The position numbers and the translations under genes are program-made. A stretch of DNA of 53,882 nucleotides, taken from contig JABWBH010000028.1 in the NCBI GenBank assembly GCA_013360585.1, positions 1 to 53,882 on the forward strand, read 5' to 3'. The DNA comes from Phycisphaerae bacterium. Its GTDB lineage: Bacteria; Planctomycetota; Phycisphaerae; UBA1845. Below are positions 1 through 53,882 of the stretch, piece by piece; position 1 is the first letter of the stretch, and every line of letters starts with the position of its first letter. The notes under the pieces are model-generated. The model did no database searches. It was not told the origin of the DNA and saw only the letters and a program-made list of their open reading frames with translations.

Positions 1-98
1 CCTGGGCCATCGCCTGCGTGTGCTGCACACATCATTATCGACATCCCAGAACAAATCACAACAACAAATTGTTCATGTTATTGTTGAGCGCGCCCTAA
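1..98 (-). mobile_element. Outer end of an insertion-like element (partial)
   Basis: Reading the minus strand from 98 downward, a stretch containing GGGCGCGCTCAACA, a variable base and TAAC interrupts a beta-helix gene in mid-domain. Nearly the same 26 bases occur at 53785-53810 facing the other way (23 of 26 identical by eye). The stretch just inside is AT-rich compared with its surroundings. The insertion point follows TCT-TA, which would suit an element that targets TA, but no transposase is visible because the window ends. Family is therefore unknown. An unrelated repeat end is possible. Confidence 0.5.
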
Positions 99-289
99 GA
101 GCCTTGGGCAACCCATATCTCATCCCCGGCAGAAGCCGAATTCAGCGCATCCGAAAGTGAGATATAAGCATCGCTCCAGGATGATCCGTCATTCTTCCCA
201 GAGGCGCATTCATTGACATATAGGACTTCCGAATAACCTGATGCGCTTATGGCGAAGATCGCGGCGATAACTGCGTGATAATCGAACAT
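95..289 (-). pseudogene. Interrupted N-terminal fragment of a secreted beta-helix protein
   Basis: This short frame begins with a likely signal peptide (MFDYHAVIAAIFAISASGYS), followed by LYVNECASG, DGSSWSDAY and DEIWVAQGS, then a stop. That is the usual opening of secreted right-handed beta-helix proteins (polymorphic outer membrane protein or pectate-lyase-like), where the next residues would be a TYK-like turn and hundreds of residues of helix. The start at 289 is favoured by an AGAGG about nine bases upstream. The reading frame dies exactly where the element end begins, so insertion probably broke it. It is closely similar to the opening of the neighbouring fragment (DGSSWANAY, EVWVAEGTY), so the two look like tandem paralogues. 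Confidence 0.6.
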
Positions 290-365
290 TGCATTGTTCC
301 TCTTAAGCAGAACGAGGATGGGCGTGGCCATACGGCCCCGCCCATCCTTTCGATTCAGTTAACGA

Positions 366-1889
366 CTACGATCCGGACGGCGTCTCCAACGATCCCATGT
401 CGATGTCATTGTCGACGTTGTCAAGATTCACCTTGCGGGTGCGCTTCTTCACGTCGCCGCCGGATTCGCATGCTCCGGTGCAATCGTCGTCCTCTCCCGC
501 ATCGATCGCCGACGAGGTGCAGGTATCTCCGCCCTGTCCTCCGCAATTCTCCGGATCGAGGTCGTAGTCGTCCATCTCGAAGTTATCAAACTTCGGGTCG
601 AACTTGTTGTTTGTATCCCCCCAATCTGTTGACATCTCCATGATGCACGAGTTCGTCACCGTCAGCGTGACGCTGTTATCCGCGCGGAGCTGGTCGCCTT
701 CCTGGTCGTGCGTGCCGCCGGCCTCGTTGTTCCAGAGGATGCAGTTGCGCAGGACCGAGTTGCCGGTCTGGAGATACACGCCGCCGCCGCGGGCGTTGTC
801 CCCGCACCAGTTCTTGGCGAAGGTGCAGCCTTTGAGCACCATAAGCCGGTTGGTGTAGATGGCCCCTCCGCGCGTCGTGTTGTCCTCCTGGTCCGCATCA
901 TTGCGATAGAACAGGCAGTTGGTGAAGTGCGGCTCCGCGCCTGTTCCCGCAATGTACACGCCGCCGCCGTGGTCGAGCGACGTATTGTTATTGAAATTGC
1001 ATCGCAGGAACTCCAGACTGCCGCCTCCGCCGGAAGCCACGTACAACCCGGCCCCGCGGCCTCCGCCGGAACCGTCGTTGGCGTCATTATCAATGAACGC
1101 ACAGTCCGTGAACGTCGGGTTGCCGCTCTTGAGGTAGACCCCGCCGCCGTTTTTGGCCAGGTTTTGTTTGATGATGAGTTGCCCCAGGGTCGGACTGCCC
1201 GAAATCAGCAGGCCGCCGCCTTTGTCGAGATCCCCCGACGAGCCGTTGGCCTTGCCCTTCTTGATGGTGAACCCGTCGAGCACGGCGCTCGACGTGACGC
1301 CGCTGCCGGCGGTGACGACGTGGTAGGCCTGCGCCGGCGACGCAGTGCCGATCAGGCCGGTGAGGATCGTCGCAGAAGTCGTGGCCGCGCCGCGCTGGCT
1401 GCGCGCCGTCTCCGTTCCGGCGAACTTCCCATAAACGCCCACGCCGTCGATCAACTCGAACGACTCCTGCTTGTCGCCGTCGGAGCAGATTGAGCATGAG
1501 CTGGTTTTGTACGTTCCCTCGGCCACCCACACCTCGCACGCCGCCGGGTCATAGTCCGCGAACGTGTCGTCCCCGGCCTGGCTGAAGGCGTCCTGCAAGT
1601 CGGTATACGCATTCGCCCACGACGAGCCGTCATCGCCGCCGGTCGCGTCCTTGTCGACATGAATCAGACCCTTGTTCGCTTCGTAGGCGCCCATGTCCGT
1701 TTTGTCTCCCGAACCGTGGCCCGTGTCGGTCGTGCAGAAATGATCCTTCCGCCGGGCCGTGTCCAACAGATCATACGGGATTTCCTCGCCAGTGTTCGCG
1801 TCGCCGTCGAGATCGAGGGCGTCCGCCGGCAGGGCGTCCTTATCGGCCGCGTCCAGGCACGGCGACCCGCGCCGACGGGGGAGCCCGCG
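366..1889 (-). pseudogene. 5'-truncated right-handed beta-helix protein
   Basis: The open frame runs from a TAG at 1890-1892 to a stop at 366, with no convincing start. It opens in the middle of a typical closing motif (SPCLDAADKDALP, then LDLDGD and DMGAYE). It then contains a complete unit: IHVDKDATGGDDGSSW, WVAEGTYKTSS, many helix turns with GGG/GGGVYL and CxFxxN patterns (for example GGGLLISGSPTL and NGGGVYLKSGNP), and a final SSAIDAGEDDD and DMGSLE. So the frame holds the tail of one repeat module plus one whole module, and the front of the protein is missing. In intact relatives these are large exported or surface proteins. A distant in-frame start cannot be excluded, but the stop and the non-coding sequence upstream argue for truncation. 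Confidence 0.65.
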
Positions 1890-2304
1890 CTACGTGGGTC
1901 GGGGGGCGGGGATGGCGAAATCGGGGATCGTGAAATCGGGTGGCGGGCGGAGCCGCGCTACGGCACCACCGTGGAGGGCAACCCTGGCGGGCGTAGTCCG
2001 CCCTTCTTAGGGCGGGGATTGGGTGCTTGGGGATCGTGGATCGTGCAGCCTTCGTCGCGCAGCGGGCAGGGGCGGCGTGCCTGGTCCACGGTATATCGTG
2101 GATCGCGCGGGCTAAAGCCACGCGGCTTGGACGGGGCTTGGACGGGGCTTGGACATGGCTCGGAGGGGCTCGGGAGGTTTGGAGCGGCTGCAGCGGTTCC
2201 TTGTTTGATGGGCGGGGTGCGGTTATGCTGCCGGATTCGACCGTGGAAACGCTTGTTGGGGTAATCCGGAGCTGCGGTCGGGGTCAACGGGACGGATACG
2301 GGAC
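1890..2304. other. Non-coding stretch with short repeats
   Basis: No credible gene is seen. The stretch contains recurring GATCGTG-like words, a CCGCCCT/AGGGCGG hairpin (1998-2015, four-base loop), and tandem 11-base copies based on CTTGGACGGGG at 2126-2158. It has the look of decayed or repeat-derived intergenic DNA. It lies exactly where the front of the beta-helix gene should be, so a rearrangement joined here is plausible. Confidence 0.5.
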
Positions 2305-4509
2305 ATGATGCTCATGCAGGTGGACTCGCTGATACAACTGGTCGGGAGCGGCAACAAGAGCACGGTGGAGGAGGAGTGGTTAAAGCTGGTGGAATCAGAC
2401 GGGCTGTGCGCCGTGGATTTCTGCCGGTATGCCCCCGTTCTCGGCGAGCTGGTGAAAAAGGGGGACGTCCGTCAGGCGGAAACGCTGGCGGAGACGGCGC
2501 TGGACGAGTTGTCGGGGCGGTACTCGCTGCATGAGACGGTGGCGGTGGCGTCGGCGATGCTTCAGGCGGTGAAGGACAGCGAGGCGCTGCGGAAAAAGAC
2601 GGCGGAGTGGTATCGGAAGGCGTTTGAGGGGGCGGAGGGGCTGGAGGCGCTGATCGGACTCGCGGGTCTGGAAGGGGGGAGGCCGGTCCGTCGGGCGCTG
2701 CGGACGCTGGAGGTGTGTCTTTCGATCTCACCCGGAGGGTTCGTGCTGGATCGACATGAACCTCGGGCGGCGCGGGTCGAGTCGGTGGACCGGGCGGACT
2801 GGACGGTGGGTTACACCTTCGGACAGGGGGGCAAGACGCTCGGTGCGGTCGAGTTCGCGGACAACTTCGAGCCGGTGCATGCCGAACATTTTCGGGTGCT
2901 GGAGCAGTTCCGGCGGCAGGATCTGGTCGCGCGGCTGGACGAGCGTCCGGAGGCGGTGCTGGAGGATCTGTGCCGCAGCGAAGGCGGATCGGTGGATTCG
3001 ACGCGGCTTGAAGAGATGCTGGTGCCGCGGGTGTTGACGTCCGCGGCATACAAGAAGTGGTGGACGAAGGCGCGTGGGGCGGTGCGGAGTGATCCGCGTT
3101 TCCGCATCGAGGGGCGATCCCCCGTGGTCGTCAGCTTCGAGGATAAGGTGGCGTCGCTGGAGCAGGGGCTGCTGCGGCAGTTCGAGTCGCAGCGTGACTC
3201 GACGGCGCAGTGGGAACTGGTCGAGCAATACCTGAAGGACTGCAAACAACGAGGCAAGGAACCCGATCAGAAACTGCTCGGAGAGTTTCACTCGCGATTT
3301 CGGGCGTCGGCCTGCAAGCACCTGGAGTCTGGCGCCCGGGTCGGGCTTCGAGAGTCGCTGCTGGCGCGGCGCTGTGCGGCGCTTCTGAAGGACAGTCCGG
3401 AGGACGACATCGCGGTCCAGGCGTTGCGCGACGCTGCGGATCTGAATGCGATGCTGGCGGGGATTTCCGATGAGCGGCTGCTTCGGGAGGCGTTTTCATG
3501 CGTGCGCCTCGCCCGGCCGGAAGGATGGAAAGAAGTCTTTTTCTCACGGTTGCTGCACGTGCCGGCGGGGGTGTGCGATGAACTGGCGACAGCGCTGGTG
3601 GAAACCGGGGCGGGGGTCGATCAGTTCAAGCCCTACGTGGAGCAGATACTCGCGGAATCGGCGGACTACCACGAGGGGCTGCTGTGGTTATACGACGGTC
3701 CGACGAAGGAGTCGCGGGTTCACGCCGTTCCGCTGGTGACGCTGCTGACGCGGGTTCTGGGGGTGCTGTCCGATCTTCGCCGCGACGGGGTCATCGGCAA
3801 GGACGAGAGCAACCGGATCATCACGCGCACGCGTTCGGTGATCGCGTTGCGGCGTTATGAGCGGTTCAACAAAGCGATTCAGGATCTTGGCGCGGGGATG
3901 GCGCAGGCGCTGCGGACGCAGCTTAAGCGGCTGGACAGCCTCGGGCGCGTCGTGCAGGGCGATCTGCTGGACGAGCTGAACCGGCGTTATCCGGTGGTGG
4001 ACCGGACGCCGGAGGTTCCGCCGTGGAAGCGCGAGGACGTCATCTTCGTGACGGCGCAGGGGATGTCGAAGCACCAGTCAGAGCTGGAGCATCACGTCAA
4101 CGTGAAAATGAAAGAAAACGCCCGGGCGATCGGGGCGGCGGCGGAGCACGGCGACCTTTCGGAGAACTCGGAGTACAAGTTCGCCCTGGAGGAGCGTGAT
4201 CTTCTGCGCGCCCAGCTCGCGCGGATGAACGAGGAGATGAACAAGGCTCGGGTGATCGACCCCGCGCAGGTTCCGACGTCGTTCATCGGAATCGGCTCCC
4301 GGGTGCGCGTCGAGAGCGCGGACGGGCGGAAGGTGGAGCTGACCTTCGTAGGGCCGTGGGACGCGGACCTTGCGTCGCATCGCTACAATTATCTGGCGCC
4401 CTTCGCGCAGTCGCTGATGGGCAAGCGCCTCGGCGAATCTGTGCGGCTTGATCTCGCCGATCTGAGTGGGGATTTCGTGATTGCCGCGATCGAGAACGGG
4501 CTCGAATGA
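2305..4509 (+). CDS. Giant GreA-like transcription elongation factor
   Basis: The last ~150 residues are a complete GreA module. It has a coiled-coil hairpin with the acidic tip motif GDLSENSEY (about residues 616-624) and an FKBP-like C-terminal domain (IGSRVRVES ... LGESVRLDLADLSGDF). GreA rescues backtracked RNA polymerase by inserting the acidic coiled-coil tip into the secondary channel to stimulate transcript cleavage. Ordinary GreA is about 158 residues. This one is 734, with a ~580-residue, mostly helical front of unknown function. Long GreA forms are known in chlamydiae and related phyla. The start at 2305 has three nearby ATGs and only a weak Shine-Dalgarno, so it may be off by a few codons. 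It overlaps the next gene by four bases (ATGA), suggesting translational coupling. Confidence 0.85.
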   Translation: MMLMQVDSLIQLVGSGNKSTVEEEWLKLVESDGLCAVDFCRYAPVLGELVKKGDVRQAETLAETALDELSGRYSLHETVAVASAMLQAVKDSEALRKKTAEWYRKAFEGAEGLEALIGLAGLEGGRPVRRALRTLEVCLSISPGGFVLDRHEPRAARVESVDRADWTVGYTFGQGGKTLGAVEFADNFEPVHAEHFRVLEQFRRQDLVARLDERPEAVLEDLCRSEGGSVDSTRLEEMLVPRVLTSAAYKKWWTKARGAVRSDPRFRIEGRSPVVVSFEDKVASLEQGLLRQFESQRDSTAQWELVEQYLKDCKQRGKEPDQKLLGEFHSRFRASACKHLESGARVGLRESLLARRCAALLKDSPEDDIAVQALRDAADLNAMLAGISDERLLREAFSCVRLARPEGWKEVFFSRLLHVPAGVCDELATALVETGAGVDQFKPYVEQILAESADYHEGLLWLYDGPTKESRVHAVPLVTLLTRVLGVLSDLRRDGVIGKDESNRIITRTRSVIALRRYERFNKAIQDLGAGMAQALRTQLKRLDSLGRVVQGDLLDELNRRYPVVDRTPEVPPWKREDVIFVTAQGMSKHQSELEHHVNVKMKENARAIGAAAEHGDLSENSEYKFALEERDLLRAQLARMNEEMNKARVIDPAQVPTSFIGIGSRVRVESADGRKVELTFVGPWDADLASHRYNYLAPFAQSLMGKRLGESVRLDLADLSGDFVIAAIENGLE

Positions 4510-5570
4510 AAGTCGCGCTGGTCGGGCTTCCGAAATCGGGGAAATCCACGCTTTACGCCGCCGCCACGGGACAGCGGCAGGACCCTTTCGCCGCGCCGAA
4601 CGTGCATCGTTCGGTGGTCAAGGTTCCGGATCCGCGCCTGGACACGCTGGCGCGGTTGTATCATCCGAAGAAATACACCGAGGCGACGATCGAGTTTCAC
4701 GACGTGCCGGGCATTTCGCTGGCGGACGCCGCGGGGGTCGGAGAATTCCGCCGCCTGCTCCCGGACATCCGGGCGTGCGACGTGCTGATGCTGGTGCTGC
4801 GCGACTTCCACCGTGAGGACGTTCCGGCGTACAAGGATCGAGTGAACCCTGAGGCCGATTTCGCGGAGTTGTGGGGCGAGCTGATCTTCGCCGATCTCGA
4901 CGCGGTCACGACGCGTGTCGAACGTCTTCAGAAGAGCCTGCAAAAGCCCTCGAAGACGCACGATCAGGACCAGCGCGAGTTGAACGTGCTGCTGCCGTGC
5001 AAGGAGGCGCTGGAGAACGAGCGGCCTTTGTCGACGGTGCTTCAGTCCGCCGAGGACCGGAAGATCGTGGCCAGCTTCGGGTTCCTGACGGAGAAGCCGC
5101 TGGTCGCCGTCCGCAACGTTTCGGATGACCGCATCGCCGAACCGGATCGGGCGCTTTCGCCTCATGCCAGGCATAACCTGACGGTGTGCGCGGCGGCGGA
5201 GGCGGAGATTGCGGCGTTGGATCCGGCGGAGCGCGGTCCGTTTCTGGCGGATCTGGGGATTGAAGTTCCCGCGAAGGACCGGTTGTTGCGGGCGTGTTAC
5301 GAGTCGGCGGGGCTGATTTCCTTCCTGACGATGGGGCCGGACGAGGTCCGCGCGTGGCCGATTCCGAAGGGGGCGACGGCGGTCGAGGCCGCGGGTCGCA
5401 TTCACAGCGACCTGGCCCGCGGATTCATCCGGGCGGAGACGGTGGCTTACGACGATCTGATTGCGCATCACGACCTGAAAGGCGCTCGCGCGGCGGGGAA
5501 AGTCCGTCAGGAAGGCAAGACGTACGTGGTGTGCGACGGGGACATCCTCAACATCAAGTTCAACGTCTGA
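4506..5570 (+). CDS. ychF: YchF/OLA1-like P-loop NTPase
   Basis: The protein opens with a P-loop (VGLPKSGKST, residues 6-15), where YchF usually has NVGKS. It continues through a switch region (HDVPGISLADAAGVG), a coiled-coil middle and the characteristic YchF TGS-type C-terminus (SFLTMGPDEVRAW, GRIHSDLARGFIRAE, GKTYVVCDGDIL). YchF binds ribosomes and hydrolyses ATP or GTP, and is linked to stress and redox responses. Length (354) fits the family (about 363). The segment after switch II is shorter than the usual GLVKGASKGEGLGN, so this is a divergent member. The gene begins inside the stop of the giant GreA gene, so the two are probably co-translated. Confidence 0.85.
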   Translation: MKVALVGLPKSGKSTLYAAATGQRQDPFAAPNVHRSVVKVPDPRLDTLARLYHPKKYTEATIEFHDVPGISLADAAGVGEFRRLLPDIRACDVLMLVLRDFHREDVPAYKDRVNPEADFAELWGELIFADLDAVTTRVERLQKSLQKPSKTHDQDQRELNVLLPCKEALENERPLSTVLQSAEDRKIVASFGFLTEKPLVAVRNVSDDRIAEPDRALSPHARHNLTVCAAAEAEIAALDPAERGPFLADLGIEVPAKDRLLRACYESAGLISFLTMGPDEVRAWPIPKGATAVEAAGRIHSDLARGFIRAETVAYDDLIAHHDLKGARAAGKVRQEGKTYVVCDGDILNIKFNV

Positions 5571-5642
5571 CGGTCGGGGCGAGGGTCGCCGTGTCTTGGT
5601 CGCGCGGCGCGGCTGAAGAGGGCGATGACGGGAGAGCGTGAC

Positions 5643-6191
5643 ATGAGCGTGACACCGGGGAAGGACCGCATCGAGATCGCCCAGCCCTCGGCGTACATCG
5701 GAAAACTTCTCGGGCTGCTGGGCTCGCGCGATCCGCTGGCGGTGCTGGCGGCGACGGCGGATGCGCTCGAGGGGATCATCCGGGGCAAACCCGCGCGGCT
5801 GCTGCAAACGCGTCCGTTCGAGGGGAAGTGGACGCCGAACGAAGTCCTCGGACATCTAGCGGATACGGAGTGGGTTTACGGGTTCCGCATCCGGCTGATC
5901 CTGTGCGAGGACCGTCCGACGATCCTGGGGATGGACCAGGAGAAGTGGGTGATCGGGCAGCGACGGAATGAGCGTGACCCGGGGGAGCAACTCGATGAGT
6001 TCCGGGTGCTTCGGGGACGGAACCTGGAGCTTTGGCGCGGGATGCGTCCGGCGGACCTGGATCGCGTCGGCCTGCACAACGAGCGCGGCGAGGAGTCGCT
6101 GGGGCTGATGCGCCGGGTGATCGCCGGTCACGATCTTTCGCACATCGACCAGCTTACGCGTTACGTCGCGGCGGCCGCAGGCGGGCGTTGA
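5643..6191 (+). CDS. DinB-like four-helix protein
   Basis: The sequence has the DinB/DfsB pattern: a helix ending in WTPNEVLGHLADTEWVYGFRIRLIL, and a later GLMRRVIAGHDLSHIDQL helix. The three histidines H (in GHLAD), H (in GHDLSH) and the last H of the same helix are the expected divalent metal ligands. DinB-superfamily proteins are small metal-binding helical bundles, some acting as thiol-dependent transferases, and the substrate here is unknown. I chose the ATG at 5643 because GGGAGAG precedes it by seven bases. An upstream ATG at 5625 is in frame but less likely. The gene sits 72 bases after ychF on the same strand. Confidence 0.7.
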   Translation: MSVTPGKDRIEIAQPSAYIGKLLGLLGSRDPLAVLAATADALEGIIRGKPARLLQTRPFEGKWTPNEVLGHLADTEWVYGFRIRLILCEDRPTILGMDQEKWVIGQRRNERDPGEQLDEFRVLRGRNLELWRGMRPADLDRVGLHNERGEESLGLMRRVIAGHDLSHIDQLTRYVAAAAGGR

Positions 6192-6240
6192 CGGTTTTGT
6201 ACGATTGCCGGTGAGCGGGGTGGCGTTAGGATGCCCCCCC

Positions 6241-7101
6241 GTGCTTACCGTATCCGGGCTGATCAAGAGTTATGATGGCGTTCGCCGTGCGGTGGACGGC
6301 GTGACGTTCGAGGTCAAGGCGCGCGAGATCTTCGGGCTTCTCGGGCCGAACGGCGCGGGGAAGTCGACGACGATCCACGTGGCGGTGGGGCTGCTTGCGC
6401 CGGACGGCGGGCAAGTGCGCATCGGCGACGCGGGGGGATCGTCCGGACCACCGACGGATCCCGCGGTGCGGTCGCGCGTCGGGGTGGCGCCTCAGGCGCT
6501 GGCGATCTACGAGGAGCTTACCGGGGAGGAGAACATCCGGTTCTTCGCGCAGCTTCAGGGTCTGCGCGGCGCGGAACTGCGGAACCGGACGGCGGCGGCG
6601 CTGCAATTCGTCGAGTTGCACGATCGGCGGCGTGATCTGGCGCGGACGTACTCCGGCGGGATGAAGCGTCGGCTGAATCTGGCGGCGGCGATCGTTCACG
6701 ATCCGCAGCTTCTCTTTCTGGACGAGCCGACCGTGGGGGTGGACCCGCAGTCGCGGAACGCGATCTTCGAGAACATCCTGGCGCTGCGGGAGCGCGGGCT
6801 GACGGTGGTGTACACGACGCATTACATGGAGGAGGCGCAACGTCTTTGCGATCGGGTGGCCATCATGGACCAGGGCCGGATCCTCGCGCTGGACACGGTG
6901 GACGGTCTGGTTCGGGCGCACGGGGGAAAGAGCGTGGTGGTGGCGGCGGTGGACGGGCACGAGGCGCGGATTGAGTCGGACGACCCGATCGGCGAGCTGG
7001 TGCGGTTGAAGCAGAGCGGTCCGCTGCGCGACTTCCGGCTGGAGCAACCGAACCTGGAGCGTGTGTTTTTGAACCTGACGGGGAGGCAGTTGCGCGACTG
7101 A
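6241..7101 (+). CDS. ABC transporter ATP-binding protein
   Basis: All ATPase motifs are present: Walker A GPNGAGKSTT, Q-loop in APQALAIYEELT, signature YSGGMKRRLNLA, Walker B LLFLDEPTVGVD and an H-loop in YTTHYMEEAQ. The organisation and the ~280-residue length match the drug/lipid/Na+ exporter class (NatA/CcmA-like). It powers the membrane subunit that follows, with a one-base overlap (TGATG at 7099-7103). I favour the GTG at 6241, which follows TAGGA by ten bases. A TTG at 6205 would add twelve unremarkable residues. Substrate cannot be deduced. Confidence 0.85.
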   Translation: MLTVSGLIKSYDGVRRAVDGVTFEVKAREIFGLLGPNGAGKSTTIHVAVGLLAPDGGQVRIGDAGGSSGPPTDPAVRSRVGVAPQALAIYEELTGEENIRFFAQLQGLRGAELRNRTAAALQFVELHDRRRDLARTYSGGMKRRLNLAAAIVHDPQLLFLDEPTVGVDPQSRNAIFENILALRERGLTVVYTTHYMEEAQRLCDRVAIMDQGRILALDTVDGLVRAHGGKSVVVAAVDGHEARIESDDPIGELVRLKQSGPLRDFRLEQPNLERVFLNLTGRQLRD

Positions 7102-8429
7102 TGGGACCGATCTTCGCACTCGCCTGCAAAGACCTTCGCCTGCTGGTGCGGGACAAGGTAGGTTTTTTCTTCGTGTTCGGGTTTCCGCTGCTTTTCGGGC
7201 TTTTCTTCGGGGTCATCTTCAAAGGCGCGGGGAGTTCGCAAGGCGCGATCACGATCCTTGTCGTGGATGACGACCAGTCCGAGGCGTCGAAGGCGCTGAT
7301 CGGGAAGCTGACGTCGGCGGCGGAAGTGAAACCGATCGTCGCGACGTATGAAGCCGCTCTGGATCAGGTGCGCAAGGGGGAGCGCGTCGCGTATGTGCGG
7401 ATTCCGAAGGGATACGGGGAGTCGGCCCGCCGGCCGTTCTGGGGCACGCCGCCGGCGTTCGAGCTGGGCGTGGACCCGGCGCGCAAAGCCGAGGCGGGCA
7501 TGATTCAGGGCGTCATCACGCAGTACGCGGTGCGCGACGTGATGAAGATTTTTTCCGACCCGGACGCGCTGCGCAAGCAGACCGCTACGGCGATCGAGGA
7601 GGTGTCGAAGGCGGATGATCTGACGCCGGTTCAGAAGGGGATCATGACCGCTTTTTTCGGGGCGCTGGATTCGTTCATGAGCCTGACGCTGGCGCCGGGG
7701 GCTGCGGCGACGGACGGGAACAAGGAAGGCGCGGAAGAGGGGGCGTCGATCGGAATCGGAGGGTGGGAGCCGGTGCGCATCACCGTCAACGACGTCCGAG
7801 CAGACCGCCGACTTTCCTCGAAGCCGAACAATCCGATGGACATCACGTTCCCGCAGTGCCTTGTCTGGGGTTTGATGGGTTGCTCCGCGGCGTTCGGGAT
7901 TTCGCTGGTGGTGGAGCGGACGCGCGGGACGCTGATTCGGCTGCGGCTGGCGCCGATTGTGCGGTGGCACATTCTCGCAGGGAAGGCAGCGGCGTGCTTC
8001 CTGATGCTGCTGGCGGTAAGCGGGGTGATGCTGGTGTTCGCGATGGTGGCGTTCGGCGTGCGTCCGGAGAACTACGGAATGCTCGCGGTCGCGATCCTGT
8101 GCTCGGCGATCTGCTTCGTCGGGATCATGATGCTCCTGTCGGTCTGCGGAAAGACGGAGAACTCGGCGGGGGGGATCGGGTGGAGCGTGCTGCTGATGAT
8201 GGCGATGATCGGCGGGGGGATGATGCCGCTGTTTTTCATGCCGAAGTGGATGCAGTCGGTGGCGAGCATCAGCCCGATCAAGTGGACCGTGTTGTCGCTC
8301 GAGGGGGCGGTGTTCCGGGGGTATTCGCTGTCGGACATGGCGCTGCCGTGCGGGGTGCTGCTGGGGATCGGCGTGGCGGGGTTCGCGGTGGGGGCGCGCT
8401 TGTTCACCTGGCAGGAAGGGTCGTCGTGA
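7101..8429 (+). CDS. ABC-2 type exporter permease
   Basis: One membrane segment lies near residues 14-38 (GFFFVFGFPLLFGLFFGVIF). A ~200-residue extracytoplasmic domain follows, then five to six C-terminal segments from about residue 255 (CLVWGLMGCSAAFGISLVVERTRGTLIRL, the classic ABC2 membrane motif). This is the NatB/ABC-2 topology for export proteins and pairs with the ATPase just upstream, with which it overlaps by one base. A repeat element begins at the last codons (see 8420), so the C-terminus may have been altered by it, though the ending GARLFTWQEGSS looks normal. Confidence 0.8.
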   Translation: MGPIFALACKDLRLLVRDKVGFFFVFGFPLLFGLFFGVIFKGAGSSQGAITILVVDDDQSEASKALIGKLTSAAEVKPIVATYEAALDQVRKGERVAYVRIPKGYGESARRPFWGTPPAFELGVDPARKAEAGMIQGVITQYAVRDVMKIFSDPDALRKQTATAIEEVSKADDLTPVQKGIMTAFFGALDSFMSLTLAPGAAATDGNKEGAEEGASIGIGGWEPVRITVNDVRADRRLSSKPNNPMDITFPQCLVWGLMGCSAAFGISLVVERTRGTLIRLRLAPIVRWHILAGKAAACFLMLLAVSGVMLVFAMVAFGVRPENYGMLAVAILCSAICFVGIMMLLSVCGKTENSAGGIGWSVLLMMAMIGGGMMPLFFMPKWMQSVASISPIKWTVLSLEGAVFRGYSLSDMALPCGVLLGIGVAGFAVGARLFTWQEGSS

Positions 8430-8600
8430 CGCAACGTGCGACGATGCCCAGCGCAGACGGCGGATCGGCGGGACGACGATCTTTCATCCTCCCGAACTTC
8501 TGTCGTCCCTCCGGGACTCGCGGATCCTCCGCGACGTCTTTGCTTCCCGGCCTTGGCCTGCCGAGCCTTGTCTGACGCTTCTGACGGGACTGCGACTCCC
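8420..8600. repeat. Dispersed intergenic repeat, copy 1
   Basis: The sequence from the end of the permease gene is clearly related to 10426-10620. Shared words include GTGACGC, ACGTGCGA, GATGCCC, CTGTCGTC, GGGACT and a later GCTTCCC. Copies share order and spacing, with many substitutions and small gaps. The reverse strand reads GTCCCGGAGGGACGACAGA, typical of the small dispersed elements seen between genes in planctomycetes. No protein is credible in it. The boundaries are approximate. From about 8600 to 8725 nothing further is recognised. Confidence 0.6.
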
Positions 8601-8725
8601 GGATCATCGTCTGCGACGACGACTTGCAGATGATCGTCGGGGATGCCCGAGGGTCGTCCGCCCCGGCGAGGCAGAACGCCGTCTTGCGGTCGCGGCTCGG
8701 GAAAGGCATTGCGGTCCGCCGGACG

Positions 8726-9169
8726 TTACTCGTAGACGTCGTGACAGGCGGTGCAGGTGTCGCTGATTTTCGTGACGAGGCCCTTCATCGCGTCGTCGGA
8801 AGCCGCCTCCTTCTTGCGGGCTTCGGCGACGAGCTGGAGCGACAGGTCACGAACCTGAGACGCCCAGGCGCGGTAGTCGTCCTTGTCCTTGTTGAGCGTG
8901 TTGACGTTGGCGAGTTCGGCGAGGAGATCGGCGTGCATCGCGATTTTGCTGTGGCGCCCCTTTGCAGCCGCGTCCTTCAATAAATCCGCGATTGCGTTGA
9001 AGTGCAGTTCCTGGCCCTCCATCAGATGGTGGACGTCGCAGACGGGTTTAAACGTCGGGGCGGATTTCGGCACCGGCTCAATCTGAGGCACGCTGACCGC
9101 ACGGTTGACGAGGATCAAGACTGCGACCATCGCGGTGGTCGCCGCGAGCTTTGAGAACACATTCCGCAT
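8726..9169 (-). CDS. Secreted c'-like cytochrome c
   Basis: 147 residues: an N-terminal membrane or signal segment (LAATTAMVAVLILVNRAVS), a helical domain and a C-terminal haem-binding CTACH (residues 139-143). A haem motif near the C-terminus of a helical bundle is the pattern of class II cytochromes (c'/c556). Upstream conserved CDVHHLMEG may supply another contact. It probably functions as a periplasmic electron carrier or gas-binding protein. The start at 9169 has GGAGAAGG eight bases before it. A longer frame to 9361 would place ~64 unconserved residues before the signal and overlap the divergent prenyl synthase. No redox partner is adjacent. Confidence 0.7.
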   Translation of the reverse strand: MRNVFSKLAATTAMVAVLILVNRAVSVPQIEPVPKSAPTFKPVCDVHHLMEGQELHFNAIADLLKDAAAKGRHSKIAMHADLLAELANVNTLNKDKDDYRAWASQVRDLSLQLVAEARKKEAASDDAMKGLVTKISDTCTACHDVYE

Positions 9170-9363
9170 TTCACCTTCTCCTTGACCTCCGGCGGAAGGA
9201 AAACCCGCCGCGAGCGCCCGGTAGTTTAAGGCGCTCGTTCCGCCGGCATCAAGAGCGCAGGCGGAGTTTTCAAAAAGAACGGTACGCTTGGGAATGCCGC
9301 CGCAGACGGTTATGATCCGCACGTTCCCGGCGTCAGCAAGTGTGGCGACGGGGGCGGACAACG

Positions 9364-10347
9364 ATGACCACCACGACGGTACAACTCGCGGACGCCTACG
9401 CGCCGATCGCCGAGCCGCTGCGCGAGGTCGAGGCGGCGTTTGATCGTGAAATCGCCGGCGATCTGGATTTCGTGAATGAAATGTGCGACCGGGTACGCAG
9501 CTACCGGGGGAAGATGCTGCGCCCGGCGCTGCTGCTCCTGTCGGGCAAGGCGTGCGGGGGGTTGACGCCGGAGCACGTCGTGCTGGGGGCGGTGGTCGAG
9601 ATGGTTCACATGGCGACGCTGGTGCATGACGACGTGCTGGACCAAGCCGGGGAGCGGCGGCTGCGCCCGACGGTCAACGCGACGGAGGGAAACATTGCGG
9701 CGGTGCTTCTGGGGGATTACCTGATCAGTCATGCGTTTCACCTTTGCAGCAGCCTGCCGTCATCGCGTGCGTCGCGGATGATCGGTGCGGCGACGAACAC
9801 GGTGTGCGAGGGGGAGCTGATGCAGAACCGCCTTCGCGGTCGGATCGACCTGAGCGAGACGGTGTACTTCGATATCATACGGAGGAAAACGGCGGCGCTG
9901 ACCGCGGTGGCGTGTGAACTGGGAGCCGTGTTCGCGGGGGCGGACGATCGCTGCGTGCGGGCGATGCGGACGTTCGGCGACCGGGCGGGGACGGCGTTTC
10001 AGATCGTGGACGACGTGCTCGACGTGGTCGGTGAGACGGACAAAGTCGGGAAGACGCTGGGGCGCGACGCGGAACTGGGGAAGCCGACGCTGCCGGTGAT
10101 TCACGCTCTTTCGACGCTTGAGGGAGCGGAGCGTTCGCAGTTGTCGAAGATATTGAGTTGCGCCGAGGGTGCGGACCGCGAGGCGCTGCGGGCGATGCTG
10201 GACGCGTCGGGGAGCATCGCGTATGCGATCGGGGTCGCGCGGCGCTTTGTCGAGGAGGCGCAGGCTTGCCTCGAAGGACTTCCGGACCGCGAGGCGCGAG
10301 ACTCTCTGCATGCCCTGGCGGGGTTCATTGTGCGGAGAAGTTTCTGA
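9364..10347 (+). CDS. Trans-polyprenyl diphosphate synthase
   Basis: Both aspartate-rich motifs, DDVLD (89-93) and DDVLD (216-220), are present, with the preceding RGKMLRPALLLLSG and the usual GKTLGRDAELGKPTLP. The enzyme condenses isopentenyl diphosphate with allylic diphosphates through Mg2+ held by these aspartates. At 327 residues it is the IspA/IspB/HepT class, and the short second motif form (DDxxD) is typical of bacterial long-chain synthases for quinone side chains. Chain length is not certain. The start at 9364 has GGCGGA nearby, and an upstream GTG/ATG-type start at 9340 is less likely. Its promoter must lie within the region it shares with the divergent cytochrome gene. Confidence 0.85.
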   Translation: MTTTTVQLADAYAPIAEPLREVEAAFDREIAGDLDFVNEMCDRVRSYRGKMLRPALLLLSGKACGGLTPEHVVLGAVVEMVHMATLVHDDVLDQAGERRLRPTVNATEGNIAAVLLGDYLISHAFHLCSSLPSSRASRMIGAATNTVCEGELMQNRLRGRIDLSETVYFDIIRRKTAALTAVACELGAVFAGADDRCVRAMRTFGDRAGTAFQIVDDVLDVVGETDKVGKTLGRDAELGKPTLPVIHALSTLEGAERSQLSKILSCAEGADREALRAMLDASGSIAYAIGVARRFVEEAQACLEGLPDREARDSLHALAGFIVRRSF

Positions 10348-10425
10348 CAAGCTGCTGCTTATCCCGCTCATGAGCCTTGATCTGAGTCTTTAACCGATTC
10401 CGGTGCTCGGGGATCGGGGTGCTCT

Positions 10426-10620
10426 GTCGTTGTGACGCGACGTGCGATGATGCCCGGGACGGACGGCGATCAGTCGGGCGACGGGTTCTTCTTTCTTTCG
10501 GCGAGCTGCTGTCGTCGCTGCGGGACTTTCGGGTCATCTGCGACAGCTTCCCAGCACGGCCGTGCCGGGCTGTTTTCCAACGCCCCTTCCGGGTCTGAGG
10601 CTTCCGGAGGATCGGTTCCT
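10426..10620. repeat. Dispersed intergenic repeat, copy 2
   Basis: Second copy of the element described at 8420, in the same orientation. Shared order: GTGACGC, ACGTGCGA, GATGCCC, CTGTCGTC, GGGACTTTCGG, GCGACAGCTTCCC. It fills most of the ~300-base gap after the polyprenyl synthase. Boundaries are approximate. The remaining parts of the gap contain nothing I recognise. Confidence 0.6.
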
Positions 10621-10646
10621 GCGGCTGAAGCCGGGTTCGGGGCGAG

Positions 10647-12038
10647 TCAGTTGCACGTCGCGCTGATGCAGTTTTCGAGGCAGACCGCAGGTCCGGCCAG
10701 GGCGGCGAGCCACGCGGCGAAATCGGCGAGGTCAAGATCGGCGTCACCGTCGCGGTCAAGACAGGGAAACGCCTCTGCGTTGCACTCGGGCGGCGGGGAT
10801 TCACCGTCCGCAGTGAAGCAGTTCTGAAGCCGCGCGACGTCGGCGAGGTCGAGCCGGCAGTCGTCCGTCGCATCGCCGCGAGTGAGGCAGAAATTCGGGG
10901 TGATCTTGAAGATCTCGCCTCCCGTCGGGCTGATCATGTAAAGCTCTCCCGCGGCGTCTTCGCCGAAGGAAACGACCCGGTCGCGCCCCCCGCGGTCCGC
11001 CGTGAGTTCCTCGGTGCGGTCGCGAAAGCCGGTGACCTCGCCGTCGATGAGGTGGAAGGAGAACACACGGTCATTGCACAGATCGGCGTAGAAGTACGTT
11101 CCGGCGAGGTCCGGGATGGCTGCGCCGCGGTAGACGGGTCCGCCGATGATGGCGCAGCCGTCGGACGTGGGATACGTCAGGACAGGAGCGGCGTGTTCCG
11201 GCGGGGGGGTGTCGCACTCGCCGGTCCAGATCTCGCCCTCGTAACAATCCCAGCCGAAGTTGGCGCCGGGAGGATCGGATATGAAGCGAACGCTGACTTC
11301 CTCGCGCAGGTGCTCACCGACGTCGGCGATGTAGAGATCGCCGGAGTCTCGATCAAAACTGAAGCGCCAGGGATTTCGCAAACCGAACGCCCAGATTTCG
11401 TCGCGTACACCGTCATCGCCGACGAAGGGATTGTCCGGCGGGACATGGGGCGGCGGGAGTTCCACGTCGAGACGGAGCATTTTGCCGAGGAGGGTTGTCG
11501 GATCCTGGGCGTTGCCGCTGTTGGCGGGGCCTCCGCCGTCGCCCATCCCGACATAAAGCATGCCGTCGCGCGGAGAGAACTGAATGCATCCGCCGTTGTG
11601 GTTGGCGTGGGGCTGAGGAATGACCAGGAGGACCGACTCTGAATCCGGATCGGCGCGGTCGGGATTCTCCGTCACGCGGAAGCGGCTGACGACCGTGTCG
11701 GGGTTGGTGTAGTTGACGTAGAAGAAGCCGTTTTCCTCGAAGCGCGGATGCAGCGCGACCGAGAGGAGGCCTCGCTCGCCACCTTCGGAGACGACGCGGT
11801 CGGTGATATCGAGGAAGGGGGGGTCGAGGGTGCGTCCGCGCAAGAGGAGGCGGACGCGGCCGGCGCGCTCGACGACGAAAAGACGCTCCCCGTCGCAGGG
11901 GTCGGACGTGACAAAGATCGGGTAGTCGAAGCGATCCGCGACGAGGCGACATGCCAGGGGGGTGTCACCTCGCGCGGGAGAAGCCCAGCACAACATCCCG
12001 GCGAGCGAACCTGCGCGAAATGCCCGTAACGGCGACAT
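10647..12038 (-). CDS. PQQ-type soluble sugar dehydrogenase with dockerin-like tail
   Basis: Signal peptide (FRAGSLAGMLCWASPARG), then a six-bladed propeller of the glucose/sorbosone dehydrogenase family. The hallmarks are SEGGERGLLSVALHPRFEENGFFYVNYT, HNGGCIQF, and NPFVGDDGVRDEIWAFGLRNPWRFSFD. Such enzymes oxidise aldoses in the periplasm using PQQ and Ca2+. The last ~80 residues contain two EF-hand-like loops, RGDATDDCRLDLADVARLQ and DRDGDADLDLADFAAWLA, the dockerin-like or Ca2+ binding tail common in planctomycete secreted proteins. Start chosen at 12038, with GAGGA seven bases upstream; a frame to 12146 adds a non-signal-like 36 residues. Without biochemical data, PQQ dependence is inferred from fold only. 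Confidence 0.75.
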   Translation of the reverse strand: MSPLRAFRAGSLAGMLCWASPARGDTPLACRLVADRFDYPIFVTSDPCDGERLFVVERAGRVRLLLRGRTLDPPFLDITDRVVSEGGERGLLSVALHPRFEENGFFYVNYTNPDTVVSRFRVTENPDRADPDSESVLLVIPQPHANHNGGCIQFSPRDGMLYVGMGDGGGPANSGNAQDPTTLLGKMLRLDVELPPPHVPPDNPFVGDDGVRDEIWAFGLRNPWRFSFDRDSGDLYIADVGEHLREEVSVRFISDPPGANFGWDCYEGEIWTGECDTPPPEHAAPVLTYPTSDGCAIIGGPVYRGAAIPDLAGTYFYADLCNDRVFSFHLIDGEVTGFRDRTEELTADRGGRDRVVSFGEDAAGELYMISPTGGEIFKITPNFCLTRGDATDDCRLDLADVARLQNCFTADGESPPPECNAEAFPCLDRDGDADLDLADFAAWLAALAGPAVCLENCISATCN

Positions 12039-12159
12039 GCGACATCCTCGGTTGTTTACCTGACCGGAGATTCTCTGCGGACGTGGCGCCGGGGACAACC
12101 GGGTGCCTGGAAGAGCATTGCACCGGGATGTGCGCAGGAACGGCATCGCGGCGTCGTTC

Positions 12160-12175
12160 TGGCACGCGGCTTGCT
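12160..12175 (+). promoter_or_regulatory. Sigma-54 (-24/-12) promoter
   Basis: TGGCACG, four bases, TTGCT: the exact sigma-54 consensus with GG and GC twelve bases apart. Transcription would start near 12186 and the HAF-repeat protein begins at 12279. Sigma-54 promoters need an AAA+ activator bound upstream; I see no inverted repeat for one within the ~120 bases to the divergent gene. Confidence 0.65.
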
Positions 12176-12278
12176 GGTCTCATACGCGTCACCTCGCATC
12201 GCCCTGAAGGGGCTGTGCTCTACATCAAACATGTCGAACGCTGACGCCGCGACGCGCGGCGGGAAGGGAGGCTCTGTC

Positions 12279-13424
12279 ATGTCTTTGCCTCGAATGAGTC
12301 TGCTGGCGGGTCTGGGAGTGCTGGGGATCGCCGCGTTTGCTGCGGCGCAGGACCGTGCGTTTGTGCGCGTGGATCTGCCGCTGCCGGTTGAGAACGCGGC
12401 GCTGGGCGTGGCGCCGGACGGGAAGTCGCTGGTCGGGTGGACGCGCGTGGGAGACAACACGTGGGCGATCCGCTGGACCGAGCTGGGCGGGACGGAATCG
12501 CTCGGAGAACTGCCCGGAGGCGACGTGTTCGCGGAGGCGCGGGCGACGACGAAGGACGGTGAATTGATCGTCGGCGTGACCTCGACGGACCTGGGTTTAC
12601 AGGCGTTTATGTGGACGCCGAAATACGGGATGGAGGTCGTGACGGATGCGCACATGCCGACGTTCTGCTCAGCGGCGCACGGCGTCTCGCAGGACGGCCG
12701 TGTGATTGTCGGTCAGGCGTACAACTGCGGGTGCGGCGTGGAGGGACGGGCGTTCCGGTGGTCGCTGGAGACGGGCTTTGATTTCCTGATCGGCAATCCT
12801 CAGGACGGCGGGGGATTGTTCCTGCCGGAGCGTGCGCTGGGCGTTTCAGCGGACGGATCGGTGATCGTGGGCGCCGCAAAAGGCGCTCGCGGGACGGAGG
12901 CGTTCTACTGGACCGAGCGTTACGGCGCTGTGGGACTGGGCGATCTGCCTGGCGGCATGTTCTACAGCGTGGCGAACGCGGTTTCCGCGGACGGATCGAC
13001 GGTGGTCGGGGTGAGCTGGACGGAAAACGGCCCGGAAGCGTTCCGGTACAACATCTACGAGGACGCGGGCATGACGAGCCTGGGGGATCTGCCGGACGGG
13101 GTACACAGCAGCCGGGCGCTGGCCGTGTGTGCGGACGGTAGCGTCATTGTTGGCGTGGCGTCGGGCTGGGAAGGGGATGAGGCGTTTGTCTGGGACCGCG
13201 TTAACGGGATGAGGCCGCTGAAGGAAGCGCTCGAGGGTGCTTACGATGCGGATCTGGAAGGCTGGCGTCTAGTTGAGGCGACGGGAGTCTGCAATCAGGG
13301 TCGTGTGGTGGTGGGCTGGGGGATCAACCCGATGGGCCACCGTGATTTGTGGATGGCGCGGCTTCCGGCGCAGAAGCAACCGAAGCCGAATCAGCAGGGG
13401 GTTCGGATTTCGCCGAAGCGGTGA
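12279..13424 (+). CDS. Secreted HAF-repeat protein
   Basis: Signal peptide (MSLLAGLGVLGIAAFAAAQ) followed by at least six repeats of the type SADGSxVVGxxxxxxGxEAFxWT..GxxxLGDLPGG. Clear examples are GVSADGSVIVGAAKG, AVSADGSTVVGVSWT and AVCADGSVIVGVASG. This is the extracellular HAF family, a propeller-like set of repeats of unknown function. The start at 12279 has GGGAGG six bases ahead. The gene lies between a sigma-54 promoter and a strong hairpin terminator, so it is probably expressed alone under a specific signal. Confidence 0.8.
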   Translation: MSLPRMSLLAGLGVLGIAAFAAAQDRAFVRVDLPLPVENAALGVAPDGKSLVGWTRVGDNTWAIRWTELGGTESLGELPGGDVFAEARATTKDGELIVGVTSTDLGLQAFMWTPKYGMEVVTDAHMPTFCSAAHGVSQDGRVIVGQAYNCGCGVEGRAFRWSLETGFDFLIGNPQDGGGLFLPERALGVSADGSVIVGAAKGARGTEAFYWTERYGAVGLGDLPGGMFYSVANAVSADGSTVVGVSWTENGPEAFRYNIYEDAGMTSLGDLPDGVHSSRALAVCADGSVIVGVASGWEGDEAFVWDRVNGMRPLKEALEGAYDADLEGWRLVEATGVCNQGRVVVGWGINPMGHRDLWMARLPAQKQPKPNQQGVRISPKR

Positions 13425-13455
13425 TTGAGAACCCAGCAGACAGGGTTTGCCGAGG

Positions 13456-13486
13456 GAAGGCGGCGGGGTAAGACTCCGCCGCCTTC
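13456..13486 (+). terminator. Hairpin terminator after the HAF gene
   Basis: Perfect 11-base stem GAAGGCGGCGG / CCGCCGCCTTC with a nine-base loop, 32 bases after the HAF stop. The T-run after the stem is poor (GTCATT), so efficiency is uncertain. Its position also argues that the MFS gene does not start at an upstream codon. Confidence 0.6.
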
Positions 13487-13599
13487 GTCATTGGCGCGAC
13501 GATCGGAGCACCGTAAGGTGTGCCGAAGCGTCATTCCGCCGGATCATCGGGTTGATCCGCCCGGAAAACGCTGGTTTTCGAGCAGTAAGCATTCCCTCA

Positions 13600-14910
13600 A
13601 TGAACAACAGCGGCGAGACGGCGGAACTTACGAGCGGAAGGAGAGAGGCTGCCCTGGCGGCAAGCGCGTCGCTGGGGCTGACGGCGTCATCCACGGAAGC
13701 CTGTGCGGCGGCGTCGAGGGGATTGATCGTCCAGCTTGGGTTGACGGTGTTTCTGTCGATGCTGCCGGTGACGATGCTGGTTCCGGTGCTTCGGGAACTG
13801 GTGGCGGAGCGTTTCGGGGGATCGACGGGGTGGGCGCACGCCTTCATGTCGATCAACCTGGTCGGGGGGTTGCTGGCGGCGCCGCTGGGGGCGTGGCTGG
13901 GGGACCGGTGCAACGCGCGGCGCGCGGTGGCGGCTGGAGCGCTGGCGCTGGACGGGGTCATGCTGGCGCTGATGTACGCAGCGGCGCGGTGGCAGCCGTC
14001 GCTGGGGGTTCTGATGGCGCTGCGGTTCGTGGAGGGGGCGGCGCACGTTACGGCGATCTCGGCGCTGATGGCGCTGGCGGGGGACTGGGCCGATCCGCAG
14101 CGGCGCGGGCGCGTGATGGGGGCGGTGGGCGCCTCGATGATGTTCGGGACGGCGATCGGAACGCCGCTGGGGGGGAGACTGGGCAAGACGAATGCGGAAG
14201 CGGTGCTGCTGGTCGGCGCGGTGTTGTGCGCGGCGGCGCTGGCGATGTGCCTGCGGTTGCGCGAGCCCCCGCGACACCGCCAGCCGACGACGATGCGTGA
14301 AACGCTGCTGACGCTGCGGAGTTTCCCGCGGTTGTGGGTTCCTTACGTGTATGCGTTCATCGATCGCTTCTGCGTGGGGGTGCTGATTTCGACGTTCATC
14401 CTTTATCTCGGCAACGTGATGGCGATGACGCCGGAGCGGATCGGGGGATTGATGGCCGCGTTTCTTCTGCCGTTTGCGGCGCTTTGTTATCCCGCGGGGC
14501 GGTTGACGGACCGGTTCGGGCGGGCGCTGCCGATGTGCGCAGGAAGCCTGCTTTTCGGGGTGGTGTACGCGGGATACGGGATGGTATCGCCGGGCGGTCT
14601 GCTGGTGTTGATGCTGCTGTCCGGGGTGTTCAGCGCGATGATGTTCGCCCCGAACCTTGCGATGTGCTCGGACCTTGCGCCGCCGGGGCATCGAGCGGCG
14701 GCGTTCGCGGGGTTCAACATGGCCGGGTCGCTGGGGTTTCTTTGCGGACCGGTGCTGGGAGGGGTGCTGCTGGCGTGGTTTTCACCGCAGATGCCCGAGG
14801 AATCGGCATACCGGGCGACCTTCGTGGTGACGGGAATGACGGAGGTATTGTGCGCGATCGTGAGCATCCCGTGGCTTTTGGCGCTGCGCAGGAAGGGGCT
14901 GACGCGGTGA
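13600..14910 (+). CDS. Major facilitator superfamily transporter
   Basis: Twelve hydrophobic segments are spread over ~436 residues. The MFS motif A lies between segments 2 and 3 as GAWLGDRCNARRAV, with a second-half copy AGRLTDRFGRALP. Glycine-rich GGLLAAPLGAWL and GFLCGPVLGGVLL segments are typical. The family moves small solutes by proton coupling, and drug or metabolite efflux is a common function. Substrate is not predictable. Start at 13600 is the first ATG after the hairpin terminator and lacks a strong Shine-Dalgarno, so the true start could be different. Confidence 0.75.
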   Translation: MNNSGETAELTSGRREAALAASASLGLTASSTEACAAASRGLIVQLGLTVFLSMLPVTMLVPVLRELVAERFGGSTGWAHAFMSINLVGGLLAAPLGAWLGDRCNARRAVAAGALALDGVMLALMYAAARWQPSLGVLMALRFVEGAAHVTAISALMALAGDWADPQRRGRVMGAVGASMMFGTAIGTPLGGRLGKTNAEAVLLVGAVLCAAALAMCLRLREPPRHRQPTTMRETLLTLRSFPRLWVPYVYAFIDRFCVGVLISTFILYLGNVMAMTPERIGGLMAAFLLPFAALCYPAGRLTDRFGRALPMCAGSLLFGVVYAGYGMVSPGGLLVLMLLSGVFSAMMFAPNLAMCSDLAPPGHRAAAFAGFNMAGSLGFLCGPVLGGVLLAWFSPQMPEESAYRATFVVTGMTEVLCAIVSIPWLLALRRKGLTR

Positions 14911-15091
14911 CGGTCGCCGCCACGGCAGAAGCGGCCTGTTGCTCAGACCGCCCGCGAAACGGCGAGATGAACGTTGGGGAAGAATGACCGGGAGGTCGGA
15001 AAAACCCGCCTTCTGACGGGCGCGGTTCGGTCAGGCAGGGGGTGGGTGCGAGCTGAATTGCAACAAGTGGGGTTCCTATCGGAGAAGGTTT

Positions 15092-16477
15092 GTGAATCTG
15101 GATCGTCAAGTCGAGAGCAGTCGTCGTGAGTTTCTGAAGCACAGTGCGATGACGGGCGCGGCGGCGCTGGCGGGCGGCGTGTTGTCGGGATGCGCGGGAC
15201 CGGGCCGGCGGGCGTCGAAGCCGGTCGCCGACGGCACCGTGACGCCGTTGTTCTCTGCGCCGCCGCTGGACGTGGTGCGGATCGGTTTCGTCGGCGTCGG
15301 CGGGATGGGTTCGCATCACGTTCTGAACTGCTTCATGAAGCTCGAAGGCGTGCAGATCAAGGCCGTGTGCGACCTTGTGCCCGAGCGGGTGGCGCGGATT
15401 CAGGACGCGGTGGAGAAGAGCGGGCAGCCGCGTCCGGCAGGGTATGACCGCGGACCGCGGGACTTCGAGCGTCTCTGCGCGGAGGAGGAACTCGATCTGG
15501 TTTTCACGGCGACGCCGTGGGAGTGGCACGTGCCGGTGTGCGTGGCGGCGATGAAGCACGGCAAGCATGCGGCGACGGAGGTTCCCGCGGCGGTGACGAT
15601 CGAGGAATGCTGGGAGCTGGTCGAGACGGCGGAGAAGACGCGACGGCACTGCGTCATGATGGAGAACTGCTGTTATGACCGGGCGGAGATGCTCTGTCTG
15701 AACCTGGTGCGGAAAGGGCTGCTGGGTGAGGTTCTGCACGGAGAATGCGGCTACCTTCATGATCTGCGGGACGTGAAGTTCAGCACGGACGGGGAGGGGT
15801 TGTGGCGGCGGGCGCATTCTCAGACGCGCAACGGGAACCTCTATCCGACGCACGGGGTCGGTCCCGTGGCGCAGTGCATGAACGTGAACCGCGGCGACCG
15901 GTTCGAGTATCTGGTTTCAATGAGCGGTCCGTCGCGCGGATTGCAGCTTTATCAGAAGGAGCGGCTGGCGAAGGATGATCCCCGGCGGCAAGAGACGTAC
16001 GCCTTGGGCGATGTGAACGCGACGCTGATCCGCACGGCGCTGGGCCGGACGATCTATCTTGTTCACGACACGAACCTGCCGCGGCCTTACAGCCGGATCC
16101 ACATCGTGCAGGGGACGCGGGGTTTGTTTGAGAAGTGGCCGGAGCGGATCCACATTGAAGGTCGAAGCCCCGGGCATGAGTGGGAGAAGCTCGATGCGTA
16201 TTACGCCGAGTTCGAACATCCGCTGTGGAAGAGCGAGGCGGTGAACCGGGCCAGCGGGGGGCACGGCGGGATGGATTTCCTCGAGGATTACCGGCTGATC
16301 CAGTGCTTGCGGCAGGGCGTTCCGCTCGACATGGACGTGTACGACGCAGCGGCGTGGAGCGCGTTGGGGCCGCTGTCGGAGACGAGCGTGGCGCGTCGCG
16401 CCCGGACGACGGACGCTCCGGATTTTACGCGCGGGCGGTGGAAGACGCGTCCGGCGCTCGATATCGTTGAAGGTTGA
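15092..16477 (+). CDS. Tat-exported GH109-like Gfo/Idh/MocA protein
   Basis: A twin-arginine signal (SSRREFLKHSAMTGAAALAGG), then a Rossmann nucleotide fold (VRIGFVGVGGMG) and the motif region ATEVPAAVTIEECWELVETAEKT followed by CVMMENCCYDR. This EVP and MMENCCY combination matches glycoside hydrolase family 109 rather than ordinary sugar dehydrogenases, which have EKP. GH109 enzymes use tightly bound NAD+ to cleave N-acetylgalactosaminides by redox-assisted elimination. The length (461) fits. The GTG start at 15092 is preceded by GGAGAAGG. Substrate remains inferred, since planctomycetes have many paralogues of unknown specificity. Confidence 0.75.
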   Translation: MNLDRQVESSRREFLKHSAMTGAAALAGGVLSGCAGPGRRASKPVADGTVTPLFSAPPLDVVRIGFVGVGGMGSHHVLNCFMKLEGVQIKAVCDLVPERVARIQDAVEKSGQPRPAGYDRGPRDFERLCAEEELDLVFTATPWEWHVPVCVAAMKHGKHAATEVPAAVTIEECWELVETAEKTRRHCVMMENCCYDRAEMLCLNLVRKGLLGEVLHGECGYLHDLRDVKFSTDGEGLWRRAHSQTRNGNLYPTHGVGPVAQCMNVNRGDRFEYLVSMSGPSRGLQLYQKERLAKDDPRRQETYALGDVNATLIRTALGRTIYLVHDTNLPRPYSRIHIVQGTRGLFEKWPERIHIEGRSPGHEWEKLDAYYAEFEHPLWKSEAVNRASGGHGGMDFLEDYRLIQCLRQGVPLDMDVYDAAAWSALGPLSETSVARRARTTDAPDFTRGRWKTRPALDIVEG

Positions 16478-16554
16478 GCGCAGCGTGACGAAGGAGCAGC
16501 GCCTCGGCACGGGCACGGCGCGGATTGAAGGCGCCGGGAGGGAAGCGGCGCGGA

Positions 16555-18108
16555 ATGCGCGTGGAGCTGGGATTTGCGCTGCGGCTGGCGTGGATTCCTC
16601 TGGCGTTTCTGCTGGGGGTGCGGGGTCTGCACGCCGTGCGGGACTTCGGTCAGCCGACGGAGCTGCTTCACATCAGCACGGTCCCGGCTTGCCTGGCGCA
16701 GGAAGTGACACGGCATCGCCCGGTGTACCGATCGTTTGACGCCCCGCCGTATTACCTGGCGCTTTACGGTCCGTTGCTGTATTACATTCCTGGATGGATC
16801 AACCGCTCGCTGGAGTGGGGCGGGACCGATCTGGTGATGCTCGGTCGCGGGATTTCGTTGGGGGCGCTGGGAGTCGGCGTCGTGGTTCTCGCGCGTCTGA
16901 TGCGGCGCTGGGGACATGCCTCGGCGAGTCTCACCGCGCTGATGACGGGGATGTTCCTGGCGTCGGGGGTGCTCTGGCCGATCTGCCTGAGCTTCCGCCC
17001 GGATGCGGCGGAGTTCATGTTCGTGGCGCTGGCGGGGGCGGCGCTGCTGCGGTGGGAGCGGTCAGCGTTGCGTCTGCTGGCGATTCCTCTGCTGCTGGCG
17101 GCTTTTCTGTATAAACAGTCGGCGGTTTCAGCGCTGGCGGGTTTTGCGGCGTATCTGTGGCTGCGCGGACGGCGCGGGGCGGCGGTGGGGTTCGTCGTGA
17201 CGGGGGCGGGGGTGTTCACGGCGGTGGGGGCAGCGGTGAACGCGGCCACCGGCGGGGCGTACGTTCTGAACTGCTTCACGGCGCTGGACGCGAACGTGAC
17301 GGTGAGCAATCTCTGGACGATCTGGAACCCGGAGACGGCGGCGTCGGTAGGCGGTCCTTTTGTGCTGGCGGCGATGCGGATGATGCGTCGAGGACGCCGG
17401 CGCGCCGAGCTGCCCGCGGTGCTCGCGGTCGTCGGGATTGCAGCGGGATGCGCGGCGAGTGTCCGGGACGGGGCGGGCGTGAATTATTTTGTTCAGCCGC
17501 TGGGATGGGCGTGCGTCTGTGCCGCGCGGGAGCTGGGGTCACGGATGCGGCTCTCCCGTGTCCGAAGCGAGACGGGCCGGGCTGCGCCTCGACCGTCGTC
17601 CGCTGCGTTCATCGCGGGTTGCGCGGTGGCGGCGAGCCTTGTCCTGCCGACGGCGGCGCATGCCGCGGACCTTCCCTTGCAACTGCGGCTCGTGGATCGG
17701 CGCGGCGAGATCCAGCGAGACCAGCAGACGCTTCTTCACAACGTCAGCACCCTTCTGAATCGGCTGGAGGGACCGGTGATCAGCGAGTTGGGCGCGCTGG
17801 GATTGTATCTCGACGAGCCTTACATGCTGGACCTGCTGACGTTCACGGGGCTGGCGGATCAGGGCGTGTTCGACGACCGTCGGCTGATGAGTGACATTCG
17901 CGAGGGACGGGTTGCGGCGGTGGTGCTCGAATTCGACCTTGAGCGCGACGGCGTGCCTTATTATCAGTCGACGGCGCGCGTCCGGTCGGCGTGGCTCGAG
18001 GTTCTTCGGCAAGCCGGGTACGTTCACCTTGAAGCGGGTTGGCTGCACCTGTATATCCGTCCGGACGCGTACGAAGCGTTGCGAAAGACGAGCGGACCGC
18101 CGGGTTGA
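16555..18108 (+). CDS. Polytopic membrane protein, GT-C-like
   Basis: 517 residues with about nine to ten transmembrane segments in the first 360, then a soluble domain of ~150 residues. Early residues have a pattern with EVTRHRPVYRSFDAPPYYLALYGPLLYY in the first loop, which is like the large loop of membrane glycosyltransferases acting on polyprenyl-linked sugars. I do not see the defining aspartate motif with certainty, so GT-C membership is only suggested. The start at 16555 has GGGAGGGAAG ten bases upstream. It is close to the GH109-like gene (77 bases) and could be a co-transcribed cell-envelope gene. Confidence 0.5.
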   Translation: MRVELGFALRLAWIPLAFLLGVRGLHAVRDFGQPTELLHISTVPACLAQEVTRHRPVYRSFDAPPYYLALYGPLLYYIPGWINRSLEWGGTDLVMLGRGISLGALGVGVVVLARLMRRWGHASASLTALMTGMFLASGVLWPICLSFRPDAAEFMFVALAGAALLRWERSALRLLAIPLLLAAFLYKQSAVSALAGFAAYLWLRGRRGAAVGFVVTGAGVFTAVGAAVNAATGGAYVLNCFTALDANVTVSNLWTIWNPETAASVGGPFVLAAMRMMRRGRRRAELPAVLAVVGIAAGCAASVRDGAGVNYFVQPLGWACVCAARELGSRMRLSRVRSETGRAAPRPSSAAFIAGCAVAASLVLPTAAHAADLPLQLRLVDRRGEIQRDQQTLLHNVSTLLNRLEGPVISELGALGLYLDEPYMLDLLTFTGLADQGVFDDRRLMSDIREGRVAAVVLEFDLERDGVPYYQSTARVRSAWLEVLRQAGYVHLEAGWLHLYIRPDAYEALRKTSGPPG

Positions 18109-18181
18109 ACGCGGATACGCGCCGAGTAAGATCAACTTGACCGGAAAGAAGAATACCAACGCGCCAGGGAGGGCCCGAAAG

Positions 18182-20140
18182 ATGTCCGGAGCTGTCAGCA
18201 CGCCTGCCGCGCCCCCGTCTCAGCTCGGGTTTGAATTTGAAACCCCCGCGCGGAGCGGCGCGGAAAAACCGTCCACGCCGAGAGAACCCGCCCGTGCGGC
18301 GAGCCGTCGAGGCGCCAGCGCCGAGACGATGGCGAAGCAGCAGCGGGAGATCTCGGTTTCCGAGTTTTTCACGAAGAACCGCCACCTGCTCGGGTTCGAC
18401 AACAAGCGCAAGGCGCTGCTCACGACGGTCAAGGAGGCGGTGGACAACAGCCTGGATGCGTGCGAGGAAGCGGGCATCCTTCCGGACATCGAGGTGCGCA
18501 TCGAGCAGACGGATGAGGACCGCTTCCGCGTGACGGTGCGGGATAACGGACCGGGCATCGTCAAGAACCAGATCCCGAATGTGTTCGGCAAGCTGCTTTA
18601 CGGGTCGAAGTTTCACCGCCTCAAGATGTCGCGGGGGCAGCAGGGGATCGGCATCAGCGCCGCGGGCATGTACGGATTGATCACGACGGGCAAGCCGATC
18701 CGCATCGTCAGCCGGACCGGTCCGCGCGCCGAGGCGCACCTGTACCGTCTGGCGATCGACACTCAGAAGAACAAACCCGACATCATCAGCGAGGAGACGA
18801 CCGCGGTGGACTGGCCTCACGGAACGGAGGTCAGCATCGAGCTGTCCGCCACGTATCAAAAGGGGCGGGCGAGCGTGGACGAATATCTGGAGCTGGTGGC
18901 GATCGCCAACCCTCATGCGAAGATGACGTATCACGCCCCCGGACAGGCGACGACGGAGTTTCCGCGGGCGACCGAGGAACTCCCGCGCGAGACGAAGGAG
19001 ATCAAGCCGCACCCGCACGGCATCGAGCTGGGCATGTTGATGAAAATGCTCAAGCAGACGGAAAGCCGGAAGCTCGGCGCGTTCCTTCAGACGGAGTTCT
19101 GTCGCGTCAGTCCGGGAGGGGCGAGCGAGATCTGCGCCAAGGCGGGGTTGACGGCGGCGACGTGGGTCAACGCGCTGGAGCCGCCGCAGATCGAGAAGCT
19201 CTACCGGGCGCTTCAGGAGGCGAAGCTCAAGGCTCCGCCGACGGACTGTCTGGCGCCGATCGGCGCGGAGGCGATCCTGAAGGGGCTTTTGAAGGAGATC
19301 AAGGCCGAGTTTTACACGGCGACGACGCGCGATCCGGCGGTGTACCGCGGGAACCCTTTTCAGGTGGAGGTGGGCATCGCTTACGGCGGTGAGCTGGGGC
19401 GTGACATGCACGAACTGGCGTCAGCGGCGCTAAACGAAGGCGCGGCGTCGTCCGAGGGTGGCGCGTCGGCCTCGGGAAAGGCGGACGACGAGGATGTTCA
19501 GACTCGCGTGATCCGGTATGCGAACCGGGTTCCGCTGCTGTATCAGCAGAGCGGGTGTGCGTTGTACAAGTCCGTCGTCGAAATGACGTGGAACAACTAC
19601 GGGTTGTCGCAGTCGCGCGGGGCATTGCCGCGGGCGCCGATGCTCATCCTGATTCACCTGGCCAGCGTCTGGGTTCCCTTCACGTCGGAGGGGAAGGAGG
19701 CGATCGCGGATTATGATGAGATCCGCAAGGAGGTCCGGCTGGCGCTGGCGGAGTGCGGTCGCAAGCTCAACGCCCTGCTGAAGCGCAAGCGGACGCGGGC
19801 GCAGTTCGCCAACCGGCGCAGCGTCTTCACGCGTTACATCGACGAGGTGGTAGAGGCGACGCGGGCGATGGCGCGTGTGAACAAGGAGGAACTGCGCGAA
19901 GCGCTGCTGAAGCTGTCTACGCGGTACACGGAGCAGGCCGACATGGAGTTTGACGAACATGGGAAAGTCCTGAAAAAACTGCTGCCGGGCAACGATCTGG
20001 GGCTTGCGGATACGATCGTGGTGGACCGCAGCAGCGACGCTCCGCCGGCTCCGGAGACGTTGTTCGCAAGTCCGCCGGCGGGGGGTTCCGCGACAGCCGG
20101 ATCGTCCAAGCGCGGCCGCGGAGCGCGCCGAAAACGGTGA
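18182..20140 (+). CDS. top6B: DNA topoisomerase VI subunit B
   Basis: GHKL ATPase motifs are all visible: N-box with E85, N89 and D92 (EAVDNSLDACEEAG), DNGPGI (121-126) and GQQGIGISAA (152-161). An H2TH-like region and the transducer follow (ALPRAPMLILIHLASVWVPFTSEGKEAIA). Subunit B dimerises on ATP binding and drives DNA passage, while the cleavage is done by subunit A (Spo11-like). The protein (652 residues) has a ~50-residue N-terminal extension, an acidic/serine-rich insertion about residue 420-440 and a basic C-terminal tail. The start at 18182 is preceded by AGGGAGG. No subunit A gene is in the window: the next gene is on the other strand. Confidence 0.9.
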   Translation: MSGAVSTPAAPPSQLGFEFETPARSGAEKPSTPREPARAASRRGASAETMAKQQREISVSEFFTKNRHLLGFDNKRKALLTTVKEAVDNSLDACEEAGILPDIEVRIEQTDEDRFRVTVRDNGPGIVKNQIPNVFGKLLYGSKFHRLKMSRGQQGIGISAAGMYGLITTGKPIRIVSRTGPRAEAHLYRLAIDTQKNKPDIISEETTAVDWPHGTEVSIELSATYQKGRASVDEYLELVAIANPHAKMTYHAPGQATTEFPRATEELPRETKEIKPHPHGIELGMLMKMLKQTESRKLGAFLQTEFCRVSPGGASEICAKAGLTAATWVNALEPPQIEKLYRALQEAKLKAPPTDCLAPIGAEAILKGLLKEIKAEFYTATTRDPAVYRGNPFQVEVGIAYGGELGRDMHELASAALNEGAASSEGGASASGKADDEDVQTRVIRYANRVPLLYQQSGCALYKSVVEMTWNNYGLSQSRGALPRAPMLILIHLASVWVPFTSEGKEAIADYDEIRKEVRLALAECGRKLNALLKRKRTRAQFANRRSVFTRYIDEVVEATRAMARVNKEELREALLKLSTRYTEQADMEFDEHGKVLKKLLPGNDLGLADTIVVDRSSDAPPAPETLFASPPAGGSATAGSSKRGRGARRKR

Positions 20141-20162
20141 GTCCGGCGCGGACGGCGTGCGC

Positions 20163-21470
20163 TTATTCCTGCGGCGTCGCCGGCAGGGGGATCGCCAGCA
20201 CCTGATCGATGCGCATCGCGTCGAGATCGACGACCTCGAAGCGGTATCCGCCCCACTCCACGTGCTCCCCGCGACGGGGAATCCGGCCGAACCGACTGAG
20301 CAGGAACCCGGCGAGGGTGTTGTAGTCGCGCTCCTCGGGGACTTCGCCGGAGAGGCTGAGGACGTCCGCCAGGTCGTCGATCGAAAGCATACCGTCCAGC
20401 AGCCAGGATCCGTCGTCGCGGCGGACGGCCTGCGCGTCGGCGTCGCCGGCGGCGGGCATGTCGCCGACGATGCCCTCCATCACGTCGTGAAGCGTGACCA
20501 GCCCACTTAAGCCGCCGTATTCATCGACAACCAGAGCGATGTGCCGGCCGCTCTGCTTGAAAGATTCGAGCAGCTTCAGAGCGGGCATCGTCTCAGGGAC
20601 ATAGGCGACATTGACCATGTAAGCCCGCATGTCCTTCGGGGCGCCCGGCCGGGACAGCCTGACCCACAAATCTTTGATCGAGACGACGCCGAGGACGTGA
20701 TCGAGGGTTCCGTCGCAGACCGGGAAGTGTCCGTAAACGGTGTCACGGGTGATCGCGAGGTTTTCGTCGAAAGGCGCGTTGACGTCGAGCCAGGCGATCC
20801 GCGTGCGCGGGGTCATAAGCGAGTTGGCGCGGCGGTCCGCCAGGTACATGACGCCTTCCACCAGTTCGTGCTCGTGCTGTTGTAAGGCGCCGCTTTGCGC
20901 CCCTTCCTCGAGAATGACCTTGATTTCATCTTCGCTGAGGGCGGATTCGGAGACGCGCTTGATGCGCAGGATCGCCAGCATGAGGTTGCTCGACCGGGTG
21001 AGCATCCAGATGACGGGGGAGGCGGCGGTGGCGAGCAGGCGCATCGGACCGGCAAGGATGCGGGCCCAGCGCTCGGGATCGGTCAGCGCCAGTTGTTTCG
21101 GGACGAGTTCACCGAGGATAACCGACAGAAACGTGATGAACGCCACGACGAGAATGAAGGAGACTTCCCCCGCCGCTTCCGCCCCCACGCCGGTTCGGAT
21201 GAGCACGTCTTTCACGCCGCCCGCGATCTTCGCCCCGCCGTATGCGCCGGCGATGATGCCGATGAGGGTGATGCCGACCTGAACGGTGGAGAGAAAACGA
21301 TCCGGAGACGCTTTCAGACCGAGCACCGCGCGGGCGCGGCGGTCGCCGTCGTCGGCGAGAGATTGAAGCCGGGATTTGCGCGAGGAGACAACGGCGATCT
21401 CCGCCATCGCAAACACCCCGTTTGCGATGACCAACGCGAGAATCACGACGATTTCCAGCGCAAGGGTCAA
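20163..21470 (-). CDS. CorC/HlyC-family CNNM-CBS membrane protein
   Basis: An N-terminal CNNM (DUF21) domain has four membrane segments and contains ANGVFAMAEIAVVSSRKSRLQ and FLSVILGELVPKQLAL. Two CBS domains lie around residues 200-330 (SLMTPRTRIAWL, VDEYGGLSGLVTLHDVMEGIVGD) and a CorC/HlyC C-terminal domain ends the protein. The family transports or senses Mg2+ and Co2+; some members confer Mg2+ export. The start at 21470 is a TTG with GAGG just upstream. It is unlinked to its convergent neighbour (topoisomerase VI B), whose stop is 22 bases away. Confidence 0.85.
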   Translation of the reverse strand: MTLALEIVVILALVIANGVFAMAEIAVVSSRKSRLQSLADDGDRRARAVLGLKASPDRFLSTVQVGITLIGIIAGAYGGAKIAGGVKDVLIRTGVGAEAAGEVSFILVVAFITFLSVILGELVPKQLALTDPERWARILAGPMRLLATAASPVIWMLTRSSNLMLAILRIKRVSESALSEDEIKVILEEGAQSGALQQHEHELVEGVMYLADRRANSLMTPRTRIAWLDVNAPFDENLAITRDTVYGHFPVCDGTLDHVLGVVSIKDLWVRLSRPGAPKDMRAYMVNVAYVPETMPALKLLESFKQSGRHIALVVDEYGGLSGLVTLHDVMEGIVGDMPAAGDADAQAVRRDDGSWLLDGMLSIDDLADVLSLSGEVPEERDYNTLAGFLLSRFGRIPRRGEHVEWGGYRFEVVDLDAMRIDQVLAIPLPATPQE

Positions 21471-21673
21471 AACGCCTCAAGGCCTCCTTCACACCCCCGA
21501 CCGCCCCGCACCTCTGAAGGTCGTCTTCTCGCCACGGCGCAGCCGCTTCTCCGCGCAGCCAACCCAACCTGGACGGCCCGCGCGGTGCCAGCGAGGGTCC
21601 AGGCGCGTATCAAGCGGGTGTATTGTCCGGGTCGATCCGGAGGTCGCAAGCGGGAAAAGAAAGACCTCGGCGA

Positions 21674-22276
21674 TCAGGGCTTGACAGCGCCGGCGGCGCT
21701 GCGGAGGACGTTTTTGTCGCAGGATTGCCGACGGCGTTCCCGAAGCTGCCGACGGGCTTCTCTGAGGCGGATGCGCAGCTCCTTCATGCGCCGGCGATAT
21801 ACGACCACGCCCCACCGGCTGAAGGCGTATGACAGGAGGCCGAAGAACAGGCCCGCGACAAGCGAACCGACCCACAAATCAGCCCCGACATCGATCATGA
21901 AACTGAACAACTCGCTCCAGAATGACGGTTCGAGCAGCCGGCCGAAACCCTCGTGCTGCCCCATCGCCAGCAGGAACTGCTGGTAGGCGCGGCGGTCGGC
22001 GGACCCGGTGATCCAGGTGCCGAGCTTCCACATTGCGCCGTAGATGGGCGCCGCTGTGACCGGGTTGGTGATCCAGACGATCGGGAAACAGACGGCTTTG
22101 TTCGCGCGGAACGCGGCGGCCAAGGCGATCGCCAGCACGGTCTGAATTCCGATGAGGGGCAGCAGCGCGACGAACATCGCGATGCCCACGCCGAGCGCGA
22201 TCTGATGCGGCGTGTCATCGGCGTGCAGGACGTAGTGATACAGGAACCTGCGCCAGTGGCGACGGATGAACTTCAC
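21674..22276 (-). CDS. DUF2062 membrane protein
   Basis: Two or more hydrophobic segments are interrupted by HQIALGVGIAMFVALLPLIGIQTVLAI and NKAVCFPIVWITNPVTAAPIY, the signature of DUF2062. Its function is unknown; relatives often sit with cell-envelope or glycosyltransferase genes. A GTG at 22276 is the start, and the upstream SD is weak. The ~200 bases between this gene and corC contain no other feature. Confidence 0.75.
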   Translation of the reverse strand: MKFIRRHWRRFLYHYVLHADDTPHQIALGVGIAMFVALLPLIGIQTVLAIALAAAFRANKAVCFPIVWITNPVTAAPIYGAMWKLGTWITGSADRRAYQQFLLAMGQHEGFGRLLEPSFWSELFSFMIDVGADLWVGSLVAGLFFGLLSYAFSRWGVVVYRRRMKELRIRLREARRQLRERRRQSCDKNVLRSAAGAVKP

Positions 22277-22586
22277 GGATTCGTACTCAGGCGGAATCTG
22301 CCGACCTTACCCTCGCTCCCGAAGTCTACGCCCCCGCCGGCGGAAACTCCAGCGGAGCGGTCTCTCGTTTATCGGCATGCGGACAAGGGGCGGCCACCGG
22401 ATCCGGGTCCGCGGCGGATCGAGACGGGCGGTTGACCGGAGCGCATTGCCCGCCGCTTATGAACCGCGCATCATCCCACGGGTCGTTAACAGGTGGGAGG
22501 GATAAAAGTCTCGTTGACAAAAACGGGGACGGAAAGCCGTTTGAGCGACACAGGGCGAGTTAGGCGCATTGTTAAGGAGGTTTAAC
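22277..22586. other. Intergenic stretch upstream of the small ORF
   Basis: About 310 bases with no gene. It carries a TTGACA at 22514-22519 but without a recognisable -10 box at normal spacing, and a very strong ribosome-binding site AAGGAGG at 22574-22580. Otherwise nothing distinctive. Confidence 0.4.
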
Positions 22587-22676
22587 GTGGGTTTTCTGTT
22601 TCAGGCGCTGGCGGCGATGATCGCCTTGGTAGGGCTTTTCATCTACGTAGCCAACGAGCCGCCTTTCACCTGGTGA
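22587..22676 (+). CDS. 29-residue single-span membrane protein
   Basis: The frame starts with GTG and encodes 29 residues with a hydrophobic centre (FQALAAMIALVGLFIYVA) and the ending NEPPFTW. The strongest Shine-Dalgarno in this part of the window (AAGGAGG, six bases before the GTG) and a hydrophobic stretch of membrane-span length support real translation. Tiny subunits of this type accompany membrane complexes such as ATPases or oxidases, but no such complex is near. I do not recognise it. It could be a chance frame, though the ribosome-binding site makes this less likely. Confidence 0.5.
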   Translation: MGFLFQALAAMIALVGLFIYVANEPPFTW

Positions 22677-22706
22677 GGACCGGTCTTGAAGTGCGACGGT
22701 GCCCGG

Positions 22707-23375
22707 TCATCCCAGCTCGATGCGCGGCGGGGCGAGGTCGAAGCGGTCGCGCGTTCGAGCGTAGCTGTTACGCCCGAGGCGGCCGATGGCGCGGAGCTTG
22801 TGCTCGTCCACGAAGCCGTCCGGGCTGAGGATCGTGTCTTCCACGTGGATCGCCAGAACGTCGCCGAAGATCGCCTGCCCTGCGCCGCCGTGATCGCCGA
22901 AACTGAGGTGCTGTCGAAGGCGGCATTCCAGGTTCACCGGAGATTCCGAGACCAGCGGCGGCCTGACTTTCCACGCCGGCGCCGGGGTCAGTCCGGACTC
23001 GGCGAACTCATCCACGCCTCGCGGGAAGGGCGCGGAGCAGCGGTTCATGCGTTCGGCCAGATCCTCGGTGACGGACGCGACGACGAACTCGCCGGTTTCA
23101 AGAATGTTGGCCAGCGTATCCTTCGCGGTTCCGTCGCGCTTCAGCGCCGGACAGACCACCAGCACCGGAGGGTTGGCGGAAACCCAGTTGTAGAAGCTGA
23201 ACGGCGCCAGGTTCCGGCGACCGTCGGCGGCGACCGTCGAGACCAGGGCGATGGGGCGCGGGACGACGAAAGAGATGGCGAGGCGGTAAAGGTCTCGGGC
23301 GGACGCCTTGGCGCGTGCGGCGTCCACCCCGGATGAGTCGGGCGCCGATCCGTCAGGTTGAAGGTCGAAGAACAT
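22707..23375 (-). CDS. Flavin reductase-like FMN-binding protein
   Basis: 222 residues of the flavin reductase domain (DIM6/NTAB) family: [45 protein letters not shown] and a conserved [10 protein letters not shown]. Members bind FMN and either reduce flavin or use it for monooxygenases. No oxygenase partner is close. The ATG at 23375 has AAGG upstream. The frame extends further to 23576, but that extension is arginine-rich and overlaps the divergent sucD upstream region. Confidence 0.75.
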
Positions 23376-23541
23376 CGCCTTTGAAGGGGAACGCGCCGAG
23401 CTGGGATTGTCAATGCGGGCGGCGGCGCGGACTCGCAACTCCGCTCGGCCTGTGCTAGATTCCGCCTTCGGTCGGCGCCTTCGCCGTCGGTGCGGGCAGG
23501 CGTTTTTCTGGGTCGGACTCGGAAGGAGCACGGGACGGGGC

Positions 23542-24432
23542 ATGAGCATTCTCGTTGACGCGAACACGAAGGTCATCTGTCAGGGCATTACCGGAAAAGC
23601 CGGGGCGTTTCACACGAAGCAGTGCCTCGAATACGGAACGAAGATGGTGGGGGGGGTTACACCTGGAAAGGGCGGAACCACCTCCGAGCACGGCCTGCCC
23701 GTGTTCAATAATTGCAAGGACGCCGTGGCGGCGACCGGAGCGAACGCGACGCTGATCTTCGTCCCGGCGGCGTTTGCGGCGGCGGCGGCGATCGAGGCGG
23801 CGGACGCGGGCATCAAGCTCATCATCCTCATCACCGAAGGCATCCCGACGCTCGACATGGTGAAGGCTCGCGCGCACCTCGACGCGAAGGGATCGCTTCT
23901 GATCGGCCCGAACTGTCCGGGAATCATCACGCCGGGGCAGTGCAAGATCGGCATCATGCCGGGGTACATTCACAAGCCGGCGAGCAACGGCGGACCGGCG
24001 GTGGGTATCATTTCACGCAGCGGGACGCTGACGTACGAGGCGGTCTGGCAATGCACGACGCGGAATCTGGCGCAATCCACGTGCATCGGGATCGGCGGCG
24101 ACCCGGTGAAGGGGCTGAATTTCATCGATCTTCTTGAGCGGTTCGAGAAGGATCCGCAGACGCAGGGGGTCATCGTCATCGGCGAAATCGGCGGCAGCGA
24201 CGAGGAAGCCGCGGCGGACTGGATCCGCGCGAATATGAAAAAGCCCGTCGTCGCGTTCATCGCCGGTCAGACGGCGCCTCCCGGTAAGAGGATGGGCCAC
24301 GCCGGAGCGATCATCTCCGGCGGCGAGGGGACCGCGGCGTCGAAGATCGAGGCGTTCAAGCGCGCCGGCGTCGCCGTGTCGAGTTCTCCGGCGGACATCG
24401 GAGCGACGATGGCGGCGGCGTTGAAGCGTTGA
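23542..24432 (+). CDS. sucD: Succinyl-CoA ligase alpha subunit
   Basis: All landmarks are present: CoA-binding [70 protein letters not shown] and the phosphohistidine site [10 protein letters not shown]. The enzyme makes ATP/GTP from succinyl-CoA in the TCA cycle together with the beta subunit SucC, which is not adjacent. The usual bacterial order is sucC-sucD in one operon. The start at 23542 gives 296 residues, near the family norm. Its stop is 10 bases from the convergent gene. Confidence 0.9.
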
Positions 24433-24441
24433 GAGCGGAAC

Positions 24442-26118
24442 TCACGCTGCGGCGCTGTCGGAATCGGCGGCGGGGCGCAGCGCCTGAACGCAGTCCTGCA
24501 ACCGACGAACTTGTTTCTCAAGCTCGTCGTGAATTATCGTCAGTTCATCAAGGATTTTCTGGCTGCTCCTGCGGGCGGTCTCGGCCGGGGCCTGCAGGTC
24601 GCTGATTCGTTTTGCCTGCGCGCCGATCCGGAAGACGGCCTGCTCCATCGTCGCCAGCTCCTCCTGCGTCTCACGACTCACCATGGTCTTGCGGACGACG
24701 AGCATGCGGGCGACGGACACCGCAGCCTTGAGGTAGATGTCGGATGCGGGATCCTCCTGGTCCCAGATCACGAAGAGGTAGGATCCGTCCCGCCGCAAGG
24801 GCTCGGAATGCGGCGGCGCGGTGCGTTTTGAGTAGATGAACACCCCCACCTGCGCCTGGCGGTTGTCGCATGCCTTTTTGATTTCAACCAGGGCGTCGCT
24901 GTCACGGTAGGACTGGTCTTCCTTGGCCTCAAAAACGATGCGCTCGCCCGGGGCGGCGGAATCCGGTCCGAGGGTGATGAGGTGATCGCCGACTTTGCAG
25001 TAGGCGATCGCGCCGGTGGTGTTGCCGACGGCATCAAAGCGATCACCGGCCTGCTGGGCCAGTTTCATCAAGAGGTCGCCGACGGCTTCCTCGAAGATCC
25101 CGCCGTGGCGCGTCGAGCGGTCGATCTCTTCGCGGCGGGCCTGCATCGCCGACAGCGCCTCGCGGACCTCAGCCTGAAACCGCACGTTGGCGTCGTTGAT
25201 GCCTCGCAGCACGTCCAGCAGATGCTTCTGCATCCTCGCCAGGGGCGCGCCCTCGTCATCCAGCGTCAACTTCCCCTTGATCACGGCCTGCGTGTCCGTC
25301 AGGAGCTCCGACAGGCGCTTCAGCGCGGACTCCGGGTTGTTCAGGTCGAACTCGCGCGTGATGCGGCGCTGGGCGCCCTCCACCTGATCGACCAGGCGCT
25401 TCAGCGCGCCCTGCTCGTTGTCCAGCGAAAACTCCGCGCACAGGGCGTTGACATTGGTTTTCAGGTCATCGCGCAGGCGACCGTTGGCGTCGGTGATTCT
25501 CTGCACGAGGCGGGACAGCGCGGAGGACTCATGATCGAGCGAAAACTCGTTGCGCAGCCTCTCGTGCTGGGCTTTCAGGGCACCCTCGAGCGTTCCGGAT
25601 AACGCCGCCAGCAACCCCTCTTTCTGATCCGGCGAAAGCAGCTTGAAGATCGCGCTTTGGGCGCCGACGTGCCGGGCGAGCGTCTGTGCGATGGTCGAGG
25701 TGTCGGCGTCGAGGTGGCGGCGGAGCAGGGCGTCGAACTCGCCGTCCTTGCGCAGGAGATTCGACAACCGCGTCTCCAGCACGCCCGTCTTCGGGTCGAA
25801 ATACTGTGCGACAAGCTTGCTGACCTGTCCGATCCACTCCGCCGACTGCGCCTTGAGCACGTCGCCGACCCCCGCGACAAGGCGCTGTCCTTCCTCACGG
25901 ATCGCCGCGGCGTCGATCGCGCCGCTCGCCTGGCGGATCGCCAGGACGCCGACGCGCAGGGCGGACAGCGCGAACTCCGCGCGGACCGGTCCGTCCGGAT
26001 GCCGCGCCAGTTCCGCGACGACCTCCGGGTCGCGGACTGACAGGTGCAACGCCAGCGGCGTGCGGGACTCCGTCGCACCGGGCTCGAAGCAGACATCAGT
26101 CGCCGGGTCGGGATTCAT
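24442..26118 (-). CDS. Coiled-coil protein with PD-(D/E)XK-like core
   Basis: Unrecognised as a named family. It has an N-terminal region, then four degenerate copies of a ~30-40-residue unit headed by EFSLDHESSALSRL (191), EFSLDNEQGALKRL (229), EFDLNNPESALKRL (256) and KLTLDDEGAPLARM (283), all likely helical. Next a segment resembles a restriction-endonuclease-like core: E343/E344 in GGIFEEAVGDLL, D378 in CKVGDHLITL, and E397-A-K399 in RIVFEAKE. The C-terminus is more coiled coil. The overall picture recalls RmuC or DUF2130 proteins, which also combine coiled coils with a PD-(D/E)XK-like fold. A SEC-C protein lies 18 bases upstream on the same strand. Possible DNA-maintenance protein; function not demonstrated. 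Confidence 0.55.
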   Translation of the reverse strand: MNPDPATDVCFEPGATESRTPLALHLSVRDPEVVAELARHPDGPVRAEFALSALRVGVLAIRQASGAIDAAAIREEGQRLVAGVGDVLKAQSAEWIGQVSKLVAQYFDPKTGVLETRLSNLLRKDGEFDALLRRHLDADTSTIAQTLARHVGAQSAIFKLLSPDQKEGLLAALSGTLEGALKAQHERLRNEFSLDHESSALSRLVQRITDANGRLRDDLKTNVNALCAEFSLDNEQGALKRLVDQVEGAQRRITREFDLNNPESALKRLSELLTDTQAVIKGKLTLDDEGAPLARMQKHLLDVLRGINDANVRFQAEVREALSAMQARREEIDRSTRHGGIFEEAVGDLLMKLAQQAGDRFDAVGNTTGAIAYCKVGDHLITLGPDSAAPGERIVFEAKEDQSYRDSDALVEIKKACDNRQAQVGVFIYSKRTAPPHSEPLRRDGSYLFVIWDQEDPASDIYLKAAVSVARMLVVRKTMVSRETQEELATMEQAVFRIGAQAKRISDLQAPAETARRSSQKILDELTIIHDELEKQVRRLQDCVQALRPAADSDSAAA

Positions 26119-26136
26119 CAGCGCGGTCCACGATCC

Positions 26137-26343
26137 CTAGCCCTTGCCGCAGCACTGCTTGTATTTCTTGCCGCTGCCGCAGGCGCAGGGATCATTGCGT
26201 CCCGGTGTCTTGTCGCTGCGGATCGGCTCGACCGGTTCGGGAAGCGGGGGATCGTCTTCGCCGGGCAGTTGCTTCTTGTATTCGCGCTCCTTCTCCGCCT
26301 TGTCGTGAAACCGACGAGCGCCGACGTCGCTTTTCTTGCTCAT
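26137..26343 (-). CDS. Small SEC-C motif protein
   Basis: 68 residues: a charged N-terminal helix ([16 protein letters not shown]), a proline-rich linker and a C-terminal SEC-C motif [18 protein letters not shown]. The Cys-X-Cys and Cys-Cys residues bind zinc, as at the C-terminus of SecA. It is a free-standing version, of which the role is unknown. GGGAG precedes the start. It is 18 bases upstream of the coiled-coil nuclease-like gene, so the two are probably co-expressed. Confidence 0.75.
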
Positions 26344-26440
26344 GCCGTTTTAGACTCCCTTTCAGCCGTCGGAGCGGGATGGCTCCACCGACCGTCTCTG
26401 AAATGACCCTGCAGGAATCATACCGTCATCCTTCCGGGCG

Positions 26441-27394
26441 TCACCCTGCGCGCGTAACTCCCAAGGCTTGCAGGACGGCATCCTTGTAAACGATCCCGAG
26501 CGCCACGGCAGCCCACAACAGGATGCTCGCCCGCATGCCCTTGTCTTTGAGAATGATTTCGGTCGGTCCGGCGAAGATGCCCAGCTCGGTGATCATCGCG
26601 TAACGGAACACGCCGTAAAAGACGATCGGAAGCGTGTAAAACATAAGGCGGCGGTCGAAGGGGCTGGGACCGCGGTCCATCGTGTAAAGCAGAAATGTGA
26701 TGATTGCGATCCCCGCCGAGACGGTGATCAGGTGATTCAGCAGGTCCGGCGTATACCGGACGAGGGTCGCCCGATGCTCACGCGCGTCTTCCTCGTTGTT
26801 GAGCATCGCCAGCTCGCAGCGCCGCTTGCCGAATCCGAGGAAAAGACAGAGTGTGAACATGCACGCGACCAGCCACTCCGAGGTCTGGACGCCGACCGCC
26901 TCGGAACCCGCCCACGCCCGCAACACGAACCCGGTGGCAATGACGATGACGTCGAGGAGGATTCGGTTCTTGAGCTCGACGGAGTACCCCAGGACCATCA
27001 CGAAGTACGTGGCGAGAATAATGATAACCTTGGGGTTCAGGAACATTACGGAAAGGGCGAGGGAGGCCGAGATCAGAACCGCAGCGATCATCAGCGCCGT
27101 CGCCGGGCGAATCGCGCCGCGAGCGAGGGGACGATGCCGCTTCGTCGGGTGCTTCGCGTCGGCGTGACGGTCGATCGTGTCGTTGATCGCGTAGGCTGCG
27201 CTGGAAGCCAGGCAGAAGGCGACGAACGCCAGGATCGCGTTGATGAAGTCCTCCAGGTGAAACAGTCGTTTCGCCGCGACGGGTCCGGCGAGGACGACGA
27301 CGTTCTTGATCCACTGCGTGGGACGCAGGAGCTGAACGAAATCGCCGAAAGACGCCGCCTCGCCGCGGACCTGAGTCGTGGCGTGCCCCGTCAT
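26441..27394 (-). CDS. UbiA-family prenyl-phosphate transferase
   Basis: Nine membrane segments and the two aspartate motifs: NDTIDRHAD (the NDxxDxxxD site) and the region RPTQWIKNVVVLAGPVAA. The pattern QWIKN plus NDxxDxxxD and its length (317) match decaprenylphosphoryl-phosphoribose synthase-like UbiA proteins, which move phosphoribose onto a polyprenyl phosphate. In planctomycetes the product may feed an envelope polysaccharide. The ATG at 27394 follows GGGAGG by nine bases; a GTG two codons upstream is also in frame. The gene is 40 bases after the sugar permease. Confidence 0.75.
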   Translation of the reverse strand: MTGHATTQVRGEAASFGDFVQLLRPTQWIKNVVVLAGPVAAKRLFHLEDFINAILAFVAFCLASSAAYAINDTIDRHADAKHPTKRHRPLARGAIRPATALMIAAVLISASLALSVMFLNPKVIIILATYFVMVLGYSVELKNRILLDVIVIATGFVLRAWAGSEAVGVQTSEWLVACMFTLCLFLGFGKRRCELAMLNNEEDAREHRATLVRYTPDLLNHLITVSAGIAIITFLLYTMDRGPSPFDRRLMFYTLPIVFYGVFRYAMITELGIFAGPTEIILKDKGMRASILLWAAVALGIVYKDAVLQALGVTRAG

Positions 27395-27434
27395 GCGCAC
27401 CCGCCTCCCGTGATCGGGCGCTTCGTTTTCGTCG

Positions 27435-28412
27435 TCATGTCGGTGATCCTGTGATTCTTGCAGGGGGTTTCCGCGCCAACACCCGCTGAACGAGTACGAA
27501 CGCCAGAAGAAGCCCGCCCGTCGCCACCTTCGCCCACCAGGAACTCAGCCTCCCATCGAACATGATCCAGGTCTGGATCGTCGCCAGCGCCACCACGCCC
27601 GTCAGCGTTCCCACGACGCCGCCTACGCCGCCCGTCAGGAGCGTTCCGCCGATGACGACCGCCGCGACGGCCTCCAACTCCAGCCCGACTCCGGCCGTCG
27701 GATCTCCCGAGGACATCTCCAGCGTCCGCATGACGCCCGCCAGCCCCGCGCAGGCGCCGCTGACGGCGTACACGGCGATCTTCGTCCGTCTTATCGGCAG
27801 ACCCATCACTCGGGCTGCCGACTCCGCCCCGCCGACTGCGTAGACGTTGCGACCGAAAGCCGTCCAGCGCAACGCCACGGCAGCCGTAACGAGCAGCAGC
27901 ACGAAAATCATCGCGTTCAGATGCAGTCTACCCTGTCCGATCGGCACAGCGAACTCGACGAGCCTCTGATGAGCGGGATGTTCGATGCCGAGACTCGTGA
28001 GGCTGACGGAAAGCACAAGTCCCCGGGCGAGGAACATGCCGGCGAGCGTGACGATGAAAGGAGCGAGCCGGAACGTGGTGATGATCCAGCCTGATCCCGC
28101 GCCGAGAAAAGCCCCGGCGGCAATTGCCGTCGCGAACGCCGGGACGGGCGGCCAGCCGCGACCCCCCGTGAGGACAGCCGTCAAGGTGGCGGAGAGGGCG
28201 AACACAGAGCCGACCGAAAGATCAATCCCGCCCGTGAGGACAACCAGGGTCATTCCCACGGCGATGACGCCCAACGCCGCGTTGCCGTTCAGAAGGTCGA
28301 GAACGACCGGAACCTGCGCCATGTCGGGCTGATGCATCGCCGCCGACGCAAAAAGAGCGGCGCAGATCGCAGCGCCGGTCAGGATCCCCGCGCTTTCGGC
28401 CGTCCGTCGCAT
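27435..28412 (-). CDS. Ribose-type ABC transporter permease
   Basis: About nine to ten membrane segments with the RbsC landmarks GGIDLSVGSVFALSATLTAVL and the conserved GGxxxxGGxGGVVGTLTGVV near the end. It forms the membrane channel for a sugar uptake system. It begins immediately at the end of the preceding ATPase-permease gene (TGA directly followed by ATG), so the two are co-translated. With the permease domain fused to the ATPase, it could form a heterodimeric channel. Sugar specificity is unknown. Confidence 0.8.
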   Translation of the reverse strand: MRRTAESAGILTGAAICAALFASAAMHQPDMAQVPVVLDLLNGNAALGVIAVGMTLVVLTGGIDLSVGSVFALSATLTAVLTGGRGWPPVPAFATAIAAGAFLGAGSGWIITTFRLAPFIVTLAGMFLARGLVLSVSLTSLGIEHPAHQRLVEFAVPIGQGRLHLNAMIFVLLLVTAAVALRWTAFGRNVYAVGGAESAARVMGLPIRRTKIAVYAVSGACAGLAGVMRTLEMSSGDPTAGVGLELEAVAAVVIGGTLLTGGVGGVVGTLTGVVALATIQTWIMFDGRLSSWWAKVATGGLLLAFVLVQRVLARKPPARITGSPT

Positions 28413-31096
<2,684 letters not shown>

Positions 31097-31100
<4 letters not shown>

Positions 31101-31864
31101 CCGTGCGACCCGTCCGACCGGGGGGGCGGGCGTTGCAGAGACCTTTCCTGAACCCGCCGCGCCGCGAACACCGCCGCCGCTGCGATCGCCGCGGTCTCGA
31201 TGCGAAGCGTATCCTCAGCCAACGCCACGGCAGGGATACCTGCCGCGCGCGCCGCGGTCATCTCCTCGTCCGCCCACCCGCCTTCCGGTCCGATCATGAG
31301 AAGGATGTCGTCCGAACCGCAACCCGCCAGCTTGTCGAACACGCCTGGATCGTGTCCGCCGGCGTCTGCGATAGCGAGGGTTGGCGACGGCGAGCGATGT
31401 CGGATCAGATCGGCGAAAGCGGTGGGGGAGTCGATCCGCGGGAGGTCCGCCCGCCCGCACTGCTTGCACGCTTCGATCGCCCACCGTCGCCACCGGTTCA
31501 AAAGCGACGGTCCCGGCACGACGACGCTTCGCACGCAGGTGAGCGGCGTGATCGCCTCAATGCCGAGTTCGGTGCATTTCTCGACGAGCAACTGCTGGCG
31601 ATCGCCCTTCGGGGGGCATACCGCGAGCGAAAGTCGGGGCGGTCGCCGCGCAGACACGGTCTGAATTGCGCCGATCTGAACGCAAACGCCTTCCCGCGAC
31701 GCCGCGATCACGCGGCCCTCAGCAATGCGCCGCGCACCGTCAAAGAGCTCCACTTCGTCTCCCGGGCGCAATCGCAGAACATCGCGCGCATGATGCGACT
31801 CGTCATCCGAAAGCATCGCCTCGCGATGATCGAGGTCAGGGTGATATATCCGCGCCCGCCGCAT
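31097..31864 (-). CDS. rsmE: 16S rRNA (uracil-1498-N3)-methyltransferase
   Basis: The family motifs are visible: PUA-like N-terminus with HARDVLRLRPGDEVELFDG, then the SPOUT knot with CTELGIEAITPL, EACKQCGRADLPRI, LMIGPEGGWADEE and VALAEDTLRIETAAIAA. The enzyme methylates U1498 in 16S rRNA at the decoding site. I favour the start at 31864 because homologues begin close to the MRRARIYHP pattern, though an in-frame ATG at 31894 exists and neither has a clear Shine-Dalgarno. It heads the apparent operon with the ABC transporter genes. Confidence 0.85.
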
Positions 31865-32027
31865 GTGCGAATTATGTTTCCTTGAACCTGTCATGCAACG
31901 CGGGTCGCTGCCGCTGGACGGAATATCCGTCCAGCGGATAAGGTTGAGCTGGATATGCGCCGCACCGACGGGGAGCTGCGCAACTTCTTTCGCAGGTTTG
32001 ACGGGTTAGTTTTGGAAGGAGTCGGAC

Positions 32028-32663
32028 ATGAATCCACGTAATGTCGTTGTCGCTGTCGCCGTGATCGCGGGTCTGGGGTGCGTCCTGGGGTGGCGCAGCG
32101 CTTACCTCCCGGAGGCGGGTCGCGCCGAAGCCGCGCCCGCGACAGTCGAGTCGTTTGCGATCGACGCGGTGCATTCCAAGGCGTTGTTCCGCGTGCATCA
32201 CCTCGGCGCGGGCATGTTTTACGGACGGTTCAACGACGTGACCGGAACGATCGTGTTCGACGGAGCCAGCGCCGCCGGACCGCAGTTCGATGTTTCGATC
32301 GCCGCCGGGAGCGTTGACACCGGTAATGATAAGTTAGACGGCCACCTGAAAAGCCCGGACTTCTTCAACGTCGCCGAGCATCCGAAGCTGACGTTCAAGA
32401 GCAAGTCCGCGAAGAAGGTCAACGATAAGACCTACGAAGTGTCGGGCGATCTGACGATCCACGGCGTCACCAAGCCGCTGACCGCGCAGGTGGACTGGAC
32501 CGGAACCGCCGAAGGTCGGGGCGGGAAGCGTTGCGGCTTTGAAACTGTGTTCACAATCAAGCGCAGTGATTTCGGCATGACTTACATGCTCGAAGGCGGA
32601 GGCCTGGGGGACGAGATTCGCGTGATCGTGTCGCTCGAAGGCATGATCGGCGGAGGTCGCTGA
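32028..32663 (+). CDS. Secreted YceI-family lipid-binding protein
   Basis: Signal segment (VVVAVAVIAGLGCVLG), then the YceI beta-barrel pattern: FAIDAVHSKALFRVHHLGAGMFYGRFNDVTGTIVFD, KLDGHLKSPDFFNVAEHPKLTFKSKS, and LTIHGVTKPLTAQVD. YceI proteins bind long isoprenoid or lipid molecules in the periplasm. GGAAGGAG stands eight bases before the start. The gene faces away from rsmE with ~130 bases between them. Confidence 0.85.
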   Translation: MNPRNVVVAVAVIAGLGCVLGWRSAYLPEAGRAEAAPATVESFAIDAVHSKALFRVHHLGAGMFYGRFNDVTGTIVFDGASAAGPQFDVSIAAGSVDTGNDKLDGHLKSPDFFNVAEHPKLTFKSKSAKKVNDKTYEVSGDLTIHGVTKPLTAQVDWTGTAEGRGGKRCGFETVFTIKRSDFGMTYMLEGGGLGDEIRVIVSLEGMIGGGR

Positions 32664-32702
32664 CGCTTCACGGCATCATCTCCTGTTTGTCGGAACCCTT
32701 GC

Positions 32703-33584
32703 GTGATTGAACTCGTATTGAAGGCGGTCGCGGCGCCGATGCTGCTCGGGGCGGCGTTGCTGGCGGCTGCGCACCGCCTTGCTCGACAAGGCGACGACAA
32801 CGCCCGGTTGAAGCGGGGCGGCGCGGCGTGGGGAGTTGCGCTGGCGGCGGCCTTCGCCGTGAGCGTCTTCGTTCAGGAAGGGGCGCCGCGCTGGCCGCCC
32901 GCGGCACGCTGGCACGGGACGGTTTATGCGATCGCGGCGGCGGCGCTGATCGGACTGGCGACTTCCTCGCCCAGGAACACGTTCTTGAGCTTCAGTGCGG
33001 CCGCGGTCGGCGCTGCAATCGCGGCGGCCGGTTTTGTGAGCCTGCCCGGGGTGGACACGGTGCTGTGGCGGGGGTCGCTCGGCGCGGTCGTAGCGGTGTT
33101 GGCTCTTGTGCTCGGGGTGGCATCTCGCCGCGACGGCGGCTGGGTCTGGCCGGTCGGCGGAGCGGTCATCTTCACGGTGCTTTCCGGGCTTTTCATGCAA
33201 TCTCACTTCGCCAAGGCCGCGGTCGCCTGCGGCGCAATTGCGGCCTGTTGCGGAGGCGGAGGTGTGCTGATGCCGGCCCGGCTGGCAGGTAGGTTTTCGG
33301 TCGCGGGCGCGGTAACGGTGGCAACCGTGACGGTGGTTCTCTCGTTGACCGGTTACGCCTACGACCCGTCGGGACCACTCCGCTGGACGTGGGCGCTTCC
33401 GACGGTCTCGCTGCTGGGATTCGTGATCGCACCTGGCGATCGAGCGTCAAAAACCGGCTTACCCCGAAAAATGATCGGGCTGGCGTGGATCGTCGTATGC
33501 TGCGGCGCGGCGGCGGGCTTGGATTTCCGGGCGAGGATGTCCGCAAAGGACAAGGCTGCGGATTCCGTGTATTCTCCGTATTAA
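32703..33584 (+). CDS. Polytopic membrane protein of unknown function
   Basis: 293 residues with about nine to ten predicted membrane segments rich in alanine, glycine and valine and few conserved polar residues. I do not recognise it. The GTG start at 32703 lacks a clear Shine-Dalgarno. It lies 39 bases after the YceI gene and may be co-transcribed. The final codons are duplicated (see the repeat at 33566). Confidence 0.6.
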   Translation: MIELVLKAVAAPMLLGAALLAAAHRLARQGDDNARLKRGGAAWGVALAAAFAVSVFVQEGAPRWPPAARWHGTVYAIAAAALIGLATSSPRNTFLSFSAAAVGAAIAAAGFVSLPGVDTVLWRGSLGAVVAVLALVLGVASRRDGGWVWPVGGAVIFTVLSGLFMQSHFAKAAVACGAIAACCGGGGVLMPARLAGRFSVAGAVTVATVTVVLSLTGYAYDPSGPLRWTWALPTVSLLGFVIAPGDRASKTGLPRKMIGLAWIVVCCGAAAGLDFRARMSAKDKAADSVYSPY

Positions 33585-33605
33585 ACGTGTGTTCTCCGTA
33601 TTAAA
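33566..33605. repeat. 20-base tandem duplication over a stop codon
   Basis: CGTGTATTCTCCGTATTAAA is followed at once by a copy with one changed base. The first copy holds the membrane-protein stop codon at 33582-33584. It looks like a recent tandem duplication, so the stop region may have been reshaped. Confidence 0.7.
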
Positions 33606-33786
33606 GCTGCATCATTGTCGACACGACGAGATCGTAACACCCGCTTCCTCACGGGCGCGGCTCGGTTCAGAAAGTTTGCCTGATGAAGCTGGATACCGCG
33701 GCGTGGTATGATCGAGCGGAAAGGATCCCGGCGTCGAAACCCCGGGCGGAGTTCCGGTCACGCGGGCAAGAGACGAGGAGGGGAGT

Positions 33787-34614
33787 ATGCGACTTGTCAG
33801 GTTTGCAGGACATGCGTTAACCGTGGCGGCATGCGGGCTGCTCTGCGACGCCGTGATGGCGGACGACGTGTCGCCCGCGGTCATCGCCTCGATCCACGAT
33901 GAACCGCGCGACGGCTTCGGCGACACGTTCAACGAGTCTCCCTTTGAGGGCCTGTTGCGGCAGCAGTCCACGCGCGAGGACCGGGCGGTGCTGGAATACG
34001 ATGCGGAGGCCTACGTCGGACGACCGATCCTCAGCGCCAGGATCCTCGGCCGCGTCAGCGTCAACAACGCCTTCGACAACGGCCCCAGATCGTTCAATGT
34101 GCTGGTCTACGCCGGCAACGGCGCAAGAGACCTGGCCGACTTCGAAGCCCCGGGCGTCGTGGTGGGATCGTTTTCGTATCACCCGCCGAACGACACGTTC
34201 ATCGACTTCGACGTCGACGCGACAGACGCGGTCGCGGATCTGCTGCAAGGCGGCGGCTGGATCGGCGTCAAGGTGGATTGCTCTTCGGAGCCGAATTTTC
34301 CGAACATCCTCAGTCCCGCAACGCTCCTGCGCATCGAAGCCGGTGAGCCGTCGGATTGCACCGGTCTCGAACGGATCGGCAAAGCGAAGTGCAAACAACG
34401 CAACGGCGTCAATAAGCTGACCGTGAAGCTCACCGGCGGACTTGCGGACGACGACTACGCCGTGACGTTGAGTTCCGGCGCGACGCGGGCGGGCGCGCTG
34501 GACGATGTCGGCGAAGCTGTCGTGAAGTTCAAGCGCCTGCCGTCCGGCGCCGGCACGGCCGACGCCACCTGGGGATGCGGCGCAACGGACTCGAGGCGTT
34601 ACGACTGTCCGTGA
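33787..34614 (+). CDS. Secreted protein with a calcium-like C-terminal domain
   Basis: 275 residues with a signal peptide (RFAGHALTVAACGLLCDAVMA). The N-terminal ~180 residues have a DNRLRE-like pattern with GDTFNE, VNNAFDNGPRSFNVLVYAG and DDTFIDFDVD-like positions; the last ~80 residues (CKQRNGVNKLTVKLTGGLADDDYAVTL) form a short domain common in secreted planctomycete proteins. Function unknown. GAGGAGGGGAG precedes the start by about four bases, strong evidence for the start. It converges on the CCA gene, whose stop is 8 bases away. Confidence 0.6.
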   Translation: MRLVRFAGHALTVAACGLLCDAVMADDVSPAVIASIHDEPRDGFGDTFNESPFEGLLRQQSTREDRAVLEYDAEAYVGRPILSARILGRVSVNNAFDNGPRSFNVLVYAGNGARDLADFEAPGVVVGSFSYHPPNDTFIDFDVDATDAVADLLQGGGWIGVKVDCSSEPNFPNILSPATLLRIEAGEPSDCTGLERIGKAKCKQRNGVNKLTVKLTGGLADDDYAVTLSSGATRAGALDDVGEAVVKFKRLPSGAGTADATWGCGATDSRRYDCP

Positions 34615-34621
34615 CCGCGCG

Positions 34622-35863
34622 TCAGGAGGCGCGCTCGGTCCGCATGAGCTGATCGGCGAGGGTGGCGGCCTCCTCGGAGGTTCGCACCCGCTCGTTGAGT
34701 TGCGCGCGGTACACCGCGGCCAGCACTCGACCGAACACCGGACCGGGCGCGTAGCCCGCGCGGGTCAGATCGTCTCCGGACAGCAGCGGTGGGGGAGTCG
34801 CCTGCACCGGATCGATTGCGTTGAAGGCTGCGGCGACTTTTTGCCAGCGCTCCGGGTTCTCGCCTCGCGCCACTACGTCGGCATGCGCCAGCAGCGGGAG
34901 GTCATTCCCTAGCGTATGCGCCCGCCAGAACCGAAGCTGAGCGAACTCGTCCGCGTCAGAGCGGGTGAAACGCAGCGACTCCTGAACCAGCCACGTCGCG
35001 CCCTCGGTTTGATCGTTGCTGAGGCGAAGGTCGCGGCAGAACGTCCGGGTGTCCCGCGGTCCTCGGTCCAGCAGGATCGCCGCGACCGAAAGTGGCGCAC
35101 TGATCCGCCCCGTCGGCAACGCGGCCAGCCGCCGCTCGATCCGCTCCGCCTCTTCCGGCTCGAACCGCCAACCTGGCGCCAGGTGGTCGACCAGACCCGT
35201 GTCGCGCAGCAGGCGCCACGCCGTCGCTCGCCCTGTTGCGGTCAGCATGCGATCCAGCTCCATCCAGATCCGTTCCGGGCTGATCCGGGTCAGCTTCGCG
35301 GCGTGCGTGCGGATCGCCTCGAACGTGAGCGGTTCGATGCGAAAGCCGAGGGCGACCGCGAAACGCACCGCCCGCAGCATTCTCAGGTGATCTTCCGCAA
35401 ACCTCGCCTCGGGGTCGCCGATCGTGCGAACCACGCCGGCGGCGAGGTCCGCCTGTCCGCCGACGTGGTCGATGATCCGGTCCGTGACCGGATCCTCGAA
35501 CATGCCGTTGATGGTGAAGTCGCGGCGCCGGGCGTCCTCAATCTCGCCGCAGAACGTCACCTGATCCGGTCGCCGGCCGTCGGAGTACGCGGCGTCCGCG
35601 CGAAACGTGGCGACCTCGACATCCACCCCGCGCTTCCGAACCAACACGACGCCGAACTGCTGCCCCACCGCCCGCGAAGCGTGAAACAGCTCTCGCACGC
35701 GCTCCGGGCGCGCGTCCGTCACCACGTCGTAATCCTGCGGCGCCCGTCCCAGCAGGCGATCACGCACGCAGCCGCCCGCGAAATACGCGGCGTGACCGGC
35801 GTCGCGCAAGGTACGCACGATGCTCGCAGCAGCGTCGCGGGCGTCAGGAGTTCGAGGTTTCAT
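34622..35863 (-). CDS. CCA-adding/poly(A) polymerase-family nucleotidyltransferase
   Basis: The nucleotidyltransferase core is clear: AAYFAGGCVRDRLLGR, PQDYDVVTDARPERV (the DxD metal site) and RRRDFTINGMFED, then RHL..LRMLRAVRFAVALGFRIEP and a helical tail. It adds CCA to tRNA 3' ends or A residues to RNA. The two roles cannot be separated from these motifs alone. The start at 35863 overlaps the rsmD stop (ATGA), which fixes it. Downstream convergent neighbour ends 8 bases away. Confidence 0.8.
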   Translation of the reverse strand: MKPRTPDARDAAASIVRTLRDAGHAAYFAGGCVRDRLLGRAPQDYDVVTDARPERVRELFHASRAVGQQFGVVLVRKRGVDVEVATFRADAAYSDGRRPDQVTFCGEIEDARRRDFTINGMFEDPVTDRIIDHVGGQADLAAGVVRTIGDPEARFAEDHLRMLRAVRFAVALGFRIEPLTFEAIRTHAAKLTRISPERIWMELDRMLTATGRATAWRLLRDTGLVDHLAPGWRFEPEEAERIERRLAALPTGRISAPLSVAAILLDRGPRDTRTFCRDLRLSNDQTEGATWLVQESLRFTRSDADEFAQLRFWRAHTLGNDLPLLAHADVVARGENPERWQKVAAAFNAIDPVQATPPPLLSGDDLTRAGYAPGPVFGRVLAAVYRAQLNERVRTSEEAATLADQLMRTERAS

Positions 35864-36441
35864 CGGCAAAATAACGTGATTGCGTGGCTGCCGATTTGGC
35901 GACGATCCTCGCATCGCCAGCCGGATCCGTGCCGGAGAGGATAAGCAATCTCCCTTTCGTGATGAAGGACGACCCGAGCCGAAGCCGCCGCCGTCACCGC
36001 AAGGCGTTCCAGAAGGCGCGGAACCGGACCCGCCAGCGACGTATCCCGGGCATCCACATAGGGAGGGTCGAGAAAAACCAGATCGAACGCGCCGCCGTCC
36101 TCACGTGTCAGCCGGGCGCGCCAGGCGTCGGTCGCAACCAAGGCGGCCTCGGAACCCACCTGAAGAGCATCCAGATTCTTCCGCAACACCGCCAACGCCC
36201 GGCGATCGTTCTCGAAAAACACGCAGGATGCCGCCCCACGGGACAACGCCTCGATTCCGATCGAGCCGCTGCCGGCGAAGACGTCCGCGACGTGGAGGGG
36301 AGGAAGCACGCCGGGCGCCGCGTAGATCGACCCGAGGATGTTGAACAGTGTCTCGCGCAGGGCGTCCGGCAGCGGTCGCGTGCCGCCGTGCGCCGGCCAG
36401 GCGATCTTGCGTCCACGCCACTTCCCGGAAATGATCCGCAT
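35860..36441 (-). CDS. rsmD: 16S rRNA (guanine-966-N2)-methyltransferase
   Basis: Motif MRIISGKWRGRKI at the start, TRPLPDALRETLFNIL, SAM-binding DVFAGSGSIGIEALSRGA and the catalytic DPPY (FLDPPYVDARD). RsmD methylates G966 in 16S rRNA. At 193 residues it is the usual size. An open frame runs further upstream to 36834, but homologues start at the MRII motif and that extra frame lies over the divergent YkgJ gene. It is translationally coupled to the nucleotidyltransferase gene. Confidence 0.9.
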   Translation of the reverse strand: MRIISGKWRGRKIAWPAHGGTRPLPDALRETLFNILGSIYAAPGVLPPLHVADVFAGSGSIGIEALSRGAASCVFFENDRRALAVLRKNLDALQVGSEAALVATDAWRARLTREDGGAFDLVFLDPPYVDARDTSLAGPVPRLLERLAVTAAASARVVLHHEREIAYPLRHGSGWRCEDRRQIGSHAITLFCR

Positions 36442-36516
36442 CCGTCGGATGTTACGGACCGGCGACGGGAATGCACGGTTGCGGCGGCAGCGTGCCTCGT
36501 CGCCTTCGGATGAATC

Positions 36517-37011
36517 ATGAAACTCGACGTGCTGGGATCGGTATTGTGCGCTCAATGCCCGGCGGCCTGCTGCCGTTACGTGGCGCTGCCCCTGGACAAA
36601 CCGCGCACCGTCCGGGACTACGACGATATCCGCTGGTACCTCATGCATGAGGGGTTCTCCGTCTTCGTTGAGGACGGGGACTGGTACGTCCAGATCGAGT
36701 CGAAGTGCAAGAACCTGCGCGACGACAACCTCTGCGGCGTCTACGAGACGCGGCCTGAGATCTGCGAGAACTATCAACCCGGCGATTGCGACTACCTCGG
36801 CGGCGACTACGGCTACGACCACCTCTTCACGCACCCCTCGCAGCTTGAGGCCTATGTCGAGCGGAAGCTGGGGCGGCGGTTGGGCGACCGGTCCGGCAGG
36901 ACGCCCTCCGCGCCAACTCGAAGGAGGGTGACGCCCGTCAACGGTCGCACGCCACGTAGAACGTCAACGGGCGCACAAACCGTGGCGGGACGACGACGCG
37001 CAAGCCGATAA
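36517..37011 (+). CDS. YkgJ-family cysteine-cluster protein
   Basis: The conserved cysteines are arranged as C11, C14, C18, C19, then CKNL, LCGVYETRPEICENYQPGDC. This is the YkgJ pattern, predicted to bind zinc or an iron-sulfur cluster. Function in cells is not known. The last ~45 residues are a basic, low-complexity tail (RTPSAPTRRRVTPVNGRTPRR), which may be real or may mark a late frame change. It is divergently arranged with rsmD across 75 bases. Confidence 0.8.
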   Translation: MKLDVLGSVLCAQCPAACCRYVALPLDKPRTVRDYDDIRWYLMHEGFSVFVEDGDWYVQIESKCKNLRDDNLCGVYETRPEICENYQPGDCDYLGGDYGYDHLFTHPSQLEAYVERKLGRRLGDRSGRTPSAPTRRRVTPVNGRTPRRTSTGAQTVAGRRRASR

Positions 37012-37071
37012 TACCCCAAGCGCGACCGACGCCTCATCGATGGGGATGCTGGCCGCACCGGATCAGCCAAA

Positions 37072-37599
37072 ATGACCGACAACCTGCACTACGAAGCCGC
37101 TTTCGAAGACGCTCTCCGCCGCCGGCAGCGCCCGTTTCTTCGCGTGGACGAACAACGGCGGGCCGAGTTCAGCGGATCACGGGTGAAGTCCTTCGACTTT
37201 GTCGTGCATCAGCCTGACGGTGGGGGGTGGCTGGTGGACGTCAAGGGGCGGAAGTTCCCGTATGACCTCCCGTCGGGGCGGCATTTCTGGGAAAACTGGG
37301 TCACCGATGATGACGTGTCGGGATTGACCGCGTGGGAGGGGGAATTCGGTCCGCAGTTCCCGGCGATGTTCGTGTTCGCTTACTGGTTGACGTTGCCCGG
37401 GCTGGAATCCCTTCTGCCCGGTACGCACCGCTTCCGCGACCGGACGTACGCCTTCCTGGCGCTGCCGGCAGCGCTCTACCGAACTCAGGCCCGACGAAGG
37501 TCGGACCGGTGGGGCACGGTTTTTCTTCCCGCGTCCGTCTTCCGCAGCGAGGCGCGGCCGGTGTTTCCTGCGACCGATGCTTTACCGGCGGCTGGATGA
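37072..37599 (+). CDS. HYExAFE family protein
   Basis: The defining motif NLHYEAAFEDALRRRQRPF is at residues 5-23. It is followed by FDFVVHQPDGGGWLVDVKGRKFP, with D42 and D56-V-K58 looking like a PD-(D/E)XK site, though no catalytic activity is established. HYExAFE proteins are a planctomycete-type family, and this is the strongest marker of the organism group here. Its stop lies inside the promoter that drives the following small genes. Confidence 0.75.
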   Translation: MTDNLHYEAAFEDALRRRQRPFLRVDEQRRAEFSGSRVKSFDFVVHQPDGGGWLVDVKGRKFPYDLPSGRHFWENWVTDDDVSGLTAWEGEFGPQFPAMFVFAYWLTLPGLESLLPGTHRFRDRTYAFLALPAALYRTQARRRSDRWGTVFLPASVFRSEARPVFPATDALPAAG

Positions 37600-37609
37600 G
37601 TCATATAAT
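37581..37609 (+). promoter_or_regulatory. Sigma-70 type promoter
   Basis: TTTACC, 17 bases, then a perfect TATAAT at 37604-37609. Transcription would start near 37616, 42 bases before the small membrane gene at 37658. The -35 differs from TTGACA at two positions. It overlaps the end of the HYExAFE gene. Confidence 0.55.
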
Positions 37610-37657
37610 CCTGCCGATAGCGGGATGTTAATTCCTTGCGAAAGTCGCGGAGGGGTC

Positions 37658-37855
37658 ATGATGCGAGCGTGGGTGTTGCGTTGTGTCGGGCTGGTGCTGC
37701 TGCTGGGATCCGTTGCGGCACCCGTCCTGGCCCAGGATCGGTGGATCCCGCCGAACAAGGACCGCGGCATGTTGCAGTGGGTGGTCATGCTGGGCGTCCT
37801 GATTCTGATCTGCATCCCCGCGTTCATGAACCCGAAGCGGTCGCACATGGATTGA
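37658..37855 (+). CDS. Small membrane protein with two spans
   Basis: 65 residues: a signal-like or membrane segment (WVLRCVGLVLLLGSVAAPVLA), a short polar middle (QDRWIPPNKDRGMLQ) and a second span (WVVMLGVLILICIPAFM) with a charged end. The predicted topology has the middle segment outside if the first is not cleaved. I do not recognise it. GGAGGGG stands just before the start. It is the first gene behind the promoter at 37581 and lies 66 bases upstream of the paralogous pair. Confidence 0.6.
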   Translation: MMRAWVLRCVGLVLLLGSVAAPVLAQDRWIPPNKDRGMLQWVVMLGVLILICIPAFMNPKRSHMD

Positions 37856-37921
37856 TGCTCGGTCCGCGCGGAATCGGCGCGAAGCGCCGAGAGGTGCGCG
37901 CGTGGCGGTGGTCAAGGAGTC

Positions 37922-38242
37922 ATGCGGATGTTCAACAAACGAACGATCGTGGTCGCCCTGGCGGGGCTGAACCTGCTGCTGCTGACGGCGCTGATCATCA
38001 TTGCCGAGCCGACGCCCGCGGCTCACGCTCAGGCGGGTCCGGGCGGGCGGGGATACCTGTGCGCCACCGCGTCGGTCACCGGGCAGGAGTACGAAGTCTT
38101 GTACATCCTCGACATGGGCGGACGCCGGCTTTACTCGCTGGGACCGACGAATCCGCAGAGCGGCAAGCTTGAGTACTTCGGCGTCCGCGACCTGAAGCAG
38201 GATTTTCGTAACGAAGGCGCCGCCGCGCCGACGCCTCCGTAA
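37922..38242 (+). CDS. Small anchored protein, member 1 of a paralogous pair
   Basis: 106 residues: short N-terminus, membrane span (VVALAGLNLLLLTALIIIA), then ~75 exported residues with GGRGYLCATASVTGQEYEVLYILDMGGRRLYSLG and DLKQDF. It aligns with the next protein over this whole region, including LYILD / LYVID and DLK near the end. The fold may be a small beta-sheet unit. Function unknown. AAGGAG precedes the start by five bases. Confidence 0.65.
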   Translation: MRMFNKRTIVVALAGLNLLLLTALIIIAEPTPAAHAQAGPGGRGYLCATASVTGQEYEVLYILDMGGRRLYSLGPTNPQSGKLEYFGVRDLKQDFRNEGAAAPTPP

Positions 38243-38343
38243 TATCCCGTCGTCCCCGATGAAGACGGAACAACGTGGGTCAACCCCGGGGGATGACGGA
38301 AATCCTCGAACGATTTTTGCCTCAGCAACCTTGGAGATCTGAC

Positions 38344-38736
38344 GTGGATCGAAACAACCTGGTCATCGGTGTGCTCAGCATCACGGCCGTCGTGCTCCTG
38401 GTCGGATTGTTCATCGTCATTCAGGTGCAGCCGCCGGCGTACGCCGCCGGCATGAGCGTCTCGGGCGGTGATTACATCATGACGGTAGGCAAGGTTCAGA
38501 GCACTCCGACGCAGTACCCGGAGGAGCTTTTGTACGTCATTGACGTTCCCGAGTCGAAGCTCATCTCCTACGGCTTCGACTACAAGAGCAAGCGCCTGCA
38601 CGTGACGACCCAGCTCGATCTGAAAAACATGGCCGCGCAGACCGGCGGCGAACCGCTGCCCGGCGACGCGGCTCCCAACCAGCCGCCGAGTCGCCCAGGA
38701 ACGCGCCCGCCCACGGGCAAACGCCCGACGCCGTAA
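38344..38736 (+). CDS. Small anchored protein, member 2 of a paralogous pair
   Basis: 130 residues: an N-terminal span (VIGVLSITAVVLLVGLFIVI), an exported region with GGDYIMTVGKVQS and ELLYVIDVPESKLISYG, DLKNMA, and a proline-rich end (PPSRPGTRPPTGKRP). It is a clear paralogue of the preceding protein. The GTG at 38344 has a GGAG seven bases before it; an upstream GTG at 38275 would add 23 residues and is less likely. Function unknown. Confidence 0.6.
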   Translation: MDRNNLVIGVLSITAVVLLVGLFIVIQVQPPAYAAGMSVSGGDYIMTVGKVQSTPTQYPEELLYVIDVPESKLISYGFDYKSKRLHVTTQLDLKNMAAQTGGEPLPGDAAPNQPPSRPGTRPPTGKRPTP

Positions 38737-39022
38737 CGGGACGACGCGCCGCTCACCGCACGTTTTGTTCGAAACGCGGTCACTTCGGCGTATTCGCCGA
38801 GCGCTCCCTATCCCAACCCTCAACGCAACATAAGATATATTATAGGACGTATAAAGGCACGTCAGCAGGGGGGGATCGCACCCCTGGCGGCTCTCGCCAG
38901 CACAGCCTGAAGCCATCACCGGAGCCTGGCATATTGAATCTCCGACTCCTGATGATGACTCCGGGCTCTTTGACACCGGGTCGTTAGCGCCGGATGTGGA
39001 TCGGTTTCGCACAAACCAGCCG
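38737..39022. other. Gene-free stretch with AT-rich patch and hairpins
   Basis: Contains an AT-rich patch about 38831-38856 and possible stems CAGGGG/CCCCTG (38866-38886) and CTGGCG/CGCCAG (38884-38900). A minus-strand TATAAT lies at 38839-38844, but its -35 is poor. No protein or tRNA is recognisable. A small structured RNA cannot be ruled out. Confidence 0.35.
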
Positions 39023-39631
39023 CTACGAGCGTTTTCCGCTTCGTCGCAGACGGGAGACCCCCGATGCAGTTCTCAGCCAGCTCCGCAGCAGCGTTCGTCC
39101 AAGGCTGGTAATCCGGTATTCGTCTCGCTCGTACCGGTACATCAATTCAAAGGTCACCAGCGCGCGGACGTGATGATACAGCGGTCCTGAGGCGTGTCCG
39201 GCGGCGGCGCACAAGGCCTGATACGTCGCCGGGCCGGTGAGCAGACGACTCAGAATCCTCAAGCGGGCTGCGTGTCCGAGGGCGTTGGCCAACCCCGCAG
39301 CATACGTCAGTCCCGGATTCGACGCCGATCTGCGTGCGGCATCGCGTCGCTTCGCACGCCGGTTGGGATGCCGCCCCGCGTCGCCGCCCGCGGTCGGGCG
39401 GCGACGTGCATGCGTTGACGGGCGTTCCGGGGTCGCTGCGGCGACGCGTCGGAACCGGCGTTTCCCGGTTTGAGCGACCGCCCGGCGACGCGCGGTGCGG
39501 ATCCCCTGCCGCGTGCTCCGTTTTCCGCTCGGTTTTCGGCTCGGTTTCCCGCGTGTTCGTCGCGTTGCGTCGCCCACGCGATGCACGGATCGCCGCTTCT
39601 GCCCCCCCCGCCGCCTCACTGACGATGTCAT
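39023..39631 (-). CDS. Winged-helix regulator with a long basic N-terminal tail
   Basis: The last ~85 residues are an ArsR-type winged helix: AGLANALGHAARLRILSRLLTGPATYQALCAAAGHASGPLYHHVRAL and a wing with RYERDEYRITSLGRTLL. The first ~115 residues are a lysine/arginine-rich, unstructured tail (for example RRTRGKPSRKPSGKRSTRQG), unusual for this family and reminiscent of DNA-coating proteins. The regulator probably binds promoter DNA as a dimer. Start at 39631 is preceded by AGGAGA; an in-frame ATG at 39667 is less well placed. No metal-binding cysteine motif is visible. Confidence 0.7.
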   Translation of the reverse strand: MTSSVRRRGGQKRRSVHRVGDATRRTRGKPSRKPSGKRSTRQGIRTARRRAVAQTGKRRFRRVAAATPERPSTHARRRPTAGGDAGRHPNRRAKRRDAARRSASNPGLTYAAGLANALGHAARLRILSRLLTGPATYQALCAAAGHASGPLYHHVRALVTFELMYRYERDEYRITSLGRTLLRSWLRTASGVSRLRRSGKRS

Positions 39632-39750
39632 GCCCGTCTCTCCTGGTTCCAGCCCCCCCGTCGTCATCCCGGACTCACGCTGATGAACCTGCGTCCATCC
39701 GATTCTTCCTGCATCCTATCCCCGCCGCCACGGAGCGTCAACTCAAGGCA

Positions 39751-39794
39751 ATGTATAATATTAAAATGTTATTATGTTATAATATTATATTATG
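39751..39794 (-). promoter_or_regulatory. AT-rich island with repeated TATAATATTA, likely promoter/operator
   Basis: Two copies of TATAATATTA (39754-39763 and 39778-39787) lie 24 bases apart in a stretch that is almost purely A and T, in a genome that is otherwise GC-rich. Their palindromic character suits a regulator dimer, and the island is ~120 bases upstream of the winged-helix gene, which could repress its own expression. Promoter activity is inferred only. Confidence 0.5.
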
Positions 39795-39839
39795 TGTAAA
39801 TTGACTGATGCGGATTGATGCGACGCGATGAAGCGCAAC

Positions 39840-40568
39840 TCAATCCTGATTTCCGGGTTCCGTCAGAAGCGCGGCGACCTCCGCCGTCGGCAGCACGGCC
39901 GTCCGGACATCCGCAAGCGACTTGAGCCCGTCGATCGTCCAGGCGGATTGCAGGGTGAAAGATCCGACCGCCGTGCGGCACAGCCGGGTCAGACATCCGC
40001 CCGTGCCCAGGCGCTCCCCCACGTCCCGGATCAGCGACCGCACATAGGTCCCCCGCCCGCAATGCAACTCGAAGCTTACGACCGGCCACGCATATTGCCG
40101 GACTTCGATCGCGTCGATGCGGACCGGGCGAGGTTTCAGGTCCGGCATGATTCCCTTGCGCGCGTCCTTGTACGCCGCCCGCCCCCCCACCTTGATCGCG
40201 CTGAACGCCGGAGGGACCTGCTCGACGCGGCCGACAAGCGACGCGAACGCCGCCGCCACCTCCGACGCCGACGGCGCTGCATGCACCGTGACATCCCGCA
40301 CCGGCTCGTCGAGATCGAAACTGTCGCTGGTGATGTCGAGCCTCGCCTCGGCGACGTACGCCTTCGGCAGGTTCATCAGCCGCTCGACCAGTTTCGTCGC
40401 CCGCCCCAGGCAGATCAGAAGGACGCCCGTCGCCGCCGGATCCAGCGTCCCCGCGTGCCCGCTTTTGCGCTGCCGCGTGATCGCCCGCACTTTGTAAAGC
40501 GCCTTGGCGGAGGTCACGCCCGGCGGCTTGTTCAACACGATCAGCCCGTCCAGCGGCTCGCTCGTCAT
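39840..40568 (-). CDS. truB: tRNA pseudouridine-55 synthase
   Basis: Motif GLIVLNKPPGVTSAKAL at the start, catalytic HAGTLDPAATGVLLICLG (with the essential aspartate), PPAFSAIKVGGRAAYKDARKG, and a C-terminal RGTYVRSLIRDVGE. TruB isomerises U55 in the T loop of tRNAs. The N-terminal catalytic domain is complete, and the C-terminal PUA-like domain is short or lost (242 residues against ~300 in E. coli). The start at 40568 overlaps the aminopeptidase stop (ATGA), so it is well supported. Confidence 0.9.
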   Translation of the reverse strand: MTSEPLDGLIVLNKPPGVTSAKALYKVRAITRQRKSGHAGTLDPAATGVLLICLGRATKLVERLMNLPKAYVAEARLDITSDSFDLDEPVRDVTVHAAPSASEVAAAFASLVGRVEQVPPAFSAIKVGGRAAYKDARKGIMPDLKPRPVRIDAIEVRQYAWPVVSFELHCGRGTYVRSLIRDVGERLGTGGCLTRLCRTAVGSFTLQSAWTIDGLKSLADVRTAVLPTAEVAALLTEPGNQD

Positions 40569-41707
40569 GCCCGTCCCGCCGGCTGCGGGAAGTCGGCGCG
40601 AAGAAAGCGGCCATCGCGGTAGATCGGCTTCCCGTCCGCCTCGATCACGCCCCCCTTCCGCAGATCGCACACCAGATCCCAGTGCAACGCGGACTCGTTG
40701 CGCCCACCGGACTCCGGGTACGCCGCGCCCAGCGCCATGTGAAACGTCCCGCCGATCTTCTCATCAAAAAGCGTATTCCGCGTGAACCGTCGCACCGCGT
40801 AGTTCGTGCCGATCGCCAGTTCGCCCAGCACTCGCGCGCCGGCGTCCTGATCCAGCATCTTGAAGAGGAAGTCCTCGCCCTTCGTCGCCGATGCGTCCAC
40901 GACGCGCCCGCCCGAGAACTTCAGCCGCACGTCGCACACCTCGCGACCGCCGTGGACCGCCGGAAAATTGAAGCGCACTTCGCCTTCGGTGGCGTCCTCG
41001 ATCGGACCGGTGAACACCTCGCCGTCGGGGAAATTGTTTTCCCCGTCGCAGTTGATCCACCGCCGCCCGCGCACGCCGAAACGAATGTCAGTCCCCCCCG
41101 GCGCGGTCACTCGGATCACGCGTGCCTTCTCAAGCCGATCCGCCAGCTTCTGCTGCGCCGCGCTGAGTTTCCGCCACGCCGCGACCGGATCACGCAGGTG
41201 CAGAAGTCCCGCCTCGAACACGAAGTCCGCGTACTCCGCCAGGGACATCTCCGCGTCCTGAGCACTCGCCGCACAAGGGTACTGCGTGCCGACCCAGCGC
41301 AGGCGGTCCTTCTTCGCCGCCGCCCGCGTCAGCAGCGTGTCCAGAATCGGCCGTGACGCCGTCTGCCGCATCGCCTGGCGCCGCGGATCCACGTTCGACA
41401 GCGCCCGCGTGTTGTCCGATCCCCAGATGCCGATGTATCCGTCCACCTGCTGCATCTCCGCCAGATCAAACGCATCCAGCCGGCGCAGTTGATGCGGCTT
41501 GCCCCGCTTCAGCAGGATCTCCTCGCACGCCTCCGCCGTCAGCCTCACCACCGGATGTCCCCCGGCCTCGAGGATCTCCCGGTAGAGCGCCGCCACCAGC
41601 GGCTCGCAGACGGTCGCGCCCTTGATCCGCACAACGTCGCCGCGCCGCACCTTCACCGAGTATTGAACAAGAACCCGGGCAAGACGCTCAAGACGTGGAT
41701 CGATCAT
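40565..41707 (-). CDS. M29-like aminopeptidase
   Basis: The metal-binding pattern of M29 thermophilic aminopeptidases is present: GEVFTGPIEDATEG, ATKGEDFLFKMLDQD, ELAIGTN, and GTFHMALGAAYPESGGRNESALHWDL. Two metal ions would be held by glutamate, histidine and aspartate residues in these motifs. It removes N-terminal residues in the cytoplasm. The start at 41707 follows AGGGGCG at moderate distance; a longer frame to 41782 would overlap the preceding gene. It is probably co-transcribed with truB and the 926-residue secreted protein gene upstream. Confidence 0.8.
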   Translation of the reverse strand: MIDPRLERLARVLVQYSVKVRRGDVVRIKGATVCEPLVAALYREILEAGGHPVVRLTAEACEEILLKRGKPHQLRRLDAFDLAEMQQVDGYIGIWGSDNTRALSNVDPRRQAMRQTASRPILDTLLTRAAAKKDRLRWVGTQYPCAASAQDAEMSLAEYADFVFEAGLLHLRDPVAAWRKLSAAQQKLADRLEKARVIRVTAPGGTDIRFGVRGRRWINCDGENNFPDGEVFTGPIEDATEGEVRFNFPAVHGGREVCDVRLKFSGGRVVDASATKGEDFLFKMLDQDAGARVLGELAIGTNYAVRRFTRNTLFDEKIGGTFHMALGAAYPESGGRNESALHWDLVCDLRKGGVIEADGKPIYRDGRFLRADFPQPAGRA

Positions 41708-41768
41708 GCTTCGTTCGCCCCTGTGCGCTGCGCCGTCTCGGAAGGCCGCCGACGCTGAATCTCGGCCG

Positions 41769-44549
41769 TCAAGGCGCCGCAACGTCCAGATTATGAATCC
41801 GCGGTCCGTTCAACTCACGCAGCCCGAGACGCACCACCCGATCCGCCTCTCGCGGCATCGCAGGGAACGCATACTCCTCGACCCGGGTCTGCCCGGGAGA
41901 GATATCCAGGATGTTCCGGTACTGTCGCGGTCGCCCCGCCGTCGCCGCAAATCCCCGGAAAGAGAGCTTCTCCGCCGTCCGATTGTGAACCACATGCCGC
42001 ACGAGGATCGAGTTGCCCCGTCGGAACGCCGTGCCCCAGACCTCCAGACCGGCGATCCCCAGCTCCAGCGGAACCTCCGTCTCAAACACCCGCGCCTTCG
42101 GACCGTCGACCGTAACCTTGACCGCCAGCTTCTTCACGCCCGCCGACGCCGCGCTCGGATACCGCAGTTCGACAGGATACCCGACGCTGCCCCCCGGCGG
42201 TACATCGAAGCGGAAGGACGCCGGACGCGCCTCCCACTCCGGCGGCGTGCCGATCTCCACCGTCCCCGCCATCGCCCGACCGGTCGGGTTGCCCAGTTCC
42301 AGCGTTCGACTTTGCGGCTCGATGCTGAAGGGCAGCGTCGCCGGCTCAAAGCGGATCCGGTCCACAAAGGCGAACGTCCACGCCTCCGCCCCCTCCACCA
42401 GCACCGGCATCGTCGTCAATGTCACCTTCAGCCGCCCGTCATCCGTCATCTCAGGAGCCGACTGCCTTCCCCACAAATCCACCACCGCGTCCGGATCGCC
42501 CACCTGAATGACGTGCTCGCGCCCCTGATATCCCGCCCCCTCATCCCACAACGCTACCGACGCCCGATCCCCCTCGACGAACACCAGAGCCTTCGCCGAC
42601 TGCCCGAACTTCACCGCGGGGCCCGCCTTCGCATCGGCAATGACGTCGGTGATCGTCCGCAGCAGGACGAACGTCTCCCTCGGAACAACCGCCCCGTCGC
42701 CGGGCGCGACCCCCCACGTCTGCGGCACGTACACCGTCCCCGTCGCCGCGTGACGGGCGAGCACCACGCGCTGCGCCCACCGCGCCAGCGCCGGAAGTCG
42801 CTCGTACGCCCCATCCCCGTCCCCTGGGAGAAAAACATCGATCCCTTCCCCGAATACCTTTTCAAAACGTGCAACCTGCCCGGCAAGGTGCGCCCCCCCC
42901 ACCTCGCGCCCGATCGTCAGGCAGGTTCGCTCCCGATCTCCCTCCGTCGGTGCGCGATCCAGCGACGTCGCTTCGGGGACGCTCAGGATCGGCGAACTGA
43001 GAAATCGGTTCATCTCCTCCCGGAGATGCTGCGTCGCCGTCGGAAGGCCGCCGCTCAGCAGCAGATCAAAATCTCCGTCCTGCCCCGCCTGCCACGCGCT
43101 GATCACCGTCGCGTTGGGCGCCACCACATCTTCCAGATCGCGCCGCCAACCCGCCGCGTCGGTGTTCAATAACTCCGGCAGCGACGGCGGATAGGCGCCA
43201 GCCTCCTCCGCGATGCGATCCGGAATCCCGCTGAAAACTCCCGTCAGATGAAACCCCGACCGCACCAGGCGAAGCAGCGACGCATCCGTGCCCAGTTGGC
43301 TGCCCGAAGCGAGCGGATCCTGAACGTCCGCCCCGCGAGACCGCGGCCACAGCGGTAGCTTCGCCGATCTTACGCCCTGCGCAATCAGGAGGTCCGCCTC
43401 GAGACGCAGCGGCGCGCGGTCGCCCGGATCCAGCGCCATCCCGAATGAACGCGCCGCCGAAACGGGACGGTCCTGCCTCTGCCGCGCGAGCGTCACAAAC
43501 GTCCGCTCCCACTGCGAGAGCGCTTCGCCTTCCACCGACACCCGCAGCACCGCGCGATACGCCCCCGGTGGAAACGCCTGCGGCAGGATGCGCAGCGATT
43601 TCGCTCCCGCACGCCCCCCCCGCGCCGCCATCTCGGAATGCACCACCGTCCCCTCTACATCGAACACCTCGAGCGAGCAGTCCGCGCCGGCCTCATCGAA
43701 TGTGTTGACGACGAACTCGATCCCCGACGGATCCCCCGCCTCGAAGACATTCATCTCGTTTCCCGCGATCACATCGACCGTCGGCAGAACGTGGATCGAC
43801 ACGTCGTCCAGCCAGACCCGCGCGCTGACATCCTTGAAGGCGACGTGGCCTTGCCGTTGCGGCGACCGATCCCACGTCTCCTCCTGAAGCAGCGCGAGCA
43901 TCAGCTCGATCGAATGCGCCTCCGTCGGCGCCGCCGGCATCAGCAGGTGAACCTCGCGCCACTCCTTTTTCCCTCCGTCATCCGCCAGCCACACCGACTG
44001 CGTGAGCGTCTCCTCCAGCGGCTCCCTCTCCGCGTTCACGTAGTACGCCGACAGAACGACCCGGGCATGAATCACCCCCTCGGTCCGGACGAATCCGTTG
44101 ATGCGATAGCTGCGCCGGGGGCGCACCGGCGTCGCCGGACCCCGGTAGGCGTAGGCGACGTTGCGCCCGCTCGACGTCAGTCTGAAACTCGGCGGCGCTG
44201 AGCGCCCCACCCCCACGTCGAATTCTCCGACCGCAAACGTCGGAAATCCCGCCGAACGCACCGCCTCCCAGAACATCGGCGTGTCTTCCAGGTTCCCCAG
44301 CGCCCTCTCGTTGAAGTCGAAGTGATGCAACTCTCGCGTCGTCTCAGGGGACGCGGCGGAAGACCCACCGGCTGCGGGGGGCTCGCGCTTTTCCGCGATT
44401 GCGTCCACCTGCGCCGCAGCGCGTGGCGCGACGGAAAGGACGCCGATCGCCGCAAGCAACCGCACCCGAGACGCTGCTACGCTCCGCCAGACGCCAACCC
44501 CGAGTCTGACTTTCCTTCGCGGCACGTTCTGTTTTCTGCTGAAATCCAC
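41769..44549 (-). CDS. Large secreted protein, probable carbohydrate-active
   Basis: 926 residues. An N-terminal membrane/signal stretch (RLLAAIGVLSVAPRAAA) is followed by a carbohydrate-binding-like jelly-roll region (~residues 70-250, FDFNERALGNLEDTPMFWE and WLDDVSIHVLPTV), a central part that recalls TIM-barrel glycosidases (for example SGFHLTGVFSGIP and VISAWQAGQDGDFDLLL) and two C-terminal immunoglobulin-like segments with NPTGRAMAGTVEIGTPPEWEARP. I do not see a confident catalytic motif, so enzyme activity is not established. It may be a binding or structural relative. The gene leads the operon with the aminopeptidase and TruB. Confidence 0.55.
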   Translation of the reverse strand: MDFSRKQNVPRRKVRLGVGVWRSVAASRVRLLAAIGVLSVAPRAAAQVDAIAEKREPPAAGGSSAASPETTRELHHFDFNERALGNLEDTPMFWEAVRSAGFPTFAVGEFDVGVGRSAPPSFRLTSSGRNVAYAYRGPATPVRPRRSYRINGFVRTEGVIHARVVLSAYYVNAEREPLEETLTQSVWLADDGGKKEWREVHLLMPAAPTEAHSIELMLALLQEETWDRSPQRQGHVAFKDVSARVWLDDVSIHVLPTVDVIAGNEMNVFEAGDPSGIEFVVNTFDEAGADCSLEVFDVEGTVVHSEMAARGGRAGAKSLRILPQAFPPGAYRAVLRVSVEGEALSQWERTFVTLARQRQDRPVSAARSFGMALDPGDRAPLRLEADLLIAQGVRSAKLPLWPRSRGADVQDPLASGSQLGTDASLLRLVRSGFHLTGVFSGIPDRIAEEAGAYPPSLPELLNTDAAGWRRDLEDVVAPNATVISAWQAGQDGDFDLLLSGGLPTATQHLREEMNRFLSSPILSVPEATSLDRAPTEGDRERTCLTIGREVGGAHLAGQVARFEKVFGEGIDVFLPGDGDGAYERLPALARWAQRVVLARHAATGTVYVPQTWGVAPGDGAVVPRETFVLLRTITDVIADAKAGPAVKFGQSAKALVFVEGDRASVALWDEGAGYQGREHVIQVGDPDAVVDLWGRQSAPEMTDDGRLKVTLTTMPVLVEGAEAWTFAFVDRIRFEPATLPFSIEPQSRTLELGNPTGRAMAGTVEIGTPPEWEARPASFRFDVPPGGSVGYPVELRYPSAASAGVKKLAVKVTVDGPKARVFETEVPLELGIAGLEVWGTAFRRGNSILVRHVVHNRTAEKLSFRGFAATAGRPRQYRNILDISPGQTRVEEYAFPAMPREADRVVRLGLRELNGPRIHNLDVAAP

Positions 44550-44718
44550 CCCCTTTTATCGACCGAAGACGAGAACCCCTTCCGGAGCGCCGACTCCGCT
44601 TCCCCCGCGCGACCGATATTCTCAGCGCAACTGTCCCAGCCACGGCATGCAAAGCTGAATCTGCTTCGACATCCTCTCATGCGGGTGCCCGACGGTGCTC
44701 CGCTCAGCGCAAGAAAAA

Positions 44719-44742
44719 GCCCGGAGGCGCGTGCCTCCGGGC
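44719..44742 (-). terminator. Rho-independent terminator of the 1516-residue gene
   Basis: Perfect 10-base stem GCCCGGAGGC / GCCTCCGGGC with a four-base loop. On the minus strand the stem is followed by TTTTTCTT (plus strand AAGAAAAA at 44711-44718). It lies 52 bases past the FG-GAP gene stop at 44795. The rest of the ~245-base gap up to that gene shows nothing. Confidence 0.85.
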
Positions 44743-44794
44743 GTCCTGGTTCAGCTCTCAACCGGACGTCCGGCGTCAACCGGACGACTCCGCA

Positions 44795-47700
44795 TCACAT
44801 CTCCGGCAGCGTTCCGCCGTAGATGATGTACACCTCGCCGCCGTTGCGGACGCCTTCGCCGGTGATGCGGTCGCGCCGCGGATCGGCCAGGATTGAGCCG
44901 AGCGCGATGTCGCCCTTTCCGTCGCCGTCGAGGTCGCCCGCACGGGCGACGCCGTAAGAGCGTCCCTTCCCGGTCTTTGAGGACGTGCCACCGATGCTGG
45001 TGTCGCCGGCATCGCCGCCACCCAAGTAGTCCCCGGCGCGACGTCCGGCGACGATCAGGCCCCGCAAGTGATCGGACCCCAGCGACCGGATACTAAGCGT
45101 TCGCCGAGTCGCATCAGCGTCCTCAAGCAACTCGCTGAAGTCGTTGGCTCCCGAGATAAGATAGGCTACGCCCGCCCGTGACAGGTTGTTGTCAAACCCG
45201 ACGAGATTCTCTTCTCCGGCGATGTCATCGCGGATTCCATCATAATCCAGATCCAGACCCGGTTCCGTAAGGTCATCAACGGCGTCCGTCGGGGTCGGAT
45301 CAAACCGTGGTCCGGCGCCGGGGGCAGTGACCAGCATATCGTTCATGCCGTCACCATCCACATCGCCCACGTCGACGACGTTGAACCCGAACCAACCGCT
45401 GGCGTCCAGATCGTTGCCGGTAATGAGCACGGCGCGTCCGGTGCGCAGCAACTCATCCACGCTGATACCCCCCGCCGGCGTCACCAGGGTCGGATGCGAA
45501 AAGATGATCAGGATCGCGCCGACGTCGGCTGTCGTTCCCTGCCCGTCGCGCCGGGCCACGTCGGCGCGAGGAGCGCTGATGACCAAGTCCGATCTCCCAT
45601 CGTGATTGAAGTCGACCCCCGTGGCCACCGAGAACCCGAACTGCGCGCCGTCTCCTCGCGTCCAGTTCACCAGGATGCCGTTCAGGCGGTTCGGATCATT
45701 CGGCGCCAACGCCAGCTTATCCAGCACGTAGTCGCCTTCGATGGCCTTGTCGCGGCGGAAGGCCACATACAGATGCCCGTCGCCCTCCGGAGACCCCGCC
45801 GCAATGTCATTGCGGCCGTCGCCATTGAAATCATCCACGCCGATCACGCGTTGAAGCTGTTCGTTGGCGCGTCCGATGATGCGCACGGCGTCCAGGCTTT
45901 CGATGCGACCCCAAGCCGGCTGGCTGTTGGCGTAGTTTAATTGATTATCGCACTCATCGATGTTCCGGACATTGCTGCCGCCAATCTCGATGGTTTCGCT
46001 GTGGCTTGGCGTTCCGATCATGTACTGATGCGGTTTCGGCGCCAGCGCACGAGGAACAGTATCCCCGCTGAACTGCAGATCCTCCCAGAGATTGTACGGC
46101 GACCTCCGGCGGAGTTCGCCTTCAACCCAGTCAAATTCGAAGTCGAACATGTAAAACATGCCGGTGCGCGGCAGCGGATCGGGGCAACCGTCGCCATCCG
46201 TATCCAGCATGCCAGCCACCTCCCCATCAATGGGGCTCACGACGCACTCGCCGTCGATAAGTCGGACGGTCGGGACTGCGACGGCGCGGCCCGGAGCGCT
46301 GACGATCAGGTCGCCCGTTCCCTGGCCGACTTGGTTGCTGTAGGAAATATCCGAACCGAAACGATCGTCTTCAGTGCGGAACGAACCGTCCTGGTTCAGG
46401 AGGGGGTTGGTTCGGTGGTCCGCCTTGTTGTCCTTCTTGCTCAAGCCGATGATCCGCGCGCCCAACGGCTCGATCGCGTAGTTGTACACGCCGCCCGCGC
46501 CATCCTGACCCGGTTTGACCACCCATGTCGTGTAAAACCCGCTCTGTCCCGCGAGACCGACGTTGGAGAAGAAATTGAGACCCCGGCGCAGCTCGCCCAA
46601 CCCGATCCGACACACCTGATTTCCATACAAGTCATACGAATAAAAGTCGCTTGAACCCTCCCAGCCGGGGAGAGGATCGAGACACGTCATCGGATCGAAC
46701 ACGTACGGACACCCGATCGGTGCGAACGAAGCACCGTGCAGGATATCATAGACGCAAGGCCCGTAAACGCTGTTGCAATCCCATCCCTGTCCGCAATAGA
46801 ACAGACTGAACCATGAATCGGCCAGCGGAGCAACGAATCCCGTACTGGCTCCGTAGCTGGTCATCGCATCGTAAAGACCGTCGTTGATTTCATCGGGACA
46901 ACTGCACCAGCCCGCACAACCGAGCGGCGTGTCTCCACCAAAGGTTTCACAGTGGCCGCCGCAGGTATCCTCCATCCCGCAGATAACCTGCATGTTGTCG
47001 GGGTTCGGATCGCATGCCGGCCAGCAGGGGTTTTGTCCGGCCACGTCCTGGAAGCCGCAGGCGTCGATCCCGTAGAAACTCGCAAAGGCCGCGGAGTGCA
47101 GGCTTGCGAAATCCTGCCCGACTTCGTCAAGGAAGACGACATGGGCCAGATCCGGATCCAGCGGGCTGCTGAGCACCGTGTTTTTGCTGCTGACGATGAT
47201 GATCCCGCCCCGGAGAAACTGCGTGGGTTTCTCCAGCGGACCGAAGTATCCACGCGAAAACGTGCGCGGAACGCCGAACACCAATTCCGGTTGCCCGTCA
47301 TTGTCCAGATCCGGAATCACCCCGATCGCCGCGATGCCCTCCGTTTGCTCACGGAAATCCGGCGTTTCAGGGGTGCGCACGCCGACGAAAACCACCCCCG
47401 TCAGGTTGCGCCCGATCGTGTTCAGGTTGTACCTTCCCGACAAGCGCTCTCCGCCGTAAAGCAGATACGCCTCGCCTTCGCCTACGCCCGACGGATTCTT
47501 GAAGTGCGGCTTGGCGTAACGCGAGTTGATCATGAGCTCGTCGCGCCCGTCACTATTCATGTCCGGGACGGCCGCCAGCGACGTGCCGGCATTATCCTCG
47601 TAGTTCACGCCTTCCAGGATCGCGCCATCGATCCGTGCCTGCGACCGGGCGAATTCGCCCAGCCACAGCGTCGGCGGCAGCGTCGTCACGCGAACGTCCG

Positions 47701-49345
47701 CCGGCGCCTGATCCAGCATGTTCTCGCGATCGTCGACCGTGAAATCCACCCGTACGAACACGCGGTACACCCCGGACTCCGTCGGACGGAAGATGTCCGT
47801 GTCCGTCCCCGAAAGCGGCGGACCCGGCGGGCGGATCTGAATCTCGGCCCCTTCCGGCTGACCCTGCGCGTTGACCCTCTGAGCGTACACTTCCAGCGTC
47901 GCCACGTGCGGGGGAACATTCGTCGTCCACGCCACCTGGACGTTGGCGTTCGGCCGCACCGGCAGCGGCGAACTCGGCTCATTGACCGCCAGCGCCGCGT
48001 TCTTCACCACATCCACCCGACCCGCAGCATACACCGTCACCGGAATGTTCGCCGAGTCGTCGACCGTTCCGCCGACGTTGTAAATCCCTTCCTGAAGGTT
48101 CGCGGTCGAGAACGACGTCGACGTCGTGTCCACCGAAGCGTCGTCCAGCAGCACGATCTCGTTGCCGTTGTTCGGCGTCGTGTCGCTGTCGAGGAAGATG
48201 TCCACGCTGCCGGTCGCGCCCGCCGTCCGGATCGTCGCGTCAAATTCGATCTCGACGATTTCCGTCCCGAACGTCTGAACGTCCTTGATCGGTTTGTTGA
48301 ACACCAGCGTCGGGGGCGTCGGAGGCGGCGGGGGTTCGTCGATCGAGACGATCGCCGCCGCAAACCGCGTCACCACCCGCGACGAATCCGCCGCAAAGGT
48401 CGCCGCAATCGACTGACCGGTGTCCGCGGCGGAGACGCCCAGCCGGTAATTCGCCCGCTGCACGCCTGTCGTGTCCCACCGGAACGTGTTCTCGTTCCCG
48501 TCGCCGATCGCCAGCTCGATGCCGAGCTGGTCCTGCGAGCAGCCTGCCCGATCCACGTCGAGCCCGCCCGTGGTCGCCGGACACTCGTCCGCGTTGTTCG
48601 GAACGCCGTCGCCGTCGAAGTCGTCGCCCGCGGCACGCTGCGACGGACCGCACCCGAACGCATCCACCTGCCCGCGCTCATCCACCGTCGTCTGCGGACA
48701 CTGGTCCAACGCGTTGAACACGCTATCCTGGTCCGTGTCACGAACGTCATACGTCTTGTAGAACAACCGCCACCGCACCCGCGTCGCTGGCGTCTTCCGG
48801 TTGTCGAAAGAGATATCTACAAACTCGCCCTGATGTACCTGGAGGTTTTCCGTCGGCGCGAGGAACTCCGGATCCGGAGGCGCCTCGATGATCAGGTAGC
48901 CCTGGCTGCGGACGGTGCTGTTGCCCGAGGGGCGCGAGATGTTCAGACCCACCTGGTACGCGCCCGTTTCCAGGTCGCTGTAAACCAGCGTCACCACCTG
49001 GCCGGCCCCGACGGGGGCGTTCGCGGCGAACACCACCGGCGTCCCGACATCGGGCGATCCCGTCGTCGGGCTTTCGACCTGCACGTAAAAAGCCGACACC
49101 GTCGCCGGCGCCACGACGTTGTACTGGATCGTGATCTGCCCGCTGCCCGAAACGTTGAAATTGTTCCGCAGGCTGAGGATCTCGTCCCGCTGCGGACTGC
49201 CCTGACCGTTGTCGTTGGTGTTGTCGCCACCACCACCGCCGATATTCGTGCAACTGATGGCGAGGACCAGACCGACCACGCAGGCCGGAAGCAGGTACCA
49301 CCCTGCCTTATGCGTCTTCGCGTGCCCTGGGTTACTGCGCTCCAT
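44795..49345 (-). CDS. Giant exported FG-GAP and thrombospondin-3 repeat protein
   Basis: 1516 residues. An N-terminal membrane segment ends in LVLAISCTN (C32), a possible lipoprotein site although the -3 residue is alanine. Immunoglobulin-like beta domains occupy ~60-600. Within them, residues ~205-270 carry two thrombospondin type 3 Ca2+ repeats (DTDQDSVFNALDQCP, DDFDGDGVPNNADECP). From ~605 on there are FG-GAP/integrin-alpha propeller repeats, with D-x-D-x-D-G loops such as VPDMNSDGRDELM, GVDFNHDGRSDLVIS and VGDVDGDGMNDMLV. A cysteine-rich insert sits at ~757-905. It is probably a surface adhesion protein. GAGG lies five bases before the start. It has its own promoter and terminator. Confidence 0.85.
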   Translation of the reverse strand: MERSNPGHAKTHKAGWYLLPACVVGLVLAISCTNIGGGGGDNTNDNGQGSPQRDEILSLRNNFNVSGSGQITIQYNVVAPATVSAFYVQVESPTTGSPDVGTPVVFAANAPVGAGQVVTLVYSDLETGAYQVGLNISRPSGNSTVRSQGYLIIEAPPDPEFLAPTENLQVHQGEFVDISFDNRKTPATRVRWRLFYKTYDVRDTDQDSVFNALDQCPQTTVDERGQVDAFGCGPSQRAAGDDFDGDGVPNNADECPATTGGLDVDRAGCSQDQLGIELAIGDGNENTFRWDTTGVQRANYRLGVSAADTGQSIAATFAADSSRVVTRFAAAIVSIDEPPPPPTPPTLVFNKPIKDVQTFGTEIVEIEFDATIRTAGATGSVDIFLDSDTTPNNGNEIVLLDDASVDTTSTSFSTANLQEGIYNVGGTVDDSANIPVTVYAAGRVDVVKNAALAVNEPSSPLPVRPNANVQVAWTTNVPPHVATLEVYAQRVNAQGQPEGAEIQIRPPGPPLSGTDTDIFRPTESGVYRVFVRVDFTVDDRENMLDQAPADVRVTTLPPTLWLGEFARSQARIDGAILEGVNYEDNAGTSLAAVPDMNSDGRDELMINSRYAKPHFKNPSGVGEGEAYLLYGGERLSGRYNLNTIGRNLTGVVFVGVRTPETPDFREQTEGIAAIGVIPDLDNDGQPELVFGVPRTFSRGYFGPLEKPTQFLRGGIIIVSSKNTVLSSPLDPDLAHVVFLDEVGQDFASLHSAAFASFYGIDACGFQDVAGQNPCWPACDPNPDNMQVICGMEDTCGGHCETFGGDTPLGCAGWCSCPDEINDGLYDAMTSYGASTGFVAPLADSWFSLFYCGQGWDCNSVYGPCVYDILHGASFAPIGCPYVFDPMTCLDPLPGWEGSSDFYSYDLYGNQVCRIGLGELRRGLNFFSNVGLAGQSGFYTTWVVKPGQDGAGGVYNYAIEPLGARIIGLSKKDNKADHRTNPLLNQDGSFRTEDDRFGSDISYSNQVGQGTGDLIVSAPGRAVAVPTVRLIDGECVVSPIDGEVAGMLDTDGDGCPDPLPRTGMFYMFDFEFDWVEGELRRRSPYNLWEDLQFSGDTVPRALAPKPHQYMIGTPSHSETIEIGGSNVRNIDECDNQLNYANSQPAWGRIESLDAVRIIGRANEQLQRVIGVDDFNGDGRNDIAAGSPEGDGHLYVAFRRDKAIEGDYVLDKLALAPNDPNRLNGILVNWTRGDGAQFGFSVATGVDFNHDGRSDLVISAPRADVARRDGQGTTADVGAILIIFSHPTLVTPAGGISVDELLRTGRAVLITGNDLDASGWFGFNVVDVGDVDGDGMNDMLVTAPGAGPRFDPTPTDAVDDLTEPGLDLDYDGIRDDIAGEENLVGFDNNLSRAGVAYLISGANDFSELLEDADATRRTLSIRSLGSDHLRGLIVAGRRAGDYLGGGDAGDTSIGGTSSKTGKGRSYGVARAGDLDGDGKGDIALGSILADPRRDRITGEGVRNGGEVYIIYGGTLPEM

Positions 49346-49467
49346 GATGCCTCACTCCGAAAAAGGGAAACCTTGGTCCCGCTGGGTCCATCAACGCCGC
49401 GCCACCGCCCTGCTTCAGATCCCGGAGGCTGCTTCCTCTCCCGCCTGATACGGGCGATCTCCTTCAA

Positions 49468-49510
49468 GTGCGCCTAAACCGAAATAATTCACAATTCAAT
49501 CAAGGCGCAC
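49468..49510 (-). promoter_or_regulatory. Inverted repeat in the leader of the FG-GAP gene
   Basis: GTGCGCCT (49468-49475) and AGGCGCAC (49503-49510) form an eight-base inverted repeat at the predicted transcript start. The 27 bases between are AT-rich. It could act as an RNA hairpin or as an operator. Confidence 0.45.
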
Positions 49511-49513
49511 GAA

Positions 49514-49543
49514 AATATATGAACCCACTAAGATTCCTGTCAA
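49514..49543 (-). promoter_or_regulatory. Sigma-70 promoter of the FG-GAP gene
   Basis: Perfect TTGACA (plus-strand 49538-49543), 18 bases, TATATT (49514-49519) on the minus strand. Transcription would begin near 49507 and give a ~160-base leader before the start at 49345. The surrounding AT-rich patch stands out in this GC-rich DNA. Confidence 0.7.
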
Positions 49544-49862
49544 CTGCCGACATCTTGACTTTTCTCATCATTCCAATCCCTCCTCCAGCGCCACGCCGCT
49601 TCCGGCGGCTGAAACGCCTCATCCCGCTCGCCCCGCAGCCCGGTCCAACTGGCTTCGGACCGCGGCGCGCAATCCACTTCAACCGTATGATCCGCGCCTG
49701 CGTCACGCAAACCGAAACCAACCCGGCGCCACCTTCGATGCGACGAACGCGCCGAATCTGCGGGTGCAACAGTTACTTGTCCCCTGCGCATGAAGTGCGG
49801 ATCATGCCCGGCGTCGGCGGGCGCACGACGCGCCTTGCCGCAGGCGACGATCGCCGCTGGGG
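49544..49862. other. Intergenic stretch between FG-GAP gene and murD
   Basis: Beyond the promoter at 49514 there are about 320 bases without a gene. GC rises towards murD. I see no second clear promoter and no repeat here. Confidence 0.4.
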
Positions 49863-51434
49863 ATGAAACCACGCATGACCGGACCCGACCCTCTCCCGAT
49901 AAAGCGGAAACACGTGCTGGTCTGGGGACTCGGACGGCTCGGCGGAGGCGCCGCCGTCACCCGCTGGCTCGTCGATCAGGGGGCTCGCGTCACCGTGATG
50001 GACCGCGCCACGGCGGACAGTCTGCGCAGCTCGCTGGCGGCGATCGCAGACCTGCCCGTCGCGCTGCGCCTCGGGACCGAAGATCCTGAATTACTAGCGG
50101 AATCCGACCTGGTCGTCGTCAATCCTGCCGTCGTTAAAGCGCGATCCGAGTTCTTCAACGCGATCACACGTCGTGATGTCCCGTGGACCACGGAGATCAA
50201 CCTCTTTCTGGAGCGCTGCCCGGCCTCCGTCATCGGCGTTACCGGCTCCTTCGGCAAGAGCACGACCTCCGCAATGATCGCGGCCGTTCTGGAGGAACAC
50301 GTCGCACGGGGCGGGGGCCGCGGCCTCGTCTATCTCGGCGGCAACATCGGCAAGTCCCTGCTTCCGGAACTCGCCCGGATGACGCCGGAGGACCACGTCG
50401 TCCTCGAACTGTCCAGCGCCCAGCTTGAGGACGTGCCGCGCGTCCCCTTCTCGCCGCGCGTCGCAGTCCTCACCAACCTGCACCCCCACCACCTCGACCG
50501 ACACGGTTCGTTCGACGCCTACATCAGCGCAAAGCTCAACATCCTGGGTCATCCGAATCCGGCGGCGGTGCTGGTCATCGGCGATCCGGCGCTGGGGGGA
50601 GAAGCGGTCAACCCGAGAAAGACCCTCGGACCGGGCGAGCAAACCACGCGGGATTCCCTTGTTGCAGCAGGCGCCCCCGCCGAGAGCGTCGCCGCCGCTC
50701 GCCTCGTGCGTGAACACGTCTTGCGGCTGGGCGTTCCCGTGCATTCCGCCCGCGCGCCGCACGTCCCCTTTGAGCTTGTTGTGCCCGGCACGCACAACCG
50801 CGAGAACGCCGCCACCGCGTGGACCGCCGCCCGTCTGCTGGGCGTCGAGGAGAAGACCGCCGCCAACGCCTTGAGACACTTTCCCGGCCTGCCCCATCGC
50901 CTTGAGGTCGTCGCGGTGATCGACGGCGTACGTTTTCTCAACGACTCGAAAGCCACCTCCCCCCGCGCCGTAGTCACGGCGTTGGACGCGTTGGACGCCC
51001 CGGTACTGGCGATTGTTGGCGGCGCGGCGATGGACGAACCCCTGGATGAATGCGTGCGGACGCTCGCGGAACGATGCCGGACTGTCGCCTGTCTGGGAGA
51101 GACGGGCGCTCGGATGGCCGACCGCCTGCTCGACCCGGTACGACCGGAACCGCGACCGGAGGTGCTTCGTGCCGACGATCTCGAAACCGCCGTCCGCTGG
51201 TCGCGCACGCGCGCACGCCCCGGTGACGTCGTGCTCTTCTGTCCCGGCGCCACCAGCTTCGACCGCTACGTCAACTTCGAAGCCCGCGGAGCGCACTTCG
51301 CCGATTGCGTCCGAGCAGACGCTCCGAACCACCAGGGAAAACAGGCCGCTACGACGAACCCTCCTTGCGGAAGGCCTGACGCTTCTTGCAACGCCCAACC
51401 ATCAATCCGAAACGCGGGAATCAAGTCCGCTTGA
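49863..51434 (+). CDS. murD: UDP-N-acetylmuramoylalanine-D-glutamate ligase-like enzyme
   Basis: Mur ligase layout: N-terminal Rossmann domain (VLVWGLGRLGGGAAV), ATP site GVTGSFGKSTT (canonical GTNGKTT or GSNGKST), LSSAQLE, LHPHHLDRHGSFDAYISAKLNI, TAARLLGVEEK and C-terminal FLNDSKATSPRAVVTALDA, which is a MurD hallmark (NDSKATN usual). MurD adds D-glutamate to UDP-MurNAc-L-Ala in the cytoplasm. A phenylalanine replaces the asparagine of the P-loop. The last ~30 residues are a non-conserved tail. Length 523 is above the ~440 family norm. Start at 49863 or 49875 is undecided. No other mur gene is near. Confidence 0.75.
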   Translation: MKPRMTGPDPLPIKRKHVLVWGLGRLGGGAAVTRWLVDQGARVTVMDRATADSLRSSLAAIADLPVALRLGTEDPELLAESDLVVVNPAVVKARSEFFNAITRRDVPWTTEINLFLERCPASVIGVTGSFGKSTTSAMIAAVLEEHVARGGGRGLVYLGGNIGKSLLPELARMTPEDHVVLELSSAQLEDVPRVPFSPRVAVLTNLHPHHLDRHGSFDAYISAKLNILGHPNPAAVLVIGDPALGGEAVNPRKTLGPGEQTTRDSLVAAGAPAESVAAARLVREHVLRLGVPVHSARAPHVPFELVVPGTHNRENAATAWTAARLLGVEEKTAANALRHFPGLPHRLEVVAVIDGVRFLNDSKATSPRAVVTALDALDAPVLAIVGGAAMDEPLDECVRTLAERCRTVACLGETGARMADRLLDPVRPEPRPEVLRADDLETAVRWSRTRARPGDVVLFCPGATSFDRYVNFEARGAHFADCVRADAPNHQGKQAATTNPPCGRPDASCNAQPSIRNAGIKSA

Positions 51435-51466
51435 CATGACATGCGGCGCGCCGGTTTGGCCTCGCC

Positions 51467-52480
51467 TTACCGCCGGCGCGTCTGTGCTCGCTGATCGAAC
51501 ACGATCGCGTATTCGGATCCGTCGCTGCTGACGACAATATTTCCGTTGGTCGCGGTCGAGTAGATCGCCTCGGTGAAATCGGGAAGGTTCTCGAACTTCG
51601 CCGCCGTGCCTTCGCTCCAGCCCCAGCGCATCGGGTGCGCGTCTTCGGTAACCGTGAAGGGCATCAGGCGCTGAATGACCTTCTTGCGCGGGTGGGCGAA
51701 GCGGTTGCTGTACCCGGCGCTGACCACGGCCGCGTCCGGGCTGATCGCCGCCGCCCAGGCCTGAGATGTGGACGTCGTCTCGCTTCCGTGATGCCCGATC
51801 TTGAGCACCTCGCACTCCAACCAGGCCTGATCGTAACGCTCTAGAATCACGTTCTCCGTGTCGAACGTCGCGTCGCCGGTCAGCAGAACGTCGAAATCCT
51901 CGTACTGCACAAGAGCAACGATGCTGCGCGCGTTCGTGGGCGATGCGGTCGCGGCAACGTCCGCGGCCAGAATCCGCACCTGCGCGTCGCCGCAGTCGCA
52001 GAACTTCGGTTCACCGTCGGTCGTGTCGAAGTCCGTCGGCCCAAGGCGCTTCACGATCGACTCATGATCGTCCAGCCAGGCGGCAAAGTCGTCGGACGAA
52101 TACTCGTCGCTGGTGCCCGTCATCAGGATGTTTCCGACGGTCACGCCGTCAAGCACGTCGTCCAGCAGGTTGTAATGATCCGCATCCGGATGCGTCAGAA
52201 TAAGCGTGTCGATCCTCGGGGCGCTCGCATCGAGGCGCTCCCGGATGTACGCCTTCACGCGATCCTTGTCGCCGCCGCCGAGCGATCCGCAATCCACCAG
52301 GATGACGCCGCCCCCCGGACACTCGATCAACGTGCAGTCGCCCTGCCCCACGTCGATGAAGTGAACGCGCAGTTCGTCCGCCGCCCCGGTCATCATCGCC
52401 AGCGACGCCGTCCGAGGACCGCCCGCCGCGCACCCGCCGCACGCCAACGCCAACACCGCCCACCTGATCAACCGTTTCAT
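51467..52480 (-). CDS. ComEC-like exported metallo-beta-lactamase fold protein
   Basis: A short signal or lipoprotein segment (RWAVLALACGGCAAGG) followed by a metallo-beta-lactamase domain of the ComEC/Rec2 type: VHFIDVGQGDCTLIECPGG, LILTHPDADHYNLLDDVLD, DVLLTGDATFDTE and KIGHHGSETTSTSQAWAAAISPDAAVVSAG. Zinc ligands are present in THPDADH, GDAT and GHHGS. The ComEC C-terminal domain degrades or processes DNA at the cell surface, and free-standing versions exist with unknown substrates. The start at 52480 is supported by GGAGG six bases upstream. The gene starts 25 bases after the patatin gene, so it is likely an operon. Confidence 0.8.
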   Translation of the reverse strand: MKRLIRWAVLALACGGCAAGGPRTASLAMMTGAADELRVHFIDVGQGDCTLIECPGGGVILVDCGSLGGGDKDRVKAYIRERLDASAPRIDTLILTHPDADHYNLLDDVLDGVTVGNILMTGTSDEYSSDDFAAWLDDHESIVKRLGPTDFDTTDGEPKFCDCGDAQVRILAADVAATASPTNARSIVALVQYEDFDVLLTGDATFDTENVILERYDQAWLECEVLKIGHHGSETTSTSQAWAAAISPDAAVVSAGYSNRFAHPRKKVIQRLMPFTVTEDAHPMRWGWSEGTAAKFENLPDFTEAIYSTATNGNIVVSSDGSEYAIVFDQRAQTRRR

Positions 52481-52505
52481 GTTCGCCTCCGCGGACCGTG
52501 CCGCC

Positions 52506-53681
52506 TCATACGCCGCGCGAATACGGAAACCCCGACGGCGCGGAGATCGACGAATCCACATAACCTCGGATCGCCGCGTCGCAGATCGCATATCCCCAGT
52601 TGATCAACCGCTCCTGCACGACGTCCGGGACGCGCTTCAGGCGCGTCGGCCACGCCGCCAGCTCCCGCGTCCGCGCCGCGTCGCACGTCAGCACGCCGCG
52701 CGCGGGATAGTCGCGGATCTCCGCCCCGATGCTCCAGTACGCGCCGTCATGCTCCCGGCGCTCCCTGATCCCGTCGATGAGCTGGCGCTTGCGCAGGCTG
52801 CGCACCTGGTTGTCGATCGTGAGCAGGACGCGCATCGTATGACTGATCGCGTTTCCGCCCGGCCGCGGATTCGCGGAGAACGCGCCGCCCGCGTCGCTGA
52901 TGAGCATCGTGCGGTGTCGCTTCCACGCCGTCTCCAGCCCGAGGTTGTCGTAGACGCCCCCATCAGAGAGCACCACGCGCGAGGTATACGGCTCGCGGTG
53001 CAGGTCTGCGCCTTTTCCGGCCTCGACCGCCCGCGGTTCGAGACGCAGGATCAGCGGCGACAACACCGGCGGGAACGCCGATGACGCCGCCACCGCCGTC
53101 GCCAGCGGCGTCTTCGGATGCCGGATCATCCCGACGCGGTAGTCCGCCATGTAAGGCTTCGAGAATCGCCACAGGACGCCGCTCTGCATGTTCGTCGCGT
53201 TGAACACGAAGCGCGGCGCGTCGGGTAGATCCTGAAGCGTCGCCGATCCAAACAGGTGTCGCCGGTACGCGCCCGCCACGCGCCGCCCCGCCCAGCCCGG
53301 CACCCCGAGCCCCAGCAGCACCGCCCGGCAGTCCACCGTCCGCCGCGCCAACCCTCGGATCGGGGCAACAAATTCCCGCTCGAACACCTCCCGGTCCGAC
53401 GGACGCGCCGCCATCAACTTCGCCCACGCCAGCGCGAGGGCCCCCGCCGCAATCGACCCGCCGGACACACTCGACACACGATCGAGCTTCGCGAGCATTC
53501 CTGAGTCGAACAACCGCCAGATCGACCCGACGTGAAAGAGCATCGCACGATAGCCACCGCCCGACAGGCACAACGCTGTCCCGCTCAGCGGCGCGCCGGG
53601 CGCATCGCCGGGGATCGTCCGCACCGGCTCGCGCAGCAGGGATTTTTCGGGCAATCCGGTCGATGAAAGTTCCGGAATCAT
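52506..53681 (-). CDS. Patatin-like phospholipase
   Basis: 391 residues. The oxyanion-hole motif SGGGYRAM occurs near residue 39, the nucleophile lies in SSVSGGSIAAG (G-x-S-x-G class) and the catalytic aspartate in SDGGVYDNLG. These form the Ser-Asp dyad of patatins, which cleave acyl chains from phospholipids. It has no obvious signal peptide. The ATG at 53681 is the first of the frame. Its partner downstream is the ComEC-like protein, and the pairing has no obvious known meaning. Confidence 0.85.
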   Translation of the reverse strand: MIPELSSTGLPEKSLLREPVRTIPGDAPGAPLSGTALCLSGGGYRAMLFHVGSIWRLFDSGMLAKLDRVSSVSGGSIAAGALALAWAKLMAARPSDREVFEREFVAPIRGLARRTVDCRAVLLGLGVPGWAGRRVAGAYRRHLFGSATLQDLPDAPRFVFNATNMQSGVLWRFSKPYMADYRVGMIRHPKTPLATAVAASSAFPPVLSPLILRLEPRAVEAGKGADLHREPYTSRVVLSDGGVYDNLGLETAWKRHRTMLISDAGGAFSANPRPGGNAISHTMRVLLTIDNQVRSLRKRQLIDGIRERREHDGAYWSIGAEIRDYPARGVLTCDAARTRELAAWPTRLKRVPDVVQERLINWGYAICDAAIRGYVDSSISAPSGFPYSRGV

Positions 53682-53784
53682 TCAGGGCTTCTTTAAACGG
53701 GCGCCGTTGTGTTCAGGTGATGGAGAATCTGCCCCGAGCACCCCCTGCATGTCAAGCCCGGCGCGCAAGGGTCGTTCGGGAGTC

Positions 53785-53882
53785 TAAGGGCGCGCTCAAC
53801 AGTAACCTGATCGATTTCTCCTGTGTGGGGTGAGTATGTAGTTCCAGTCTCCATGAAAGGGATGGGGTGTCAATCGGAGGCG
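53785..53882 (+). mobile_element. Outer end of an insertion-like element (partial)
   Basis: The 26 bases at 53785-53810 nearly repeat those at the left edge (complement of 73-98; 23 of 26 equal by eye), beginning TAAGGGCGCGCTC. They face the window end. Beyond them the two sequences diverge. An ATG at 53853 opens a frame towards the end (MKGMGCQSEA) that could start a transposase, but too little is present to judge. Confidence 0.5.

Follow-up and report, generated by a model that had tools for sequence, protein, structure and literature searches.

What does a planctomycete bacterium do with a nuclease-like core that is carried on a long, regularly repeated helical rod? This question is raised by a gene on the minus strand of the window, that is, of the whole 53,882-nucleotide stretch analysed here (Phycisphaerae bacterium, assembly GCA_013360585.1, contig JABWBH010000028.1), and more so as several of its short relatives lie in defence-type settings. 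The gene was found as a single copy in the 4.2 Mb genome to which the window belongs (G000), and its closest copy, 97% identical, is in a congener (G001). Selection between these two congeneric copies is purifying, with an overall dN/dS of 0.13. The parts of the protein that we distinguished, together with the small gene located just upstream, are listed in the following table.

Table 1. Features of the nuclease gene and of the adjacent SEC-C gene (positions are those of the window; residue numbers are those of the nuclease protein)
Feature	Position	Strand	Basis
Whole gene, 558 aa plus stop	24442..26118	-	ORF and translation; dN/dS 0.13 against the congener copy
N-terminal helical domain, residues 20-66 (ALRxGVLAxRQA)	25921..26061	-	Alignment; G57 invariant
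Residues 70-190, helical, with turn motifs of lower score (one of them at residue 160, LLSPDQKEGLLAAL)	25549..25911	-	
Repeat 1, residues 191-228 (38 aa)	25435..25548	-	Self-match and motif score
Repeat 2, residues 229-255 (27 aa)	25354..25434	-	Self-match and motif score
Repeat 3, residues 256-282 (27 aa)	25273..25353	-	Self-match and motif score
Repeat 4, residues 283-309	25192..25272	-	Weaker motif score, 8.4 against 22.7-24.7 for repeats 1-3
Predicted PD-(D/E)XK nuclease core, residues 328-479	24682..25137	-	Gap-free alignment, AlphaFold2, VIA
E343, acidic residue of helix 1	25090..25092	-	24/24 aligned rows
D378 (GD motif), immediately preceding strand 2	24985..24987	-	24/24 aligned rows
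E397-x-K399 on strand 3	24922..24930	-	24/24 aligned rows; K to R in 3/13 rows of the wider alignment
N419-R420, end of helix 2	24859..24864	-	24/24 rows; only R420 invariant in the 13-row alignment
C-terminal long helix, residues 480-557	24448..24681	-	Low-confidence full-length model; hydrophobic period 3.5
SEC-C motif gene, 68 aa	26137..26343	-	PF02810, E 3.9e-9; 18 bp upstream of the nuclease gene

The core has a predicted PD-(D/E)XK nuclease fold

The initial annotation had proposed that E343, D378, E397 and K399 fit the layout of restriction-endonuclease-like nucleases. These residue numbers were right, and all four residues were identical in every one of the 24 rows, the window included, of an alignment that covers both long and short forms of the family. 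That alignment was drawn from 34 translated rows, ten of which were omitted: L032 (internal stop, with Q at the place of E343), L038 (a 33-aa piece in a wrong frame), the near duplicates L043, L046 and L052, the fragments L044, L053, L056 and L057, and L054 (EAR). E343, D378 and E397 were again invariant in a wider 13-row alignment, as was G57 of the N-terminal domain, and K399 was replaced by R in three of these 13 rows.

Residues 328-479 aligned without gaps across six sequences, and an AlphaFold2 model of this segment only (pLDDT 82.4, pTM 0.81) displayed the α-β-β-β-α-β order of such nucleases. Both refuting outcomes set out in the initial annotation, a structure without such a core and homologues that do not keep E, D and ExK, thus failed to appear. 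Past a short first helix, the elements of the model follow each other as H-E-E-E-H-E-E-E-H. The first long helix carries E343, strand 3 carries both E397 and K399, and D378 immediately precedes strand 2. The top VIA match of this model was McrC (Z 9.8, rmsd 3.7, 125 aligned residues), a modest score since Z values of 7 to 8 are common by chance according to the tool's own note. Next in the ranking came cyclic-oligoadenylate-activated CRISPR nucleases, PaqCI and Bax1, and Holliday-junction resolvases stood further down. Foldseek matches were weak against the PDB (best E 9.8e-3), and three matches with E below 0.001, one of them named as an Mrr-domain protein, were obtained against viral models. 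Altogether, the models and alignments make a PD-(D/E)XK nuclease fold a well-supported prediction for the core.

The core is preceded by a helix-turn repeat rod

As initially annotated, four repeats of the EFSLD...ALxRL type are present, starting at residues 191, 229, 256 and 283 (spacings of 38, 27 and 27). When the segment 181-330 was compared with itself without gaps, the highest score was 73, at an offset of 27, and none of 1000 shuffles exceeded 49. A matrix built from 36 repeats of other family members recovered the four copies at these spacings, and residues 70-188 also reached a best motif score of 6.8, a value that was not attained in 1000 shuffles (maximum 6.3). The other long forms, fragments aside, have one to five copies over the same threshold, usually two to four, again with spacings of 27 or 38. 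L044, L047 and L053 have a spacing of 47, which a degenerate copy appeared, by eye, to divide into 20 and 27, and in L031 one more weak copy lies 58 residues upstream. The steps of 11 and 7 residues that separate these spacings fit insertions that keep the phase of a helix.

The same annotation had described these repeats as alternating with coiled coil, a description that can be refined. In the full-length AlphaFold2 model, whose mean pLDDT of 53.9 is too low for the tertiary shape of the rod or for the N-terminal domain, the repeat region consists of helices that are broken at each FSLD turn. The mean hydrophobic period over 20 long forms was 3.85 in the rod (3.65 in the window's own rod) against 3.5 in the C-terminal helix, a period of 3.5 being typical of a coiled coil. 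Given this difference in period, the rod is no plain heptad coiled coil and, the helices being also broken at the FSLD turns, the term is best applied to the C-terminal helix. We found no transmembrane segment in the window protein (maximum 19-residue hydropathy 1.21). Five N-terminal fragments gave no match against Pfam, and a ribbon-helix-helix identity considered for the N-terminus was dropped for want of Pfam support. Coiled-coil or helical chains such as spike S2, seen among the best 60 of 430 matches when PDB sequences were searched with a profile of the 24-row alignment, were judged to be chance matches.

The protein belongs to an unnamed family with kinship to DUF2130

That the protein could not be placed in any nameable family was borne out: it had no Pfam or NCBIfam match over cut-off, no match in PHROGs or PADLOC at E up to 0.1 and no phmmer match at E up to 1, and PADLOC gave weak local matches for four of six relatives. 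The combination of a repeat rod with a PD-(D/E)XK core is not unique to the window gene and defines a family found in Planctomycetota, on plasmids and on phage-like contigs. Literature on DUF2130, RmuC, HerA/SIR2/KTSC and planctomycete coiled-coil proteins did not name this family in the titles or abstracts among the matches listed.

The proposed likeness to RmuC or DUF2130 nucleases held for DUF2130, by profile comparison; for RmuC the layout is similar, and kinship was not recovered by sequence. An hhalign comparison with DUF2130 gave a probability of 92.8, an E value of 4e-7 and a score of 45.5, while the best of 30 column shuffles scored 17.2 (the DUF2130 set excluded L060, L062 and L064, whose longest ORF is not that of DUF2130, and made no use of L067). 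The window protein by itself had no match to the DUF2130 model PF09903 at E up to 10, and the best match among 24 family members had an E value of 2.1e-5. The comparison with RmuC (without L087, aligned at 18%, and L092, a near duplicate) scored 18.5, next to 18.3 for the best shuffle, a weak negative since, with these small alignments, RmuC compared with DUF2130 itself also failed, reaching only 9.0. The RmuC model PF02646 had no match in the window protein or in its genome.

DUF2130 proteins resemble the window protein in having a PD-(D/E)XK core with an ExK motif and helices on both sides, but they are, as far as seen, devoid of the FSLD repeats and of the ALRxGVLAL domain. Unlike the window protein, they also have an N-terminal C-x-x-C (in four of six rows and, at a more internal position, in a fifth, L066). 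The shared layout of RmuC, coil, α/β core and coil, comes with a core whose closest homolog is given as McrC in PMC1189080. By contrast with the window protein, RmuC has an N-terminal hydrophobic segment in five of six rows (19-residue hydropathy 1.78-2.6), and its strand 3 carries D-x-K (D265 and K267, invariant in six rows) instead of E-x-K. CoCoNuTs likewise combine a coiled coil with a nuclease, but they are McrBC systems (PMC11090510), whereas the scanned neighbours of the window gene include no McrB-type GTPase. By profile comparison, then, the core of the family is akin to that of DUF2130.

Long and short forms have different distributions

The family was detected in 27 of 294 sampled genomes of Planctomycetota, one of which (G119) carries a short form. 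In the window's own taxonomic family, the long form was present in 2 of 51 genomes. One alphaproteobacterial MAG has a long form, and the single hit among 240 sampled Alphaproteobacteria was that probe itself. Three IMG/VR contigs, which are 72, 188 and 183 kb long, also carry long forms. The 188 and 183 kb contigs are related, with long forms (L059, 6004-7494; L071, 8001-9488) that are 59% identical to each other; they have topoisomerase- and peptidase-like ORFs, as judged by eye, and look like jumbo phages. The 72 kb contig may be bacterial; it has a DUF499 gene and, by eye, a kinase-like ORF. A jumbo-phage survey describes other REase-fold proteins, RmuC being unmentioned in the excerpt available (PMC7824862). 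No match to the L003 protein was detected in INPHARED phages, and viral scans with A3 and with the L034 protein found no relative.

The short relatives are about 345-444 aa long and have no strong repeats. They are plasmid-borne in haloarchaea, Methanomethylovorans, Nostoc and Paracoccus, and also occur in the genomes G020, G119 and G365. A 28-row tree separated 24 long forms from four short forms (support 100/99), with most deep forks inside the long forms unresolved; in this tree, which does not include the congener copy, the window copy stood alone, and no row exceeded 43% identity to it.

The window gene has no defence genes among its scanned neighbours and follows a SEC-C gene

Succinyl-CoA ligase and UbiA genes are among the direct neighbours of the window gene, ABC transporter and RNA methyltransferase genes also lie around it, and the neighbours scanned comprise no defence genes and no adjacent HerA (DUF87) gene. 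The SEC-C gene precedes the nuclease gene in both G000 and G001, and the two genes are possibly co-transcribed. G002, a congener without the nuclease, has an 81% identical SEC-C copy with a DUF2130 gene about 0.2-0.3 kb on; neither sucD nor UbiA was found in the 16 kb taken from this genome, in which the contig begins 0.8 kb upstream of SEC-C. No SEC-C gene was found near the DUF2130 gene of G003, and the SEC-C/DUF2130 pairing, a single case, is no more than suggestive. Clustering of ORFs around the long forms, in which greedy ORF picks are unreliable in GC-rich DNA and provide leads only, returned clusters that, where present in at least three loci beyond the family itself, came from few and closely related loci.

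Three other genes of the window deserve a mention. An 895-aa ORF (28413-31100, minus strand) has an ABC ATPase part (PF00005, in two stretches) and a permease domain (PF02653) in one chain, and a second permease gene lies directly after it. A homologue of the B subunit of Topoisomerase VI, a protein that is less usual in bacteria, is encoded at 17891-20140 on the plus strand (Topo-VIb transducer, E 4e-56). A very large ORF of 1516 aa (44795-49345, minus strand) has an FG-GAP match.

Several relatives lie in defence-like contexts

On the Paracoccus plasmid L106 (2432-6777), a short-form nuclease gene is the last of a SIR2, HerA, KTSC and nuclease series separated by gaps of a few bases or by overlaps, in which PADLOC recognized SIR2 (E 2.3e-131) and HerA (E 9e-158). 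An association of HerA with a KTSC protein and an endoDNase that replaces SIR2 is reported as an unpublished observation in PMC9503650, where sirtuin and endoDNase are described as mutually exclusive. The Paracoccus nuclease likewise comes after SIR2, HerA and KTSC genes, but its operon has SIR2 and the nuclease together. In Nostoc sp. UHCC 0870, the short form comes after a DUF87 gene; in the other Nostoc, the upstream gene had no Pfam or PADLOC match. L054 is located near BrxC/D-type ATPases and ORFs that look HsdM/HsdS-like by eye, and one short relative is placed after methyltransferase and helicase genes.

Among haloarchaea, the Haloferax nuclease gene directly follows AAA, VWA and MBL genes, and these blocks, together with those of Halobaculum, are possibly a conflict system. 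Two Halobaculum plasmids (L101 and L102) have in common a block made of a helix-hairpin-helix gene, the short-form nuclease gene and AAA, VWA and MBL genes. On a Halosegnis plasmid (L009, 130-6846), the short form comes after genes for a PD-(D/E)XK nuclease and an ATP-dependent helicase on the same strand. Annotations in the Natrinema and Salinigranum neighbourhoods included nothing of a defence type. As for long forms, L032 is near a sigma-54 activator gene and NACHT/AAA genes, and close to L058 there are a DUF499 gene and an ORF that falls into one cluster with the sigma-54 activator of L032. Use of some short forms in defence is supported by the contexts of such relatives.

The family tends to be found where RmuC is missing

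RmuC was detected in 117 of the 294 planctomycete genomes: in 1 of the 27 carriers of the nuclease family and in 116 of the 267 non-carriers (Fisher p 1.5e-5; p 2.8e-5 without the short-form genome G119). Counted by genus, the contrast was 1/16 carriers against 93/194 (p 0.001) and, counted by taxonomic family, 1/9 against 45/~84 (p 0.03, with a family total deduced from labels), with p rising to 0.09-0.17 once the window's own family was counted as RmuC-positive. This contrast is weaker because members of the window's family other than G000, which alone represents it in the sample, often have RmuC. The tests ignore the species tree, many genomes are incomplete, and the contrast is confounded by ancestry since 22 of the 27 carriers fall in four families. 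One genome (G292) carries both the nuclease family and RmuC. DUF2130 showed no anti-correlation with the family (2/27 carriers, 22/267 non-carriers, p 1), and all three families were missing from 143 of the 294 genomes, so that such a role may also go unfilled. RmuC was present in 81 of 100 relatives but in none of four genomes of the window's genus, two of which carry the nuclease gene and two DUF2130. Thus, the nuclease family tends to be found in places where RmuC is missing, although the contrast at the level of taxonomic families is weak.

Discussion

What was computed for this gene or its family comprises the order of the predicted fold, an invariant set of active-site residues, the regular repeats, purifying selection and an uneven distribution against RmuC. 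The role that we tentatively favour, while holding it slightly less than even, is that of an active, metal-dependent and DUF2130-related PD-(D/E)XK DNase that would act in the repair or recombination of host DNA in the place of RmuC or DUF2130; we infer cleavage, oligomer, substrate and role alike. Residues 328-479 would cut DNA, and the N-terminal domain, the helix-turn repeat rod and the C-terminal coiled coil would probably serve assembly and set the reach of the core. The DNA processed would most likely be the cell's own, in repair or recombination, and the nuclease would take the place that RmuC or DUF2130 has in related bacteria. In favour of this reading are the predicted fold and motifs of the core, the DUF2130 profile match, the RmuC contrast, the SEC-C gene that is followed by DUF2130 in G002, the direct neighbours of the window gene, and the layout and McrC likeness shared with RmuC. 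Speaking against it are the confounding by ancestry, the weak contrast between taxonomic families, G292 with both genes, the many genomes with none of the three families, the lack of a contrast with DUF2130, the missing transmembrane segment, the single SEC-C case and the defence-type settings of short relatives.

It is also quite possible, if on balance doubtful, that the protein works alone as a defence nuclease and breaks down the DNA of phages or plasmids. This reading has a precedent in ShdA of Pseudomonas, an RmuC-domain DNase that protects against phages (PMC10270631), and it draws on the short relatives found in the SIR2-HerA-KTSC operon, after DUF87 or methyltransferase and helicase genes, and near BrxC/D, HsdM/HsdS-like or VWA/MBL genes, on the surroundings of the long forms L032 and L058, and on the patchy presence of the long form in the window's own taxonomic family. 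However, the scanned neighbours of the window gene are not defence genes, PADLOC did not match the window protein, and two phage-like contigs carry the long form themselves; in addition, the long forms of families f36 and f76 form supported clades, as with descent. One specific kind of restriction, by a modification-dependent (type IV, Mrr-like) enzyme, seems unlikely. Mrr_cat (PF04471) belongs to the same nuclease superfamily and had matches at E up to 1 in 12 of the 24 members, exceeding its cut-off in one of six relatives scanned, that of Methanomethylovorans, and two of seven archaeal plasmid relatives are annotated as restriction endonucleases, but the window protein itself scored 12.9 bits against a cut-off of 21, and its Pfam scan contained no modified-base reader domain.

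At the opposite end, the protein could be a structural rod that organises DNA and whose nuclease core no longer cuts. The lower dN/dS of residues 1-327 (0.06) compared to that of the nuclease segment (0.22) and the R found for K399 in part of the wider alignment would suit such a rod, but conservation of all four E, D, E and K residues across the 24 long and short rows makes it very improbable. Going beyond the host-DNA repair or recombination nuclease that we favour for the window gene, the long form, DUF2130 and RmuC might all be interchangeable rod-borne PD-(D/E)XK nucleases that serve a single conserved task in DNA maintenance, RmuC having been displaced by the long form in several planctomycete lineages and the protein having been drawn into HerA-type operons as short forms and into jumbo phages; we see this broader scenario as rather unlikely.

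RmuC and DUF2130 are widespread and poorly understood, and the family described here provides a third, separately built nuclease that is seldom found in one genome with RmuC. What a coil-bound nuclease is for thereby becomes a testable question, by swapping one such nuclease for another. The repeat spacings of 27 and 38, together with that of 20 seen by eye, moreover offer, with their steps of 11 and 7 residues, a clean case of how a helical rod changes its length.
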